Shown: piece after piece, positions 1-54,316 of the stretch
Layout: every line of letters starts with the position of its first letter
Position numbering within the stretch: the stretch's first letter is position 1
Origin: a virus
Length of the DNA stretch: 54,316 bases
IMG/VR virus record: IMGVR_UViG_3300029258_005835
Span: 1 to 54,316 of that record
Direction: 5' to 3' (one strand)
Translations under genes and position numbers: made by a program
The notes under the pieces: generated by a model
The model's input: only the letters and a program-made list of their open reading frames with translations
What the model was told of the DNA's origin: nothing
The model's database searches: none

Positions 1-486
1 GTCCGTGTAGGTGCGCTTGCCCAGCTCGGAGTTCTCGAAGCAGGTCACAGCACAGGTGAGGACGTTGGTATCCCCGATGCCCATGCGGGTCAGGGTATCC
101 ACTACCTCGTCCGCCATATCCTGTACCTGCTCGAGGGTGGCATCGGGAGCGTACTCAGGGTAGCCGTAAAAGGTTTTCAACCCGAAGTACCGTGTCCAGC
201 CGACTTGGAGCACCCTATCATGCGAGTAGAAGAAGTGGTGTCCCTCGACATCTACAGCAGGGTCGCGCTCCGCTATCCTGTCGAGCAGGGCATGGTCGAT
301 TTTCCGCAGGATAGGGGCGACCGCCTCATCCACGTCCATGAACACACGGATGGTGTCCCTGCTGCTGTACCGGAGAAACGCCAGTATATCCCGCAGATCA
401 GCGGAGACGATGGACTTCCCCTCGCTGGATTGGATGGCGAGGAAGCCGCTCCCGAGGTCGAGCAGCTCATAGGCGGTGATCCTCAT
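1..486 (-). CDS. Unknown protein, partial at left edge (possible DNA polymerase B-related)
   Basis: Open reading frame of at least 162 residues starting at an ATG whose complement is 484-486 and running off the left edge, so the C-terminus is missing. The start overlaps the stop of the upstream gene by ATGA, which supports translational coupling. It contains the acidic stretch FMDVDEAVAPILRK and, near the edge, a helix-rich segment (DMADEVVDTLTRMGI followed by a CAVTCFEN patch). That segment resembles a region seen in phage and linear-plasmid B-family polymerases before the catalytic domain. This resemblance is from memory and no catalytic motif lies inside the window. If right, the element would carry a second DNA polymerase besides the A-family enzyme at 17.9 kb. 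The gene itself is solid; the function is not. Confidence 0.6.
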   Translation of the reverse strand, partial: MRITAYELLDLGSGFLAIQSSEGKSIVSADLRDILAFLRYSSRDTIRVFMDVDEAVAPILRKIDHALLDRIAERDPAVDVEGHHFFYSHDRVLQVGWTRYFGLKTFYGYPEYAPDATLEQVQDMADEVVDTLTRMGIGDTNVLTCAVTCFENSELGKRTYTD

Positions 487-1022
487 AATCCCGCCCTTCG
501 CATCGCGACCTCCGGCACTTTGCCGCCGAGCCGTAGTATCTGCGGGACCAGCTGCGGAGCGCGCCTTGGCTCCTTCTTCAACGTCTCTTTGAGTTGGTGT
601 ATCCATCGCATCCGGTGTGCTCTCATCGAGGGGGATTCCTTCTCACCGCCGCGTTTGGTGTCTTTCCGCCTCCCGCCCTTCGTGTACCGCAGTTCCTCTG
701 GTAGGGTGTACGATACGCGGTCTACCCAGTCCCATGGGCTAATAACCCGTCGCATCTTGTAGTCGAATGTGGTCAGGTCTTTGCTCCTGTACCATGCATA
801 GACAGCGCGCGTGAAGCCCTCGTAGAACCCGCGAGTCCCCGGCTCCAAGTCGGGGTTGAATCGGCGGAAGCGGTTATAGAACAGTTGGCGGCTGCCGGTC
901 ATCCGTCTGACCTCGGTGTACCTCAAGGATTTGAACTTGGAGAACTCTCGTGCTTCCTCTGGTAGGAAGTGGCGCCGTATCAGCTCTCGGTAGCGGAGGG
1001 AGCGTTTGGATACTCTAGCCAT
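483..1022 (-). CDS. Unknown basic protein, 179 aa
   Basis: Second gene of the leftward operon. Its start overlaps the end of the regulator gene by 8 nt and its stop overlaps the next start by ATGA, so the three genes are co-transcribed. The protein is Arg/Lys-rich (start MARVSKRSLRYRELIRRHF, many KR and RR pairs, a KGGRRKDTKRGG linker around residue 115), which fits nucleic-acid binding. No catalytic motif or membrane segment is seen. Its place just before the partial, possibly polymerase-related gene suggests an accessory DNA-binding role, but that is inference only. I do not recognise the family. Confidence 0.7.
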   Translation of the reverse strand: MARVSKRSLRYRELIRRHFLPEEAREFSKFKSLRYTEVRRMTGSRQLFYNRFRRFNPDLEPGTRGFYEGFTRAVYAWYRSKDLTTFDYKMRRVISPWDWVDRVSYTLPEELRYTKGGRRKDTKRGGEKESPSMRAHRMRWIHQLKETLKKEPRRAPQLVPQILRLGGKVPEVAMRRAGL

Positions 1023-1248
1023 GGTTCTTGCTCCTCGCTTTTCTGGCGACGGTCCTCAACCGCTCGCTCGCCAGCTTGGATGGTCTGCTCTTGCCTGTTT
1101 CCCAACGGCTGACGGTGGAGATGGATACGCCTAGCAGGGTTGCCAGTTCTTGGCCGGTCAGCCCCAGGCGTTTCCTTGCCGACTTGAGTTCAAGCGGGGA
1201 TAGTCCTGCTAGTCCCGCGAAGCCTTCTGGGGTAATGCGGACACCCAC
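1015..1248 (-). CDS. XRE-family helix-turn-helix regulator, 77 aa
   Basis: Short transcription regulator with a classical Cro/C1-type HTH. LELKSARKRLGLTGQELATL is followed by LGVSISTVSRWETGKSRP, which gives the 'recognition helix then WE-x-G-x-xxP' signature of this family at about residues 18-58. It is the first gene of the leftward operon. A promoter with TTGACA/TACACT lies 21-49 nt upstream of the start. A 14-bp palindrome, GTACACCAGTGTAC, at 1323-1336 lies in the divergent control region, so it probably represses its own operon and/or the rightward early operon. The regulatory assignment is inference; the fold is clear. Confidence 0.88.
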   Translation of the reverse strand: MGVRITPEGFAGLAGLSPLELKSARKRLGLTGQELATLLGVSISTVSRWETGKSRPSKLASERLRTVARKARSKNHG

Positions 1249-1268
1249 GGCTTACCTCCTGACGAGGT

Positions 1269-1297
1269 AGTGTATCAGATGATTAACCATTTGTCAA
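1269..1297 (-). promoter_or_regulatory. Sigma-70-like promoter, leftward operon
   Basis: On the minus strand TTGACA (1292-1297) is followed after 17 nt by TACACT (1269-1274). It sits immediately upstream of the XRE regulator gene and faces left. Confidence 0.7.
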
Positions 1298-1317
1298 ATC
1301 GACAGCGCCGCTTTTAA

Positions 1318-1355
1318 CACCAGTACACCAGTGTACCAGCGTACCAGTACACAGG
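1318..1355. repeat. Palindrome and half-site cluster, candidate operator
   Basis: Perfect palindrome GTACACCAGTGTAC at 1323-1336, followed by two further GTACCAG half-sites up to about 1355, all between the two divergent promoters. Placement and symmetry fit an operator for the XRE regulator encoded next door. Binding is inferred. Confidence 0.5.
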
Positions 1356-1381
1356 CTTTTTTGCGGAACCTGCAACGGGGG

Positions 1382-1410
1382 TTGACAAAGCGGGCTAGAT
1401 GTGGTAGTGT
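1382..1410 (+). promoter_or_regulatory. Sigma-70-like promoter, rightward early operon
   Basis: TTGACA at 1382-1387, 17-nt spacer, then TAGTGT at 1405-1410. It faces the operon beginning at 1578. The -10 is weaker than in the other promoters of the window. Confidence 0.5.
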
Positions 1411-1442
1411 GCCGCCACACGCTCGTATAGGGTGTTATAAAA

Positions 1443-1532
1443 GGCCACGATGGGCGAGCACGCAGCACGATCAGGAATGACCAGCACGCAACACGAGCAC
1501 GCAACACGGGCACTGGTATAGGCCACGATGGG
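1443..1532. repeat. Short direct repeats in the 1249-1577 intergenic region
   Basis: The intergenic region holds no gene but is repeat-rich. The 12-mer GGCCACGATGGG occurs at 1443-1454 and 1521-1532. The 13-mer AGCACGCAACACG is tandem at 1483-1495 and 1496-1508, with a one-base variant at 1457-1469. These could be regulator sites or a minor origin. Nothing else is seen in this stretch besides the promoters and palindrome listed separately. Confidence 0.6.
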
Positions 1533-1577
1533 AGCGCACTAGCGAAGGGCACGACCGGCGAGTGCGACGGAGGGGAA

Positions 1578-1817
1578 ATGGCGGTGATACTGCGATCCGG
1601 CAAGACCAAGCTGATGCGGGCGAAGGAAGCGGAGCTGAAGATGCCGCTGAAACGGGCTATCGGCGAGGCATTCGAGCGCACGCAGTCCCTCCCAGCTGTG
1701 GCCGCAGAGCTGCGCATTAACGAACGCACACTGTACAACTGGATGCCCCGATTGGGCATCACGGTCAAGGTGACGCTGGTTGGTATCGAGGACGATAACG
1801 GTAAGAATGGCCACTAG
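1578..1817 (+). CDS. Small Fis-like helix-turn-helix protein, 79 aa
   Basis: The start follows a good GGAGGGGAA ribosome-binding site. The C-terminal half holds a Fis/NtrC-type HTH (LPAVAAELRINERTLYNWMP, about residues 38-57), the arrangement used to choose between operator sites. The N-terminus is basic. It is the first gene of the rightward early operon and is preceded by the repeat-rich control region, so it may be an early regulator. No known gene name can be assigned. Confidence 0.75.
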   Translation: MAVILRSGKTKLMRAKEAELKMPLKRAIGEAFERTQSLPAVAAELRINERTLYNWMPRLGITVKVTLVGIEDDNGKNGH

Positions 1818-1832
1818 AACACGGGGGCAGAT

Positions 1833-2000
1833 ATGAAGAAGAACCCTGGGCGTAGGGAGCGGCGGATGGAGTCGCGACAGAGTGTGGACCGGAACGGGGT
1901 GTCGCACAGTCGGCACTACCGAGGGTGCCTGCATTTGAGTGAGTACCCTGACCGCGGCTCGCGGCGCAAGATGTTGGGGTTGTCGAAACAACCGTCGTAG
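1833..2000 (+). CDS. Small basic protein, 55 aa
   Basis: ATG at 1833 after a GGGGGCAG ribosome-binding site, stop at 1998-2000. The peptide is very Arg-rich (MKKNPGRRERRMESR start) with a few His residues and no recognisable fold. It fills the 16-28 nt tight spacing of the operon between the HTH and zinc-ribbon genes, which supports translation. Function unknown. Confidence 0.5.
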   Translation: MKKNPGRRERRMESRQSVDRNGVSHSRHYRGCLHLSEYPDRGSRRKMLGLSKQPS

Positions 2001-2027
2001 GAGGCGAGAATATAAGGGGGTAGAACC

Positions 2028-2270
2028 ATGTCCCACCAATGCGTACTACCGAGTGAGGCACCCTACTGCACAGCGTGCGGACGCCGCCTGTTTTTGGAGC
2101 GAGAAGTCCAAGATAGGCGGCCTGTTTATTTCTGGTACTGCGCTACGGGGTGCAGCCGCCGCTACCCGTTCATATTGCCGAATGGTAACAACGGGAGCGG
2201 CAACGGGAGCAACGGTAACGGGGGCAACGGGGGAGTGGCCCACCAGCAGTCCCTTGCGGTCGTCGCATAG
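2028..2270 (+). CDS. Zinc-ribbon protein with Gly/Asn tail, 80 aa
   Basis: The start follows AGGGGGTAGAACC. Residues 13-45 carry CTACG and CATGCSRRYPF, one four-ligand zinc ribbon. The C-terminus is a low-complexity Asn/Gly/Ser run (about residues 52-70), likely a flexible linker, ending hydrophobic. It is one of many free-standing zinc-ribbon proteins in this element. It directly precedes the ribonucleotide reductase gene (26-nt gap). Role unknown; DNA or protein binding is the usual use of this fold. Confidence 0.7.
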   Translation: MSHQCVLPSEAPYCTACGRRLFLEREVQDRRPVYFWYCATGCSRRYPFILPNGNNGSGNGSNGNGGNGGVAHQQSLAVVA

Positions 2271-2295
2271 CCGGAATCTAGGAAGGATCACCGCG

Positions 2296-4413
2296 ATGCT
2301 GGATCGGATTGAGCCGCAGTTCGGGGAGAACGCACAGAAGGTGCTGTGCAAGCGCTATCTTCGTAGATTAGACAGCAACCGCGATCCCTGTCCTCACTGT
2401 GGTGTATACCACGAGACACCAGCGGAGATGATCGACAGGGTCACGTTCGGCAACGACCATTACTACAATCTCTTGGCGAGCCTCGACTTCCTTCCTGGCA
2501 GCCCTACCCTGTTCAATGTTGGTACAGGGACAGGAACGAGCAGTAGCTGCTTCAAATTCGACGTCGCCGACAGCATGGAAAGTATCATGGACGTCGCGCG
2601 CAAGGCAGCGTTCGTGTTGAAGTGGGGAGGCGGCACAGGGTACGTGCTGTCGGCTCTCCGGCCAGAAGGCGCACCGATCGCGACTACTCACGGCAAGGCG
2701 TGTGGCCCGATAGCCGTGTTGCGGTTGTACCACGCTATCGCTCAGATGGTGACTCAGGGCGGCAAGCGGGCTGGAGCGCAGATGGCAGTGTTGCATTGTG
2801 AGCACCCAGACGTGGAGAAGTTTATCCGGTGCAAGGCGGATAGTCAGGACGCGCTTACTACTTTCAACATCTCAGTCGCTTGTACAAACGACTTCATGGA
2901 GGCGGCGGCGCGGTATTACCACAATCGGGAGGCGCCTGTTCCTCGAGAGTACGATCTCCTTGCACAGATGGCTGATAATGCGTGGAAGTATGGTGATCCG
3001 GGCTGCTTTTTCATCGACGCTGCGGAGGCAAGCAACCCAACACCGTGGTTGGGTCAGTTGACGGGCACGAACCCCTGCGGGGAAGTCCCACTGCTCGACA
3101 ACGAGCCGTGCAATCTCGGTAGCATCAATCTCAGCCACATGCTCGAGTACTACACCGACGGGACCGTTAGGGGATTCGATGTGACCAAGCTGGAGGATAC
3201 AGCTAGGTTGGCGGTGCGGTATTTGGACAAGGTATTGGACCTCAACCTGTTCCCTGATCCGGTTATCACTGAGGCGGCGTTGTGCACGCGGAAGCTGGGT
3301 TTGGGCGTCATGGGTTGGGCAGACGCGTTGGCTATGCTCCAGATGAGTTACGCCTCCGAGGATGCGCTGGTGGTCGCCGATGTGGTGATGCAGACTATCC
3401 AGAAAGCTGCTCACGATGAGAGCGTCAAACTCGGGGCGGAGAAGGGCTGCTACCCTGCCTACATAGGCACTAGCGGAGAGGGCCTTCGAGCGGAGCGAAG
3501 GAATGCGGCTTTGACTTGCATTGCTCCCTCTGGGTCTATCAGCGTTCTCGCTGGGTGCAGTAGCGGGATAGAACCTCACTTCACACTCGATGGATACCGT
3601 GCGCTGGGTGATGGGACTCGGCTGGAAGAGAAGCCGCAGGTCGACTTTGGGGAGTATCGTCCTCTGACTGCGCTCGAGATACCGTGGGAGTGGCATATTC
3701 GGCACCAAGCTATGTTTCAGAAGCACACTGATCTTGCTGTCAGCAAGACAGTCAATCTGCCCGAGGACGCAACTGAGGCTGACGTGCTCGGTGCCTACAT
3801 CATGGCGTGGGAGTCAGGGTGCAAGGGAGTCACGGTCTACCGGAACATGAGCCGCGACAGGCAAGTCATTGTGGGCGCGGATGAGTTAGACCACCTCCAC
3901 GGTCACGTCCTGTCTCCTGCCTCTGTCATGGCGTCTAGTGAGATTTCACGAAACGGGCGGCGCAAGATGCCCATTGATGCTACCAGCATCCGGCACAAGT
4001 TCAGTGTCAGTGGGATGGAGGGTTATCTCCATGTGGGTCTCTATCCCGATGGTTCTCCCGGGGAAGTGTTCATTACTGGGACAAAGCAGGGGTCGACTAT
4101 CAACGGTCTCATGGATGCAGTAGCCGTCCTGACGAGTATTGCTCTACAGTACGGTGTTCCTGTTGAGTCTCTTGTCAACAAGATGCGGGGGACTCGGTTT
4201 GAGCCTAGCGGTTTCACTGAGAATCAGGACATACCGAACGCGTCATCGGTGCTGGACTATATCTATAGGTTCTTAGGCAGACGGTTCATCGAGACCGATG
4301 GCAAGCTGGAGCAGCTGAACTCCGGTATGCTCTGCCCCGATTGTGGAGCGGAGGCCGTCTTGCAGGAAGGTTGCCTGACGTGCAGCAGAGGGTGTGGCTG
4401 GTCGAGGTGCTAG
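2296..4413 (+). CDS. nrdJ: Adenosylcobalamin-dependent (class II) ribonucleoside-diphosphate reductase, 705 aa
   Basis: Reduces ribonucleotides to deoxyribonucleotides for DNA synthesis, using vitamin B12 coenzyme and no oxygen. Family features seen: GTGTGTSSSCFKFDVADSME and then KWGGGTGYVLSALRPEGAPI in the N-terminal third; NPCGEVPLLDNEPCNLGSIN, with the catalytic Cys, at about residues 258-277; the CKGVTVYR segment near the end of the barrel; and a C-terminal CPDC...CSRGCGW cysteine cluster that acts as a swinging thiol or zinc tail. An open frame extends upstream to 1939, but ATG 2296 is chosen because it follows AGGAAGGA and starts the conserved sequence. No intein or intron is present. 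It implies a host that makes or imports cobalamin and may be anaerobic. Confidence 0.93.
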   Translation: MLDRIEPQFGENAQKVLCKRYLRRLDSNRDPCPHCGVYHETPAEMIDRVTFGNDHYYNLLASLDFLPGSPTLFNVGTGTGTSSSCFKFDVADSMESIMDVARKAAFVLKWGGGTGYVLSALRPEGAPIATTHGKACGPIAVLRLYHAIAQMVTQGGKRAGAQMAVLHCEHPDVEKFIRCKADSQDALTTFNISVACTNDFMEAAARYYHNREAPVPREYDLLAQMADNAWKYGDPGCFFIDAAEASNPTPWLGQLTGTNPCGEVPLLDNEPCNLGSINLSHMLEYYTDGTVRGFDVTKLEDTARLAVRYLDKVLDLNLFPDPVITEAALCTRKLGLGVMGWADALAMLQMSYASEDALVVADVVMQTIQKAAHDESVKLGAEKGCYPAYIGTSGEGLRAERRNAALTCIAPSGSISVLAGCSSGIEPHFTLDGYRALGDGTRLEEKPQVDFGEYRPLTALEIPWEWHIRHQAMFQKHTDLAVSKTVNLPEDATEADVLGAYIMAWESGCKGVTVYRNMSRDRQVIVGADELDHLHGHVLSPASVMASSEISRNGRRKMPIDATSIRHKFSVSGMEGYLHVGLYPDGSPGEVFITGTKQGSTINGLMDAVAVLTSIALQYGVPVESLVNKMRGTRFEPSGFTENQDIPNASSVLDYIYRFLGRRFIETDGKLEQLNSGMLCPDCGAEAVLQEGCLTCSRGCGWSRC

Positions 4414-4437
4414 TTTCACTTGGAAAGGGGCCGCAGT

Positions 4438-4941
4438 ATGCCGTACAAAGCCCCGTATAGTGGCCAGCCGGAGAAGATGAAGCGGTGGCGCCGCGCGTAC
4501 GATCGCACTCGGCGGCATGGTGCGAACTGGAGGCAGATAATCAACGACCAGGACGGGCTGTGCGCGATCTGCCGAGAGAGAATGATCGCGCACTTCCACG
4601 AGCCGTTCGGTGAGGACCACAACGGGAACGGGAACATGCAGCAGCGGATCGGGTTGTGTGTGTCTTGCCACAAGTGGCAGGACGAGGAGCACATGGGGTT
4701 ACTCACGAACTGGCCGGGGAACTCCAGTATGCACGTGGTGGATGTGCTGGCGGAGCAGCGGGAGTGCGGCAGCTACGTGAAGTGGTGCGAGAAGTACGGA
4801 GTCGCCCCGAAGGTCGGGGGCATATTCTCGCAGTTCGTGTGGCCGAATGGCAACGGCGGGACGCAGCTGGAGATGCTGGATGTGATGGTGGTGGAGTGTA
4901 GAGCCAACCCTGAATCGAGAGAGGGGAGTACTAGCCAATGA
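4438..4941 (+). CDS. Endonuclease VII/HNH-like nuclease, 167 aa
   Basis: ATG 4438 follows AAAGGGG. The domain at about residues 35-75 shows CAIC, then DHNGNGNMQQRIGLC and VSCH. This is the Cys2...Asp-His...Cys2-His layout of the recombination endonuclease VII branch of the HNH/beta-beta-alpha-metal nucleases. These enzymes cleave branched DNA or act as homing endonucleases. There is no adjacent intron-like sequence, so a resolvase or free-standing mobile nuclease role is equally possible. Its stop overlaps the next gene by ATGA. Confidence 0.75.
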   Translation: MPYKAPYSGQPEKMKRWRRAYDRTRRHGANWRQIINDQDGLCAICRERMIAHFHEPFGEDHNGNGNMQQRIGLCVSCHKWQDEEHMGLLTNWPGNSSMHVVDVLAEQRECGSYVKWCEKYGVAPKVGGIFSQFVWPNGNGGTQLEMLDVMVVECRANPESREGSTSQ

Positions 4942-5630
4942 CAAAGGCACTAGAGAAGGCAAGCAGCGGCGCTGAGACGGGCGACAAAGTAGCAGAGAGT
5001 AGACCGAGGACCGTATCCATATCCCCAGCCTCAATGACCGACTCAGTAGCCGACTGGCCGCTGCACCGCGTCATTGAGCATCTCCGGCAGAAGGAGAAAG
5101 CGGACAAGGACGCCATCCAGCCCGTCCGTCTCCACTGCCGGTCAACAATCAAGTCCCTAGTGGACGTCATAGACTCACTGGCGAAGCGATACGACACATC
5201 ACGCAACCGCCTGTGCCGCTGGATGTCCTACCACGCTGCCTACTTCGCGCGGGAGGACGCGACTATCACCAAGCTGACGGGGGTACAGTCGCTGGTCCGT
5301 GACCTGTGCCTGATGGATGACGATACGGACACGCTGGACATCATGAACAGCCTTACTCCGTACGCGCCTCGCGTGGTGGATGAGAACACAGCTCACCTCT
5401 ACCTCTACGACGCGTGGGTAGCTTCCGATTTCGACGATATGGCGCGCGTCTGTGGTGTCTACCGCTACCGGATAGTCCAAGTGTATCTTATCAAATCCAT
5501 TCTATCAGGCGACTCCGCGCAGTTCGGCGAGACGGCAAACCGTCTGGTGTCCGAGGCCCACAGGTGGGATACATGGATGCAATTCCGGCTGGGGGCGCTG
5601 GAGACGCTGGTGGAGCGGAAGGAAAAGTAG
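4938..5630 (+). CDS. Unknown protein, 230 aa, adjoining the iteron array
   Basis: Translationally coupled to the nuclease gene (ATGA overlap). The N-terminal 35 residues are polar and probably disordered. Residues 65-100 (RLHCRSTIKSLVDVIDSLAK then RYDTSRNRLCRWMSYHA) look like a ribbon-helix-helix or helix-turn-helix DNA-binding segment, and the rest is predicted mostly helical. It lies immediately upstream of five iteron-like repeats (5640-5861), so an iteron-binding replication initiator or partition protein is an attractive but untested idea. No family recognised. Confidence 0.7.
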   Translation: MTKALEKASSGAETGDKVAESRPRTVSISPASMTDSVADWPLHRVIEHLRQKEKADKDAIQPVRLHCRSTIKSLVDVIDSLAKRYDTSRNRLCRWMSYHAAYFAREDATITKLTGVQSLVRDLCLMDDDTDTLDIMNSLTPYAPRVVDENTAHLYLYDAWVASDFDDMARVCGVYRYRIVQVYLIKSILSGDSAQFGETANRLVSEAHRWDTWMQFRLGALETLVERKEK

Positions 5631-5638
5631 GGTGCATT

Positions 5639-5924
5639 TTGACCCACAATCCCACGGTGTGTGTTTGTGGGTCAACGGGGGTTGCAGGGGGGGTCTGCTG
5701 GGGGGTCGACGGGGGGTGCAAGGAGGTCAACGCATGGTGAAATCTGACACACAAACACACGGTGCGGGTCTGTGGGTCAGCGGATTTGACACACAATCCC
5801 ACGGTGCGGGTTTGTGTGATGACACACAAACACACGGTGTAACTGACACACAAACACACAGTACTCCTTACGCGTGCGCGCGCGTATAAGTACCTTATAG
5901 ATATTAAGATTTTGTCTGTTGAGA
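5639..5924. repeat. Iteron-like array with G-quadruplex motif and AT-rich tract; candidate origin
   Basis: Five copies of the 20-mer pattern TGACmCACAAwCmCACGGTG start at 5640, 5745, 5787, 5820 and 5844. The first two continue into an inverted half (GTGTTTGTGGGTCAA at 5661-5675 and its equivalent ending at 5780), forming 37-nt hairpins, and the third overlaps the fourth. Between copies 1 and 2 lie four G-runs of 5, 7, 6 and 6 (5677-5716) with 5-6 nt loops. An AT-rich stretch with TATAAG, TTATAGATATTAAGATTTT follows at 5885-5916. This is the classic build of an iteron origin with an unwinding element. The copies are all spaced by multiples of three, so a repetitive peptide could also be encoded (separate entry). 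Confidence 0.7.
5734..5889 (+). CDS. Possible repetitive 51-aa peptide within the iteron array
   Basis: ATG 5734 is preceded by AAGGAGG at 5720-5726 with ideal 7-nt spacing. The reading frame runs through the DNA repeats and yields a peptide with repeats of the type D-T-Q-(T/S)-H-G-A-G-L. The same frame is open back to a GTG at 5632, where repeat 1 reads DPQSHGVCLWVNG. Spacing of all five DNA repeats is a multiple of 3 (105, 42, 33, 24). Either the repeats are protein-coding or the ribosome-binding site is fortuitous. Low confidence as a gene. Confidence 0.3.
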   Translation: MVKSDTQTHGAGLWVSGFDTQSHGAGLCDDTQTHGVTDTQTHSTPYACARV

Positions 5925-5976
5925 CTGGGACGGCCAAAAACAGCGAAAATCAGCGGAAATTGAAGGGGGCCGAAAA

Positions 5977-6213
5977 ATGAGCGAGCAAAAAGAGACATAC
6001 CGGACGGGCAGGGTCGGCGTGCTGGACGCGCCGACGGATGCGGGGGCACCGGAGGACGTGATAACGCCGGAGGAGCACGCAGTGCTGGAGAAGGAGTGGT
6101 TGGCGGCGAAGTCCGCTGGGGAAACCAACCAGCGCTGGAGGTGGCCGTCTGCGGAGCGCCTGCTGGCGGCTCGGGCAACCCGCGGGAATCACGGGTACAG
6201 ATTTGGCCTGTAG
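5977..6213 (+). CDS. Small unknown protein, 78 aa
   Basis: ATG 5977 follows GAAGGGGGCCGAAAA. Mostly charged and helical (PEEHAVLEKEWLAAK, then SAERLLAARATRGN). No known motif or membrane segment. It is the first gene after the candidate origin. Function unknown. Confidence 0.55.
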   Translation: MSEQKETYRTGRVGVLDAPTDAGAPEDVITPEEHAVLEKEWLAAKSAGETNQRWRWPSAERLLAARATRGNHGYRFGL

Positions 6214-6223
6214 GGTTGTAGCG

Positions 6224-6448
6224 GTGATAGAGGTAGTGAACAACCAGCGCCTAGAAAGCGATTCTTGCTGGGGCAAGGGAGAAAAAGGCGAAGGTGAATC
6301 AATATCGAGTGCTGGATCAGCCAAGGAGTCAGCAAGTGCGGCGCGGGGAAGATCAACGGGTGAGCGCTGGCACCCGCCTCGCGTCTCACGCCTACAGCAA
6401 CCACAGCGGCCACACGGCTTGCTAGAGGAGGGAACCGTCCGATGGTAA
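6224..6448 (+). other. Two competing small ORFs before the helicase
   Basis: The 228 nt between 6214 and 6441 are open in two frames. One runs from GTG 6224 to 6448 (74 aa, Ser/Gly-rich, overlaps the helicase start by 7 nt). The other runs from GTG 6294 to 6425 (43 aa, preceded by AAAGGCGAAG). Neither is recognisable, and I cannot decide which, if either, is translated. Confidence 0.25.
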
Positions 6449-8034
6449 CGGTGACAACAGAACGACCATCCCCTGCCCAGCTCCTCGGCCTGAGCAGCGG
6501 GTTCGACAGCTTCTACCCGGGGCAGTACGAACTCCTCGAGGAGTCACTGAGCTGGTACGACTCTCCGTCCCGCTTCCTTGGTGTGGCAGCCGCGACGGGA
6601 TCAGGAAAGTCTCTGTCGAGTATCTTGCTGGCCAAACTGTCCGGTGCCCGCACGGTCATCGTCACTGCTACAAAGGGACTCCAAATGCAATATATGCGGG
6701 ATTGCGCTCAACTCGGCGGCGTCCTCGTGAAGGGGCAGAACAATTTTCCCTGCGCCCTCGTCCGCGGCCTCCGCGCCGACGAAGGGCCATGTCACGACGG
6801 AGTCCCCTGTCCGGTTCGGGATCAGTGCCTCTACCGCATCCAGCTCCGAAAGGCACTGGCCTCGCAACTCGTCGTGACCAACTACGCCTACTGGCTCGCG
6901 CAGTCTAATTTCTCAACCGGCCTTGGCGAGGTGGGTCTGCTCATCTTGGACGAAGCCCACCAGGCTTTTGCGGCGATGGAGAACCATCTCACCGTATACC
7001 TCGCACGGCTCGACCTCCAGCCTATCGGCTTGTCCTTCCCCAGCGCCGAGCAGTGGTCCGCATGGCGGACGTGGGCTGGGGCCGCAGTCCCCGTCGCGGA
7101 AGAGCACTTGGCCTCTGTGGAGTGCGATGTACGGCAGTACCGCACCACGGAGCAATCCGTGCCGGGGCACGTCTCTCGAACCTACCGGAGCGCCAAAGCC
7201 ACGCTGGCGAAGCTGCAACGGCTCACGGCGGTCACGGAGGACTGGGTGATCCAGCGGACCGACCGCGGGTATCGGTTCGTACCCAAGTGGGTCTCCGCAT
7301 ACACGCAGCAGCTCTTGCACGACGTGCCCAAGGTGATGTTGATGTCTGCCATCCTGTCGCACCGATCTGCTGACTATCTGGGAATCCCGAGCGACGGGCA
7401 GCGGTCGTGGGTGGAGATGGACTCTTATTTCCCGGCGGCCAACACCCCGATCTGGCACGTCCCGACTGCGCGGATCAACTACCGTACCGATGACTACGGG
7501 GCGGTGATCTGGTCGTCGCGTATCGACCAGATCATCCAGCGGCGGCTCGACCGCAAGGGCATCATATTCACGGTGAGCTACGACCGGGCCAAGCTGCTCC
7601 TGTCCCGCTCACGGTTCAAGAACATCATGTTCGCGCACAGCAAAGGGGATGTGGTGGAGGTCGTGGAGGCGTTCAAGGCTGCGTCTCCTCCCGCCGTGCT
7701 GGTATCCCCGACCGTCACGACCGGCTGGGACTTTCCTATGGGCGATGGGCCACCGCAGTATATTGTGATTGGGAAGCTCCCCTACCCCGATACTCGAGAC
7801 CCCGTAACCAAGGCGCGACATGACGACGACAAGGAGTGGTCGAGCTACCTCGCCATGGAGACCCTTGTCCAGTCCGCTGGTCGGGCGAGTCGCTCGGAGG
7901 CGGACAAGAGCGAGATTCTAGTCGTGGATGACAATTGGCTCTGGTTCTATCCGAAGCACAAGCTCTTCGCGCCGGAGTGGTTCCGGCGACGGGTGTGTGG
8001 GAGCTTGAAGAGGGTTCCCGATCCGCTCCTCTAG
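6442..8034 (+). CDS. DinG/XPD-type Fe-S superfamily 2 helicase, 530 aa
   Basis: ATP-dependent 5'-to-3' DNA helicase, probably used in replication or repair of the element. Walker A AAATGSGKS at about residues 50-57, DEAH box (LILDEAHQAF) at about 170-173, and motif VI QSAGRASRSE near residue 490. Between motifs I and II four cysteines (C104, C117, C123, C129) have the spacing of the [4Fe-4S] pocket that defines XPD, FANCJ and DinG helicases. The AUG follows GAGGAGGGAACCGTCCG. At 530 aa it is shorter than cellular DinG. It heads the replication and recombination gene train. Confidence 0.88.
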   Translation: MVTVTTERPSPAQLLGLSSGFDSFYPGQYELLEESLSWYDSPSRFLGVAAATGSGKSLSSILLAKLSGARTVIVTATKGLQMQYMRDCAQLGGVLVKGQNNFPCALVRGLRADEGPCHDGVPCPVRDQCLYRIQLRKALASQLVVTNYAYWLAQSNFSTGLGEVGLLILDEAHQAFAAMENHLTVYLARLDLQPIGLSFPSAEQWSAWRTWAGAAVPVAEEHLASVECDVRQYRTTEQSVPGHVSRTYRSAKATLAKLQRLTAVTEDWVIQRTDRGYRFVPKWVSAYTQQLLHDVPKVMLMSAILSHRSADYLGIPSDGQRSWVEMDSYFPAANTPIWHVPTARINYRTDDYGAVIWSSRIDQIIQRRLDRKGIIFTVSYDRAKLLLSRSRFKNIMFAHSKGDVVEVVEAFKAASPPAVLVSPTVTTGWDFPMGDGPPQYIVIGKLPYPDTRDPVTKARHDDDKEWSSYLAMETLVQSAGRASRSEADKSEILVVDDNWLWFYPKHKLFAPEWFRRRVCGSLKRVPDPLL

Positions 8035-8038
8035 GGGC

Positions 8039-8068
8039 TTGACAGCAGCCCCAGTTTGGTGATATAAT
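8039..8068 (+). promoter_or_regulatory. Perfect sigma-70 promoter
   Basis: TTGACA at 8039-8044, 18-nt spacer, TATAAT at 8063-8068, just after the helicase stop. It drives the operon from 8168 onward. Both hexamers match the bacterial consensus exactly. Confidence 0.85.
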
Positions 8069-8167
8069 CATGAGCACCTCGGTAGACTCGTCTACCACGA
8101 CGGATTGGAGTGACAGGACTATCGTGAGCAGAGTGGACAGAAGGGAATAGCGAAGGGGGGACGAGCG

Positions 8168-8587
8168 GTGATAGCACGCAGGGACGGTAAGCTAGTGGTA
8201 TTGCTCATTTGGGCAGTCATGGGCACGGTGATAGCCGCTGTGTTGGGTGTGGTGCTGGCTTCCACGCCTCCCGTAGTGCCGACCGTGTATATTGAGGAGA
8301 TCGACGACTGGTGGGATGGCATGACGCGCTATACCCAGTTCTGTACCCGCGACGGGGAGGATGTGGAGATAGAGCGGATGCAGTTCGAGTGGCGGCGTGC
8401 TCTCACCGTACCAGCCGCGTTGGTTGACGCTATTTTCACCGACTCGTTAGGGTGTGAAATCTTGGCAGTGTGTGATGCTTACCAAGTAGGGAATGTTACG
8501 CTTTTGAGGAATCACCACCCGATGCTCGATGACTGGTGGACAGTAGTCGTAGGTGCCAGTAACTACAGGGTGGATGATAGTGGATGA
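8168..8587 (+). CDS. Membrane-anchored protein, 139 aa
   Basis: GTG start after GAAGGGGGGACGAGCG. One N-terminal transmembrane or uncleaved signal segment (LVVLLIWAVMGTVIAAVLGV, about residues 8-30) is followed by an extracytoplasmic domain rich in Asp, Glu and Trp. No homolog recognised. It is the first gene downstream of the consensus promoter, so it is probably well expressed. Placement suggests a membrane protein made early; function unknown. Confidence 0.7.
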   Translation: MIARRDGKLVVLLIWAVMGTVIAAVLGVVLASTPPVVPTVYIEEIDDWWDGMTRYTQFCTRDGEDVEIERMQFEWRRALTVPAALVDAIFTDSLGCEILAVCDAYQVGNVTLLRNHHPMLDDWWTVVVGASNYRVDDSG

Positions 8588-8797
8588 TAGTTGCTTCAAG
8601 CTTCACGTCGATCTTGGTGTAGGGAATACGACTATTTGGCTCAGGGTGTCCCAAGACTAGGCAAGTGTAAGGTGGAAGGAGGTGGTCTGTAGGGGTGAAG
8701 TAGAGAACAACATCGTAGACCCGCAGAGGTCGAGGAGGTGGGGGGTGTGTCGAGCAGAGGCGCGGAGAAGCGCGGACAGCACCGGAAGGAGGTGGCG

Positions 8798-8986
8798 GTG
8801 ACAGAGTACCACGTCAGTCTGGCTCTCGACGACGAGCAGAAGAAGCAGCTTCGGCAGCTTGCTCTGGCAAGCGACAAGTCGGTACGAGGGCTAATCACAG
8901 ACCTAGTGGTCGAGGCCATAGATCAAGCCGCCCAGGCGGGGCAAATACCACAGAGGAAGAGGAAAACCAAGAAGGAGGGAAACTAG
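8798..8986 (+). CDS. Ribbon-helix-helix DNA-binding protein, 62 aa
   Basis: GTG 8798 is chosen over an upstream ATG (8738) because AAGGAGG lies 6 nt before it and the conserved domain starts here. The order is a short beta strand (EYHVSLALDDEQKKQLRQLA), a turn with SDKSVRGLI, a second helix ending VVEAIDQAA, then a Lys/Arg tail. This is the MetJ/Arc/CopG layout typical of plasmid and phage regulators or partition proteins. It is likely a transcription regulator of the following replication genes. Confidence 0.72.
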   Translation: MTEYHVSLALDDEQKKQLRQLALASDKSVRGLITDLVVEAIDQAAQAGQIPQRKRKTKKEGN

Positions 8987-8989
8987 ATC

Positions 8990-9742
8990 ATGGGTGGAGT
9001 AAGTATCAGACCCTCGGATTTCGTCGAGGGAGGAGTGGTCCCAGTCGATCGGAACCTGATCTGGGAAGAGTGCCGCTTCGAGTTGTTCGAGTACAAGAAG
9101 AAGGACGGGACGGTCGTGGCCACCACGACTGCGGCGCGGATCAGCTACAAGGACGATGAGGGGCGGGACTACGTGCAGCAGTACAGCGCGTCCGACCCCG
9201 AGCGGTTCCTGCCGTCCGACGACGGGAAGACTCTCGTCCCGCAGGGTGACGCGACGACGCTGAACCTGTCGTGCAACTTCTACCTGCTCCTGAACTCGCT
9301 GGTTAGCGCGGGGTTCCCCGAGGACAAGCTGACCGACGACATCTCGGTGTTGGACGGGTTGTACACCCACAACATCGGCGTGCCGGAACCCAAGCGTGCG
9401 GGGCTGGCGAGGGTGGCAGCAGAGGGCGCGCGCGAGCGCATCCTGTCCGTCCCCGACCAGATTCTGAAGCTCCCGTGGGAGGGAAAGAAGGGCGCCAAGC
9501 CAGCCGCGAAGGCCAAGTCAGCCGCGGCAGAGGGCAACGGTGAGGACGCCACGGCGGCTGCGGTGGCTATCGCTGCGGCCCTGCTCGAGGGAAGCGACTC
9601 CGTGACGCTACAGCAGGTGGCGGCGCAGGCCATCAGGGACAAGAAGCAACCGGCAGCGCAGATCGTGTTCAAAGACGAGTTCCAGGTGGCGCTGATCGAG
9701 GCCGGTATGGTTCTCGAGGACAAGGAGATAACCAAGGCGTAG
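8990..9742 (+). CDS. Phage replication-module protein, possible ssDNA-binding function, 250 aa
   Basis: The N-terminal 160 residues form a beta-rich domain (FVEGGVVPVDRNLIWEECRF, then YSASDPERFLPSDDGKTLVP and AGFPEDKLTDDISVLDGL). I recall this type from phage gene clusters next to RecA-like ATPases and Cas4-type nucleases. The C-terminal part is an Ala/Lys linker followed by a small helical domain. Position and fold fit a single-stranded DNA-binding or annealing accessory protein. That role is inferred from context, and no SSB signature is visible. It starts 4 nt after the RHH gene. Confidence 0.65.
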   Translation: MGGVSIRPSDFVEGGVVPVDRNLIWEECRFELFEYKKKDGTVVATTTAARISYKDDEGRDYVQQYSASDPERFLPSDDGKTLVPQGDATTLNLSCNFYLLLNSLVSAGFPEDKLTDDISVLDGLYTHNIGVPEPKRAGLARVAAEGARERILSVPDQILKLPWEGKKGAKPAAKAKSAAAEGNGEDATAAAVAIAAALLEGSDSVTLQQVAAQAIRDKKQPAAQIVFKDEFQVALIEAGMVLEDKEITKA

Positions 9743-9796
9743 GCTGCCCGATCATAGGGCAACGCTAGGCAAAGGAGAGCAGCCTGCAATGAGCGC

Positions 9797-9876
9797 GGGG
9801 TCGCCGACCGAATGGTGAGTGAGAGCGGGGAGTGATGTGAGATGTCGGCGAGAGGGGTCTGGAGGTCGGCGACCCC
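9797..9876. repeat. 13-bp perfect inverted repeat
   Basis: GGGGTCGCCGACC (9797-9809) and its exact complement GGTCGGCGACCCC (9864-9876), separated by 54 nt, lie in the 145-nt gap before the next gene. No U-tract follows, so it is not a standard terminator. It could be an operator pair or a folded leader. Confidence 0.55.
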
Positions 9877-9902
9877 ATGCAGCGTAGATGGGAGCAACGG
9901 TG

Positions 9903-10436
9903 ATGACGATAGGGGCGAGGATGAAAGAGGTGCTCAGAGAAGCCGTGAGGACGGAGAGGCGTCTGTTGCTGTTCGCTGTTGTGATGGCTGTCTGTGTGGG
10001 AGTTGGGGTGTGGTGGCACAACTACTACCCTCTGACAGATAAGTACACAGGGCAGTTGCATTTTTCTGAGGAGTCTGCTTGCGGAGAGTATGTATCATCT
10101 GTCGTGTTGGACGAGAACTTGGATGTTGAGCGCCTTGATGTAGAGCGCCTTATCGTTGCTGGTGAAGGTGGTGGTTTCATCGTGCTCGCTGCTGTTTGTA
10201 CGGATGAGGGAGCTGCGTATATGGGTTCTCGGTATGGGTTGAGTCCCTATGAGATTACGGCGGGGATACGAAGTGGGCTTATTCTTGCGTCGGTATTCGC
10301 TTCGCTCGTCGGGTTCGCTATTGTGTTTATGTGGGTGGAAGATAGAGTGAGCCAACGTAAGCAGCGGGGTAGCGAGGGCGAGATGAAGTTGGCGCTGGGT
10401 GATATAAGCAGACAGGTGCGTGATGAGCGACGGTAG
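9903..10436 (+). CDS. Two-TM membrane protein, 177 aa
   Basis: ATG 9903 is preferred because GGGAG lies 8 nt before it; the frame is open to ATG 9888. Transmembrane segments lie near residues 22-40 (LLLFAVVMAVCVGVGVWW) and 125-147 (LILASVFASLVGFAIVFMWV), flanking an exposed domain of about 85 residues containing two Cys (CGEYV, AVCTDEG). The termini are charged and cytoplasmic by the positive-inside rule. Codons are AT-richer than neighbours. Function unknown. Confidence 0.65.
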   Translation: MTIGARMKEVLREAVRTERRLLLFAVVMAVCVGVGVWWHNYYPLTDKYTGQLHFSEESACGEYVSSVVLDENLDVERLDVERLIVAGEGGGFIVLAAVCTDEGAAYMGSRYGLSPYEITAGIRSGLILASVFASLVGFAIVFMWVEDRVSQRKQRGSEGEMKLALGDISRQVRDERR

Positions 10437-10608
10437 TCAGCATCAGGTCGCAGAGCCGGAGCGGGAGCTGACCGCGTACGAGCGGTTCTATATCAACCAG
10501 CTTGCGGAGCTGGTCCTTCTGAGCGTTATCATCGACAGTGTAGACGAGTGCCTTACGGGAGCTGGTCTCGCCGACTTCCGCATTGTGCCTTCGAGAGGGG
10601 AGCGCTAA
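10423..10608 (+). CDS. Small unknown protein, 61 aa
   Basis: ATG 10423 lies inside the end of the preceding gene (14-nt overlap). Acidic N-terminus, then an amphipathic to hydrophobic helix (ERFYINQLAELVLLSVIIDS). There is no membrane-length segment with certainty and no known domain. It lies in the operon just before the nuclease gene. Confidence 0.5.
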   Translation: MSDGSQHQVAEPERELTAYERFYINQLAELVLLSVIIDSVDECLTGAGLADFRIVPSRGER

Positions 10609-10609
10609 C

Positions 10610-11239
10610 GTGGAGATTCTGGTACAGGAGCCTATCGACCTCAGTCAGGTCGCCGACCTCGCCGCTGTCGGCATAGAACGCACCACACCGACGCCGCGGG
10701 ACGGCAGCAAGTGGCACGTCACCAGCCTCCTGCGCTCCGGCCACCGGATAGCGAAGGGCGACGTGGGGTACGAGGACAATCGCGCCTTCCCCGATGACAT
10801 CTTGGCGATCATGGCCCTTGGCCGGATATGGGAGACGACGGTTGACTGTTTCCTGACGGACTACGCCGACTGTCGGGGTGGTCTCTACGTGTCGGACGTA
10901 GAATCGGTCACGGACGGAATCATAGCCAGCCTGGACGGCCTCATGTGGCTTCCTGACATGGGCTGGATGGTAGCCGAGACCAAGCTGCGTTACACCTTGA
11001 ACGAGAACATACCGTCCGACCACATCCAGCAGGTTCGGGCGTATTGCCACTGTGCTGACACCAATCTGGTGTGCTACGTGAGTGGCCACATTTCAACGGC
11101 CCCGCCGACCGTGCGTGCCCGTCTGCGGATACTCCGGCTGACGCGGCAGAGCATCGAGGAGTGCTGGCAGGGGATCATCAATACGCGGGATTATCTGGTC
11201 GCGCAAGGGTGCGGCCCGAATGACGGGAGGGGAGAGTAA
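10610..11239 (+). CDS. Cas4/RecB-like PD-(D/E)xK nuclease, 209 aa
   Basis: GTG 10610 follows GAGGGGAG and is preferred to the upstream in-frame ATG at 10583. Nuclease core: SLDGLMW (D109), MVAETKLRYT (E123, K125) and, after a helix, HIQQVRAYC matching the Q-x3-Y motif of RecB-family nucleases. Cys residues follow (CHCADTNLVC), though the four-Cys Fe-S arrangement of true Cas4 is not evident. Such phage nucleases act with RecA/Sak4-type ATPases and annealing proteins in replication-linked recombination; those genes are within 2 kb. No CRISPR array is present. Confidence 0.75.
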   Translation: MEILVQEPIDLSQVADLAAVGIERTTPTPRDGSKWHVTSLLRSGHRIAKGDVGYEDNRAFPDDILAIMALGRIWETTVDCFLTDYADCRGGLYVSDVESVTDGIIASLDGLMWLPDMGWMVAETKLRYTLNENIPSDHIQQVRAYCHCADTNLVCYVSGHISTAPPTVRARLRILRLTRQSIEECWQGIINTRDYLVAQGCGPNDGRGE

Positions 11240-11240
11240 G

Positions 11241-11420
11241 GTGAGCGTGGGGGCGGACGTAAGTTATCACATTCGACACAAGCTCGATTGGAACGTGCAG
11301 GAGGATGAATTGCGCTTGCTCAACCGTCGGTTTGTTGAACTGGCAGACGATATGGGTCTCTGCGTTTCCGTTGCTGAAGCGAAACTGGTAGGCGACGTCA
11401 AGCTGGATACCTCACCGTAG
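11241..11420 (+). CDS. Small unknown protein, 59 aa
   Basis: GTG 11241 follows GGGAGGGGAG, immediately after the nuclease stop. Predicted helical in the middle (QEDELRLLNRRFVELADDMG). No recognised motif. Confidence 0.55.
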   Translation: MSVGADVSYHIRHKLDWNVQEDELRLLNRRFVELADDMGLCVSVAEAKLVGDVKLDTSP

Positions 11421-11447
11421 AACGAACTGGGAGAAGGGGGACTGCTC

Positions 11448-11633
11448 ATGGAAAACATAGTGCGCGCCATAGGCGAAGGGTTGGACACCATCTTTGCGAC
11501 CAACGCCAAGAGAGTCGATCTTGAGGTCGCAGACTGGTGTGGAAAGGACGGCGAGAGGATGGACTCTCCGGCACAGATCAGTGTGTATTGGGCAGGTCCC
11601 GTCGCTCGGGTAGGCGTGAAGGGGCTTCGGTGA
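11448..11633 (+). CDS. Small unknown protein, 61 aa
   Basis: ATG 11448 preceded by GAGAAGGGGGACTGCTC. An amphipathic N-terminal helix (ENIVRAIGEGLDTIFATNAK) is followed by a beta-like C-terminal half. It is in the same operon as its neighbours. No family recognised. Confidence 0.55.
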   Translation: MENIVRAIGEGLDTIFATNAKRVDLEVADWCGKDGERMDSPAQISVYWAGPVARVGVKGLR

Positions 11634-11652
11634 GGAAGGGAGAAAGTAACCG

Positions 11653-12144
11653 ATGACGACGATCGAAGAGGTCAAGAGAGAAGCGCATACTCGGTACAGG
11701 AAGTCGCCCGACGGCAAGCTGTGGTATCGGTTGTGTTTTGCCAGCATGATCGTGTGGGCTGTGTTCGTGATGGCGGTAGCCGTCGCTATGCTCGCAGCCT
11801 ATACGTACGAGGGAGACTACCAGTACGTCGGGGTGGATGGCTCTGGACCTGTCGTAGAGGTGGTCGTGAGCGAAGTCCCACATGGCAAGCTGGTTGTGAA
11901 TGGTGTGAACATTCGGCCTGACTTGGAGATGACGACTCCGGGGCCACGTGTGCCGCGAGGCTTGGTAGTGGGTGAGGCTATCGTCGTCGGGTTGGCTACT
12001 ATCGGCTTGTGGTTTGCTCCGAATGTGATCGACGAGCGCAAGCGCAGACGGTGCACCGACGAGCTGATAGCCGAGTGGGCACGGAACGGCAACGTGATCC
12101 CACCGATAGGGGAAGGCGAAGACGGAGGGGAGAGCAACCAATGA
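11653..12144 (+). CDS. Two-TM membrane protein, 163 aa
   Basis: First TM at about residues 27-50 (MIVWAVFVMAVAVAMLAAY), a 55-residue extracytoplasmic loop, and a second TM at about 105-123 (GLVVGEAIVVGLATIGLWFA), then a basic and acidic cytoplasmic tail. The layout resembles the two-TM protein at 9903, so the two could be paralogous envelope proteins. The stop overlaps the next start by ATGA. Function unknown. Confidence 0.65.
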   Translation: MTTIEEVKREAHTRYRKSPDGKLWYRLCFASMIVWAVFVMAVAVAMLAAYTYEGDYQYVGVDGSGPVVEVVVSEVPHGKLVVNGVNIRPDLEMTTPGPRVPRGLVVGEAIVVGLATIGLWFAPNVIDERKRRRCTDELIAEWARNGNVIPPIGEGEDGGESNQ

Positions 12145-12374
12145 CAGATGAGCAAGTCGAGATGTTGCTCGATGAGATCAGGAGGCTCTACCAAGAGAAG
12201 TTGGAAAACCTGTTCGGTGAGTTGACGATGCTTTCCAATGAGCCGCAGACGCACCTCTTCAGGAAAACAACGTACAAGGTGGAACTGACCTTTTCGGAGT
12301 GGGCGGCGATGCGAGATAGATATCTAAGCAACGAGAGCGACAAACCGAAGGGGAAGAAGGGGAGGGGAGAATAA
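12141..12374 (+). CDS. Small coiled-coil protein, 77 aa
   Basis: ATG 12141 overlaps the preceding stop and follows GGGGAGAGCAACC. Residues 3-30 (EQVEMLLDEIRRLYQEKLEN) form a heptad-like helix and the tail is Lys/Gly-rich. It lies 3 nt before the RecA-like ATPase and may be its partner, but there is no direct evidence. Confidence 0.55.
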   Translation: MTDEQVEMLLDEIRRLYQEKLENLFGELTMLSNEPQTHLFRKTTYKVELTFSEWAAMRDRYLSNESDKPKGKKGRGE

Positions 12375-12377
12375 CCA

Positions 12378-13292
12378 ATGACTACAACCAGAACAGCACC
12401 GAGTCAGGCAGTCAACCAGCCGGTTCCCCTGACAGCGCACGATCTATTGGCGACGGGCGTTGGCAGGGAGTTCCTGCTGATCGGGGGGAAGGACGGAGTA
12501 GGCAAGACCAGCGCCCTTGTGTCCATCGCAATGGTCGTCAACGGCAAGGTGGACGATCTGGAGGAGGGGTGTGTCAGATACATCGACCCCAGCGCCAAAG
12601 TCTACGTGCTGGACACGGAGCACAAGTACGCCTCCGTGTTCCGCCAGTTCGGGCGCAACACCCCCGAGAACGTGGTCTACTACTACTGCCAGAACATGGA
12701 GTCGTTCCTAGCAGCATTCGACCGCGTGATGCGGGACGTCCGCCCCGGGGACTGGGTGCACGTCGAGAGTGCGGCCCGTCTGTGGGAACACTCCCAGGAC
12801 TTGGCCTACCGCGAGGTGTCGGGCTTGTCCAAGGCCGAATACTTGGCGAGGCGGAGGGCTGAGAGAGCAGCGGACAAAAACAAAGCGACGAGTCCGATAC
12901 CGCAGCCGGACGACTTCTGGAAGATCGCTAAGAACGCACACGACGGGATGTTCCTGAGTGCGCTGGTAGCCAGAGATGATATCAACGTGGCTATGACTAC
13001 GATAATCGTCAAGCCGCCGCGGGACGCACCGAACCGCAAGGAGAACGTCGACCGCAAGGAAATCAGGCTAGAGTACGGCCTGGACGCGGGTCTGGGCGGC
13101 ACTCCTACCCTCCCGTACCAACCGGAGACTCTGGTGCTGTTGGATCGGGATCATGGGGTAGTGCGGGCGAAAGTACTGCGGGACAACAACTCGGCTCTGG
13201 ACGATGGCAGGGTGGACTTCGTGGTGGAGGACAAGAAGGACTTCGGTCCCGCGTGGATGCGGAACTGCCGCGTCCCTGAGGATGAGGAGTAG
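12378..13292 (+). CDS. RecA-like/Sak4-type ATPase, 304 aa
   Basis: P-loop ATPase with Walker A GGKDGVGKT at about residues 36-44 and a RecA-fold beta strand VYVLDTEHKY in place of the usual second acidic motif. The next core strand reads DWVHVESAARLW. Size and motifs match the phage Sak4 group, RecA-core recombinases without the N- and C-terminal RecA domains, which promote single-strand annealing with an SSB. It sits between the Cas4-like nuclease and the ERCC4 nuclease, completing a recombination cassette. A DnaB-like helicase role is less likely because the chain is short. Confidence 0.78.
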   Translation: MTTTRTAPSQAVNQPVPLTAHDLLATGVGREFLLIGGKDGVGKTSALVSIAMVVNGKVDDLEEGCVRYIDPSAKVYVLDTEHKYASVFRQFGRNTPENVVYYYCQNMESFLAAFDRVMRDVRPGDWVHVESAARLWEHSQDLAYREVSGLSKAEYLARRRAERAADKNKATSPIPQPDDFWKIAKNAHDGMFLSALVARDDINVAMTTIIVKPPRDAPNRKENVDRKEIRLEYGLDAGLGGTPTLPYQPETLVLLDRDHGVVRAKVLRDNNSALDDGRVDFVVEDKKDFGPAWMRNCRVPEDEE

Positions 13293-13297
13293 CCGTC

Positions 13298-13630
13298 GTG
13301 GCCCTCAGAATATCAAGCATCGTCCTCTACGGAGATTCTCAACCGGACTTCGACAGGTTGATTGCCAAGGGCTGGCAACACCCGTTCGGTCTACGGAGTG
13401 AAGTACTCGAACGCAGCTTGGGGAAGTCATTTGGCAACCTAAACTTCCAGATCGTCAGGCATGGTTTCACAAGCAGTCACCGAGCGGAGTACGAAACCTA
13501 CACCGAAATCTACGTCCATCGCGCGAGTGACGATGAGGACAAGCCTATCTTGAAGGGTCACGGCGAGTCGTTCACGACCGAGGAAATGCTCGCTGGTGTT
13601 CTGTGGTTGGAGAGCGAACTGAGTGAATGA
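13298..13630 (+). CDS. Unknown protein, 110 aa
   Basis: GTG start 5 nt after the ATPase stop. The stop overlaps the radical-SAM start by ATGA, so translation is coupled. Mixed alpha/beta composition (SSIVLYGDSQPDFDRLIAKG at the start), no Cys cluster and no known motif. The tight coupling may mean it works with the radical-SAM enzyme. Confidence 0.6.
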   Translation: MALRISSIVLYGDSQPDFDRLIAKGWQHPFGLRSEVLERSLGKSFGNLNFQIVRHGFTSSHRAEYETYTEIYVHRASDDEDKPILKGHGESFTTEEMLAGVLWLESELSE

Positions 13631-14496
13631 AGACATCTACGGTTCTACGTGAGGAGAACAAGTGGCCCAAGTCGTATTTGGAGTGGGCTGATGATGACGG
13701 TGTCCACTTATCCGTTGTATTCTCGTGGCTTTTAGGGGAAGCAATAGATAGGGCTGCTGAACTCATGGCAGAGGGTCGCGCGGTTGACCTCGGTGGGCCT
13801 GCTGCTGAGTACGCTGGTGTGGCCTACGGCAACGGTGTAGAGAACGCACTTCGTCTGCATAATCCCAATGCGTGTAAGACGTCAGTCGGGTGCGTAAATC
13901 ACTGTCCGTTCTGCATCGTTCCTGTGGTCGAAGGTGAACTACGGGAGTTGCCAACGTGGGAGCCAAAGCCGATAGTCTGCGACAACAATCTTCTTGCCTG
14001 TTCACGAGCGCACTTTGACAAGGTGATTGACTCCCTCAAAGGCGTGAAAGATGTGGATTTCAACCAAGGGCTAGACGCTCGTATTCTGACGAATCATCAC
14101 GCAGAACGGCTGCGGGAATTGGACTTGAGGTACATTCGTATCGCGTGGGATTCCATCGGGTATGAGTCGAAGTTCATGCAAGGATGGGATGTATTGCGTC
14201 GCGCGGGGTTCCCTCGATCAAAGATTGCGGTCTATGTGCTCATTGGGTTTCATGATACGCCGGAGGACGCGCTCTATCGCCTACAGATGGTGAGGCGGCT
14301 AGGTGGTTGGCCATTCCCTATGCGGTATCAACCGCTGGACGCAGTAAGCCGCAACTCCTACGCGGGAGATGGCTGGACGAATAGGGAACTGGTGCGGTAT
14401 TGCCACTATTGGTCGATGCTTCGTGTGACATCTAGGATTCCGTTCGCTGAGTTCCAGTATGGCGGGCAGTGCGGAGAGAGTGAGTTGCGGGAGTAG
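13627..14496 (+). CDS. Radical SAM enzyme, 289 aa
   Basis: Carries the radical-SAM cluster motif C89-x3-C93-x2-C96 (SVGCVNHCPFCIVPV), the [4Fe-4S] site that cleaves S-adenosylmethionine to start radical chemistry. Downstream barrel strands are visible (DVDFNQGLDARIL, LRYIRIAWDSIGY, IAVYVLIGFHDTPEDA). The last resembles the glycine-rich SAM-binding loop of MiaB/BchE-like members. The start overlaps the previous stop by ATGA. Substrate unknown: in a replication cassette, a modified nucleotide or tRNA base is plausible. No queuosine or deazaguanine partner gene is seen in this window. Confidence 0.82.
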   Translation: MKTSTVLREENKWPKSYLEWADDDGVHLSVVFSWLLGEAIDRAAELMAEGRAVDLGGPAAEYAGVAYGNGVENALRLHNPNACKTSVGCVNHCPFCIVPVVEGELRELPTWEPKPIVCDNNLLACSRAHFDKVIDSLKGVKDVDFNQGLDARILTNHHAERLRELDLRYIRIAWDSIGYESKFMQGWDVLRRAGFPRSKIAVYVLIGFHDTPEDALYRLQMVRRLGGWPFPMRYQPLDAVSRNSYAGDGWTNRELVRYCHYWSMLRVTSRIPFAEFQYGGQCGESELRE

Positions 14497-14499
14497 GGT

Positions 14500-15276
14500 G
14501 TGGACATCTTCACGTCGGCCATCTTCACATCGAATCTCCCCAACGACCAAGACATCATCCGAGAACTGCGCACGCTCGGCTCCACCGCCGTCGTCCCGAT
14601 CCCGCTGTTCACCGACGTGAGCTTCGCGGGACAGGGTGATAATGGGGAGTCGCTGCTGATCGCCGTCGAGCGCAAGAAAATTGGAGATATGGCTTCTTGT
14701 ATCAGCAGTGGGCGCCTTCTCGCACAGCTTCAGGCCAGCGTGGTAGTCGGAGTGGACGTGCTCGTGGTCCTCGTGGAAGGCCGTGTCCGCCGCAGTCCCG
14801 AGGACGGTCTGCTGGAGATACCGACTTGGGGCGTCAACCCCCGAACGATGAAGCGATGTGAGATGTGGCAACCTGTGAAGCCGACTACGACCTACAGTCG
14901 CTACTGCCAGTACCTGTTTGAACTAGAGCGTCTAGCTGGAGTGTACGTCTTGCGCTCGGAGGGTGTGCAGGAGACGGCGGCGGTCATCGTGAGCCTGTGG
15001 TCGTGGTTCCAGAGTCCCGCCGACGGTCATCAGTCCTTGCGCAAGTTCTACAAGCGGCCCCCCCCGACCGTTCAGCTTGTGCGCCCGTCGTTTACGAGGC
15101 GGGTGGCAGCGGAACTGGACGGCATCGGTTGGACCCTGTCTGCTCCGGTAGCCCAGCACCTCCCCTCGGTGGAGAGGATGGTAGCCGCTTCCGAGGAAGA
15201 CTGGAGGACGATACCCGGTATCGGGAAGAAGCTGGCAAAGAGCGCCATCGCCGAGCTGTGCGGCGGTAAGGTTTGA
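14500..15276 (+). CDS. ERCC4 (XPF/Mus81-like) nuclease with helix-hairpin-helix, 258 aa
   Basis: GTG start 3 nt after the radical-SAM stop. The N-terminal nuclease domain shows VERKKIGD at residues 56-63, the signature ERK-x3-D active site of the ERCC4 family. After a linker, the C-terminal 35 residues hold a helix-hairpin-helix (EEDWRTIPGIGKKLAKSAIA). This order, ERCC4 then HhH, is that of structure-specific endonucleases cutting 3' flaps or stalled forks. It probably serves replication and recombination intermediates of the element. Confidence 0.85.
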   Translation: MDIFTSAIFTSNLPNDQDIIRELRTLGSTAVVPIPLFTDVSFAGQGDNGESLLIAVERKKIGDMASCISSGRLLAQLQASVVVGVDVLVVLVEGRVRRSPEDGLLEIPTWGVNPRTMKRCEMWQPVKPTTTYSRYCQYLFELERLAGVYVLRSEGVQETAAVIVSLWSWFQSPADGHQSLRKFYKRPPPTVQLVRPSFTRRVAAELDGIGWTLSAPVAQHLPSVERMVAASEEDWRTIPGIGKKLAKSAIAELCGGKV

Positions 15277-15291
15277 GAGGTGATTACTCCT

Positions 15292-15813
15292 ATGAATCAA
15301 CACGCGGTGTCCCTCGGCGAACTACGTGGTGAGATAGACCTCATAGCGGCTCTCGAGCTGCGTGATTGCGTTCACAAGGCGGTGCACGCTATCGGTGTCC
15401 GGGCGTGGCAGATGCCCAGCAGCGTATACCACCACCTGCCGGACGAGCGCGTGGAGTGGGGGAACTTGGTTCATACGCTCCGCGTCGTCAGGGTGTGCGC
15501 CGTATTGTCGGACATCCTGCTGCTGGTTCAGCGGGAGCGTGACATCCTGCGGTCGGCGGCGGTTCTTCACGATATCTGCAAGTACGGCATCGACGCGGAT
15601 GCCGAGCGCATCCTGACGATACACCCGCTGCTGGTGCGGCAGTTCCTTGACCGAGAGGGGATCGTCTGTGATCCCTTGGTGCTCACTTGTATCGAGTCCC
15701 ACATGGGACGGTGGGGCAGCGAGCGGTGCGACTGGATGGCGAGCCGCCAGATCACGCTGCCTTTCTTGCTGCACATTGCGGACTGTATCGTGGCGCGGCT
15801 GGGGAACCTGTGA
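15292..15813 (+). CDS. HD-domain phosphohydrolase, 173 aa
   Basis: HD-superfamily metal site: H-x-L early (NLVHTLRVVRV), AAVLHDICKYGID for the central His-Asp, then a later His (HPLL) and HIADC with the C-terminal Asp. Viral enzymes of this family hydrolyse nucleotides or cyclic nucleotides, or act as anti-defence phosphodiesterases. ATG 15292 (after GAGAGGTG) and GTG 15280 are both possible starts. It lies in the replication operon next to the ERCC4 nuclease, so a dNTP-pool role is also plausible. Confidence 0.78.
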   Translation: MNQHAVSLGELRGEIDLIAALELRDCVHKAVHAIGVRAWQMPSSVYHHLPDERVEWGNLVHTLRVVRVCAVLSDILLLVQRERDILRSAAVLHDICKYGIDADAERILTIHPLLVRQFLDREGIVCDPLVLTCIESHMGRWGSERCDWMASRQITLPFLLHIADCIVARLGNL

Positions 15814-15834
15814 GATAACGAAAGGAGAGCAAAG

Positions 15835-16332
15835 ATGGCAGCAAGGACGGAGATGGATTTGAGTCAGGAGGACTTGAGCGAGGTGATGACTAGTCATCTT
15901 CCGCGTCAGTCTGAATATGCATCTATAATCTACAAGGCTCAGGACGCGGGTAGGCTCCTCGGCAGCGACCCTGTTAAAGCAACTGCGGAGAATAACGCAG
16001 TGTGGGCCAGCCTAACCGATCTGATGGCCCGTTGTGTGGCTAGGGGGATGAGGTTGGCGAAGGAGAACGGGAAGGCCGAGGGCGAGGTCAGGTCGCACAG
16101 CGCATTGAACCTCTTGTGCCAAGACAGCACGCAGCCGTTAATGCTGGGTGTTGAACTGGCAAGTTACAGGAGTGGGGCTGTGAAATGGGAGTTTTCCCTG
16201 CGTGGTCGCAACACCAACGAACACGTACTCCAGTGTGATTTCAACGAGCTGGTGTCCCTGATCCTGCTCGGGAAGACGCAGCGGGACGCGATGCCCAAGG
16301 CGACAGCCCATCGGGAAGGAGAGGCTGACTGA
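15835..16332 (+). CDS. Unknown protein, 165 aa
   Basis: Strong ribosome-binding site GAAAGGAGAGCAAAG before ATG 15835. The protein is soluble, mixed alpha/beta, with helical segments around residues 35-75 and a beta-rich end (VKWEFSLRGRNTNEHVLQCD). The stop overlaps the next ATG by one base. No family recognised. Part of the replication operon. Confidence 0.6.
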   Translation: MAARTEMDLSQEDLSEVMTSHLPRQSEYASIIYKAQDAGRLLGSDPVKATAENNAVWASLTDLMARCVARGMRLAKENGKAEGEVRSHSALNLLCQDSTQPLMLGVELASYRSGAVKWEFSLRGRNTNEHVLQCDFNELVSLILLGKTQRDAMPKATAHREGEAD

Positions 16333-16760
16333 TGAGTGATCTGCGAAACCTATTGGGAGAGGTAGTGGCGAAGGAAGTGAATAGGCGGGTGAACGCGCAC
16401 TTCAAAGCCAGCAACCTATACAACACCGAGGCGGGCAAAGCCTTCCTGCAAACAATCAACAGCAAAGAGATAGCCAAAGATGCTGTGGTAGGGATCGTGG
16501 AGCTGCTCGAGTGCTATCTCTATCTGCCTTGCTGCCACGTGACGGGAATGCATGATCCAGAGCACTACCGTGACGGGAAATACATTTGCGATGGGCAGAA
16601 GGCGGGAGCGTTCGAGCGATTCTGTACCGACTTGGGGGTGAACCCCGTGGTGAGAATGAAGCCGGGGTGTTTCTGGTGCACTGAGCACCCAGAGTATCGA
16701 CGAGGTGAGGGTATCAAGTTGTTCAAACCGGAAGAGCCTGTGGAGGAGTCGGAGTCATGA
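16332..16760 (+). CDS. Unknown Cys-rich protein, 142 aa
   Basis: The start overlaps the previous stop by one base and follows GGGAAGGAGAGGCTG. The N-terminal 60 residues are helical. The C-terminal half holds ECYLYLPCCH, YICDG, ERFCTDLG and CFWCTEHP, enough Cys and His for a zinc or Fe-S site. The end overlaps the next start by ATGA. No known family. Confidence 0.6.
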   Translation: MSDLRNLLGEVVAKEVNRRVNAHFKASNLYNTEAGKAFLQTINSKEIAKDAVVGIVELLECYLYLPCCHVTGMHDPEHYRDGKYICDGQKAGAFERFCTDLGVNPVVRMKPGCFWCTEHPEYRRGEGIKLFKPEEPVEESES

Positions 16761-17008
16761 ATATCGTCACAGGGAACGGCGGTTACAGCCGGATACTCCT
16801 GACCAAGGAGGACGCTCTGAGCGTATGTAAGATGGGGCAGGGTGCTGATTGTTGCGCCTGTTTATGCGTGGGTGCAGACGGGTTCGAGTGCCTGTACCGT
16901 CGCCTTCCGGCGTCGTACGAGGAGAGGGTACGAGCTGGAGAGACTACGGCGCAGCGACTTGAGTGCGATCAGGTCAAAAAGCTGATTAGGGGGGAGTTGA
17001 AGCCATGA
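16757..17008 (+). CDS. Small Cys-rich protein, 83 aa
   Basis: Translationally coupled at both ends (ATGA overlaps). Contains CKMGQGADCCACLCVG and FECLYRR, a dense cysteine patch at about residues 24-45 that could bind a metal, followed by a charged helix. Function unknown. Confidence 0.55.
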   Translation: MNIVTGNGGYSRILLTKEDALSVCKMGQGADCCACLCVGADGFECLYRRLPASYEERVRAGETTAQRLECDQVKKLIRGELKP

Positions 17009-17097
17009 TACGTGTTCTGGGCAGTAGGAAGACGAAGATCGGTCTGGGGTTCAGCGCGATTATCGCGGGGCTGCTGTACTGGCTGGTGAGGAAGTGA
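17005..17097 (+). CDS. Tiny one-TM membrane peptide, 30 aa
   Basis: ATG 17005 overlaps the preceding stop and follows GGGGGGAG. The start is basic (MIRVLGSRKTK), then a single 17-residue hydrophobic segment (GLGFSAIIAGLLYWLV) ending in RK. It is one of several such peptides in the window and may be a small membrane regulator or coat-like subunit. Confidence 0.55.
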   Translation: MIRVLGSRKTKIGLGFSAIIAGLLYWLVRK

Positions 17098-17101
17098 AGG
17101 C

Positions 17102-17617
17102 ATGAAGGCTCCAAGAGCGTGGGATAGGGTCAACAAGTTTATGTTCGGTGTCGATACCCTTTCCTGGCAGGCTGGAGGCTTGTATGTCTCTGGCCCCGGT
17201 ATCGGTGATGGCTATGCTCAAGTCAATGAAGCTTTCAAGGGTAGCTGCGACGTAACAATCGAACTCCTCTGGCCGACTGGCCTTGATGCCAAGGTTGGAG
17301 GCGAAGCCTACGGGCACGATGTCGTCAGTCTCCCGCGCAGCGAAGTACTGTGGGAGGTCTACTGGCAGGGGGATTTAGGCGAGTGGCTTCTGGCGCCCAG
17401 TGGGAATAAGCGCGAACCCGACAAGGCCAAGAAGGGCGTGTTCATCAGGATGGGCACTATCCTCGGCTCTGCGCTGGAGCATCCCGAATTGCTGGAGAGC
17501 CGGATCAAGAAGTGCGCGCGGTGCGACAGCGAGTTCATGTATTCTGGGCGAGAGCCGGATGTCTGCGGTAGCTGTGACGACGATCTCAGGGAACAAGGGA
17601 AGGAGGCGCAGGGGTGA
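17102..17617 (+). CDS. Unknown protein with C-terminal zinc ribbon, 171 aa
   Basis: Follows the tiny TM gene by 4 nt. The first 130 residues form an unrecognised beta-rich domain. Residues 137-160 carry CARCDSEFMY and CGSCDD, a four-Cys zinc ribbon. The stop overlaps the next GTG by 4 nt. Possibly DNA- or protein-binding. Confidence 0.6.
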   Translation: MKAPRAWDRVNKFMFGVDTLSWQAGGLYVSGPGIGDGYAQVNEAFKGSCDVTIELLWPTGLDAKVGGEAYGHDVVSLPRSEVLWEVYWQGDLGEWLLAPSGNKREPDKAKKGVFIRMGTILGSALEHPELLESRIKKCARCDSEFMYSGREPDVCGSCDDDLREQGKEAQG

Positions 17618-17874
17618 GCACAAAGACGCCCAAGGGTGATTTCAAGTTCGCGTCGCACAAGGAACCTCCGAGGTGGAAGCGCTGGCTGCGCTGCCTGATT
17701 GGCCGACACGCGTGGCGGTCGAACCAGAGCGGGTACTCGGACTACGAGTACGAGACGTGTGAATGGTGCGGGAAGAACCGAGACTACCCACTGGACTGGT
17801 GGAAGAAGCGCTGCTACCGAGCGCTGGAAAGAGCACGGAGTGCCGAGAACAAGCTGCACTGGTACGGCAAGTAG
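17614..17874 (+). CDS. Small zinc-knuckle protein, 86 aa
   Basis: GTG start overlapping the previous stop and preceded by AAGGAGG. Basic and aromatic. The mid-region has CLIGRHAW and, later, CEWCGKNRDYP, so one C-x-H/C-x2-C metal site is likely. A Lys/Arg-rich helix ends the protein. It lies 6 nt before the DNA polymerase gene, where a small accessory factor would be expected, but the role is inferred. Confidence 0.55.
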   Translation: MSTKTPKGDFKFASHKEPPRWKRWLRCLIGRHAWRSNQSGYSDYEYETCEWCGKNRDYPLDWWKKRCYRALERARSAENKLHWYGK

Positions 17875-17880
17875 GGTTCG

Positions 17881-20604
17881 ATGCCGTACCCGCACGGTCA
17901 ACGTTACCACAGAACTCCGCCGCCTCTCCCCGACCCGTCCACCCTGCCCTTCCCCGGGAACCTGATACGGTTGTGCACGGACTGCGGCCTGCGAGCCAAG
18001 TGCAAAGCTCCCGTCCCTGGCGACGGGGCTGTTCCTGCCGAGGTCGCACTTGTCGGTGAAGGGCCGGGGCGCCAAGAGGATGAGTGGGGGTACAAACCGT
18101 TCGTAGGTCAGGCAGGGCAGTACCTCAACTCCCTGCTGTTCCAAGTCGGCTTACCCCGTGAATCCGTCTACGCCACGAACGTCGTCCATTGTCACCCTCC
18201 GGGAAACCGCACCCCGAAGCCCGACGAGGTGCGAGCGTGTGCTCACTGGCTGGACCTAGAGCTATCCCTCGTCCAGCCCCGTATTATCATGGCCCTCGGA
18301 GCAACCGCTATCGCTCGTTTCCTCGGTAACAACGCGGGGACGGTCGAGCACCTCCACGGTAAACCCATTGAGAAGGACGGCGTGATTATCCTTCCCGCCT
18401 ACCATCCCGCCTTCGCCCTCCATGACACCAGCAAGACGCGCCAAGTGAGCGAGGACTTCCAAGTCCTCCGTGGATTGGTCAAGGGCGCAGACTGGCGGAG
18501 CTACCACGTAGTCGACGAGTACCCGAACCCCGACTACCGCGTAGCCGACACACCCGCCAAGCTCCGGCAGATGCGGGACGAGATAAGCGACAGCGGCGAG
18601 TTCGCCGTCGATACCGAGCAGTGCCGAGGCAAGCTGTGGAGTGTCCAGATTTCAGCGCGACCGGGGACCGCGTGGTTCATCCCGATCCCCGACGATTTCC
18701 GAGGGAGGTACGATCTCACTGACCTGCCGGGGACGGCTATCGTCCATTACTGGCTCCACGATATTCAGTACGTGGTGCTGCGGGAGGATGATTTCATAGA
18801 CACGATGGTGGAGGCGTATCTTCTTCACCTCCCGCAGGGCCTGAAGGAACTAGCGTCGCGCCTATGTGGCGTCCAAATGAAGACCTACCGCGAGGTCGTC
18901 CGTCCCGGCCAGCAGGAACTGTCTCTGGAGTACCTGCTGCGTGCGTCCGGTCGCGAGTGGCCCGACCCGCCGCTGATCGAGGAGACCAAGTGGAACAACA
19001 AGAAGGGCGAACTGGTCACGCGGAACAAGAAGCCGTGGCATATCTCCCGCAAGATCAACGGCATCATAAACGACTTTTCCGCTGACGAGAACACCGACCT
19101 GTGGGATCGGTGGCGGAACATCCCCGCCGAGGAGCGTGCCGTGGTCGAGGACGTGCTCTCTCTCATGCCCGAGTCGTCGCTGGCCGACATCGACTTCGAC
19201 CAAGCGGTGCAGTACAGCGCGCGTGACCCCGACGTCACGCTCAGGGTCCACCACAAAATGCGGAAGATGATCGCCGACCTCGACCTCAACTTCGTGGAGT
19301 ACACGGACCTCGGCATCCTCCCGATGGTGGACAGCATGATGGCGAACGGGATGGCCGTGGATATCGAGCACTGCCGTCGCCTGTCCGAGGACTACGACGT
19401 CCGCATGAGGGTGCAGGCCGCCGAGCTTGCCGGAATGGTCGGCCATGCGTTCAACCCGAACAGTTCGCAGCAGGTCGCGGCGGTTATCTACGGTGAACTC
19501 GGGTTCAAGCCGACCAAGACCACAGCGACGGGGCTGATCTCCACCGACGATGCTGAACTGAAGAAAACGGGGCATCCGGTCGCCGAGGGGGTTATTCGCT
19601 ACCGTGGCCTGATGAAGCTGAAAAGCACCTACGCGGACAACATGATCCGGTCGGCCCATCCTGACGAGAGCGGCACCCCGAGGATGCACACGGTCATCAA
19701 GACGACGCGAGTGGAGACGGGGCGGCTCTCCTCGTCCAAGAATGACGAGGGGGAAGGTGCCAACCTCCAGAACATCCCGACACGCAACAAGGAGTCCAAG
19801 GCGATCAAGAACGGGTTTATCGCGCCTCCGGGCTGGCTGCTGGCTGAGTTGGACTACGGTCAGATCGAAATGCGCACCCAAGCTCACCTCGCGCAATGCA
19901 AGGGGCTGATAGAGTTGTTCAACAGAGGCGGCGACCCTCATACCGAGACCGCCGCACGCCTGTTCGGGGTCTCGCTCGATCAGGCCAAGCTGACCAAGTA
20001 CCGCTACCCGACCAAGCGTGCCGGATTCGGGATCATCTACCTGATCGGTCCACACGGGCTGTCCACGCAGATCAACGAGTACATCGCTGATCTCGCGATG
20101 GACGGTGAGTCCGTGGATATCGAGCCGTGGGACGAGTTGACCTGCGAGAAGTTCATCGCCGAGTACTATCGTCTCTACCCCGAGATTCGCAGCTACCAGT
20201 ACGCGCAGGTGGCTCACGCGCGGCGGTACGGGTACGTGAAAGACCTGTTCGGGAGGATCAGGTATATCCCCGAGGTTCACTGCCCGATACGGGCTATCAA
20301 AGAGGCCGGTGCTCGGCAGGCTGCGAACATGCCCGTGACCGCTACAGCCCAAGAAATTATCAAAGCAGCTATGGGCGAACTATGGAGGAGTCTGCCGCAG
20401 ACGGAGTGGGCGGACAGTCTGCGATGGGAAATGCAAGTCCACGACAGTTTGATAGTAGAAGTAGTCGAGGACGAGGAGGTTCACAAGCCGTGTCTGCGGT
20501 GGGTAGAAGACAACATGACGAACGTGGTGAGTCTGTTGGTACCCGTGGTGGTGGATACCAAGGTGGGAAAGCGGTGGGGGAGTCTGGAGAAGGTGGTGTT
20601 ATGA
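17881..20604 (+). CDS. Uracil-DNA glycosylase / family A DNA polymerase fusion, 907 aa
   Basis: Replicative or repair polymerase with an N-terminal family-4-type uracil-DNA glycosylase (about residues 20-200): CTDCGLRAKCKAP cysteines for the Fe-S cluster, VGEGPGRQEDEWG, NVVHCHPPGNRTP and AYHPAFAL. A 3'-5' proofreading domain follows, with EFAVDTEQ (motif I), HYWLHDIQYV (motif II) and YSARDPDVT (motif III), so proofreading residues look intact. The polymerase domain has motif A AELDYGQIEMR (about 655), motif B YPTKRAGFGIIYLIG (about 708) and motif C MQVHDSLIVEV (about 850). Motif C reads HDS where cellular enzymes have HDE, a change I recall as common in phages. The fusion suggests uracil checking coupled to synthesis. 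Confidence 0.92.
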   Translation: MPYPHGQRYHRTPPPLPDPSTLPFPGNLIRLCTDCGLRAKCKAPVPGDGAVPAEVALVGEGPGRQEDEWGYKPFVGQAGQYLNSLLFQVGLPRESVYATNVVHCHPPGNRTPKPDEVRACAHWLDLELSLVQPRIIMALGATAIARFLGNNAGTVEHLHGKPIEKDGVIILPAYHPAFALHDTSKTRQVSEDFQVLRGLVKGADWRSYHVVDEYPNPDYRVADTPAKLRQMRDEISDSGEFAVDTEQCRGKLWSVQISARPGTAWFIPIPDDFRGRYDLTDLPGTAIVHYWLHDIQYVVLREDDFIDTMVEAYLLHLPQGLKELASRLCGVQMKTYREVVRPGQQELSLEYLLRASGREWPDPPLIEETKWNNKKGELVTRNKKPWHISRKINGIINDFSADENTDLWDRWRNIPAEERAVVEDVLSLMPESSLADIDFDQAVQYSARDPDVTLRVHHKMRKMIADLDLNFVEYTDLGILPMVDSMMANGMAVDIEHCRRLSEDYDVRMRVQAAELAGMVGHAFNPNSSQQVAAVIYGELGFKPTKTTATGLISTDDAELKKTGHPVAEGVIRYRGLMKLKSTYADNMIRSAHPDESGTPRMHTVIKTTRVETGRLSSSKNDEGEGANLQNIPTRNKESKAIKNGFIAPPGWLLAELDYGQIEMRTQAHLAQCKGLIELFNRGGDPHTETAARLFGVSLDQAKLTKYRYPTKRAGFGIIYLIGPHGLSTQINEYIADLAMDGESVDIEPWDELTCEKFIAEYYRLYPEIRSYQYAQVAHARRYGYVKDLFGRIRYIPEVHCPIRAIKEAGARQAANMPVTATAQEIIKAAMGELWRSLPQTEWADSLRWEMQVHDSLIVEVVEDEEVHKPCLRWVEDNMTNVVSLLVPVVVDTKVGKRWGSLEKVVL

Positions 20605-20663
20605 AGATCATATGCTACGTTCTTGGATACCTATGACGAGATAGAGGCGATCAGGAGGTCGGT

Positions 20664-20900
20664 ATGTGGGTAGTTGTAGGGGTGGTGTCGTACATTGTCG
20701 TAGGGGTCTTGGCCGTCTGGCTCATAGCCCTTGCGGACAGGGTGACAGGCCAACGGGTGGAGACTGAGATAGAGAGCTTTACCGTCGGGCTTGCCGTGCT
20801 GCTCTGGCCGCTGTGCCTCGTATTCCTCATCATCATGTACGGACTCGACGCGGTCACGTTCGTCGCCAAATGGCTGCGTGGAGAGGGCGTGAAGTCGTGA
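20664..20900 (+). CDS. Two-TM membrane protein, 78 aa
   Basis: Start after ATCAGGAGGTCGGT. Almost entirely hydrophobic: TM1 at residues 2-24 (WVVVGVVSYIVVGVLAVWLI), TM2 at about 42-66 (VGLAVLLWPLCLVFLIIMYG), short basic C-terminus. Holin-like in size and topology, but nothing else supports lysis and no endolysin is seen nearby. Function unknown. Confidence 0.6.
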   Translation: MWVVVGVVSYIVVGVLAVWLIALADRVTGQRVETEIESFTVGLAVLLWPLCLVFLIIMYGLDAVTFVAKWLRGEGVKS

Positions 20901-20931
20901 GTAGCGCGATCAACGAACTGGGGGTGCTGTG

Positions 20932-21141
20932 ATGATCTGTCCGAACTGCGGCCACGAGATCAGTGACGAACTGGTGCGGGATGCAGCACTGGCTCTGGAG
21001 CCGGATCGGTATGTGCAGGCGCGGAATCCTATGTCGAAGCGGTGGGTGAAGATAGACCGCTGGTCGGGTCGTATCGTTGGTACGTCACCGGAGCCGTGGC
21101 CTAGTGTTCCAGTGAAGGGGAGCGCATCCTCTAAAAAGTGA
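20932..21141 (+). CDS. Small zinc-binding protein, 69 aa
   Basis: ATG 20932 follows GGGGGTG. The start MICPNCGHEISDELV is a half zinc ribbon with a single CxxC and a nearby His; no second Cys pair is present, so it may dimerise around the metal or be a degenerate ribbon. The rest is basic. Function unknown. Confidence 0.5.
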   Translation: MICPNCGHEISDELVRDAALALEPDRYVQARNPMSKRWVKIDRWSGRIVGTSPEPWPSVPVKGSASSKK

Positions 21142-21156
21142 GGAGGGTTTAGAGCC

Positions 21157-21471
21157 ATGACAACTATTGAAGCAGACGGCAACTTGGAGACGCTGCTGTC
21201 CAGTCTCTACGACGTACGGCGACAGAAAAAGGAACTGGGCGAGACGGAGGAGAAGCTGCTCGCGGAGATCAAGCCGCTGGTAGACTCGCAGTTCGACGTG
21301 CTGCCCAAAGCACCTATCACCGCTGGTGGTATCGTGCTGACCCGTGTTTCCGGTGTGAACCGGACGATCTCTGCGGACAAGCTGCTCGAGCGTGGCGTGT
21401 CGCCGGAGATCGTCGCCTTTGCGACGAAGACGAGAGAGTACTTCCAGTACCGTACCAGCACAGGACAGTAG
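21157..21471 (+). CDS. Phage-type coiled-coil protein, 104 aa
   Basis: ATG 21157 follows GTGAGGAGGGTTTAGAGCC. The N-terminal 45 residues are a coiled coil (VRRQKKELGETEEKLLAEIK). The C-terminal half, with SADKLLERGVSPEIVAFATK and REYFQYR, matches a pattern I associate with small phage proteins in replication clusters. Function not known. It is the last gene before the tandem promoter block. Confidence 0.6.
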   Translation: MTTIEADGNLETLLSSLYDVRRQKKELGETEEKLLAEIKPLVDSQFDVLPKAPITAGGIVLTRVSGVNRTISADKLLERGVSPEIVAFATKTREYFQYRTSTGQ

Positions 21472-21473
21472 TG

Positions 21474-21638
21474 GAGGAGTGTTGGTACGCTCTTGACAAG
21501 ATTGTATGGATAGGTGTATAGTGACTACGAGGAGTGTTGGTACGCTCTTGACAAGATTGTATGGATAGGTGTATAGTGACTACGAGGGGTGTTGGTACGC
21601 TCTTGACAAGATTGTATGGATAGGTGTATAGTGACTAC
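21474..21638 (+). promoter_or_regulatory. Three tandem 55-bp repeats, each a sigma-70 promoter
   Basis: Three near-identical 55-bp units (21474-21528, 21529-21583, 21584-21638) differing by one base. Each holds TTGACA (21493, 21548, 21603), an 18-nt spacer and TATAGT (21517, 21572, 21627). Together they give a strong triple promoter reading right into the 21831 gene train, and they abut the TnpB remnant exactly at the end of the third unit. Confidence 0.85.
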
Positions 21639-21639
21639 T

Positions 21640-21800
21640 CTGTCAGCTAAAGCAGACAGCTTCTGCCGGAACGCACGGCCTACTGGCCCACGTTGGCTCG
21701 GCAAGGCTCAGTCCGAGCCTCAGAATATTCAAGGCAGCGTTGACATCGCGGTCAAGCACCAACCCGCAGGAAGGACAGGAGTGAACACGGTCAGCGTGCG
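21640..21800 (-). pseudogene. Remnant of IS200/IS605 TnpB: C-terminal zinc finger plus right end
   Basis: On the minus strand, HSCPSCGLVLDRDVNAALNI and the following LRLG are the last half of the TnpB/OrfB zinc finger plus its hallmark DRDVNAALNIL. About 30 residues follow, to a TGA lying inside a hairpin (21640-21659, CTGTC/GACAG with a TTTA loop) preceded by GAAGC. GAAGC-stem-TTTAG-stem is the usual right end of such elements and the 3' part of the omega RNA. The RuvC nuclease and the left end are gone, and flanking genes run the other way. The left break is placed near 21800 and is approximate. The omega RNA scaffold could still be intact. Confidence 0.75.
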
Positions 21801-21830
21801 TGGATGCAGGGTAAGCAGGAGGCACAAGCA

Positions 21831-21980
21831 ATGGCAGACGTGAGGTGTCCGGCGGGTCACACAAAGACGTGGAAAAAGGGCCGTGTGCCAACGCGCCAAG
21901 GGCCGAAGACGCGGTACATCTGCTCCGTGTGTGGGAGGACGTTCTACGCGCCTGCCGACCGGAAGAAAGTCAGGAGGTAG
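21831..21980 (+). CDS. Stand-alone zinc-ribbon protein, 49 aa
   Basis: ATG 21831 after CAGGAGGCACAAGCA. Motifs CPAGHTKTWKKG and YICSVCGRTFYAP form a transposase-type (IS1 InsA-like) zinc ribbon, with basic ends. It is paralogous in layout to the small proteins at 23815, 34159 and 43474. First gene downstream of the triple promoter. Confidence 0.7.
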   Translation: MADVRCPAGHTKTWKKGRVPTRQGPKTRYICSVCGRTFYAPADRKKVRR

Positions 21981-21985
21981 TCGAG

Positions 21986-22321
21986 ATGCCGATATTCGAC
22001 GCCGATACCCAGACGCTTCGGAGCAAGATCGACAAGTATGTCGAGGGCAAGGTCAAGGCATCGTACGTGCACTCCCAAGTGTCAACCCTCGGGGGAGTCA
22101 GCCGTGCCGCGATCATTGTGAGGGTGTCTCTCGACCCGAAGTCCAAGTGGTCGAACGGTATCTACCAGAACTCGCGTTACGCGATGTTTCGTCTGGACAG
22201 GAACGGCACGCTGGAACAGTTCGCGCAGTCGTACCTGCTCAAGAAGATGCGGAAGCAGAAGGCGACCAGTGTGCCAGATGCGATAGCGCGGATCAACAAG
22301 TACCTGAGTTCGGTTCGATAG
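21986..22321 (+). CDS. Unknown basic protein, 111 aa
   Basis: ATG 21986 is chosen because CAGGAGGTAGTCGAG precedes it; the longer upstream frame would overlap the zinc-ribbon gene. Rich in Lys, Ser and Tyr, with a beta-like middle (SRAAIIVRVSLDPKSKWSNG) and a C-terminal helix. Possibly nucleic-acid binding. No family recognised. Confidence 0.6.
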   Translation: MPIFDADTQTLRSKIDKYVEGKVKASYVHSQVSTLGGVSRAAIIVRVSLDPKSKWSNGIYQNSRYAMFRLDRNGTLEQFAQSYLLKKMRKQKATSVPDAIARINKYLSSVR

Positions 22322-22341
22322 GCTGGGAAGGGAGGATCGAG

Positions 22342-22551
22342 ATGGCAAGACGAGTGACGATGACGAGGGGAGATGCTAGGAAACTGCTCGCCGATGCGGG
22401 TGTTGATTGGAGGGAGGACTACCACACGCTCCGTTCCAGCGAGGTAGACAAGGTGCTCGCCGTCGCCAAGCTGTATGGGTATCGTCGGTCACGGGGGGCT
22501 TCGGGGTCCAAGGCACGAATGTTCTTCCAGATGCTACAGAGAATGAGGTAG
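22342..22551 (+). CDS. Small basic protein, 69 aa
   Basis: ATG 22342 follows GGGAGGATCGAG. It contains two predicted helices (TRGDARKLLADAGVDW and SSEVDKVLAVAKLYGYR) in a helix-turn-helix-like arrangement, then an Arg/Ser/Lys-rich end. Possible DNA-binding role, unproven. Confidence 0.55.
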   Translation: MARRVTMTRGDARKLLADAGVDWREDYHTLRSSEVDKVLAVAKLYGYRRSRGASGSKARMFFQMLQRMR

Positions 22552-22583
22552 GAGGCCGACGATGGGAACACAGGAGGTGAATC

Positions 22584-22970
22584 ATGCCATCTAGGGTGCG
22601 GATATACGACAATGGAGGAAAGACCGTTGACCGCTACACGCTGGTGGTGCCCAGCGTAGATGAGCCAAGAAAGCTGGATATGTACGGTTTCAACGCAGCG
22701 CCGTACCACCCGCAGGGGTTTGGTCAGTATGCTGGCTCGTACGACCAGATGGGGTCGTACTCACATCTCGGTAAGCTGGTTCCTCTATCTGCTCTGCCGG
22801 AGCAGGCGCAGCGGTTTGTGCGTGAGACGCTGACTACACCGTTACCGGACGGGTATGGGATGCCTCTGCCGACGTCTTGGCCGGGGAAGACGAAGCCCAA
22901 GTCTCCAGCCAAGCGGAAGCCTGCTAAGAGGTCACGGAACTCACCGTCTGGTATCCAGAGGATGAGGTAG
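22584..22970 (+). CDS. Unknown protein with Gly/Tyr-rich middle and basic tail, 128 aa
   Basis: ATG 22584 after ACAGGAGGTGAATC. Residues 1-30 resemble a small beta domain of a kind seen in phage and plasmid proteins (VRIYDNGGKTVDRYTLVVPS). The middle is Gly/Tyr/Ser/Pro-rich and the last 30 residues carry clusters of Lys, Arg, Pro and Ser. The basic tail points to nucleic-acid contact. Function unknown. Confidence 0.6.
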   Translation: MPSRVRIYDNGGKTVDRYTLVVPSVDEPRKLDMYGFNAAPYHPQGFGQYAGSYDQMGSYSHLGKLVPLSALPEQAQRFVRETLTTPLPDGYGMPLPTSWPGKTKPKSPAKRKPAKRSRNSPSGIQRMR

Positions 22971-22975
22971 AGCCG

Positions 22976-23161
22976 ATGGCGAAGCGAAAGCCAGCCTCTC
23001 GAACCAAGAGCAAGCGCAAGACGGACAAGCGCCGGAAGAGCACGACCGCGCAGAGTGCCGCTGGTGGGCACGATACCAAGTCTCGCAAGAAGTACGACCG
23101 AGGCGGCAGGGTGGAAGCCTACACCTTCGGGGAAGCACTCGGCGGTAAGAGTTGGCCGTAG
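22976..23161 (+). CDS. Very basic small protein, 61 aa
   Basis: Five nt after the previous gene. The first 45 residues are almost all Lys, Arg, Ser and Thr (MAKRKPASRTKSKRKTDKRR), followed by DRGGRVEAYTFGEALGG. It resembles histone-tail-like or DNA-condensing virion peptides. Function inferred from composition only. Confidence 0.55.
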   Translation: MAKRKPASRTKSKRKTDKRRKSTTAQSAAGGHDTKSRKKYDRGGRVEAYTFGEALGGKSWP

Positions 23162-23189
23162 GGCCGCAGGACGCGAGGAGGTAGACAAG

Positions 23190-23333
23190 ATGGCGAGGAA
23201 AATGACGTACGCAGTTCGATTGGCCGGAGGTGAGTGGGGACGTACCAACAACGCCCTACAGTTCTGGTGCCGATGTGATAGACTGGCCTACATTTGCCGC
23301 CACAGGGCGGAGGATATACCCCGCATTCACTAG
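23190..23333 (+). CDS. Small Cys/His protein, 47 aa
   Basis: ATG 23190 follows GAGGAGGTAGACAAG. Contains FWCRCDRLAYICRHRAED: two CxC/CxxH-like pairs able to bind one metal. Basic N-terminus. Function unknown. Confidence 0.5.
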   Translation: MARKMTYAVRLAGGEWGRTNNALQFWCRCDRLAYICRHRAEDIPRIH

Positions 23334-23414
23334 TGATGTTAGGAAGACGGCAGGGCGGAAACGGTCGAGGAGGTAATCGAGATGGGCGGACCACACAGAT
23401 AGGAGGACAGGACC

Positions 23415-23630
23415 ATGGCAGCAGGAACGCTGATGACGAGTACTCTCCCCACGATTATCGGGGCTGGGGTCGTGTCCCGCACCACGGACACCATGTTCGG
23501 GCGGCACGAACGGGGCACCAAGCGTCGGTCGCGGAGGGCCGCTGGGCAGCGAGTCGGGAACCGGAAGGTCCACATCGGGCCGCGCGGTGGGCAGTACATC
23601 ATGAAGAGTGGCCGGAGGGTCTACATCTAG
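23415..23630 (+). CDS. Small basic protein with GPRGG motif, 71 aa
   Basis: ATG 23415 follows AGGAGGACAGGACC. A hydrophobic N-terminal 20 residues (ST-LPTIIGAGVV) is followed by an Arg-rich core and the ending KVHIGPRGGQYIMKSGRRVY. The G-x-RGG-x-Y-x4-G-x-x-x-Y pattern recurs at the ends of many viral proteins as a short beta hairpin. Function unknown. It closes the left gene train. Confidence 0.55.
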   Translation: MAAGTLMTSTLPTIIGAGVVSRTTDTMFGRHERGTKRRSRRAAGQRVGNRKVHIGPRGGQYIMKSGRRVYI

Positions 23631-23741
23631 GAGGGTTCCCTCCACCTCAACCAGCACTACTATTATCCCCTAACTACACACTCCGCACCCTCCCACACCG
23701 CCATCCCCAGCTACTATTCCCAGAAGATTATTGGGATACCG

Positions 23742-23771
23742 TTGACAAACTATTGCCTCCGGTAGTATAAT
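23742..23771 (+). promoter_or_regulatory. Perfect sigma-70 promoter of the first envelope operon
   Basis: TTGACA at 23742-23747, 18-nt spacer, TATAAT at 23766-23771, 43 nt before the start of the 23815 gene. The rest of the 184-nt gap (23631-23814) holds no gene that I can see. Confidence 0.85.
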
Positions 23772-23814
23772 ACCAAGCAACAATCCAGCAACCTGCCGCA
23801 GGAGGTATGGAGCG

Positions 23815-23997
23815 ATGAGAAAGCAAACCAAACCCCGATGCCCGCACTGCAAGCGGACGATCCCCGTCACTCGCCACAGCATCCACAGGCGTCCAGACGG
23901 GACGACCTACTCCCGCTGGATGTGCCGCGACTGCGGGGCCACGTTCCTCCAGCGCGCGGACAGGCGGCGCACGGGGAACTACAGGAGCAAGTACTAG
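23815..23997 (+). CDS. Stand-alone zinc-ribbon protein, 60 aa
   Basis: ATG after GCAGGAGGTATGGAGCG. KPRCPHCKRTIPVTR and RWMCRDCGATFLQRA build one four-Cys zinc ribbon, with strongly basic flanks. It is the first gene after the consensus promoter, so it may regulate the envelope operon. It is of the same layout as the 21831 and 43474 proteins. Confidence 0.7.
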   Translation: MRKQTKPRCPHCKRTIPVTRHSIHRRPDGTTYSRWMCRDCGATFLQRADRRRTGNYRSKY

Positions 23998-24021
23998 GTA
24001 GCCGAAAGGGAGGACAGCGCT

Positions 24022-27000
24022 ATGGCGACGAACAAGGAACGTCAGGCTGAACTCCGAGCGCGGTCGGCGGCACGGAAGGCCGCGGGAGCGGTTGCGCCAC
24101 CGACCGCCGATCCAGCACCGACGCCCAAGCTCGACCCAGGCGCCCCGATGTCTCCGTCGACGATACCGACATCTGCGCCCGAACCCAAGGTCGACCTAGG
24201 CGCTCCAATGTCCCCATCGACCATACCGACGACCGTGTCTGAGCCGACGCAGCCGGAACCCACACCGACTGTCGTAGGTGTTGTAGGCGCCCCGCCGACC
24301 GTCCCTGCCCCCTTCGCACCAACCCCAGAGGGCGTGAAGGCCGCCGAGGAGCACTACGGTTCACCGGAGGCTGTTCAGGAGGCTGCCGCCCAGCAGGTGA
24401 AGGCAGTAGAAGAAGCACAGGCACCGACGATAACGCCTTCCCCAACAGGCCCAGTACCCGGAAGCATCGAGTGGTACCGACAGCGGGGGATCAACGTCAT
24501 CATGCCTCGCCCTTCCACAGCCGAGGAGATAGTCGAGTCCGAAGCAGAGCGCGCAGAGCAGGGGCTGGAGCCGTCCCTGCCACCCGAGGTTGTAGAGCAG
24601 GCACGAGCGGCTGTGGAAGCAGGAGAAGGCGCGTCCCCGCAGGTCGCCATCCAACACCTACTGGAGACGACGGGCAAGCTGCCGGAACTGCACCCCGACC
24701 AGATAGCTGCTGCCTTGGGCGAGAAAGCGACCGCCGAATACCTTGAACTTGCTGGAGTGGAGAACGCCGCAGCCGTCGCCGCCGCAGCCGCTTCTCGGGC
24801 GGAGGCAGAGTTGAAGCTGCGTGCCGCAGCCGGACTGGGTGTGTCCGACCCCATAACCGCCTCCGACATCCTCAAGGTGATCGGGAGCGTGGGATCAGGA
24901 GAAGCGACGGCGCTGATGGAGCAGGCGGGATACGCGAACCCGCAGGAGTTCGTTTCCTCGGCGGAACAGGCGGCACAGATGCAGGAGGCCATCACGGGGA
25001 GCGCGTCCTACATCGACGCCGAGGGGAACATAGACCTTATCGCAATGACTCGCGACCGAGGTGTTGAGCAGGCGGCGGCTGACCTCGCTGCCATGGGCGC
25101 GGTCGGTTATGAGGCGCAACTGAAAGCGGTAGGAGCAGCCCTTCCGTACATCGACGACGAGGGCTATATCAATGTCGATGAGTTCTCCAAGTTCTACGGC
25201 ACCGAGGAGGCCGTGAAGATGCTCGGTGACTTGGGCGTGGGAGGTGCCGCGGAGCTGGAGGAGAAGATACGCCACCAGTCGAACCCCTACAGAGGGCAGG
25301 CGTGGTGGGATGCTTGGTACGAGCAGAGGGCGCAGGATGAGGCTACAGCCAAGGCCGAGATAGCCCAGATGATCGACGACAAGACCGAGCGGGGTCTTAT
25401 CGCGAGTTGGTACGACCAGAAGAGGGCGCAGGACGAGGCGAAAGACCTGTTGCAGCAGCAGGGAATCATCATGTATCAGGAACCGCCTAAGCAGGCGTTC
25501 GTGGCCCCCGCTCTTGCCCTCCCTGCTGGGGCTGTACTTCCGGCCTTGGGTGGTCCTATAGGGGTAGCCCTCGGTGCTGTCGTCTTGGCTGGGATGCTTG
25601 CGTACCAGTACCGGGACGAGATAGCGGGTCTGTTCGACAGCAAGGCATCGTCCGGTGAACCTATCACAACAGCAGATGTCATGGCCGCTACCGGAGTCAG
25701 TCAAGCGCAACTTGCGAATATAAACTCCCGCGTTGCGGCGTTTGTCACGAAGCCAGAGGCGAATACGGTCGTGCCCGTAGCAATATCCGCGACCTCGACG
25801 GTAAGCCCGACGGTTGTGGTGCAGGAACCTCCTATACCAGCGACTGAGACGGTTCCGCTGGAGGATGCCGTAGCCGCTGCTGAGACGTTTGTGCCGCCGA
25901 TGGTACAAGAGGTCGAGACATCACCGTTCCCGTCAGCCCCCGCCATCGAGCCAGAGCCGGAGACCTTCACCCACGTTCTACCGAAGACGTTCGGTCTGCG
26001 TGATCCGGCGACGGGTGAACCGCTCCCCGAGGGGCTGATGGTCAGCCCTCAATGGGAAGAAGCTGTTGTCAAGCTGGCGAGGGATATGTACAACATACCC
26101 CGACACGTGCCGCTCGATAGCGAGACGTTCCACAAGCTGAATCCACTCATCATGCGGAGCGCCGCCGGGGAAGCTGTCACCATGCCGGATATCACGCTCA
26201 GTGGCACAACATACACGGTCCCCGAGGTTGCCCCAGTCGGGCACCTTACGCAGACTTTCATCGGTAGTCTTTCCGGTGAGGAGGCTAGGGACTTTGCTAT
26301 GGCTGTTGCCGTGACATCTGTGAGTGATGGCCTCGTGGGCGACGTGGAACCTGGTCTCTCTGCCGCCGAACTTCGTGATGTGTTATACATACGAGCTGCG
26401 GAGACATTGCACAATATGGCTGGGGACTTGTCTCCCGATACTGCGGCCGCCCTCCAGCCTTTTATCCTCTCGTTGGCGCTGAAGGCTACGGATACCGGCT
26501 TGGCGTCCGGTGCGTACGATATTTATGCGAGTCGTATGCCGACAGAGCCGACGACGCAAGAGTTGTTCGAGGAGGCTATGGCGACCCCCGTCGCTCCTGC
26601 GGATGAATCGTCTGTCGCGCCCGAACCGACGGTTCTCGAGCCGGAGATTGTTGAGCCTGTGTCTACTGTGGTCGAACCCGCGTCCGTGGTAGTTGAGCCT
26701 GCGGATGCGGTTGGGCCGGTAGAGGCTGAGTCGACGGAATCGGTAGAAGCCGTTGAGCCTACAGTTCCTAGTGAAACGGTTGTTCCGGCAGAGGCTGCAC
26801 CCGCTACCGTTCCGGCTGCAACGACTACACCAGCAGTCGCGGTACTGGAGCCGGTGGAAGAGCTGGAGCAGCTTGTGCAGGAGGCGCAACTCGCTTCATT
26901 TGCTGACTTGTACAACAGCGCTGCTGCGTCGGAAGCAGCTGTCTCAGCTGGGGTGACAGCCGCGCAGGCACAGGCTGCTCTTCTCGACGCTATGGTCGTG

Positions 27001-28056
27001 GCAACGGACGCCGCAGTCGAGCAGGCGAGCACGCTGGAGAACAAGCCGTACTACCCGTCCGAGTTTCAAGAGAGCATCGCCCATGCTGTCAACGCCGCGC
27101 TGCTGGCGCACACCAGCACCATAGAGGACTCGAACGTGGCTGATTTCGTCAACTCAATCACGAAGCCTATCGTGAACACTACGGTCGATTCTGTTGCGGA
27201 TGCTCGGACGCGGTTGGGTGATCAAGCACAGACCCAAACACAAACTGAAGCACAAACGCAGACTCAAGCGCAGACTCAAACACAGGCCCAGACGCGGGTC
27301 GCGGTGCGGCCAAGGGTGAGAGCCATGCCTCGCGTGGCGGTACGGACAGCAGTGCAGACGCAGACGAGGACGCGGACGAGACCGATCCTTCCGCTGCCGC
27401 CCCCTGACGGGACTTCCCCTAAGCGGAAGACGGCCGTCGTGTCTCCCGGGTCGCTCGCGTGGGCGCAGGGCATCTTCTGGAAGTATATCCCGTGGCCGTG
27501 GACGGACAGGAAACCGAGGTCCACGCGGTACGCCCCCGAGGGAGCGCGTAATCCCGACGGGACGCGACCTGCGGACACGATACAGATTATCGGTCAACCG
27601 CCGGGGATCGTCCCCGAGAAGGTCAGCATCGACCTCGGGATTTCGGATATCTTCATAACCGACTACGGGAAGCGGATTGAGTTCGCGGGTCACGGGCAGC
27701 GAACGGATGTGGGGAAGCGGATAGACAGCACCACGAAGGGTATGTCCATCCCGTCCGTGGAGTCGAGGAGCACCGCTGAGGTCGCACCAGAGCCGCTCAG
27801 TCCGCGAATAGAAGGGTCGGAGCGTCCGGCGCGACCCGTGGCACCCTCCGAGCCGCCTGCGCCCGCCAAGAGGCGCACAGGGGAGGACAGCCCATATTTC
27901 GATGAGAAGCCGGACTGGCTGGGCGTCCCGACGGATCACCTCGACAAGCCGTGGGCACGGGAGCCATTCGAGAAGAAGACCAAGCCGCGAGGAGCGAAGA
28001 AGAGAAGCAGGACGCGGAAGGCGGATCAGACGGCGCTAGGAGGAATGCGAAGATGA
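24022..28056 (+). CDS. Very large Ala/Pro/Glu-rich membrane protein, 1344 aa
   Basis: No signal peptide. Residues 1-130 are Pro/Thr/Ala low complexity, with a near-repeat (LDPGAPMSPSTIPT / VDLGAPMSPSTIPT). Residues 130-490 are helical, with recurrent units of the form 'YG-x-EEAVKMLGDLGV' or 'DRGVEQAAADLAAMGA'. One or two hydrophobic segments at about 495-530 (LALPAGAVLPALGG and IGVALGAVVLAGMLAYQY) cross the membrane. The C-terminal half is acidic, then a Gln/Thr/Ala/Arg repeat (TQTQTEAQTQTQAQTQ) at about 1070-1095 and a basic end. Length and repeats would suit a scaffold, tape-measure or virion organiser. It heads the envelope operon and overlaps the next gene by ATGA. No homolog recognised. 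Confidence 0.75.
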   Translation: MATNKERQAELRARSAARKAAGAVAPPTADPAPTPKLDPGAPMSPSTIPTSAPEPKVDLGAPMSPSTIPTTVSEPTQPEPTPTVVGVVGAPPTVPAPFAPTPEGVKAAEEHYGSPEAVQEAAAQQVKAVEEAQAPTITPSPTGPVPGSIEWYRQRGINVIMPRPSTAEEIVESEAERAEQGLEPSLPPEVVEQARAAVEAGEGASPQVAIQHLLETTGKLPELHPDQIAAALGEKATAEYLELAGVENAAAVAAAAASRAEAELKLRAAAGLGVSDPITASDILKVIGSVGSGEATALMEQAGYANPQEFVSSAEQAAQMQEAITGSASYIDAEGNIDLIAMTRDRGVEQAAADLAAMGAVGYEAQLKAVGAALPYIDDEGYINVDEFSKFYGTEEAVKMLGDLGVGGAAELEEKIRHQSNPYRGQAWWDAWYEQRAQDEATAKAEIAQMIDDKTERGLIASWYDQKRAQDEAKDLLQQQGIIMYQEPPKQAFVAPALALPAGAVLPALGGPIGVALGAVVLAGMLAYQYRDEIAGLFDSKASSGEPITTADVMAATGVSQAQLANINSRVAAFVTKPEANTVVPVAISATSTVSPTVVVQEPPIPATETVPLEDAVAAAETFVPPMVQEVETSPFPSAPAIEPEPETFTHVLPKTFGLRDPATGEPLPEGLMVSPQWEEAVVKLARDMYNIPRHVPLDSETFHKLNPLIMRSAAGEAVTMPDITLSGTTYTVPEVAPVGHLTQTFIGSLSGEEARDFAMAVAVTSVSDGLVGDVEPGLSAAELRDVLYIRAAETLHNMAGDLSPDTAAALQPFILSLALKATDTGLASGAYDIYASRMPTEPTTQELFEEAMATPVAPADESSVAPEPTVLEPEIVEPVSTVVEPASVVVEPADAVGPVEAESTESVEAVEPTVPSETVVPAEAAPATVPAATTTPAVAVLEPVEELEQLVQEAQLASFADLYNSAAASEAAVSAGVTAAQAQAALLDAMVVATDAAVEQASTLENKPYYPSEFQESIAHAVNAALLAHTSTIEDSNVADFVNSITKPIVNTTVDSVADARTRLGDQAQTQTQTEAQTQTQAQTQTQAQTRVAVRPRVRAMPRVAVRTAVQTQTRTRTRPILPLPPPDGTSPKRKTAVVSPGSLAWAQGIFWKYIPWPWTDRKPRSTRYAPEGARNPDGTRPADTIQIIGQPPGIVPEKVSIDLGISDIFITDYGKRIEFAGHGQRTDVGKRIDSTTKGMSIPSVESRSTAEVAPEPLSPRIEGSERPARPVAPSEPPAPAKRRTGEDSPYFDEKPDWLGVPTDHLDKPWAREPFEKKTKPRGAKKRSRTRKADQTALGGMRR

Positions 28057-28535
28057 ACGACGACGAGGAACGCTACGAGGGCGAGGACAACGAGCAGGAT
28101 ATGGAGGACCAAGCAGCGGAGGAGGAACTGGAGAACGAGAGCGCCGCAGCTAGGCTGGCACCCGTGCGCCCCAGCGTAGCGACGCAGGCGGGGCGATTCA
28201 CAGGCGGTGCGATACGGTCTACGGGGAGCGCCCTGTACGGCCTCGGTCGGGCGATGGTCCCTGCTCCCTCACCTGACGGGGAATCCCCCAAGAGCGACGA
28301 CCCCGCAGCGGATGATCTGGACGACCTGTTCGAGGGTCCGCAGCCGGAGGACAACGATATGGCCATTGACCACCTTGTCGATGTGCCAGAAGAGGAGGAA
28401 CTTGACGATCTGCTGGATGTGGAGCCGGAGGACATCATGGGCGAGGCACCACCTCCCAGAGTCCGCAGGACGGGCAAGCCGTACGTCCCCAGCAGACAGT
28501 ACCCCTTGGCAGGAATGGGAGGGATGCAGGGGTAG
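28053..28535 (+). CDS. Acidic protein, 160 aa
   Basis: ATG 28053 overlaps the previous stop and follows CTAGGAGGAATGCGAAG. About a third of residues are Asp or Glu (NDDEERYEGEDNEQDMEDQA start, later PEEEELDDLLDVEPED). A short central region, FTGGAIRSTGSALYGLGRAM, may be a membrane-associating amphipathic helix. It may be an adaptor for the large basic-ended neighbour. Function unknown. Confidence 0.65.
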   Translation: MNDDEERYEGEDNEQDMEDQAAEEELENESAAARLAPVRPSVATQAGRFTGGAIRSTGSALYGLGRAMVPAPSPDGESPKSDDPAADDLDDLFEGPQPEDNDMAIDHLVDVPEEEELDDLLDVEPEDIMGEAPPPRVRRTGKPYVPSRQYPLAGMGGMQG

Positions 28536-28546
28536 GCGGTGAGGTT

Positions 28547-30007
28547 GTGAACACCAACACCAAGTTGACTCTCACGAGGCTACTGCTGGCTGTCGTCGTA
28601 CTGGCGACAGTTCTCGCTTTTGTCGCCTCGGGCGCCGTCGCTCATGCAGCCGACGACCCACCCGAGTTGTATGAGCATATCAACACAGGCGGCGATGGAA
28701 ACAGCCCGCGCATCGCCGTCGGCAACTATACGGCGCAGAAGTTCACATCCGATGACGAGGCTCACTCCGTCACCAACATCCGGTTGCCCCTGATGAGAGT
28801 CGGAGACCCCGAGTACGTGACGCTGGAACTGACCACCGCCACCTCCGGCAACGTCTCGACTGGGGTCGTGATCGCTGATGTAACGATAACGACCGTTCTG
28901 ATCCCGACCGACGACTATGCATGGATCGACTTCGATGTGAGTGATTCCGGCGCGTCGCTGGACGGCAACACGAGCTACGTCATTGTACTCAGCGCTCCGT
29001 ACGGCAACCTCACGAATGACTACATCCTCTGGCAATCGGACGTGGGAGGCGACGGTGACGATGACACAGTGGGGTCTCACTCCACGAATGCAGGGGTCAC
29101 GTGGACTCTCGACACACCGACCGACTACCTGTTCGAGATATGGGGCAGCGGGTCTCTGATTCTCTACGGTGCAAACGTCTTCTCTGACTACATCGAGGAC
29201 GACGACTGGATCATCGTCATTGAGTACGAGAACACGTACCCGCCCTACTACCCGTCCGAGACCGTGGCGTCGTACTTCTTTTTCCAGCTGCTCGATCTCG
29301 ACGGCAACATCACAGCGGAGACCAACGTCCGTATGTGGGAGCACCGACCGGGAAGCATCTACCTGAACGCCGATGAGACGTCCATCTTGGAGTGGGGGTC
29401 CGCATACACCGTGCGGATGATCGGGAACTTTGGCACCGAGCCGTACGTTGACTACGTACTGACCCCGCCCGACTGGCGCGGGCAGGAGCTGACTCTGCTG
29501 GACGACTGGGTCATCGCGCTAGCCCACGAGATAGCAGACGAAGAGGATGAACTCCTGACCGAGTTCGTCGCCGACTCGGGGGAGGTCCTGAACAGTCGTG
29601 GGCAGACCATATTCGCTATCGGCATCCCCTATCTGGGCACGGTGCGGCCCGACCTGATGGAGATGGCCGTGCTGTCCCCGATGCCAACTGATAAGCCCAG
29701 CTTCTCCGTCACGGAGACAGATATCGAGACCGAGCTGGGTACGGAGCTTACGGGTGTGCTTGACGACGGTCGGACGTACATCGGGGTCGAGGACACCGAG
29801 ACTATGGGTGGGATCGTGGTCATGGGAGTGTGCGGCGCAGCACTGGCCGTATCCGCCGTGTTCGGCCATCTGCTCGTCGGCGTCGCACTCAGCTACGTCG
29901 CGTTGATTGCGGCGACTGTCGTAGGGGCCGTGGACTGGGTGTACCTCGGCATCGTGACGTTCGCGATAGCCGTCGTGTGGGTCTATATTCATTTCAGTAA
30001 TAGGTAG
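28547..30007 (+). CDS. Secreted/anchored surface protein with three-TM tail, 486 aa
   Basis: GTG start after GGCGGTGAGGTT. A signal peptide (LTRLLLAVVVLATVLAFVAS, cleavage near AVAHAA) is followed by a beta-rich ectodomain with a carbohydrate-binding-like region (about 35-220) and a second beta domain (about 220-330). The C-terminus (about residues 415-484) holds three closely spaced TM helices (VVMGVCGAALAVSAVFGHLL and so on). The same plan, ectodomain plus C-terminal multi-TM anchor, recurs at 30371 and 44645. A role as spike or envelope protein is inferred. Confidence 0.75.
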   Translation: MNTNTKLTLTRLLLAVVVLATVLAFVASGAVAHAADDPPELYEHINTGGDGNSPRIAVGNYTAQKFTSDDEAHSVTNIRLPLMRVGDPEYVTLELTTATSGNVSTGVVIADVTITTVLIPTDDYAWIDFDVSDSGASLDGNTSYVIVLSAPYGNLTNDYILWQSDVGGDGDDDTVGSHSTNAGVTWTLDTPTDYLFEIWGSGSLILYGANVFSDYIEDDDWIIVIEYENTYPPYYPSETVASYFFFQLLDLDGNITAETNVRMWEHRPGSIYLNADETSILEWGSAYTVRMIGNFGTEPYVDYVLTPPDWRGQELTLLDDWVIALAHEIADEEDELLTEFVADSGEVLNSRGQTIFAIGIPYLGTVRPDLMEMAVLSPMPTDKPSFSVTETDIETELGTELTGVLDDGRTYIGVEDTETMGGIVVMGVCGAALAVSAVFGHLLVGVALSYVALIAATVVGAVDWVYLGIVTFAIAVVWVYIHFSNR

Positions 30008-30011
30008 TGGT

Positions 30012-30374
30012 ATGAGCGAGCGGATAGTTGGGAGAAAGGACAACGGGCTGCTGTGGGTGGCGATGCTGCTGACGCTCCTCGTCGCGGCTGATTTCATCAC
30101 GACGTATCTTTGCCTGACCGCTGGCAAGGGTCTCGTCGAGACGGGGATCGTGGCTCGTCATGTTGTTGACTGGGGTGGGTTGTCCGGCCTCGCCTTGCTC
30201 GATATGGTGGTGGTGTTGCTTCTGGTAGGTGCTGCGTCTCATGCGAAGGGTGTGTGCAGTCGGAGGGGAGAGCATGGCAAGGGTGAATGGGCCGCGCGGT
30301 TGACGTTGTACCCCTACATGATCGCCGTCGGTTACGCTGTCTTCAATAACGCCGGGTGGTTGCTGGTCGGATGA
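30012..30374 (+). CDS. Three-TM membrane protein, DUF5658-like, 120 aa
   Basis: Four nt after the previous stop. TM segments at about residues 14-36 (LWVAMLLTLLVAADFITTYL), 55-76 and 100-118. The ADFITTYLCL...LVETGIVAR pattern resembles the small DUF5658-type membrane family. The stop overlaps the next ATG (ATGA). Function unknown; it probably assists its coupled surface protein. Confidence 0.65.
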   Translation: MSERIVGRKDNGLLWVAMLLTLLVAADFITTYLCLTAGKGLVETGIVARHVVDWGGLSGLALLDMVVVLLLVGAASHAKGVCSRRGEHGKGEWAARLTLYPYMIAVGYAVFNNAGWLLVG

Positions 30375-32788
30375 AGAAGTTTATTCTAGTGCTGTTGCTC
30401 ACTGTTCTGGCGTCTGTTCTGCTGCCGGTGAGCGCGTGGGCGCAGACATCCACGATAGACACCGATGTGGGGGATATAGACACAGCACTAGACGATACAT
30501 ACCAGACTCGATCGTTCTATGCTTCTGGCCTTCATTGGTTCTTCTGGGTGGATACTGACGACGACCAAGCTAGATATAGCACATCTGCCGATCTTACGGC
30601 AGGATCGTGGGCTGCTGCTGTGAATCTAATTGATGTCGAATATGGGAATCGGCTCTCAGTATGGTATGACGAAGGCACTAACACAGTCCACCTTGCCGCT
30701 GGTGATAAATCTGAATCGGATGCCTACTATCGTATGGGCACACCGGAGGTAGATGGGGCAATTACTTGGGCAGATAACTGGGATTACGTGTGTGAAGCAT
30801 ATTACCCTATCCATATCATTACAGACTCAAATGGCTATCCGTTTCTCTCTGCTGGCAAAACTGTTTACCGATCAACGACACGGGACGGGACATTTACATC
30901 AGACGGAGCACCATATGTATTTACGGGTGATAGTGGGGCTGGGTATCCTGTTTTGGTGCCCCTGACGAGTGGCAAAGTCGCAGCGGTTACCACTGATGGC
31001 GCCATCTATGATCTTTTCATAACTCGTTGGGATGGGTTTAACTGGAGTGCTGAGAAGGAACTTGATGATACCTATCCTCTCAGTGACGTGGCGGCGATCA
31101 ATGTGGACGACGATGTCTATATTGTGCTTAAACGAACCACTGGTGGCGGTGCTGCTGACCGCATTGCGATGGTCAAATACACGTACGGCAGCAATTCGTT
31201 TGGCAGTATCTTCTACGTCTACAATAACGATATCGGTAGTCATAACGACCCCACAGTCACCAAAGACACCAATGATGACATCTACATCCTCTGGCCTAAT
31301 TACAATGCGCCAGCAGCGCAGAGCGACATCATCTACTACCGTGTCTACGACGTGTCTGAGGATGATGGCGAGAACTCCCTCAGTGATACGGTTGAGTTTG
31401 TGGACGAATCTGTGCTCGATGGACTCCCCGCGGCGTGCCAGGGAATTCACTGTGACTACGATAGTGATGGATTCCTCAAAGTGTACTACCCGGCTGATGC
31501 AGCGAGAGCAAAGGTCAAGGGTGAATCGCTGCTGGATGTTGACACCCTGATTCCAGCTACTGTAACCGAGACTTCTGCACGGCTTCGCGGCGAAATAGTA
31601 ATGCTTGGCCTCGGGAGCGCTTCCGCTCAGGGATTCGAGTACCGCGAAGAGGGTGGTGCTACGTCCACCGAGACGGATAACGGCAGCTTCGGGCCGGGAG
31701 TATTCAACTACGACCTCTCCGGCCTCTCCGAGGGAATAACTTATCAGTACCGCGCGTTCGCCACGGATGCTACGGGAACCGTGTATGGTGAGTGGGTTGA
31801 GTTCCAGACGTCCGGCGAGGCTGAAGGCGGCGAGGGCGGCGACGCACCGGGAGCAAACGCCACCGCCCCTCCCGAGGTGACTACGCTTCCCGCGACGTAC
31901 GTGGCCGTCCACACAGCCCAAGTGCACGGTCGCCTAGACGACGACGGAGACGGCATCACAGCCATGCGATTCCGCTACACCGACGGCGTCACGACCAGCT
32001 ACACCCCATGGGTCTCGAACTACGCTACGGGGGACACCCACTCCGCCACCCTCACCGGACTCGACCTCGGCACAGCCTACCAGTTCCGCGTGGAAGGCCA
32101 GAACACCGAGGGCACGGACGAGGGTGCCTACCTGAACTTCACAACCTTGTCCAGTATCCAGCCACCAGGGAACGTCACAGCCTATGCGGAGGAGACCAGC
32201 ATCGTCCTGTCGTGGACGATGGGAGCAGGGTCCACCAAAACCCTGATCCGGTACAAGAAGGGCGGCTACCCGACCAGCACGACCGACGGTTCCCTCATGG
32301 GGAACGTCACGGGAGGTTCAGCCGAGCATACCGGACTGGAGAGTGGCGCGACGTACTACTATTCCCTATGGGGCGTCAGCGGCAACCTGACGTCCGCGAC
32401 GTACGCGACGGTGATGTCGACGACGATATCCGGCGTCGAAGATGAGGACCGCGACGCGCCCGACACACCAGGGCTGTGGTTCATCTCCACCGACTACACA
32501 CGCTTCAGCAACATGCCGCTGTACGACCAGATCAACGATTTCATCGCTTCGCTGGGGATGCCTCTGGGGACGGGCTGGTTCTTCGGCGCGCTGCTGATCT
32601 GTGTCGCCGTATCCCTCGCGGTGTTAGCGAAATCCAGAAACGGGACGGCGGCCCTGATCGTCTTCGCGGTAGCGCTCGCAATCAGCTGCGTCCTGCAGCT
32701 CCTCCCTATGTGGATGGTCGCGTTCGTTATTCTCGCGTTCGTAGGAGTAGGCAAGATGGCGTCTGACCAACAGAGGAGGGCATACTAG
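30371..32788 (+). CDS. Secreted fibronectin-III surface protein with C-terminal TM anchor, 805 aa
   Basis: Signal peptide MKKFILVLLLTVLASVLLPV ending in AWAQ. Residues 30-390 form repeated Asp/Tyr/Trp-rich strands like a sialidase-type beta propeller. Three fibronectin-III-like modules follow (about 395-680), the last starting PPGNVTAYAEETSIVLSW. At 705-800 three TM helices (WFFGALLICVAVSLAVLA and on) anchor it, with a short basic tail. Bases 30400-31550 are clearly AT-richer than the GC-rich 3' half, suggesting exchange of the distal domain, as in phage adhesins. Likely receptor-binding or surface spike protein. The stop shares one base with the next GTG. Confidence 0.8.
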   Translation: MKKFILVLLLTVLASVLLPVSAWAQTSTIDTDVGDIDTALDDTYQTRSFYASGLHWFFWVDTDDDQARYSTSADLTAGSWAAAVNLIDVEYGNRLSVWYDEGTNTVHLAAGDKSESDAYYRMGTPEVDGAITWADNWDYVCEAYYPIHIITDSNGYPFLSAGKTVYRSTTRDGTFTSDGAPYVFTGDSGAGYPVLVPLTSGKVAAVTTDGAIYDLFITRWDGFNWSAEKELDDTYPLSDVAAINVDDDVYIVLKRTTGGGAADRIAMVKYTYGSNSFGSIFYVYNNDIGSHNDPTVTKDTNDDIYILWPNYNAPAAQSDIIYYRVYDVSEDDGENSLSDTVEFVDESVLDGLPAACQGIHCDYDSDGFLKVYYPADAARAKVKGESLLDVDTLIPATVTETSARLRGEIVMLGLGSASAQGFEYREEGGATSTETDNGSFGPGVFNYDLSGLSEGITYQYRAFATDATGTVYGEWVEFQTSGEAEGGEGGDAPGANATAPPEVTTLPATYVAVHTAQVHGRLDDDGDGITAMRFRYTDGVTTSYTPWVSNYATGDTHSATLTGLDLGTAYQFRVEGQNTEGTDEGAYLNFTTLSSIQPPGNVTAYAEETSIVLSWTMGAGSTKTLIRYKKGGYPTSTTDGSLMGNVTGGSAEHTGLESGATYYYSLWGVSGNLTSATYATVMSTTISGVEDEDRDAPDTPGLWFISTDYTRFSNMPLYDQINDFIASLGMPLGTGWFFGALLICVAVSLAVLAKSRNGTAALIVFAVALAISCVLQLLPMWMVAFVILAFVGVGKMASDQQRRAY

Positions 32789-33123
32789 TGCGCATCGCGT
32801 GGATGACGGGGCTCGTACTGCTCTACGTGATCGGTATGGTTATATCCCTGACTTTGGAAGGAGAGTTCCTCGGGTCGTCAGAGACCACCGTGCTCTACCG
32901 GCTCATGAATCCCGAGTTCGGGAGCTTCACGAACCCGCTCAGTGCGATCGGCGGGTTTTTCATCATGATCTGGAACTGGATACAGGCTGTCTGGGATATT
33001 CTCACGTGGGACTACTCCTTCTTCCGCGGATCACTGGAAACCTTCCGCTACGTCGGGTGGGCTGGATCAATAGCCATGGTCGTCTCGCTCGTCTTGGCAG
33101 TCAGAGGGACAGGGAGCAGCTGA
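32788..33123 (+). CDS. Small three-TM membrane protein, 111 aa
   Basis: GTG start coupled to the previous stop. Hydrophobic segments at about residues 5-24, 48-72 (LSAIGGFFIMIWNWIQAVWD) and 88-107. One-base-overlap coupling at both ends shows it is made together with the surface protein upstream and the two-TM protein downstream. Possible envelope component. Confidence 0.65.
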   Translation: MRIAWMTGLVLLYVIGMVISLTLEGEFLGSSETTVLYRLMNPEFGSFTNPLSAIGGFFIMIWNWIQAVWDILTWDYSFFRGSLETFRYVGWAGSIAMVVSLVLAVRGTGSS

Positions 33124-33368
33124 TGCGCAACAGCAGGGCAGGCAGCATCGTTCTCGGTCTGGCGTGGCTCGCCATGATCGTAATTGTCTACCCCACGTTG
33201 AAGCCTGTCATCGAGTCGTTCGTATCGGACATGCTCGGCGTGACAGGGATCACGACTGGGTTCGCGTTCTTCATTCTCGACACGATGCCCTACTGGGGAC
33301 TGCTGGTGGGGATAGCTGGCGCCTTGTTTATCATCGCGTACGGTGGTAGGAGCAGCGAGAGCCGCTGA
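33123..33368 (+). CDS. Small two-TM membrane protein, 81 aa
   Basis: ATG overlaps the preceding TGA. TM1 at about residues 8-27 (IVLGLAWLAMIVIVYPTL), TM2 at about 50-72 (FFILDTMPYWGLLVGIAG), end YGGRSSESR. Its 3' end is duplicated imperfectly at 34124-34158. It may be a coat or scaffold membrane protein of the module. Confidence 0.65.
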   Translation: MRNSRAGSIVLGLAWLAMIVIVYPTLKPVIESFVSDMLGVTGITTGFAFFILDTMPYWGLLVGIAGALFIIAYGGRSSESR

Positions 33369-34159
33369 TATTTTTGTCCCAATACAAAGAGGAGGTAATC
33401 AATCATGCAAGACCGGAAGGGAGAAGCCCAAGCGAAAACCCATAGAGGAGTTGAGTTAGGAACCGACAAAGGGAGCTTCGATGATTACTACTGGCGCTGG
33501 CCCTTTGCTGTCGAAGCTGTCATCAACGGCGTTCATTATTCGTCGGTGCACGACGAAGCCATGATGCGAAAAGTAAGTGCTGCGATCTTGAGGCCCAAGT
33601 TGATTGCCGATGTTGCGCTCGTCATGGGGAACTATCCCAGAAGCCCATTATACAAACAATATCCCACGGAAGCGCGCGGCAAGAAGCTATTCTCTAAGGT
33701 ATACGAAGACCTCGTAGCACAGGGTTGGTTGTTCAACAAGACAGATGCCCCAAGCAGAATAGAAGTAGGTGTATACAAAGATGTCAGAGTATGGCACCCA
33801 GAACTCAAGGGGTACGAGATAGTCCTAACTGTAGGTAAGGACCACACCGTAGGGACGTGGGGAATCCGCTACATAGATGCGGCGAGCTTGGCTGATGAGC
33901 GTTGGGACGACACACCGCGAGCGAGAAAGGCGATAATTGACAAACAGCGAGACCAACGCAAACAATACGTCGAGGAAGAGCGGGAAGACTTACGGCGGAT
34001 ATTCACCAAAACTCACAAGAGAACCAAAAGCAAGAACCGAAAGCGGAGTACAACATCCGGAATAGGTGCTTGGTTCGGCGGTATCAGGCGGTGACGTGGT
34101 ATCGCCGTTCGCCTGAGCCTATTATCACCTACGGCGGCAGGAGCAGCGAGGGCCGCTGA
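33335..34159 (+). repeat. Duplicated gene tail flanking a 0.75-kb block
   Basis: 33335-33369 (end of the two-TM gene) and 34124-34158 share about 29 of 35 bases and end with the same codons: ACGG(T/C)GG(T/C)AGGAGCAGCGAG then CCGCTGAT. The second copy is a fragment that would read IITYGGRSSEGR-stop. The block between them holds the AT-richer gene at 33405, as expected for a gene inserted or shuffled by recombination between tails. Confidence 0.7.
33405..34094 (+). CDS. Unknown soluble protein, 229 aa, probably acquired
   Basis: ATG after AAGAGGAGGTAATCAATC. No membrane segment. Mixed alpha/beta with many aromatic residues; a long charged helix (RQRDQRKQYVEEEREDLRRI region) precedes a very basic end (KTHKRTKSKNRKRS). 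Its A+T content is higher than its neighbours and it is bracketed by the duplicated gene tail, so it looks like a late insertion (moron) in an otherwise membrane-protein operon. Function unknown. Confidence 0.65.
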   Translation: MQDRKGEAQAKTHRGVELGTDKGSFDDYYWRWPFAVEAVINGVHYSSVHDEAMMRKVSAAILRPKLIADVALVMGNYPRSPLYKQYPTEARGKKLFSKVYEDLVAQGWLFNKTDAPSRIEVGVYKDVRVWHPELKGYEIVLTVGKDHTVGTWGIRYIDAASLADERWDDTPRARKAIIDKQRDQRKQYVEEEREDLRRIFTKTHKRTKSKNRKRSTTSGIGAWFGGIRR

Positions 34160-34287
34160 TGCCATATTGCCCGTACTGTGGAACTGAGAAGTTGAAGAGG
34201 TTTGGCTTTTACCACTACCGAGGGGAAGCGAAGCGGCGCTACCAGTGTAAGTGCTGTGGGGGTACTACTGCTCGTCCGTTGAGGTGA
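34159..34287 (+). CDS. Stand-alone zinc-ribbon protein, 42 aa
   Basis: ATG 34159 directly after the duplicated gene tail. YCPYCGTEKLKRFGFYHYRG and YQCKCCGGTTARPLR form a four-Cys ribbon very similar to the 43474 protein (CPxC, YxYRG, RYxCxxCG, PL-R). The GAGG before the start is weak. Confidence 0.6.
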   Translation: MPYCPYCGTEKLKRFGFYHYRGEAKRRYQCKCCGGTTARPLR

Positions 34288-34320
34288 AAGCCCAAGCGCG
34301 ATCACAAGAGGAGGAGTCCG

Positions 34321-34758
34321 ATGGCACTGAACGGCGGGAAACTGATGGCGGCAGTCAAGAAGGGCGCGGCCAGCATCCAGAAGACGTACAGGGACATGCA
34401 GCGGGAGGCCGAGGAGAGGGCCAAGCGCAAGATCGCCAATGCCAAAACCAAGCACGAGAAGGAGCTGGCCCGTATCAATCTCGAGAGGGAGAAGATCGCG
34501 CTCCAGCGCCAGATGTGTGAGGCGCAGTCTGCGCTCGCGAGGGAGAAGGAGGCGGCGGACAAGGCACGGAAGGCCGCTGGCAGGCTGACGCTCGGGGAGC
34601 GGTTGCAGGAGCAGGCCGGTCAGTTCTCCCGTGGGCTTCAGGATGCCCAGAGGAGCATCCAGAAGGCGCAGAGAGGGTCCGCGCGGAGCGGGACGAGTAA
34701 GAAGACTAGCGCGAGGAAGAGCATGGCTGGGAAGGCTACCAGAGCCGCGAAGAAGTGA
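34321..34758 (+). CDS. Coiled-coil basic protein, 145 aa
   Basis: ATG after CACAAGAGGAGGAGTCCG. Residues 15-90 are one continuous charged helix (EEERAKRKI... EKELARINLEREKIALQRQ), a coiled coil, then a Ser/Lys/Arg/Ala tail. Such proteins can bridge membrane and nucleic acid. It is the last gene of the envelope operon before the hairpin terminator. Confidence 0.65.
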   Translation: MALNGGKLMAAVKKGAASIQKTYRDMQREAEERAKRKIANAKTKHEKELARINLEREKIALQRQMCEAQSALAREKEAADKARKAAGRLTLGERLQEQAGQFSRGLQDAQRSIQKAQRGSARSGTSKKTSARKSMAGKATRAAKK

Positions 34759-34802
34759 GAAGGCCGACGGGAGCACAGACGGCTCTAAGCTAGCCTTCTC
34801 AC
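34755..34802. terminator. Long hairpin between convergent operons
   Basis: GTGAGAAGGC (34755-34764) pairs perfectly with GCCTTCTCAC (34793-34802) around a 28-nt loop, in the gap between the rightward 34321 gene and the leftward 34810 gene. It is placed to end transcription from both sides, although no U-run follows. Confidence 0.6.
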
Positions 34803-34809
34803 CTCGTCA

Positions 34810-35229
34810 CTACTCGGGGTCTTTGATCCATTCCTCACCGTTCCACACCTCGCCGTACTTCGTCTTCATGACGAAGTCGAACCACAGTTCCTCGCCGGAA
34901 GCGTGGACGTCTCCATACTCAAGACACCACTGCCCGAAGTGCACCATCATCTTGCGAGCGGAGACATACTCTTCACGCACCATGTTCTGCAACTGATCTT
35001 GGCGGGGGAGCCACGTGAAACGGTCGTAGAAGCCCCGCTGGAATCTCCTCTCCTCGATGCGGAGACCGTTGAAGGGATCGTCGATAAACTGCCACTCCTT
35101 CTCGGTGAACAAAGCGGCTTGGTTCCAAGCTACCGACCACCAGACGTCGCCGCGCTTGGGCGATGGTCGGCTGCCTTGTATCTTCACAGCTTCTCTGCAC
35201 TTCTCAACATACCGTTCTGACTTGTCCAT
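34810..35229 (-). CDS. Unknown protein, 139 aa
   Basis: Last gene of the leftward accessory operon. The ATG follows an AGGGAGG-type site on the minus strand. Soluble, rich in Trp, Glu and Lys (KRGDVWWSVAWNQAALF, FGQWCLEYGDVHASGEELWF), with no known motif. Function unknown. Confidence 0.6.
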   Translation of the reverse strand: MDKSERYVEKCREAVKIQGSRPSPKRGDVWWSVAWNQAALFTEKEWQFIDDPFNGLRIEERRFQRGFYDRFTWLPRQDQLQNMVREEYVSARKMMVHFGQWCLEYGDVHASGEELWFDFVMKTKYGEVWNGEEWIKDPE

Positions 35230-35263
35230 TTTCGCTAACCTCCCTCGTACCCCATCTCGCAGT

Positions 35264-35422
35264 CTACTCCTTCTCCCTGCTGACTTCTCTCCATTCCGGC
35301 TCCGACGATACCTTGCCGCATCTGCGGCACACTACTGACCCTGATGACCGCATGTAGACGTACCCAGAGCCGCACTCCGGGCAGTATGGTTTCCTGCCTG
35401 TCTTTGCTTTCTGCTGCGTCAT
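35264..35422 (-). CDS. Small zinc-ribbon protein, 52 aa
   Basis: ATG (complement of 35420-35422) preceded on the minus strand by two tandem copies of AAGGAGGATCACAGT, the nearer being a good ribosome-binding site. YCPECGSGYVYMRSSGS and VVCRRCGKVS make a four-Cys ribbon. The tail is acidic and basic. Function unknown. Confidence 0.6.
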   Translation of the reverse strand: MTQQKAKTGRKPYCPECGSGYVYMRSSGSVVCRRCGKVSSEPEWREVSREKE

Positions 35423-35451
35423 TACTGTGATCCTCCTTACTGTGATCCTCC

Positions 35452-35634
35452 TTACTCTACCAGCCGTATTGCGCTGATGTGCTCGACTCCGGCGGACCTC
35501 ATCGTCGCTTCCACTTGGGCTTGGTTGTTACCGAAGATGTGTGTCGTCGCCGGACCTACGTCGCTTGTGTAGTCTACTTCGTAGGTGTAGACGACCGCCA
35601 TCATCTCTGTCGCGATAGCCGCCGCTCGGGTCAC
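35452..35634 (-). CDS. Small unknown protein, 60 aa
   Basis: The frame starts at GTG (35634) with no clear ribosome-binding site; the internal ATG-ATG near 35600 may be the real start. The sequence MMAVVYTYEVDYTSDVG then HIFGNNQAQVEATMRSAG and HISAIRLVE looks like a real small alpha/beta protein. Function unknown. Confidence 0.45.
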   Translation of the reverse strand: MTRAAAIATEMMAVVYTYEVDYTSDVGPATTHIFGNNQAQVEATMRSAGVEHISAIRLVE

Positions 35635-35675
35635 GGCGTTCGCGAAGGCGCGCGCCTCTTCGATGCCGACGGAGC

Positions 35676-35819
35676 CTATCGCAGAGTAGTCTCGCTGTCG
35701 TTTGGACGCTTTTGTTCAAGCTTCTCAGCCATCGCCCAAACCCGCGGCAGCAACCCAGCCCCAACCAACACAAACGTAACCGCTAGCCCCAGTATCACTT
35801 TCAACACCAACAACTCCAT
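35676..35819 (-). CDS. Tiny one-TM protein, 47 aa
   Basis: ATG at 35819 (minus strand) is preceded by AAAGGGGTG; an in-frame ATG at 35840 is an alternative. One TM segment (LLVLKVILGLAVTFVLVGAG) is followed by a charged tail. It overlaps the end of the zinc-ribbon gene upstream by 95 nt in another frame. Confidence 0.5.
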   Translation of the reverse strand: MELLVLKVILGLAVTFVLVGAGLLPRVWAMAEKLEQKRPNDSETTLR

Positions 35820-35961
35820 CAGCTTCACCCCTTTGGTCATCCTTACGAACGATCCAGTTTTTGTACCCGCATTCAGGGCATGGGTCCATACTGCCCACAA
35901 AGCCCTTGAATGTGTGTCCACACTTCTCGCACTTGTGCGCGACTTCCGCTAGCCAGATCAT
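35725..35961 (-). CDS. Small zinc-ribbon protein, 78 aa
   Basis: AHKCEKCGHTFKGFVG and DPCPECGYKNWIVRK form a four-Cys ribbon in the first 45 residues. The last 30 residues lie in the region where the one-TM gene is read in another frame and look like an out-of-frame translation. Either the genes overlap, or a frameshift joins ribbon and TM segment into one protein. The start overlaps the previous stop by ATGA. Confidence 0.5.
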   Translation of the reverse strand: MIWLAEVAHKCEKCGHTFKGFVGSMDPCPECGYKNWIVRKDDQRGEADGVVGVESDTGASGYVCVGWGWVAAAGLGDG

Positions 35962-36212
35962 GCTTCCCCCTTTGCGATAGCGGCCCTTATCTCAACCAAC
36001 AGCAACTCCTCGATAAACTCATGTTTGACAGATGCAAGAATAGCCAAGCTATGCTTACACGCCTCCAGCAGGTCGGGAGCTGCGGCGATCAGGCGGGCAT
36101 TGGCTTCGCGCCGTACATTATCAGCCACGACATTTAGTATGGGTCCACTATGAACAATGGCGTATCCGATATTAGCTGTTCCCTCGATTCCCCATGGTCC
36201 TGGTGTATGCAT
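35958..36212 (-). CDS. HTPGPW-type phage protein, 84 aa
   Basis: Starts MHTPGPWGIEGTANIGYA and continues with REANARLIAAAPDLLEACKH, a signature found in many small phage and prophage proteins of unknown function. The context of other tiny phage-like genes agrees. It supports a viral rather than purely plasmid origin of this block. Confidence 0.8.
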   Translation of the reverse strand: MHTPGPWGIEGTANIGYAIVHSGPILNVVADNVRREANARLIAAAPDLLEACKHSLAILASVKHEFIEELLLVEIRAAIAKGEA

Positions 36213-36249
36213 CCTGTACTCCTTTCTCCCGGCTCATGGCCGGGGCTGG

Positions 36250-36447
36250 CTAGTGTTGGTTGGCAAGCCATTCGTCACGCTGGCGTCGCGCCTCTGCTAG
36301 GCTTCGGGCGACACAGCCAAACAGCTTGCCGTTGATATGGCGATAGTCATACTGGACTCGCATCCCACGAGCGAGAGGACTGTAATACTCCTCGTAAGAC
36401 TCTTGCCCCATTGGGCAGGTCGAGCATCCGTCGATGTCGCTTTTCAT
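36250..36447 (-). CDS. Small unknown protein, 65 aa
   Basis: The ATG follows AAAGGAGGGTACAGG on the minus strand. It has a CSTCPMG motif near the N-terminus and a C-terminal charged helix (SLAEARRQRDEWLANQH). Soluble; possible metal site from the CxxC. Function unknown. Confidence 0.55.
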   Translation of the reverse strand: MKSDIDGCSTCPMGQESYEEYYSPLARGMRVQYDYRHINGKLFGCVARSLAEARRQRDEWLANQH

Positions 36448-36490
36448 CCTGTACCCTCCTTTTTCGTTTCAGTCCGGCTACTCAGAGAGG

Positions 36491-36688
36491 CTAGAGGCTT
36501 TGGCACGACTTCCCGACGATAGACCGTATGCGGTCGTCCCTAACATCGGCGCTGAATTCATCATCGACTATGATACCCTCGCCGTGACGCTGGAGTTCAT
36601 CTAGGAGTTCCGACCAAGTGAATCCCGTTGGGCGCTTGCGGACAATGGTTTGACCGGGAAGCGTCTGATAAGTGTACCGTGTCTCCAT
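36491..36688 (-). CDS. Small unknown protein, 65 aa
   Basis: The ATG follows AAAGGAGGAACCACA on the minus strand. Sequence TWSELLDELQRHGEGIIVDD and DVRDDRIRSIVGKS suggests a small alpha/beta fold. No motif recognised. Confidence 0.55.
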   Translation of the reverse strand: METRYTYQTLPGQTIVRKRPTGFTWSELLDELQRHGEGIIVDDEFSADVRDDRIRSIVGKSCQSL

Positions 36689-36746
36689 TGTGGTTCCTCC
36701 TTTCTCTAGCTACTCGCTAAACTTGAGTGGGATTGACCCACCTGGT

Positions 36747-36817
36747 CCCTAGAATCTCATACTGGCCGACACCCCCGACCGGAGGGTCAGGGGCGGGAGT
36801 CAGAGGAGATTCTAGGG
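36747..36817. repeat. 12-bp inverted repeat, probable intergenic hairpin
   Basis: CCCTAGAATCTC (36747-36758) and GAGATTCTAGGG (36806-36817) pair perfectly around a GC-rich loop that can itself fold. The left-moving gene at 36812 has its stop inside the second arm. Likely RNA processing or attenuation signal. Confidence 0.55.
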
Positions 36818-36967
36818 CTTTGTGGCTGCCTTAGACTCGCGGATACACTGCACACACTGTAAACTGATGACGAACTGGGGATCATCGCTCTTCGCAAGCG
36901 GGCAAGTCATCTGCGGGTGGTTGTGTATTGGGCAGACCTTTGGCTTGACCTTTGGCTCGAGTGTCAT
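36812..36967 (-). CDS. Small Cys/His protein, 51 aa
   Basis: ATG (complement of 36965-36967) follows TAGGAGGGCCGAA on the minus strand. Motifs VCPIHNHPQMTCPLA and LQCVQCIRES provide a possible C-x2-H...C and C-x2-C metal site. Function unknown. Confidence 0.55.
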   Translation of the reverse strand: MTLEPKVKPKVCPIHNHPQMTCPLAKSDDPQFVISLQCVQCIRESKAATKP

Positions 36968-37069
36968 TTCGGCCCTCCTATTCTCACTTCAGCATCTCTG
37001 CTGACCGATGCCCCGAACTGAGTTCGGAACGCTAAGTCAGGAGTTTGAGGTACTGAGGTCAAGAGAGAT

Positions 37070-37396
37070 TCACTTCCGATATTTCCTGAGCATTCGTTTC
37101 CTAGCCGCCTCGACTCTCTTGGCGACGACTGCTTTCCTGCTCTCTTCGGTCTTGAAGTACTGAGTTGTCGACATGGCGCCGTACTCCTCGCCGTTTCTTG
37201 TAATCATGATCCAAGCGGTGAAGAGACGTCCACACGGGATATCCAGCTGATGATAGGAGCCTTCCGTCGTACGCTCCTTCGACTTGGCTGTGCCCAGCAC
37301 AACCTTGATGCCGACTGCGCGCTCCTTCTCGTCCTTGACGCCAAAGTCGATCTGCCGCCTTGATGTAGTCTCCCTGTTTGTGATGACGTGCTTCAT
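37070..37396 (-). CDS. Unknown protein, 108 aa
   Basis: The ATG follows GAGGAGGAAACAAGGCA on the minus strand. Beta-rich (GIKVVLGTAKSKERTTEG, RLFTAWIMITRNGEEYGA) with a basic C-terminal helix (RVEAARKRMLRKYRK). Possibly nucleic-acid binding. Family unknown. Confidence 0.6.
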   Translation of the reverse strand: MKHVITNRETTSRRQIDFGVKDEKERAVGIKVVLGTAKSKERTTEGSYHQLDIPCGRLFTAWIMITRNGEEYGAMSTTQYFKTEESRKAVVAKRVEAARKRMLRKYRK

Positions 37397-37442
37397 TGCC
37401 TTGTTTCCTCCTCGTGTACTTCAGCGCATCCCCGCTGACTGG

Positions 37443-37468
37443 CTCCCCCAAAGTTGCCCTTGGGGGAG
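37443..37468. repeat. 9-bp stem-loop between leftward genes
   Basis: CTCCCCCAA (37443-37451) pairs with TTGGGGGAG (37460-37468), loop 8 nt. No U-run follows on the minus strand; it is probably a processing or attenuating hairpin. Confidence 0.55.
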
Positions 37469-37492
37469 ATGGGTCAGGAGAGATTCAGTATG

Positions 37493-37678
37493 TTAGGTTG
37501 GCCGACGAAACTCGATTAGTGCCAGGATGCCAACTACGATAAGGGCTACGGTGATCACGCCGACGGCCCACCACTTCGGCAGAAACACTAGGGACAGTAT
37601 GCTGACAGTCCCAGCGGCTACCACGAGTCCAAGACCCTGTAGGAAATACTTGTCCATACCTTTCCTAGGTGCCTTCAT
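37493..37678 (-). CDS. Two-TM membrane protein, 61 aa
   Basis: TM1 at about residues 14-34 (GLGLVVAAGTVSILSLVF) and TM2 at about 37-56 (AVGVITVALIVVGILALI), basic N-terminus. It has the same plan as the neighbours at 37694 and 37883, so three small membrane proteins follow each other. Confidence 0.6.
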   Translation of the reverse strand: MKAPRKGMDKYFLQGLGLVVAAGTVSILSLVFLPKWWAVGVITVALIVVGILALIEFRRPT

Positions 37679-37693
37679 CGTCCCATTCTCCTT

Positions 37694-37879
37694 TCACTCC
37701 TTTTGGTTTCTCTTAGCTCGAACAAATCCCACAACAACGCCTACGATCAACGCAGCAACAACAGCTGGTGCGGCATACCACAGACCACTTACAACCAATA
37801 CCCAAGATGCAACTCCAACCACAACTATACCCGGAAGCGCGATACCGACTACATCAAGTATGGATTTGCTGCTTCTCAT
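37694..37879 (-). CDS. Two-TM membrane protein, 61 aa
   Basis: TM1 at about residues 9-32 (VVGIALPGIVVVGVASWVL), TM2 at about 36-53 (AAPAVVAALIVGVVVGFV), then RAKRNQKE. Three nt separate it from the upstream 36-aa gene. Probable paralog in plan of the 37493 protein. Confidence 0.6.
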   Translation of the reverse strand: MRSSKSILDVVGIALPGIVVVGVASWVLVVSGLWYAAPAVVAALIVGVVVGFVRAKRNQKE

Positions 37880-37882
37880 TTC

Positions 37883-37993
37883 CTATTCTCCCTTCTCTCT
37901 CTTATCTTTCTTGTTGAGGATGATGGTAAGGATAAACCCTATGATCCCCACGACAGGGGCAATGCCGATCAGAATCTCTGGTGTACTCATCAT
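37883..37993 (-). CDS. Tiny one-TM protein, 36 aa
   Basis: ATG-ATG start preceded by CGAGGAGGAAA on the minus strand. MMSTPEILIGIAPVVGIIGF then ILTIILNKKDKREKGE: one TM with a basic cytoplasmic end. Upstream, 37994-38207 holds no convincing gene, only GC-rich hairpins such as GCCGCC/GGCGGC near 38024-38041. Confidence 0.55.
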   Translation of the reverse strand: MMSTPEILIGIAPVVGIIGFILTIILNKKDKREKGE

Positions 37994-38207
37994 TTTCCTC
38001 CTCGTATCAGGTTGAGCGCCGCCCTATACGGCGGCCTAGCCCTGCTCCCGCAGCACCCTTCTGCGGCCCGCTTACTACCTCACGTCGATCGGTCGTCAGG
38101 TGGGGTTCGGTGCTGTGGGGCTTGCTGCCTGCCGCCCCTGTCTTGGCTTGTCTACCGTTTCATCCAACCTCCCGTTTCTCTATCTGCTGTAGTGTCTGCG
38201 TGTGGAT

Positions 38208-38423
38208 TCAGCAGAAGAGATGTGCGAACTTGGCTACAAGCGTGCTCCAACAGACTCCTAGCACTACTGGGGCCACAACCAAGAGTGTTATCAGTACGGG
38301 GTTCGGACCCCATGCATCCCACAGAGGGGAAGCGATTGCTCCTGTTGTCACAAGCAGCATTGCCCATCCTGCCGTCTCTACCATCGTCTGCCTCGACTCA
38401 TCTGCTGTCACTTTCTCTTTCAC
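38208..38423 (-). CDS. Two-TM membrane protein, 71 aa
   Basis: GTG start (38423) after AGGAGGGTAAAGACA on the minus strand. TM1 at about residues 16-33 and TM2 at about 42-62 (PVLITLLVVAPVVLGVCW). First gene of the leftward accessory operon, 34 nt downstream of its promoter -10. Function unknown. Confidence 0.6.
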   Translation of the reverse strand: MKEKVTADESRQTMVETAGWAMLLVTTGAIASPLWDAWGPNPVLITLLVVAPVVLGVCWSTLVAKFAHLFC

Positions 38424-38456
38424 TGTCTTTACCCTCCTGTTTCTCTATCTGCCACA

Positions 38457-38486
38457 ACTATAGCACACACACGCACACAATGTCAA
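38457..38486 (-). promoter_or_regulatory. Sigma-70 promoter of the leftward accessory operon
   Basis: On the minus strand TTGACA (38481-38486), 18-nt spacer made largely of alternating GT, TATAGT (38457-38462). It is followed by the gene starting at 38423. Confidence 0.8.
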
Positions 38487-38499
38487 CCCCCCTGTCACC

Positions 38500-38580
38500 A
38501 AAATCATGAAAATCGTCAAAATCGTACGTAAAATCGAACCCATGTTCTAGGGATTTCCGAGGATTTCTGAGGGTTTCCGA
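38500..38580. repeat. Short tandem repeats between divergent promoters
   Basis: AAAATC(A/G) occurs four times at 38500, 38509, 38518 and 38530. Then GGATTTCCGA, GGATTTCTGA and GGGTTTCCGA follow in tandem at 38551-38580. These sit between the leftward (38486) and rightward (38725) promoters in a gene-free stretch (38424-38801) and are candidate regulator-binding sites or a second origin. The remaining 38600-38700 is GC-rich with GC(A/G)CCAGCGTCG twice. Confidence 0.65.
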
Positions 38581-38724
38581 GGGGTATAACCTCCTCCGGC
38601 ACCCCCCGAGCGCGACCCTCGGGCACCAGCGTCGAGCGCCAGCGTCGGGCACCCGCATCGGTCGCCACGCGCGTCCGCGCCGGACCAGCACGAGCGTCGG
38701 AATCCCCGTTCCGTACGGATGTTC

Positions 38725-38754
38725 TTGACAGATGTTCTATTGTCGTGATAGAAT
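38725..38754 (+). promoter_or_regulatory. Sigma-70 promoter of the second envelope operon
   Basis: TTGACA at 38725-38730, 18-nt spacer, TAGAAT at 38749-38754. It lies 47 nt before the ATG of the intron-split membrane gene. Confidence 0.82.
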
Positions 38755-38801
38755 ATACAACCGTATAGGGCTGTCTTGCCCGAGAAAGTGGGTGCAGGTA
38801 A

Positions 38802-39974
38802 ATGTCAGTCAGAGGATTGGTAACGGTGGTAAGTAACGATTGCCACCTAACCCAGCTCATATCGGTGAAACCCTACTGCTCGCGGCAACGGAGCAAGGGC
38901 AATACCGAGGGAAGTCGGGGAGATCGTTTTCTCCCTTGACCCCGTAGAGACTGACGACCGACTGCAAATGCCGAATCTAGGCGACATCGCGAAGGCATCG
39001 GAGATAGGCTATAGCGGGCGTGCGTTGTTCGTCTGGATAGCTTGCCCCGACTGCGGTACGCAACGGTGGCGTCCTCTCCACAACGAGATCACACGCTGCT
39101 GGAAGTGTTCGGCCAACAAGCGCGAACGCGACTTAAAGCCGATCACCTTCCTTGGCACGGGTGCGCCGATAGTCGGAGACACGACCACAGCGGCTGCGAT
39201 AGGGAAAGCCGGAAGAGGAATCTATGCCTACACTGCTTGCCCCAAGTGTGGAAAAACACGTTGGGTTCGGTGGCGACAGATGGATTCGCTGTGCACAGCT
39301 TGCACGGCGCTATCGAACAGCGTGCGATCCGGCAGCGAACACCCCAAGTGGAAAGGCGGAGTCAAGAAAACACGAGGCTACGTCTACGTGCTGATTCCGC
39401 GAACAGACCCGCTTTTCCCAATGGCTGTTAAGCGCTACAAGAATCAAGGTGTTGTTGCCGAGCACAGGCTTGTCGTGGCACGGTCTATCGGTAGGCCGTT
39501 GCGCCCCGACGAGGTCGTCCATCACATCAACGGCACCAAGGACGACAATCGCAGGGAAAACCTTCGGCTGCTTACTAAGCAAAGCCACCACTCAGCCCTA
39601 GTGATGCAGGAGACACAGGATAGGGTGCGAAACCTTGAGGTTAGAGTGACGATGCTTGAGGCAGAGAACACGGCATTAAAAGCTAGTTTGCAGGAGGTCG
39701 GAGATAGCGACACCTCTCCAGAACTGAATTTGCGTCGCTATAATACGCTGGGCGACCTGCCTGACAAGCAGGTTGAAGGTATAGTCCATGCCCCCTAGTA
39801 ATAGGAGGACAAACACGGATCGGCGTAGTTGCCTTTGTGGTCATCGACAGCCTAATCACGAACATCATCACGGGAACAGATACTGGGAGCGTTATACTAC
39901 AGAATTTGCTCCGGGTGATCGTGGCAGCGGCCATCCTGATCGGTGTGGTCATGTCGATTGGTCGGAAGGGCTAG
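38802..39974 (+). CDS. Intron-split two-TM small membrane protein, 61 aa after splicing
   Basis: Exon 1 is 38802-38830 (ATG plus 9 codons and 2 nt); exon 2 is 39818-39974. Joined, they give exactly 62 codons with stop TAG and no interruption: the protein begins MSVRGLVTVV, runs into IGVVAFVVIDSLITNII (TM1), a short polar loop GTDTGSV, and LLRVIVAAAILIGVVMSI (TM2), ending GRKG. Unspliced, neither part is a sensible gene. It is first in the operon after a strong promoter and is followed by a hairpin (40035-40075). This is the setting of an abundant coat-like membrane protein ahead of the Zot-like ATPase; holin is an alternative. Start choice: the promoter and reading frame agree, and the ribosome-binding site is weak. 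Confidence 0.8.
38831..39817 (+). ncRNA. Group I self-splicing intron, 987 nt
   Basis: Boundaries come from pairing. P1 is exon GGTGGT (38825-38830) with guide GCCACC (38842-38847), giving the canonical U-G pair at the 5' splice site. P10 is guide CGATT (38837-38841) with exon-2 GATCG (39818-39822). The last intron base is G (39817). The core shows a CGG-GCAA-CG-capped stem (38877-38895), CAATACCGAGGG, then GTAGAGACTGACG with GACTG at 38949-38953. This pairs with TAGTC at 39782-39786 inside GAAGGTATAGTCC (P7, the S element). P9 is CCCCCTA-GTAA-TAGGAGG (39791-39808), a GNRA-capped hairpin. An HNH gene lies between the two P7 strands. Detailed subgroup not assigned. Confidence 0.9.
38968..39798 (+). 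CDS. Intron-encoded HNH homing endonuclease, 276 aa
   Basis: Encoded within the group I intron; its 3' end overlaps the P7/S element. Two N-terminal zinc-ribbon-like DNA-binding repeats, IACPDCGTQRW with CWKC and TACPKCGKTRW with CTAC, precede the nuclease. The HNH core is at about residues 165-210: VAEHRLVVARSIGRPL, VVHHINGTKDDNRRENL, RLLTKQSHHSAL. A coiled-coil segment follows (QDRVRNLEVRVTMLEAENTA). It should cleave intron-less copies of the target gene and spread the intron. There is no clear ribosome-binding site, so translation may be weak or depend on RNA folding. Confidence 0.88.
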   Translation: MPNLGDIAKASEIGYSGRALFVWIACPDCGTQRWRPLHNEITRCWKCSANKRERDLKPITFLGTGAPIVGDTTTAAAIGKAGRGIYAYTACPKCGKTRWVRWRQMDSLCTACTALSNSVRSGSEHPKWKGGVKKTRGYVYVLIPRTDPLFPMAVKRYKNQGVVAEHRLVVARSIGRPLRPDEVVHHINGTKDDNRRENLRLLTKQSHHSALVMQETQDRVRNLEVRVTMLEAENTALKASLQEVGDSDTSPELNLRRYNTLGDLPDKQVEGIVHAP

Positions 39975-40034
39975 GCCCGACCCGGCCTCTCGGCTCTCCG
40001 CCCTTTGGGAGATCGCCGGAAGGAAGAGGAGAAC

Positions 40035-40075
40035 AAGAGGGGCATCGCTGGTGGGGCGGTGCCCCTTCCTCTTAT
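40035..40075 (+). terminator. Hairpin after the split membrane gene
   Basis: GGGGCA (40039-40044) pairs with TGCCCC (40060-40065), extended by flanking AAGAG/ TTCCTCTT pairing, followed by CTTATCT. It may be a partial terminator that keeps the first gene more abundant than the rest of the operon. 39975-40115 holds no other gene. Confidence 0.5.
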
Positions 40076-40115
40076 CTGGAACGAATAGTGGTAGTAGAGG
40101 AGGAGGTGGTAGCAG

Positions 40116-40382
40116 ATGGCTGGTGTTCTCTTTGCCGGTAAGGTAGTCAACCTCGTACTAGCAAACATTACGGATGTCACGGAGAACCGCGAGGAGTACC
40201 GTGGAGCGTGCTTCGTGGTATCTGCCCCTCGGAAGCGGCACAACTCACCATTCAACGTAGCAGTAGCGCAACTGGTACGCACGTGGTGGCTCATGGACTG
40301 GTCGTTCGTGTTCTGCGAACCGAAGGAGGAGCTGGACAGCGCGATCCGATCTTACCTACGGGAGCAAGAGAATGGCTCGTGA
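40116..40382 (+). CDS. Unknown protein, 88 aa
   Basis: The start follows AGAGGAGGAGGTGGTAGCAG. Beta-rich first half (AGVLFAGKVVNLVLANITDV) then a segment with several Trp and Phe (TWWLMDWSFVFCEP) and a charged helix. No TM of full length. It overlaps the next start by 11 nt. Function unknown. Confidence 0.6.
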   Translation: MAGVLFAGKVVNLVLANITDVTENREEYRGACFVVSAPRKRHNSPFNVAVAQLVRTWWLMDWSFVFCEPKEELDSAIRSYLREQENGS

Positions 40383-40677
40383 GTCGCAATACTGGTACTG
40401 GCTCGTGTGTGCCGATCCTGAAACGGGTAAACATTTTCTTGTCGCGGGCGGCAGGACTGAGGACGAAGCCCGTCAGAAGGGAATGGAAGTTCTGGGTGGT
40501 GTCGACTTCCAGATCAAGAGGCTGCCGACGCGGAACCTAGCCCGGGCGTCCAGTCTGCTGAAGGGCAACAGGCTTGAAAGCACCCACTCACTGAAACAGG
40601 CATCGGAGCGCCTGGGGCACGACCGGTCATTGCGGCGCAGACGGAGAAAACAAGACCCGCTGGCGGGGTGGCCATAA
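40372..40677 (+). CDS. Unknown basic protein, 101 aa
   Basis: Starts inside the previous gene. The N-terminal 50 residues form a small alpha/beta domain (YWYWLVCADPETGKHFLVAG then EDEARQKGMEVLGG). The C-terminus is Arg-rich (DRSLRRRRRKQD). Perhaps binds the genome near the membrane. No family recognised. Confidence 0.6.
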   Translation: MARESQYWYWLVCADPETGKHFLVAGGRTEDEARQKGMEVLGGVDFQIKRLPTRNLARASSLLKGNRLESTHSLKQASERLGHDRSLRRRRRKQDPLAGWP

Positions 40678-40732
40678 TGCTTGCCCTGCGGCGGCTTACA
40701 TATACGGTGGTGACTGAAGGGAGGGAGGTCTT

Positions 40733-41527
40733 GTGACTGGAGCAGAAGTTGAGGCAAATTACTTCGGATGGCACATTATCACGTATCTGGTAATCATCTT
40801 CGCGGTGATGATCGGAGTCTACCAGCTGATCTGGTCTCGGAAGTGTTCCAAGTACGTGAAAGTGCTGGTCGTGAAATCGGACGGCAGCACCGAGACTGAG
40901 TACGCGCCCAAGTCCAAGGGGTATGTTGCGCTAACGTCACCTAACGACAACACGACGCGGTTGTGGCCGATCAGCAAGCTGTCAGCGGTAGAGGAGGACT
41001 ACCCGGGCGACGGGTTCATCCCCAAGTTCCTCCAGAAGAAGATCAAGATGGTGATAGTGGACGAGGTGGACTGGGAGCCGTTGCTTAACAGGGGGTCGTA
41101 CTCGCACGGCGTGGCCAGTCCCGACGTTGTTCGCGATCTCAGGGACGTGGTAGCTGATATACAAGAGGGGCAGCCGGAGATCGCGCAATCCCTGACCGAG
41201 TACATCAACAGCTTGGCGACGGCGCCGACACGCGAGATGGTAGCGAGTCCTGCCGTGCTGGGGAATATCGTCAAGGAGAAGGTCTCGGAGATGGCCGTGA
41301 CAATCTCCAAGGACACGTTCGATCGGTTGGACAGTGTAATCAAGAAGCTGGACAAGATACCCAACGCCATGATCGTGTACATCGGGCTTGGGGTTATCGC
41401 CATCTTGGTCGTAGTCTCGTTCATGCAGTCCGGTGGATTCGGTGGCGAGACGGAACTGACCGGCATCCGGGCCGACCTACAGGCGATTAAGGACGCGCTC
41501 GGTGCGGCGGGAACGGTGGTGCCGTAA
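40733..41527 (+). CDS. Membrane protein with two TM segments, 264 aa
   Basis: GTG start after GGGAGGGAGGTCTT. TM1 at about residues 12-34 (WHIITYLVIIFAVMIGVYQLI), a cytoplasmic region of about 185 residues with coiled-coil parts (SKDTFDRLDSVIKKLDKIP), TM2 at about 218-238 (AMIVYIGLGVIAILVVVSFM), short Gly-rich end. It shares a base with the next gene. Position before the Zot-like ATPase resembles assembly-complex membrane proteins of filamentous phages. That is inference. Confidence 0.65.
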   Translation: MTGAEVEANYFGWHIITYLVIIFAVMIGVYQLIWSRKCSKYVKVLVVKSDGSTETEYAPKSKGYVALTSPNDNTTRLWPISKLSAVEEDYPGDGFIPKFLQKKIKMVIVDEVDWEPLLNRGSYSHGVASPDVVRDLRDVVADIQEGQPEIAQSLTEYINSLATAPTREMVASPAVLGNIVKEKVSEMAVTISKDTFDRLDSVIKKLDKIPNAMIVYIGLGVIAILVVVSFMQSGGFGGETELTGIRADLQAIKDALGAAGTVVP

Positions 41528-42096
41528 TGGTGAGACGAAGCAGCGAGAAGAAGGATGGAGAGAAGACCAAGAGCAAGGTAGCCGCCAAGTCCGACGGAGA
41601 TGGGGATGGCGCTGGACAGATCGGGATTGATACGGCACGGCTCAAGAGAGTAAAGCCGTCGAAGAGTGTTGCGGAAGAGGAGGAGGAAGTTGTAGAGCGG
41701 ACCACACCAGCATCCGTGTCCGCCGGTCCTGTCGATAAGGTCATCGAACTGGCGTTCAACCCGAGCCGCGACAAGATCAGGGAAGTCACGATCATCGACC
41801 GGATGCAGGGCAGGTTGTTCCCGATCATGGATGCGATGAACACGCTGTTCGGCAACTGCCTCGAGATCGCGATGTACCGCCAGTCCAGAGCAGACTACAG
41901 GGCAGCGTACGGCAGGATCAAGCCGAAGCCGCTGGATATCATGGACGAACTGATGTTCCGAACGGCACAGTGGCAGAAGTCGGTCGCTGGGAAGAACTTG
42001 GAGAGGGCGACGGACATCGCGTTGGCGGAGACGGAGACGAGGGAACCCGAGAACGAGGATTACAGCAGCAGTGGCGGACGGGGGTTTGACGACTAG
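41527..42096 (+). CDS. Soluble protein, 189 aa, partner of the ATPase operon
   Basis: ATG shares one base with the previous stop. The first 75 residues are charged and disordered (EKKDGEKTKSKVAAKSDGDG). Residues 75-165 are a helical domain (DRMQGRLFPIMDAMNTLFGN, IMDELMFRTAQWQKSVAG), followed by an acidic, Ser/Gly tail. No known motif. Coupling to the ATPase cluster suggests an adaptor or DNA-delivery factor. Confidence 0.6.
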   Translation: MVRRSSEKKDGEKTKSKVAAKSDGDGDGAGQIGIDTARLKRVKPSKSVAEEEEEVVERTTPASVSAGPVDKVIELAFNPSRDKIREVTIIDRMQGRLFPIMDAMNTLFGNCLEIAMYRQSRADYRAAYGRIKPKPLDIMDELMFRTAQWQKSVAGKNLERATDIALAETETREPENEDYSSSGGRGFDD

Positions 42097-42204
42097 ATGA
42101 TCGACGTCGCTGGTATGGACATGATCGGAATGCTCTGGGCGGCGGCTTGGGTCGTCGTCGTAGTGTATTGGATGCTGGTCAAGACTGAACGGACGGAGTC
42201 CTGA
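42097..42204 (+). CDS. Tiny one-TM protein, 35 aa
   Basis: Starts on the base after the preceding stop and ends 3 nt before the ATPase gene. MIDVAGMDMIGMLWAAAWVV then VVVYWMLVKTERTES: one TM with a charged end, the size of a filamentous-phage minor coat protein. Confidence 0.6.
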   Translation: MIDVAGMDMIGMLWAAAWVVVVVYWMLVKTERTES

Positions 42205-42207
42205 TAG

Positions 42208-43308
42208 ATGACGACGAAGGAAAGAGCGATCGAGGACTGGGAAGAGAAGCTGCCGGACAGGACGACGACACGCGTGTCCAGTATGTCTGACGACCTGTTC
42301 GATACCTCCATGGGGTACGACGACGAGGTCGGCGTCCGGCTGGCAAGCGGCCTGAGTCCTGACGATGTAGAGCGCGCGAAGCTGCTTTACAGGTTGTTCA
42401 ATGGCCTGTGGGGCGTCGCGATCGTGGTTGGAGACCCGGGGACAGGGAAAGACCTGCTCGGCAACTATCTCACCTACCGTATGAAGAGGTATTTTCCATG
42501 GAAGCGCATTCTGCGGGACGAGAAGCCGAGGCCGCTGTACGGACCCTACGCCGGATTGTTCAATGAGACTGTGTTGGCCGAGGAACTGGGGCGGATGAAA
42601 GAGGTGGCCGCTGGTGTCGGTGCCACGAAGGTTGACGCCATCATGGAGAAGGCAGCCGACGACTGGGTATCAAAGAAAGGCGCGGTGCTGCTGAAGAACT
42701 CCATCCTGTATCTCACGGAGTACTGGCGGTACTGCTACAACCGCGAGCCGCACAACCCGATGAACAAGACGATGGGTGGCATCCACAAGATGAAAAGACA
42801 CTTGGACTGCCTGATATTGGGAACGGTGCAGCTTGCGACGGAACTGGATAAGAAAACGTGCCTGCCGTGGGTGGATTGGAGAGTGACGTGCACGCGGTCC
42901 CGGACCAATGTCACGCGGTTCAGCTACTTCGTCGAGCGCGTCAAGTACGACAGGCGATTGGACCTCCTGATCTCGACCAGCAAGCCGTTCCGTATATCGT
43001 TTGACGCCGGGAAGCCCCGAAGCGACATGGGCGACGGCAGGATCGTCGTCAGGAAGCACGGGTACAGGCCGGAGAACGAGGACGAGCGGGTCGTGCTGGA
43101 CGCGCTCGCTGCCGGAGCCGAGACCTACGAGGACTTGGTGGCGCTGCTGGAGACGCACGGTGATATGTCGGAGTGGGAGACCCTAGCGACGCTGAAAGAG
43201 TTGAAGTTCCGACGCAGCAAGCGGGTGATTGACTACCCGTGCGACTTCGGGCTGTACAACTCGAAATCCGCCCCGCAAATCAAATCGAGCATCAAGATCG
43301 GGGATTAG
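42208..43308 (+). CDS. Zot/HerA-like morphogenesis ATPase, 366 aa
   Basis: P-loop ATPase with Walker A VVGDPGTGKD at about residues 73-82. Near 165-175 the strand ILYLTEYWRY ends in Thr-Glu in place of the usual Asp-Glu of Walker B. It is followed by HKMKRHLDCLILGTVQLATE, the 'Rh-x-D-hhh-x-TQ' type segment of Zot/pI and other FtsK-HerA relatives. A winged-helix-like C-terminal region (LDALAAGAETYEDLVALLET) follows. In filamentous phages such ATPases drive virion extrusion; in other viruses they package DNA. No TM segment is present, so it would work with the membrane proteins encoded on each side. Confidence 0.7.
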   Translation: MTTKERAIEDWEEKLPDRTTTRVSSMSDDLFDTSMGYDDEVGVRLASGLSPDDVERAKLLYRLFNGLWGVAIVVGDPGTGKDLLGNYLTYRMKRYFPWKRILRDEKPRPLYGPYAGLFNETVLAEELGRMKEVAAGVGATKVDAIMEKAADDWVSKKGAVLLKNSILYLTEYWRYCYNREPHNPMNKTMGGIHKMKRHLDCLILGTVQLATELDKKTCLPWVDWRVTCTRSRTNVTRFSYFVERVKYDRRLDLLISTSKPFRISFDAGKPRSDMGDGRIVVRKHGYRPENEDERVVLDALAAGAETYEDLVALLETHGDMSEWETLATLKELKFRRSKRVIDYPCDFGLYNSKSAPQIKSSIKIGD

Positions 43309-43329
43309 GAGCAAGACAAGGAGGTTCAG

Positions 43330-43440
43330 GTGGGAAAGCCAAAAGGGTGCGACGGGAAGAGCAAGATCAGGTCCAAAGGCAAAGGGAAAGGTCTCGGGCG
43401 TGGGAAGGGACAAGGCCCGATAGGGAGACCGAGTTCTTGA
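43330..43440 (+). CDS. Lys/Gly-rich peptide, 36 aa
   Basis: GTG 43330 preceded by AAGGAGG with 5-nt spacing. Sequence of K, G and R with few other residues (GKPKGCDGKSKIRSKGKGKG). It may be a nucleic-acid-condensing peptide. Confidence 0.5.
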   Translation: MGKPKGCDGKSKIRSKGKGKGLGRGKGQGPIGRPSS

Positions 43441-43473
43441 GCAGAAAGAAATGAAACCGTGAGACGATGATAT

Positions 43474-43641
43474 ATGGCTGAATTGACTAGAATCTGCCCA
43501 CGCTGCCTCGGTTCCGCGTTGGATTATTATGACCTCTACCGCTATCGCGGTGTATCTAGGCCGCGGTATAGGTGCGAAAGTTGTGGTCGTATCACAGCGT
43601 ATCCGCTGCTTCGCCCCAAGCGCGTACGTCGGAAGAGGTAG
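43474..43641 (+). CDS. Stand-alone zinc-ribbon protein, 55 aa
   Basis: RICPRCLGSALDYYDLYRYR and RYRCESCGRITAYPLLRPKR make a ribbon closely matching the 34159 protein. Basic C-terminus (VRRKR). Ribosome-binding site weak (GAGACGATGATAT). Confidence 0.65.
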   Translation: MAELTRICPRCLGSALDYYDLYRYRGVSRPRYRCESCGRITAYPLLRPKRVRRKR

Positions 43642-43652
43642 GAGAACTAGGC

Positions 43653-43847
43653 ATGAGGCTACCATCGGGGTCGTACCACAGGATCAAGACGTACGCCGAC
43701 GGGCGTCGTGAGCGGCTGACTATCTCTCCCAGCGGGAGGATTCTCGAGTCCGCCCCGATGCGGCGAGTTGGCACGACGAAGACGAGCAAGAGCCTGTCGA
43801 AGCGACGTGCGCAGAGAGCACGGAGAAGGAGGATGGTAGGGAGATGA
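43653..43847 (+). CDS. Small basic protein, 64 aa
   Basis: ATG 43653 follows AGGTAGGAGAACTAGGC. A small beta hairpin (YHRIKTYADGRRERLTISPS) is followed by a strongly basic tail (SKRRAQRARRRRMVGR). The stop overlaps the next start by ATGA. Probably nucleic-acid binding. Confidence 0.6.
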   Translation: MRLPSGSYHRIKTYADGRRERLTISPSGRILESAPMRRVGTTKTSKSLSKRRAQRARRRRMVGR

Positions 43848-44260
43848 CGGAGAAAGTAGAGAGTCAACAGAGCAGGCCGTTGACGGGGACCGATATCCGA
43901 GTGCTGGCGAAGGGGTACTGGGGACGCTACTTCTCGTGGCGGTTATACCCGAGAGTCAAGTGGCTGATGGTCGGAGGAGCCGCTGTGTTCGCTCTGCTCC
44001 TTGTCCTAGTGTTGGTAGCCAGTGCCGCAGATATAACCTCGGCAGGATACCGCGTTCTCTTGATACTACTTGCGGCAGTCGGTGTCGGTTGTGTCGTCGG
44101 CGCGTTCGGTGTTTACCTCATGGACAGAGATCACTACGTGGACCGTTGCGTCGATAAGTGGGAGCACGGCGACCCGACCTTACCGGACGAGGAGTCGGTC
44201 GTGCAATTCGCCAACGGGATGAAGAAAGCGGCAGGAGGCGACGATGGCTTACCTGTTTGA
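43844..44260 (+). CDS. Two-TM membrane protein, 138 aa
   Basis: ATGA overlap with the preceding gene. TM1 at about residues 43-63 (WLMVGGAAVFALLLVLVLVA) and TM2 at about 70-92 (GYRVLLILLAAVGVGCVVG), both ends cytoplasmic and charged. It overlaps the next gene by 17 nt. Function unknown. Confidence 0.65.
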   Translation: MTEKVESQQSRPLTGTDIRVLAKGYWGRYFSWRLYPRVKWLMVGGAAVFALLLVLVLVASAADITSAGYRVLLILLAAVGVGCVVGAFGVYLMDRDHYVDRCVDKWEHGDPTLPDEESVVQFANGMKKAAGGDDGLPV

Positions 44261-44528
44261 CCGGATGCGGAGAGGAAGCAAGGCGATACCGGCTAATGCT
44301 ACGTTCCGGCTCACGGAGTCGGGGCGCGACAAGCTACAGGAGTTCTCCGGCGATCCCCAGAGCAGGATACTGGTCGCTCTGGAGACGCGGGGGTCCACCA
44401 ATATCAGTGAGATCGCACAGGCGAGTGGCTTGAGCCGCGGGCAAGTAGAGAGGCTCGTGCCGACCATGGTGCGTGGGGGGTACGTGGTGTACATAAGCGC
44501 GGCTATGGGCGGCGGGGACGATATCTAG
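44244..44528 (+). CDS. Winged-helix DNA-binding protein, 94 aa
   Basis: ATG after GCAGGAGGCGACG. RILVALETRGSTNISEIAQA and SGLSRGQVERLVPTMVRGGY then VVYI form a MarR/ArsR-like winged helix at residues 35-85. A regulator of the envelope operon, or a second-position adaptor, is likely. Confidence 0.75.
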   Translation: MAYLFDRMRRGSKAIPANATFRLTESGRDKLQEFSGDPQSRILVALETRGSTNISEIAQASGLSRGQVERLVPTMVRGGYVVYISAAMGGGDDI

Positions 44529-44540
44529 CAATGGAGTACG

Positions 44541-44648
44541 ATGCGCGGACTGCTGGGCTACAGGGTTAGTTGGTTCCGGCTGGCCTGGTGCGCCTTCTGG
44601 CTGTCTTTGCCGGCAGCCATTTTTGTAGTTGCGCAGAGGGTAGTATGA
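44541..44648 (+). CDS. Tiny one-TM protein, 35 aa
   Basis: MRGLLGYRVSWFRLAWCAFW then LSLPAAIFVVAQRVV: amphipathic basic start and a single TM. The TGA overlaps the ATG of the giant surface protein, so the two are translationally coupled. The ribosome-binding site is weak. Confidence 0.5.
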   Translation: MRGLLGYRVSWFRLAWCAFWLSLPAAIFVVAQRVV

Positions 44649-47600
44649 CTCAAGCAGAGCACAACGCACGAGAGCAAGAGGCACGGCACAAACTAGGTAT
44701 CCTTGGCCGTATTATCCTCGCTCTCGTTGTTTTTGTTGTCACTCTTCCTATCTCTATCTCGCTCGAAACGCATGTTATCCCCTATTTGCCGTGGTTGGGG
44801 AGTGGAGAGCAGAATGTCGCTCGTGCAGAACCCGACGTATCTGATTTCACGTACTCGCATATCGTCACGGTCAAGAACAACTCAGGAGCAGCAGTCACAA
44901 ATCCCATACTGCGAATCCCTGTAATCCCCTACGAGGCTATTGATGTATCGACGTGGACAGTCACACTCGCTGATTCTAATTCTCATACCTACAACACCTG
45001 TATCCCTATCCGTGTGGCAGAGATGGCGAATGAGACCCTGACGAATCATGAAGTCAAGGTCGGGCCAATTGATACTGAGTGGCTCATAAATAACAGTTGG
45101 GCCTCGGCAGATGGGAATGAGTGCGTTTTTGCTACAACCAATGATAGCACGATAGCTGCCTCAGACCTGATGCGCTGGTATTGGGACGGGCAATCCGATG
45201 GCCCTTATGGATGGGATGAGCCTGATACCTACTTCTGGGTTGAAGGCAACCTGACTGCATGGGGTAATGACACATGGTACATGCTGATTGACCCTGACCT
45301 TGGCTCCATCGTACCAGGAGCAGGGACGACGAAGTGCACAAGTGGCATTTTTGATTTCCACGACCCTATGGACGATGGGGATAACTGGGATACAGACGAT
45401 GGCTCCGAGTCATACGCTGCGGGTATCTGCACAATCAGGGATGGCACAGACCCGGAGCAGATTACCTCCAAATCAACCTTTGGTGAAGATCATGGGCTAC
45501 GAGCCAGGGTCAATGTCCCAAATGCAGACGGGAATGATATTCTTGAGGGTTCACAATTCGGGTTCTCGAATGATGGTCGCACTCTTGATCTTGCTTTTAT
45601 CAACCTGCAATTCGCTAATTATGACGAGGCCATAGAGTGTGACGACGCGGCTGTTACCGTGGAAGACGACCAATACCCCTATGTAGAGGGCTCCTATGCG
45701 GTCTATGACATCCAGCGGCGCGACGACCATAGTGCAGATAACAGATCGGTATGGGGCCAATTCCACTGCAATAATGTTCAATTGACCGACGCGCCAATAT
45801 GGACAAATGTACCCGACGACGCCCTTGAAGTCCTATTCTGGTCAGACGATGAGAATTTACTTATTGATTGGGTGTTTGTCTACGACTATGTTTCGCCCGA
45901 GCCGATAGTCAATATTCCCTTCATACACCACGACCCTGATACCGTCTTCCTGGCCGAAAGGTGCGAGCACTGGCCCTACGATATAGAGTTCACCAAGACG
46001 GGGAACACCTCTGAACTCTACAATCATGCTGACCGGACAACGCTCTCCTCGGAGTACGCGACTGAGTTCTATGTTGAGTACATCGGCACGATCAATAACG
46101 GGGCTTCAGCCAACGTAACCATTCACTACGGCAACGCTGCCCAGTCGAGTGCATCAGCCTATCGGGATGCCTCCAAAGTCTTCGACGGCACAGGCGCGTT
46201 CTGGGATGACTTTGAAGGCGTCATACTATGGGCCAATACATCAGGGACGTGGGGGCTGTCAGACCAGCAGAGAGCAGAGGTTTTCGACTATCACCTGATG
46301 AACCAGGACGATGACTTATCATCTATCTGGGCGGGTAGCCCTACATGGACTTATGACGGAGATGAGTGGATGCTGCCGTTCGTAGGCTCGTGGGCGGGGA
46401 CAACCAGTAACAATCAAGGGGACCCCCAGTGGATGATACCGTGGGAGAATGTCCTATATAAGAAAATTGGGAGCCAGTGGTATAGGTGGGGATATGTTCT
46501 GACAGGCGAATATGACGAGTTCAACCATGCGTCTTCGCTGGGTAGGTTTGCATGGTATGGCGACGACTCACACATGGGCAACTCTAGTTGGCTTTACTTC
46601 CTCCTTGGGGTTACTACTGTCGAAGATGGAGATGGTGCCTCATTCCTTTTCTATTCAGAGGACGGTGGTAAACACTGGAAAGTCCTGAACGGAGGTGCGC
46701 CCTACGTTGATCTCACCTGTACTGATGCTGTTGATGTGCGGGGCCGTTTTGCCAGCTTGGTCTACGACAATGGCTATTGGTTCCAAGGCTACACAAATGC
46801 TGTGGATAGTTGGGACCCGAGTTATCTCTATGCAAACGATACGGCTTTTGAGGATATGCTGTACGACCGAGGCACGATCGTTCCCGCTGACGTATGGACA
46901 GACGGAGGGGAGATAATAAACACAGGCGTGGGTGAGGGGATAGAGGAGTTTTACTGGTATCAAAAAGCAGGCGGGAACTGGACACTCCAAGCCGAAGTGA
47001 TAATAGATGACGATTTGGTTTATTCAGATTGTGATGGCGATGACTTTGGAATAACCATGGACTCAACCGACTGGTCGGCGCTGGCAAATATGAAAGACCA
47101 TGACGACATCTATCAATGGTCTGCCGTTGACAGAAATACCCCCCACTCCGTTGTAGGTGGGGATAGCCCCAATATGGTCTTTGGTGGGGCGCAGTCACCT
47201 ATGGAAAGGACCACACAGCTTGCCTTTGCACACAGTAGCAGTTTTGCTGGCGATGATTGGACTCTCCAGAACATTGACAAGGAACGATGTCAGGCTGCCG
47301 ATGCAGCAGCGTGGCAAACTTCAACTGTCACAGGAGGGAACTACTCAGCAGGGGAGATCATTGCTGAGTGCACAGTCCACACAACTGGCGGAGATGGCTA
47401 CGCAGGCATCGTGTGGCGCTACGAGGACGACGATAATTTCTGCGCGTGGGTTGTGAATTCCATAAACGACACGATGTCTTATGGTATTCAGTCAGGCGGT
47501 GTCTGGAGTGGGTTGACCAGCTATGACCCCGGCGAGGAGATATGGCTTGGCGAGAACTACCGCCTCGCAGTGGAGTTTGATGGGGCCACAACGACGCTCA

Positions 47601-50600
47601 AATACTCAAAGATCGGCTGGGAGTGGACAACAGCGTACAGTGACATTGACCTATCAGATGGCAACGTGGCGAACTATGGCAGCGCGGGAACGATCACCTA
47701 TGGCACGTATGGCCTGTTTGACGACTTCCGCATATCACCGAATGCGCTTGGTGATTTGGAGATCACCGACCAGGGAATGCTCACCGTCACGACTGAGGCA
47801 GCGACAGGAGTAGGTACAACATCGGCCACCCTCGTTGGCAACATCACAGCAGGGACAGCGGCAGCGATAGGCTTCGCGTGGGGTACAGCCTCATGCGGTG
47901 ATCCCGGCGATACAGCACCGGGAGATTCGTCCTACAACCTTGATAGCCGGACCAACGTAGATGAGTGTGCCACAGGGCAATACACCCACGGTGCAACTGG
48001 GTTACCACAAGGATCAACAATCTACTACCGCTTCGCTGCACAGTCAGAGGCGTTCCCCGGCACATGGTACTGGGGAGATGAGGAATCGTTCAGCACTGCT
48101 GGAACACCAACCTGTGTAACGGACACCGCGACAAATGTAGACGAGACATCGGCTACCTTGCGAGGAAACATCACCGCAGATGAGACAGTTGCCGAGATGC
48201 AAGCGCTCGGCTACACCGTCGTCAGCACCGGCCCCAGTAATTATGGTGTTGGTGATTACTCCGACGCAATCAGTGGACTCAACGAGGGCACCTGTTATTA
48301 TGCCAGATTTGGTGCCAACAATACGGTCGGCTTTGGTTGGGGCAGTGAAGTTACTCTTGTCACATTGCCCCGTCCACCAAACACCTGCACCGTTTCGAGC
48401 TATGACGAAGACTCAATCTCTCTGACGTGGAATGCTGGTAACGGCTCAGGCGATACCGTTATCCGCTATGGAACATCATGCCCAGCCAATTATACAGACG
48501 GTTCCAGCGGCTATGTCGGCAACGGAACATCCTGCACTATCAGCGGTCTCTCGGAAGGGACTCAATACTGCTTCCGAGAGTGGAGCAACACTACATCTTG
48601 TAGCGAGACGGTATGGTCGAGCACCTACTGCGAAATCACGCAGTATACTTTGCCGGGGAATATCACCAATCTCGATGCCGATAATCCAAGTGCGACGACG
48701 ATTGACTTAGAGTGGACTGTTGGCAGCGGAGCCAATAGCACTGTTGTGCGTGGAAAGCAGGGTTCATACCCTACCGATAGAACCGATGGTGTTGAAGTCT
48801 ACAATAGCACCGGGAACTCGACAACCCACACCGGGCTTGGCTGCGGAGAGTCATGGTACTACCGCGCGTGGTCGTATGATGCCGAGTCAGGATACTACAG
48901 CGCCGGATACAGCGAGGATGCCAACGCGACTTCAGCCTGCAACGCTCCTGCCGTTGTCACGACTTCTGCGACGTCAGTCAATGTAACCTCAGCGACGCTG
49001 AACGGGAATATCACCGACACCGGGAACAGCGACGTCACGAACTACGCATTCGTGTGGGGGAACTCGTCGCAAGCCGCACCTGTGGGAGCGCCGCCGGGAA
49101 ACTATGATGATTCGTGGACCTCCGACGCTGGTAACTATACCGTCGGTGACTACAACCATGGGGCACCGGGACTCAACGAGGGTGACTGCTATCATTTCAG
49201 GATTGGCGCCAACAACTCCGGCGGCTGGACGTGGGGCGACGAACTCACGTTCGTGACGCTGCCGTACCCGCCACACACTTGCTCGGCTACTCTCGCTGAC
49301 CTCACCGACACCTTCATGCCGTTCACGTGGGTCAAAGGATCAGGAGCCAACGAAACCGTGTGGCGATATGATACCGTAGCCAACGGCTGCCCAGCCAACG
49401 TCACTGATGGACTGGATGCTGGGACGTACAGCGGGACGAGCGGGAACATCAGCGGCTTGGCTCCGTCTACCGAGTACTGCGTGTGGGGACAGTGCAACAC
49501 TACTGCCTGCAACGAGACGGTGTGGAGCGACGGGCATTGCGACTTCAACCAGTATACACGCCCGGGGAACTGCACCAATTTCGACGCAGACAACCCGTCC
49601 GATACCACGCTTGACATCGAGTGGACAGTAGGGTTGGGATCGGACTACACGATGGTCAGGTATCGCACCGACACCTACCCGACGGACGAGGCGGACGGGA
49701 CGCAAGCGTACTACGACACGGGGAACTCGACGACGCTGACGTTGGACTGTAATACGACCTACTATTTCCGCGCGTGGGCGTACTATACCGTGTCAGGGTT
49801 ATACGCGGCTGGCTACTGCCAAGATGGGAATGCAACACTGACCTGCCAGAACTGCACGGTCGTCACCAATCCCGCGACCGACGTCGAGGAAACGAGCGCG
49901 ACGCTCAACGGCAATCTCACCGATGTCGGCTCGGGGAACGCTACCGACTGGGGATTCGTATGGTCCACGTCGAGCCATGGCGCGCCCGGTAACGTCGCTC
50001 CCGGTGCGTCAGGGTACGAGCAGTCCAGCATTGCCAGCGGCAACCATGGAGTCGGGACGTTCAGCGGCGCTACTGGTGATGTTCTGAGTGAAGGGGACTG
50101 CTACTACTTCAGGGCGTGGGCGAACAACACTGGGGGGTACTCGTACGGCGAGGAGAGACAGCTGTTCACGAAACCGGACGAACCGAGCGGGTGCTCCGCG
50201 ACCGACCACACCTATGACTCAGTGACGCTCTCGTGGACGAACGGGGACGGGTACGGGAACGTCACGGTGCGGTATGACACGACGTTGAACGGGTGCCCTG
50301 CCGACGAGACGGACGGGTCTCTGGGGTACTGGGGGACGGCGGCGACGACTACGGTGAGTGGGCTAGACCCGAACACGGAGTACTGCTTCCGCATCTGGAG
50401 CCATGCGGACGGATGCAACAGCACGAGCTGGTACTCCGACCTGTACTGCGAAGTCACGGAGTACACGTCACCGGGGAATGTCACTAACTGCGATGCACAC
50501 GGCCCGACGTACACCACCATCGACCTTGACTGGACGGTGGGCAACAACAGCGACATGACCCTCGTGCTGGGACGGAATGACGGGTCGTACCCCACGGGAC

Positions 50601-51856
50601 CGACAGACGGGGCAGCGACTACCGTGTACTACGGTGCGGGGAACACGACGACGCACACCGACCTGACGTGTGGTGACACGTGGCACTATGGGTTCTACGG
50701 ATACGCTGTCAATAGTGGCTATTACTCGGACGACCCGTGCCAAGATACGGAGACGGTGGTGGCGTGCATCGCTCCGACCGTGCTCAATGTGAGCGGGAAC
50801 TATACGTCCTGCTCGACTGCCAGCATTGTCGGCAATGTTACCGGACTCGGGGGCACCAACGTCGTCCGGCGCGGCGTCACGTACGACACGATTTGCAGGG
50901 CTGATCCGGGGAACGGGACGGCTCCAGCGGCGAGTGCGTGGACGTGGAACGAGATGGCGACAGGAGACTGGGGCGTCGGTACGTACACTACGTCCCTGAC
51001 TGGACTGACAGAGAGTACGACCTACTACTGGATGGCTGTTGTTTATAACGGGTTCTACTGGGACTACTCGGGGGTATGCGGCAACTTCACGACTCCGGCG
51101 TGCCCTGAGTGTGTTGAGCCGGGGAACCTGACGGCCACGGCGATCAACGATACCAAGATCGAGCTGGAGTGGTCGGGCGACACGATCAACAACAGCATCA
51201 TACGGATGGGGCTGGACGAGGCGCCCAGTGGGCCTACTCAGGGTAATCCGGTGTTCGATGACGTCGGCAATTCGACAGCTTACTACTACGATATGGACTG
51301 CTGCTTCGATGGTGATATCTACTTCTCACTCTGGACGGACTGTGGAAACGGGACGTACAAGGGGCCATCGACAGCTTCAGTCACAGGAGGTGCGGGAGTG
51401 ACTGCAATAGGGATAGGGCTGAACAGCCTCGGTATGATTCTGCTAGCGGTGCTGCTGACCGTCGCGATGTTCCATACACGGAACAAGCTGCTCGGATTCC
51501 CGTGCCTAATCTTCTGGGCGATCCTCGGCGGGTACTTCTACCAGCAGTCGGAGGCCACGTGGGATATCAACTACCTGCTCTTTTTCGCCTCGATGGGCAT
51601 GGCGATCTTCACAGGGTACGCGGCGTACGCGCTGCGGAAGTCTGACCTGTCCGGCCCGAATGCGGACGAGGGTGCGTTCATCGACGAGGGCGGAGGTAGT
51701 GGTGGTAAGCGGTACGTGGAGGACAAAGAGTCGGATGAGTACATTGACGAGGGAGAATCGAAGCCGAGTGCACGCACGAGAGACCTGCGGGCGCGTGCTG
51801 CACGGAGGCGGTCGGGGAACGTGAGCAGGAAGCCGTCGTGGGACGAGTTCAAGTAG
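44645..51856 (+). CDS. Giant fibronectin-III surface protein with three-TM tail, 2403 aa
   Basis: ATG 44645 overlaps the preceding TGA. An N-terminal signal anchor (LGRIILALVVFVVTLPISIS, about residues 18-38) precedes two DUF2341-like/lectin-like beta regions (about 60-430 and 430-1040). From about 1040 to 2190 come alternating fibronectin-III modules of two types: 'TSATL-x-GNIT' units and 'TTIDLEWTVG' units with conserved Cys and PGN linkers. The last 200 residues have three TM helices (GVTAIGIGLNSLGMILLAVL and on) and an acidic then basic cytoplasmic tail. The 5' half is AT-richer than the 3' half. It is likely the main adhesin or spike. Many N-x-S/T sites are present. Confidence 0.85.
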   Translation: MTQAEHNAREQEARHKLGILGRIILALVVFVVTLPISISLETHVIPYLPWLGSGEQNVARAEPDVSDFTYSHIVTVKNNSGAAVTNPILRIPVIPYEAIDVSTWTVTLADSNSHTYNTCIPIRVAEMANETLTNHEVKVGPIDTEWLINNSWASADGNECVFATTNDSTIAASDLMRWYWDGQSDGPYGWDEPDTYFWVEGNLTAWGNDTWYMLIDPDLGSIVPGAGTTKCTSGIFDFHDPMDDGDNWDTDDGSESYAAGICTIRDGTDPEQITSKSTFGEDHGLRARVNVPNADGNDILEGSQFGFSNDGRTLDLAFINLQFANYDEAIECDDAAVTVEDDQYPYVEGSYAVYDIQRRDDHSADNRSVWGQFHCNNVQLTDAPIWTNVPDDALEVLFWSDDENLLIDWVFVYDYVSPEPIVNIPFIHHDPDTVFLAERCEHWPYDIEFTKTGNTSELYNHADRTTLSSEYATEFYVEYIGTINNGASANVTIHYGNAAQSSASAYRDASKVFDGTGAFWDDFEGVILWANTSGTWGLSDQQRAEVFDYHLMNQDDDLSSIWAGSPTWTYDGDEWMLPFVGSWAGTTSNNQGDPQWMIPWENVLYKKIGSQWYRWGYVLTGEYDEFNHASSLGRFAWYGDDSHMGNSSWLYFLLGVTTVEDGDGASFLFYSEDGGKHWKVLNGGAPYVDLTCTDAVDVRGRFASLVYDNGYWFQGYTNAVDSWDPSYLYANDTAFEDMLYDRGTIVPADVWTDGGEIINTGVGEGIEEFYWYQKAGGNWTLQAEVIIDDDLVYSDCDGDDFGITMDSTDWSALANMKDHDDIYQWSAVDRNTPHSVVGGDSPNMVFGGAQSPMERTTQLAFAHSSSFAGDDWTLQNIDKERCQAADAAAWQTSTVTGGNYSAGEIIAECTVHTTGGDGYAGIVWRYEDDDNFCAWVVNSINDTMSYGIQSGGVWSGLTSYDPGEEIWLGENYRLAVEFDGATTTLKYSKIGWEWTTAYSDIDLSDGNVANYGSAGTITYGTYGLFDDFRISPNALGDLEITDQGMLTVTTEAATGVGTTSATLVGNITAGTAAAIGFAWGTASCGDPGDTAPGDSSYNLDSRTNVDECATGQYTHGATGLPQGSTIYYRFAAQSEAFPGTWYWGDEESFSTAGTPTCVTDTATNVDETSATLRGNITADETVAEMQALGYTVVSTGPSNYGVGDYSDAISGLNEGTCYYARFGANNTVGFGWGSEVTLVTLPRPPNTCTVSSYDEDSISLTWNAGNGSGDTVIRYGTSCPANYTDGSSGYVGNGTSCTISGLSEGTQYCFREWSNTTSCSETVWSSTYCEITQYTLPGNITNLDADNPSATTIDLEWTVGSGANSTVVRGKQGSYPTDRTDGVEVYNSTGNSTTHTGLGCGESWYYRAWSYDAESGYYSAGYSEDANATSACNAPAVVTTSATSVNVTSATLNGNITDTGNSDVTNYAFVWGNSSQAAPVGAPPGNYDDSWTSDAGNYTVGDYNHGAPGLNEGDCYHFRIGANNSGGWTWGDELTFVTLPYPPHTCSATLADLTDTFMPFTWVKGSGANETVWRYDTVANGCPANVTDGLDAGTYSGTSGNISGLAPSTEYCVWGQCNTTACNETVWSDGHCDFNQYTRPGNCTNFDADNPSDTTLDIEWTVGLGSDYTMVRYRTDTYPTDEADGTQAYYDTGNSTTLTLDCNTTYYFRAWAYYTVSGLYAAGYCQDGNATLTCQNCTVVTNPATDVEETSATLNGNLTDVGSGNATDWGFVWSTSSHGAPGNVAPGASGYEQSSIASGNHGVGTFSGATGDVLSEGDCYYFRAWANNTGGYSYGEERQLFTKPDEPSGCSATDHTYDSVTLSWTNGDGYGNVTVRYDTTLNGCPADETDGSLGYWGTAATTTVSGLDPNTEYCFRIWSHADGCNSTSWYSDLYCEVTEYTSPGNVTNCDAHGPTYTTIDLDWTVGNNSDMTLVLGRNDGSYPTGPTDGAATTVYYGAGNTTTHTDLTCGDTWHYGFYGYAVNSGYYSDDPCQDTETVVACIAPTVLNVSGNYTSCSTASIVGNVTGLGGTNVVRRGVTYDTICRADPGNGTAPAASAWTWNEMATGDWGVGTYTTSLTGLTESTTYYWMAVVYNGFYWDYSGVCGNFTTPACPECVEPGNLTATAINDTKIELEWSGDTINNSIIRMGLDEAPSGPTQGNPVFDDVGNSTAYYYDMDCCFDGDIYFSLWTDCGNGTYKGPSTASVTGGAGVTAIGIGLNSLGMILLAVLLTVAMFHTRNKLLGFPCLIFWAILGGYFYQQSEATWDINYLLFFASMGMAIFTGYAAYALRKSDLSGPNADEGAFIDEGGGSGGKRYVEDKESDEYIDEGESKPSARTRDLRARAARRRSGNVSRKPSWDEFK

Positions 51857-51875
51857 CGGGGGAGGTGCGAGCAGA

Positions 51876-52157
51876 ATGAGCACGGGTGTTCTGGTACTGA
51901 TCGGGTATTTCCTCTGTGGGGCTGCTGCACTGGCCTTGTTTGACTTGGCGACCAAGCGGCTGCGGACGAACTGGGACAAGTCCGTCGTGGAGACGCTGTC
52001 ACGGATGTCGGAGGCCAATGTCGGACTAAGCGTTCGAGCGTGTGCCATGCTGTTCGGTGCTGTGCTGTGGTTATTTTGGCCTGTGGTGCTGTACGGCGCA
52101 CTTCGGGATGCCGTCGGCGACATTATCAACAGGGGAAGGGGGATCGGAAGTGGGTAG
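51876..52157 (+). CDS. Two-TM membrane protein, 93 aa
   Basis: ATG after GCGGGGGAGGTGCGAGCAG. TM1 at about residues 4-24 (GVLVLIGYFLCGAAALALF), TM2 at about 52-73 (RACAMLFGAVLWLFWPVVLY). Overlaps the next GTG by 8 nt. It belongs to the envelope operon; function unknown. Confidence 0.65.
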   Translation: MSTGVLVLIGYFLCGAAALALFDLATKRLRTNWDKSVVETLSRMSEANVGLSVRACAMLFGAVLWLFWPVVLYGALRDAVGDIINRGRGIGSG

Positions 52158-52602
52158 GTTGAAGAGGCTGCGAAGGGAACGGGTGGCCGCAGGACTGGAG
52201 GAGCCGATGCGGGAGAAGGTGGCCAAGGTCGCGGGTAGTCGCGTTGGGCGGAAAGCACTGGGAATGGTCAGCCGCAAGGGAGTGGTGGACCAGTTGACTA
52301 GCGGTACTACTGAGGAGGTAGTCAGGAACGCGGACGAACTGGTCACGACGGGCACGGTCGGTGATCGCGCAATGAAGGACGCGATCATGAAGAAGGCTCC
52401 CCGTGAGATGGACAAGGGGATCAGGAAGTTCCAGAAGGGAGGGAAGGAGATCACGGTGGACGCTCTGTGCCACGAGGTGAAGACCACACCGGGATTTCTG
52501 GAGATGTGCGAGAGGGTCGGGTTGCCCTTGGAGTGGTTCGAGAATCTGGCGCGAGAGCGGATGGCCGCGAAGGGGATAGAGGAGCAGCAACAGGAGGGGT
52601 GA
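52150..52602 (+). CDS. Unknown basic soluble protein, 150 aa
   Basis: GTG 52150 after AGGGGAAGGGGGATCGGAA is preferred over the longer in-frame start, which would overlap the membrane gene. Helical, Lys/Arg/Glu-rich throughout (REKVAKVAGSRVGRKALGMV; a helix near PLEWFENLARERMAAKG). No motif recognised. Possibly a scaffold or nucleic-acid adaptor. Confidence 0.6.
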   Translation: MGRLKRLRRERVAAGLEEPMREKVAKVAGSRVGRKALGMVSRKGVVDQLTSGTTEEVVRNADELVTTGTVGDRAMKDAIMKKAPREMDKGIRKFQKGGKEITVDALCHEVKTTPGFLEMCERVGLPLEWFENLARERMAAKGIEEQQQEG

Positions 52603-52605
52603 GTG

Positions 52606-53202
52606 ATGAAAGCCGAGTACAAGGGGGACATACTGTCGGTGCGAGCAGTCGAGGATTGCATTCGTGCAACGCGGAAGTACACGAAGGGTGTGTTTTCCCG
52701 CAAGGTCAAGCACCCGATACAGGGTGAGGACTTCCCGAGCAGGTTGCTGACGGAATACTACGAGGTGTACCCAGACACGGAAGTGAGTTGGGATATGCCT
52801 GCGGCGAAAGCGTGGGCGTGGGTCTGGGGAGACGTCACGCGCATCGACGTGCGGTTCTCGTATGACTATCGCGAGGACAAAGCACGAGTAGTCGTGTACG
52901 GTGGCGAGGAAGCTGTGCGCGAGTTGGCGTCTGGGATACCGGGGTTCGCAACTGCGTTGGTCGCGGTGGGAGCACAAGCTCCCGTTGTCGCTGCTCCGGC
53001 TGCGGATATATCTACGGTAGGCGAGGTGGAAGGGGATGGACGACCTGTCAGCGGATCGCGGAAACGCACCAGAGCCACCGGATCAGGAGCAGGTGCACGG
53101 TCAGGAGCAAACACAGGCGGCAGGAGACGGACCCAGAAAGGCCAGCCGGTGGTGGATAGCCCTGATCGGGTCGGGGCTAGCGCTGTCTCCTATCCACAAT
53201 AG
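52606..53202 (+). CDS. Unknown protein with basic low-complexity tail, 198 aa
   Basis: ATG 52606 follows CAGGAGGGGTGAGTG. The first 110 residues form an alpha/beta domain (EDCIRATRKYTKGVFSRKVK, ITRIDVRFSYDYREDKARVV region). An Ala/Val stretch and a Ser/Gly/Arg/Thr-rich tail follow. Its last 167 nt are also used by the next gene in another frame. Function unknown. Confidence 0.6.
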   Translation: MKAEYKGDILSVRAVEDCIRATRKYTKGVFSRKVKHPIQGEDFPSRLLTEYYEVYPDTEVSWDMPAAKAWAWVWGDVTRIDVRFSYDYREDKARVVVYGGEEAVRELASGIPGFATALVAVGAQAPVVAAPAADISTVGEVEGDGRPVSGSRKRTRATGSGAGARSGANTGGRRRTQKGQPVVDSPDRVGASAVSYPQ

Positions 53203-54316
53203 CGTTATTACCGACTGGACGACGAATGAGAAGGGGGAAACCCTCTTCTTTTTACCCGCTTTTGCCTATCTGCTGCTCCTGATGGGGTCGTGGATGTTCC
53301 TGTTGTGGAACTGGGAGCGGGTCAAAGAGGTCGGCTGGGGGAGCAGGATGATTACTGTTCCCCTTCTTGTTATCTGCGCCGCTATCGCCCTCTCCGGTAT
53401 TGCCGTCGAGGGAGGAATAGGCGACAAGATTGCTCCCTTGGGCATGGGGGCGGCGCTGTTCTCGCTGTACCTTACCGCGAGGGTCTTGGGTCGCGACCTG
53501 TTCCTTCCGCTGGCTGTCGGGGCTGCTGTTGCGTCTGGTGGGATTCTGGTGTACCAGCTGCTGTACTTCGGCGGGCCGACCGGCGGGTTCATCTTCGAGG
53601 ACAACTACGACATCGCTACGGGGTACATCCTCCTCGGTGCGGCGCTGTTGGTCGGGAGGAAGTCGTGGCAGCAGGGGCTGGCGTTCTTGGCGCTGATCGC
53701 CCTGTTCCTCTCCGGGTCCGCGGAGGCTGTGTTCGCCGTCGGTGTCGTAGGACTGGCGATGCTTGTGCGGCGCGACTGGTCGCGGAGGGCGGTTGTGCTG
53801 CTGGCTGTGTTCGCAGTCGTAGCAGTGGCTGTGTTCGCGTCTGGGTACGGGAGCGGGCTGCACAGCCTTACGGCTGGTGGGCTGACTGGAGACACGGAGC
53901 AGGCGAGCCGGACGGGGAGTGATGGTGAGGAGCTGACCCTTGCAGAGGACCGCTGGGAGCTTATCACGAACGCTATGGCCGATATCAAGCCGCTGGGAGA
54001 AGGGTACATCGTCACTGAGTTCCAGAAGGTGGACATGGTCCACAACGTGCCGCTGGTGATCGTCCAGCAGCTGGGATGGCCGGGAGTGCTGGCTGCGGCG
54101 GCATGGCTATGGGTGTCGCTCTGGTGCCTGGTGCGGTCGCGCTGGAAGTACGTCTGGATTCTGGTGCTGGCACTCAGCGTCTGGGACCACTACGTTTTCA
54201 CCCAACTGGCGCCGCTCTGGCCGATGATCGTCGGAGCGTGCTTGGTGGATACTGTGGATTCCGACCTGATATTTCGTGGGCGAGGGCTTGACAAAGGTAG
54301 TACCTTAGTAGTATAA
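53036..54316 (+). CDS. O-antigen polymerase/ligase-like membrane protein, 426 aa
   Basis: ATG 53036 follows GCGAGGTGGAAGGGG. A polar 40-residue start precedes about ten TM helices. A large hydrophilic loop lies between the later helices (about residues 280-340), with EDRWELITNAMADIKPLGEG and then VDMVHNVPLVIVQQLGWPG. The His-Asn in a 'hN-x-hhhhh-x-x-hGwhG' setting is the signature of the Wzy/WaaL (O-antigen polymerase and ligase) family. These enzymes link sugar chains at the outer face of the membrane. It could modify the host surface or glycosylate the big surface proteins. The 3' end overlaps a promoter. Confidence 0.75.
   Translation: MDDLSADRGNAPEPPDQEQVHGQEQTQAAGDGPRKASRWWIALIGSGLALSPIHNSVITDWTTNEKGETLFFLPAFAYLLLLMGSWMFLLWNWERVKEVGWGSRMITVPLLVICAAIALSGIAVEGGIGDKIAPLGMGAALFSLYLTARVLGRDLFLPLAVGAAVASGGILVYQLLYFGGPTGGFIFEDNYDIATGYILLGAALLVGRKSWQQGLAFLALIALFLSGSAEAVFAVGVVGLAMLVRRDWSRRAVVLLAVFAVVAVAVFASGYGSGLHSLTAGGLTGDTEQASRTGSDGEELTLAEDRWELITNAMADIKPLGEGYIVTEFQKVDMVHNVPLVIVQQLGWPGVLAAAAWLWVSLWCLVRSRWKYVWILVLALSVWDHYVFTQLAPLWPMIVGACLVDTVDSDLIFRGRGLDKGSTLVV
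54288..54316 (+). promoter_or_regulatory. Sigma-70 promoter at the right edge
   Basis: TTGACA at 54288-54293, 18-nt spacer, TATAA at 54312-54316 where the window ends. It lies inside the last codons of the polymerase-like gene and faces outward. Confidence 0.75.

Follow-up and report, generated by a model that had tools for sequence, protein, structure and literature searches.

A degraded TnpB transposon end whose tip probably became part of a phage promoter that was then triplicated

The stretch of DNA analysed here (the window), 54,316 bases long, is a linear virus record from IMG/VR. On its minus strand, positions 21631-21792 (about 162 nt) derive from a TnpB element of the IS200/IS605 superfamily and represent its right end, with the 3' end of tnpB, a terminal hairpin and a TCAC terminus. 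The coding part matches columns 36-60 of PF07282 (21724-21798, E 5.6e-9), which correspond to the latter half of the TnpB zinc finger, and this C-terminal stub runs into the right end as TnpB coding sequences do in this superfamily. The subterminal hairpin with its GAAGC foot and the fixed TCAC terminus are common to the relatives L084-L098 and others. The initial annotation had described a TnpB zinc-finger end without its nuclease and, behind it, an undamaged right end with GAAGC foot and hairpin on the minus strand, and both descriptions are borne out. When the whole contig was searched, the stub was the sole trace of TnpB; neither another TnpB-like gene nor a TldR was found. A left end of the form CCAT-N13-GGGGA, sought in the window, is absent, and since the left end is lost we regard the feature as a remnant and not as an element. 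The ATGG start codon of the gene at 21831 was considered as a candidate left end and dropped, as an AGGAGG serves this start and the bases next to it are unlike a left end. An Rfam search of the region gave a single match at chance level, DNA comparison with the phage collection gave none, and comparison with plasmids returned two short matches to haloarchaeal records.

The closest relative found is L095, an intact element of a Candidatus Sericytochromatia with a 383-residue reading frame, to which the remnant is 75% identical over 165 nt. The 91-nt right ends of the two align without gaps, have alike folds and finish in the same TCAC terminus, and the C-termini of their TnpB proteins are related. 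In contrast to L095, the window copy keeps only about 162 nt, has neither a left end nor a CCAT flank, and has lost nearly all of tnpB.

The right ends of the relatives, in viral contigs as well as in genome loci, agree up to TCAC and diverge beyond it. The pattern GTCTGCTTTAGCTGACAGAGTNGTCAC is present in seven other viral contigs, a slightly looser pattern in eight genome loci, and TCAC also follows the hairpin in many further TnpB loci. In genome G044 one right end occurs in three copies with three different flanks; like the right ends of many related elements, each copy runs through ...GAGTNGTCAC. Because TCAC is common to the relatives while their flanks differ, sequence comparison sets the last transposon base at 21631 and the junction at 21631/21630. 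The junction had originally been drawn at 21638/21640, which is wrong by the evidence of the relatives, as they place it eight bases further. TCAC and the preceding GTAG are transposon sequence and not guide, and the guide begins at 21630 with TATACACC, not with TCACTATACACC.

Positions 21631-21721 of the minus strand (91 nt) form an omega-RNA-like scaffold according to fold, covariation and model match. It is made up of stem 1 (21721-21703; 7 bp, loop GGACT, GGACU in RNA), a compound middle stem (21702-21665), the right-end hairpin (21659-21640) and a strand AGTC (21636-21633), which as the RNA tip AGUC can pair with GACU of the loop in a pseudoknot. From a MAFFT alignment of 19 sequences, RNAalifold retrieved the right-end hairpin alone, as the length of the middle stem varies; a gap-free set of four sequences was used instead, which solved this problem. 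In that set 98.4% of cells are paired and 13 pairs have changed on both sides, and these pairing values were matched by none of 500 shuffles. Loop and tip also covary across relatives (GACG/CGTC, GACA/TGTC, GATTA/TAATC and GGCTG/CAGTC). A model built without the window, mostly a sequence model with seven pairs, matches the window scaffold with an E-value of 9e-21. As modelled, the remnant is structurally still an omega-RNA scaffold with its stems and tip-to-loop pseudoknot; adding 14 upstream bases leads to a different predicted fold. Comparison of the fold with known omega RNAs, which the initial annotation had called for, thus revealed omega-RNA-like structure, and the lack of structure that would have spoken against its reading does not apply. 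The compensatory changes could reflect selection to keep the scaffold, and they may predate the loss of tnpB.

Among characterised RNAs, a close counterpart is the omega RNA (reRNA) of ISDra2 from Deinococcus radiodurans, which shares with the window a pseudoknot in which the tip pairs with the loop of stem 1, the middle stem, a last hairpin with a UUUA loop and a guide that directly follows the transposon terminus (PMC10097598, PMC8612924). The window scaffold, which is predicted from sequence, differs from it in length (91 against 116 nt) and in target (CCAT against TTGAT). Copies that lack TnpB also exist within the family. In G044, a 412-bp element (L127, 7179-7594) has CCAT, left end, scaffold, right-end hairpin and TCAC with no long reading frame, and judged by its sequence it is a non-autonomous stand-alone omega-RNA element. 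In G002 (L096 315-405, and L097), a 91-nt copy of the right end only, starting from the first stem of the scaffold, is 99% identical to an intact element of the same genome and has CCATAA directly to its left, so that it resembles a fragment the size of the scaffold that was inserted at the target motif in its own right. Phage contigs L084 and L086 likewise carry right ends without TnpB. The G044 and G002 copies and the window remnant all have scaffold and TCAC terminus without tnpB, but the former keep CCAT at their left, whereas the window remnant has no such boundary and retains more of tnpB.

On the plus strand, the remnant meets three tandem 55-bp direct repeats (21474-21528, 21529-21583 and 21584-21638), of which copies 1 and 2 are identical and copy 3 shows 98% identity, with one change. 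Copies 1 and 2, like copy 3, finish in the eight bases GTGACTAC, which in copy 3 are the tip of the transposon; by simple arithmetic, such an eight-base match has odds of about 1 in 65,000 of arising by chance. As the 55-bp unit contains the 8-nt tip of the transposon, the triplication must be later than the insertion. The sister contig L082 is identical but stops within the repeats, and is therefore no independent witness of copy number.

Each repeat contains a predicted sigma-70-type promoter (a class defined by TTGACA, a spacing of 16-18 nt and a TATAAT-like box), with 11 of 12 positions matching the consensus in all three copies. They lie at 21493-21522, 21548-21577 and 21603-21632, each reading TTGACA-18-TATAGT, and three such sites in the region compare with 0.3 expected in its shuffles. 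In copy 3 the -10 box TATA|GT spans the junction, TATA (21627-21630) being phage DNA and GT (21631-21632) the transposon tip. Further promoters of the same kind lie at other places in the window and also in related phages; one of them, near 11151 of phage L104, reads TATAATGG, which is the sequence that an insertion beside CCAT would divide into TATA and ATGG. All three strong predicted promoters read toward a small zinc-ribbon-like phage gene at 21831-21980 (plus strand), which is preceded by AGGAGG at 21817-21822 and has homologues in the related phages L104 and L105. The gene block of the window encodes two similar small zinc-ribbon-like proteins, at 21831-21980 and 23815-23997, and the first of them also has two matches in L104.

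The would-be guide, TATACACCTATCCATACAATC (21610-21630, minus strand), matches all three repeats at 21 of 21 positions, with identical matches at 21575 and 21520, and each match follows GTAGTCAC. The original claim that a guide read from the junction matches three promoter copies therefore holds for the match; its start is 21630 and not the position first given. The meaning of this match depends on the target-adjacent motif (TAM). The left ends of the relatives have GGGGAC and a hairpin in common. L014 and L027 are the same element at two sites and share sequence only from CCAT inward, and four copies in G044 with unrelated left flanks all read CCAT, 13 nt, GGGGACTG. CCAT lies 13-14 nt upstream in all 14 distinct left-end hairpins, which were picked without regard to CCAT, and under a looser hairpin rule there are 17 sites with CCAT, the four G044 copies included. 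In characterised elements the TAM is the insertion target (PMC8612924, PMC10278001). Consequently, from sequence comparison and by analogy, CCAT is the expected cognate TAM of this element family; a search for full relatives that would define this motif had been proposed at the outset and was in this way productive. As a side observation, the CCAT insertions of L095, L097, L085 and L014 each lie immediately upstream of a divergent gene; the gene starts with ATGG, the motif's complement, and CCAT itself may account for a preference for start codons.

At all three promoter matches the TAM position is occupied by GTAGTCAC, the transposon's own tip, in place of CCAT, which makes RNA-guided recognition of the three promoters as double-stranded DNA unlikely. 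Two caveats apply to this reading of the copies as non-targets: TnpB cleaves single-stranded DNA without a TAM (PMC8612924), and AmaTnpB, a different TnpB, has TCAC as its TAM (PMC10278001). No CCAT-flanked site resembling the guide was found when the contig was searched. Moreover, since the tandem duplication took the tip along, the match to three copies is no evidence of aim.

We consider it quite probable that the locus is not an RNA-guided switch but the degraded end of an ordinary transposon whose tip now completes a phage promoter, both having been triplicated together. In this reading, a TnpB element from the IS200/IS605 superfamily with CCAT-adjacent insertion sites would have hit a phage promoter in its -10 region. 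As CCAT reads ATGG on the opposite strand, we infer that this region originally read TATA|ATGG, which contains the consensus TATAAT. After the insertion the promoter was copied to three, tip included. The gene at 21831 and those to its right would now be driven by the block, the remnant forming an untranslated leader, and the scaffold would be a structurally intact but unexpressed leftover. Were the scaffold loaded into a TnpB acting in trans, the complex would meet GTAGTCAC and not CCAT, and the three promoters would be spared as double-stranded DNA.

Expression of the remnant bears on the alternatives. A scan for promoters on the minus strand near the remnant found none. In one system that has been studied, tnpB mRNA is the source of the omega RNA (PMC10278001), and in the window the part of the element upstream of the scaffold is gone. 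With no minus-strand promoter near the remnant and three strong promoters facing the other way, the role of antisense regulator once suggested for its RNA finds no support. The remnant could also matter on the plus strand as leader RNA, either through a 5' hairpin and a long leader with an effect on stability or translation, or as an antisense by which omega RNAs from intact elements are silenced. Scaffold and guide would both have their complement in the transcripts of promoters 1 and 2, and transcription from promoter 3 is predicted to start at the complement of the right-end hairpin; the stability of the leader as a whole is, however, not unusual (z -0.35), and we hold such a function to be rather unlikely.

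The scaffold could, in principle, also act as a stand-alone omega RNA in trans, given the TnpB-less omega-RNA copies in the family. A TnpB of the host or of a co-infecting element would then cut related phages at CCAT followed by TATACACCTATCC and spare the contig itself. The intact, covarying and pseudoknotted scaffold is consistent with this, as are the TnpB-less copies beside intact ones in G002 and G044 and the TnpB-less right ends of L084 and L086. The missing minus-strand promoter and the different fold favoured by a longer stretch of the remnant argue against it, as does the search for a sibling phage carrying the empty site. The promoter 28-mer was not found in the viral contigs, and a 17-mer expected in an empty site gave five hits, all in unrelated sequence. 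Related phages (61-66% polymerase identity) share genes with the window and have neither a matching promoter nor an insertion, and three related phage records contain no such right end. In the search for an empty site of the L095 element, the flanking gene was located in two relatives and the opposite flank was not. Thus, neither an empty site nor a sibling phage with the uninterrupted promoter emerged from these searches, and action in trans appears very unlikely. Highly improbable, too, is the related idea that the phage keeps a stand-alone omega RNA of transposon origin, with a guide that spells its own interrupted and copied promoter, so that a TnpB in trans would cut siblings with CCAT-TATACACC while the own copies would be immune because the transposon tip replaces the TAM.

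Phages are known to carry TldR, an RNA-guided repressor of promoters, and a broken tldR locus has been proposed as a source of guide RNA in trans (PMC13418256). The guide RNAs of prophage TldR systems resemble the window in that a guide derived from the right end matches a promoter and is carried by a phage (PMC13418256). Unlike them, the window has no TldR gene, its guide finds its match in the adjoining flank rather than in a distant promoter, and the TAM is missing; where a TldR repressor would have a nuclease-dead TnpB-like protein beside the guide, the stub stands alone in the contig. It is extremely improbable that the guide brings a TnpB supplied in trans, as initially suggested, or a nuclease-dead relative, to the three promoters in the phage's own genome, which would then be repressed or cut, since the 21/21 matches and the TldR precedents are set against the tip in place of CCAT at every copy and a contig without TnpB or TldR.

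As a side observation, a gene in the window (17881-20604, plus strand) encodes a protein of 907 residues in which uracil-DNA glycosylase, 3'-5' exonuclease and family A DNA polymerase are fused. In the relative of this fusion in L104 (6001-9684), about 280 residues are inserted in frame close to the C-terminus of the polymerase; as the insertion has matches to LAGLIDADG homing endonucleases, it is, judging by these matches, probably an intein.

In summary, a guide that matches a promoter can arise without targeting, by insertion in a promoter and subsequent tandem duplication that includes the tip, and the duplicated tip also marks each copy as a non-target. This suggests a check for supposed orphan omega RNAs, in which relatives first fix the terminus and the TAM is sought afterwards. 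The analysis also adds CCAT as the inferred target motif of TnpB elements with a TCAC end and a GGGGAC left end, and a case in which a transposon end gives the last two bases of a -10 box. For tests of stand-alone omega RNAs, the TnpB-less copies of G002 and G044, with intact ones beside them, are better suited. If the reading in which the own copies are immune were true, a single insertion would make a guide that tells self from non-self.
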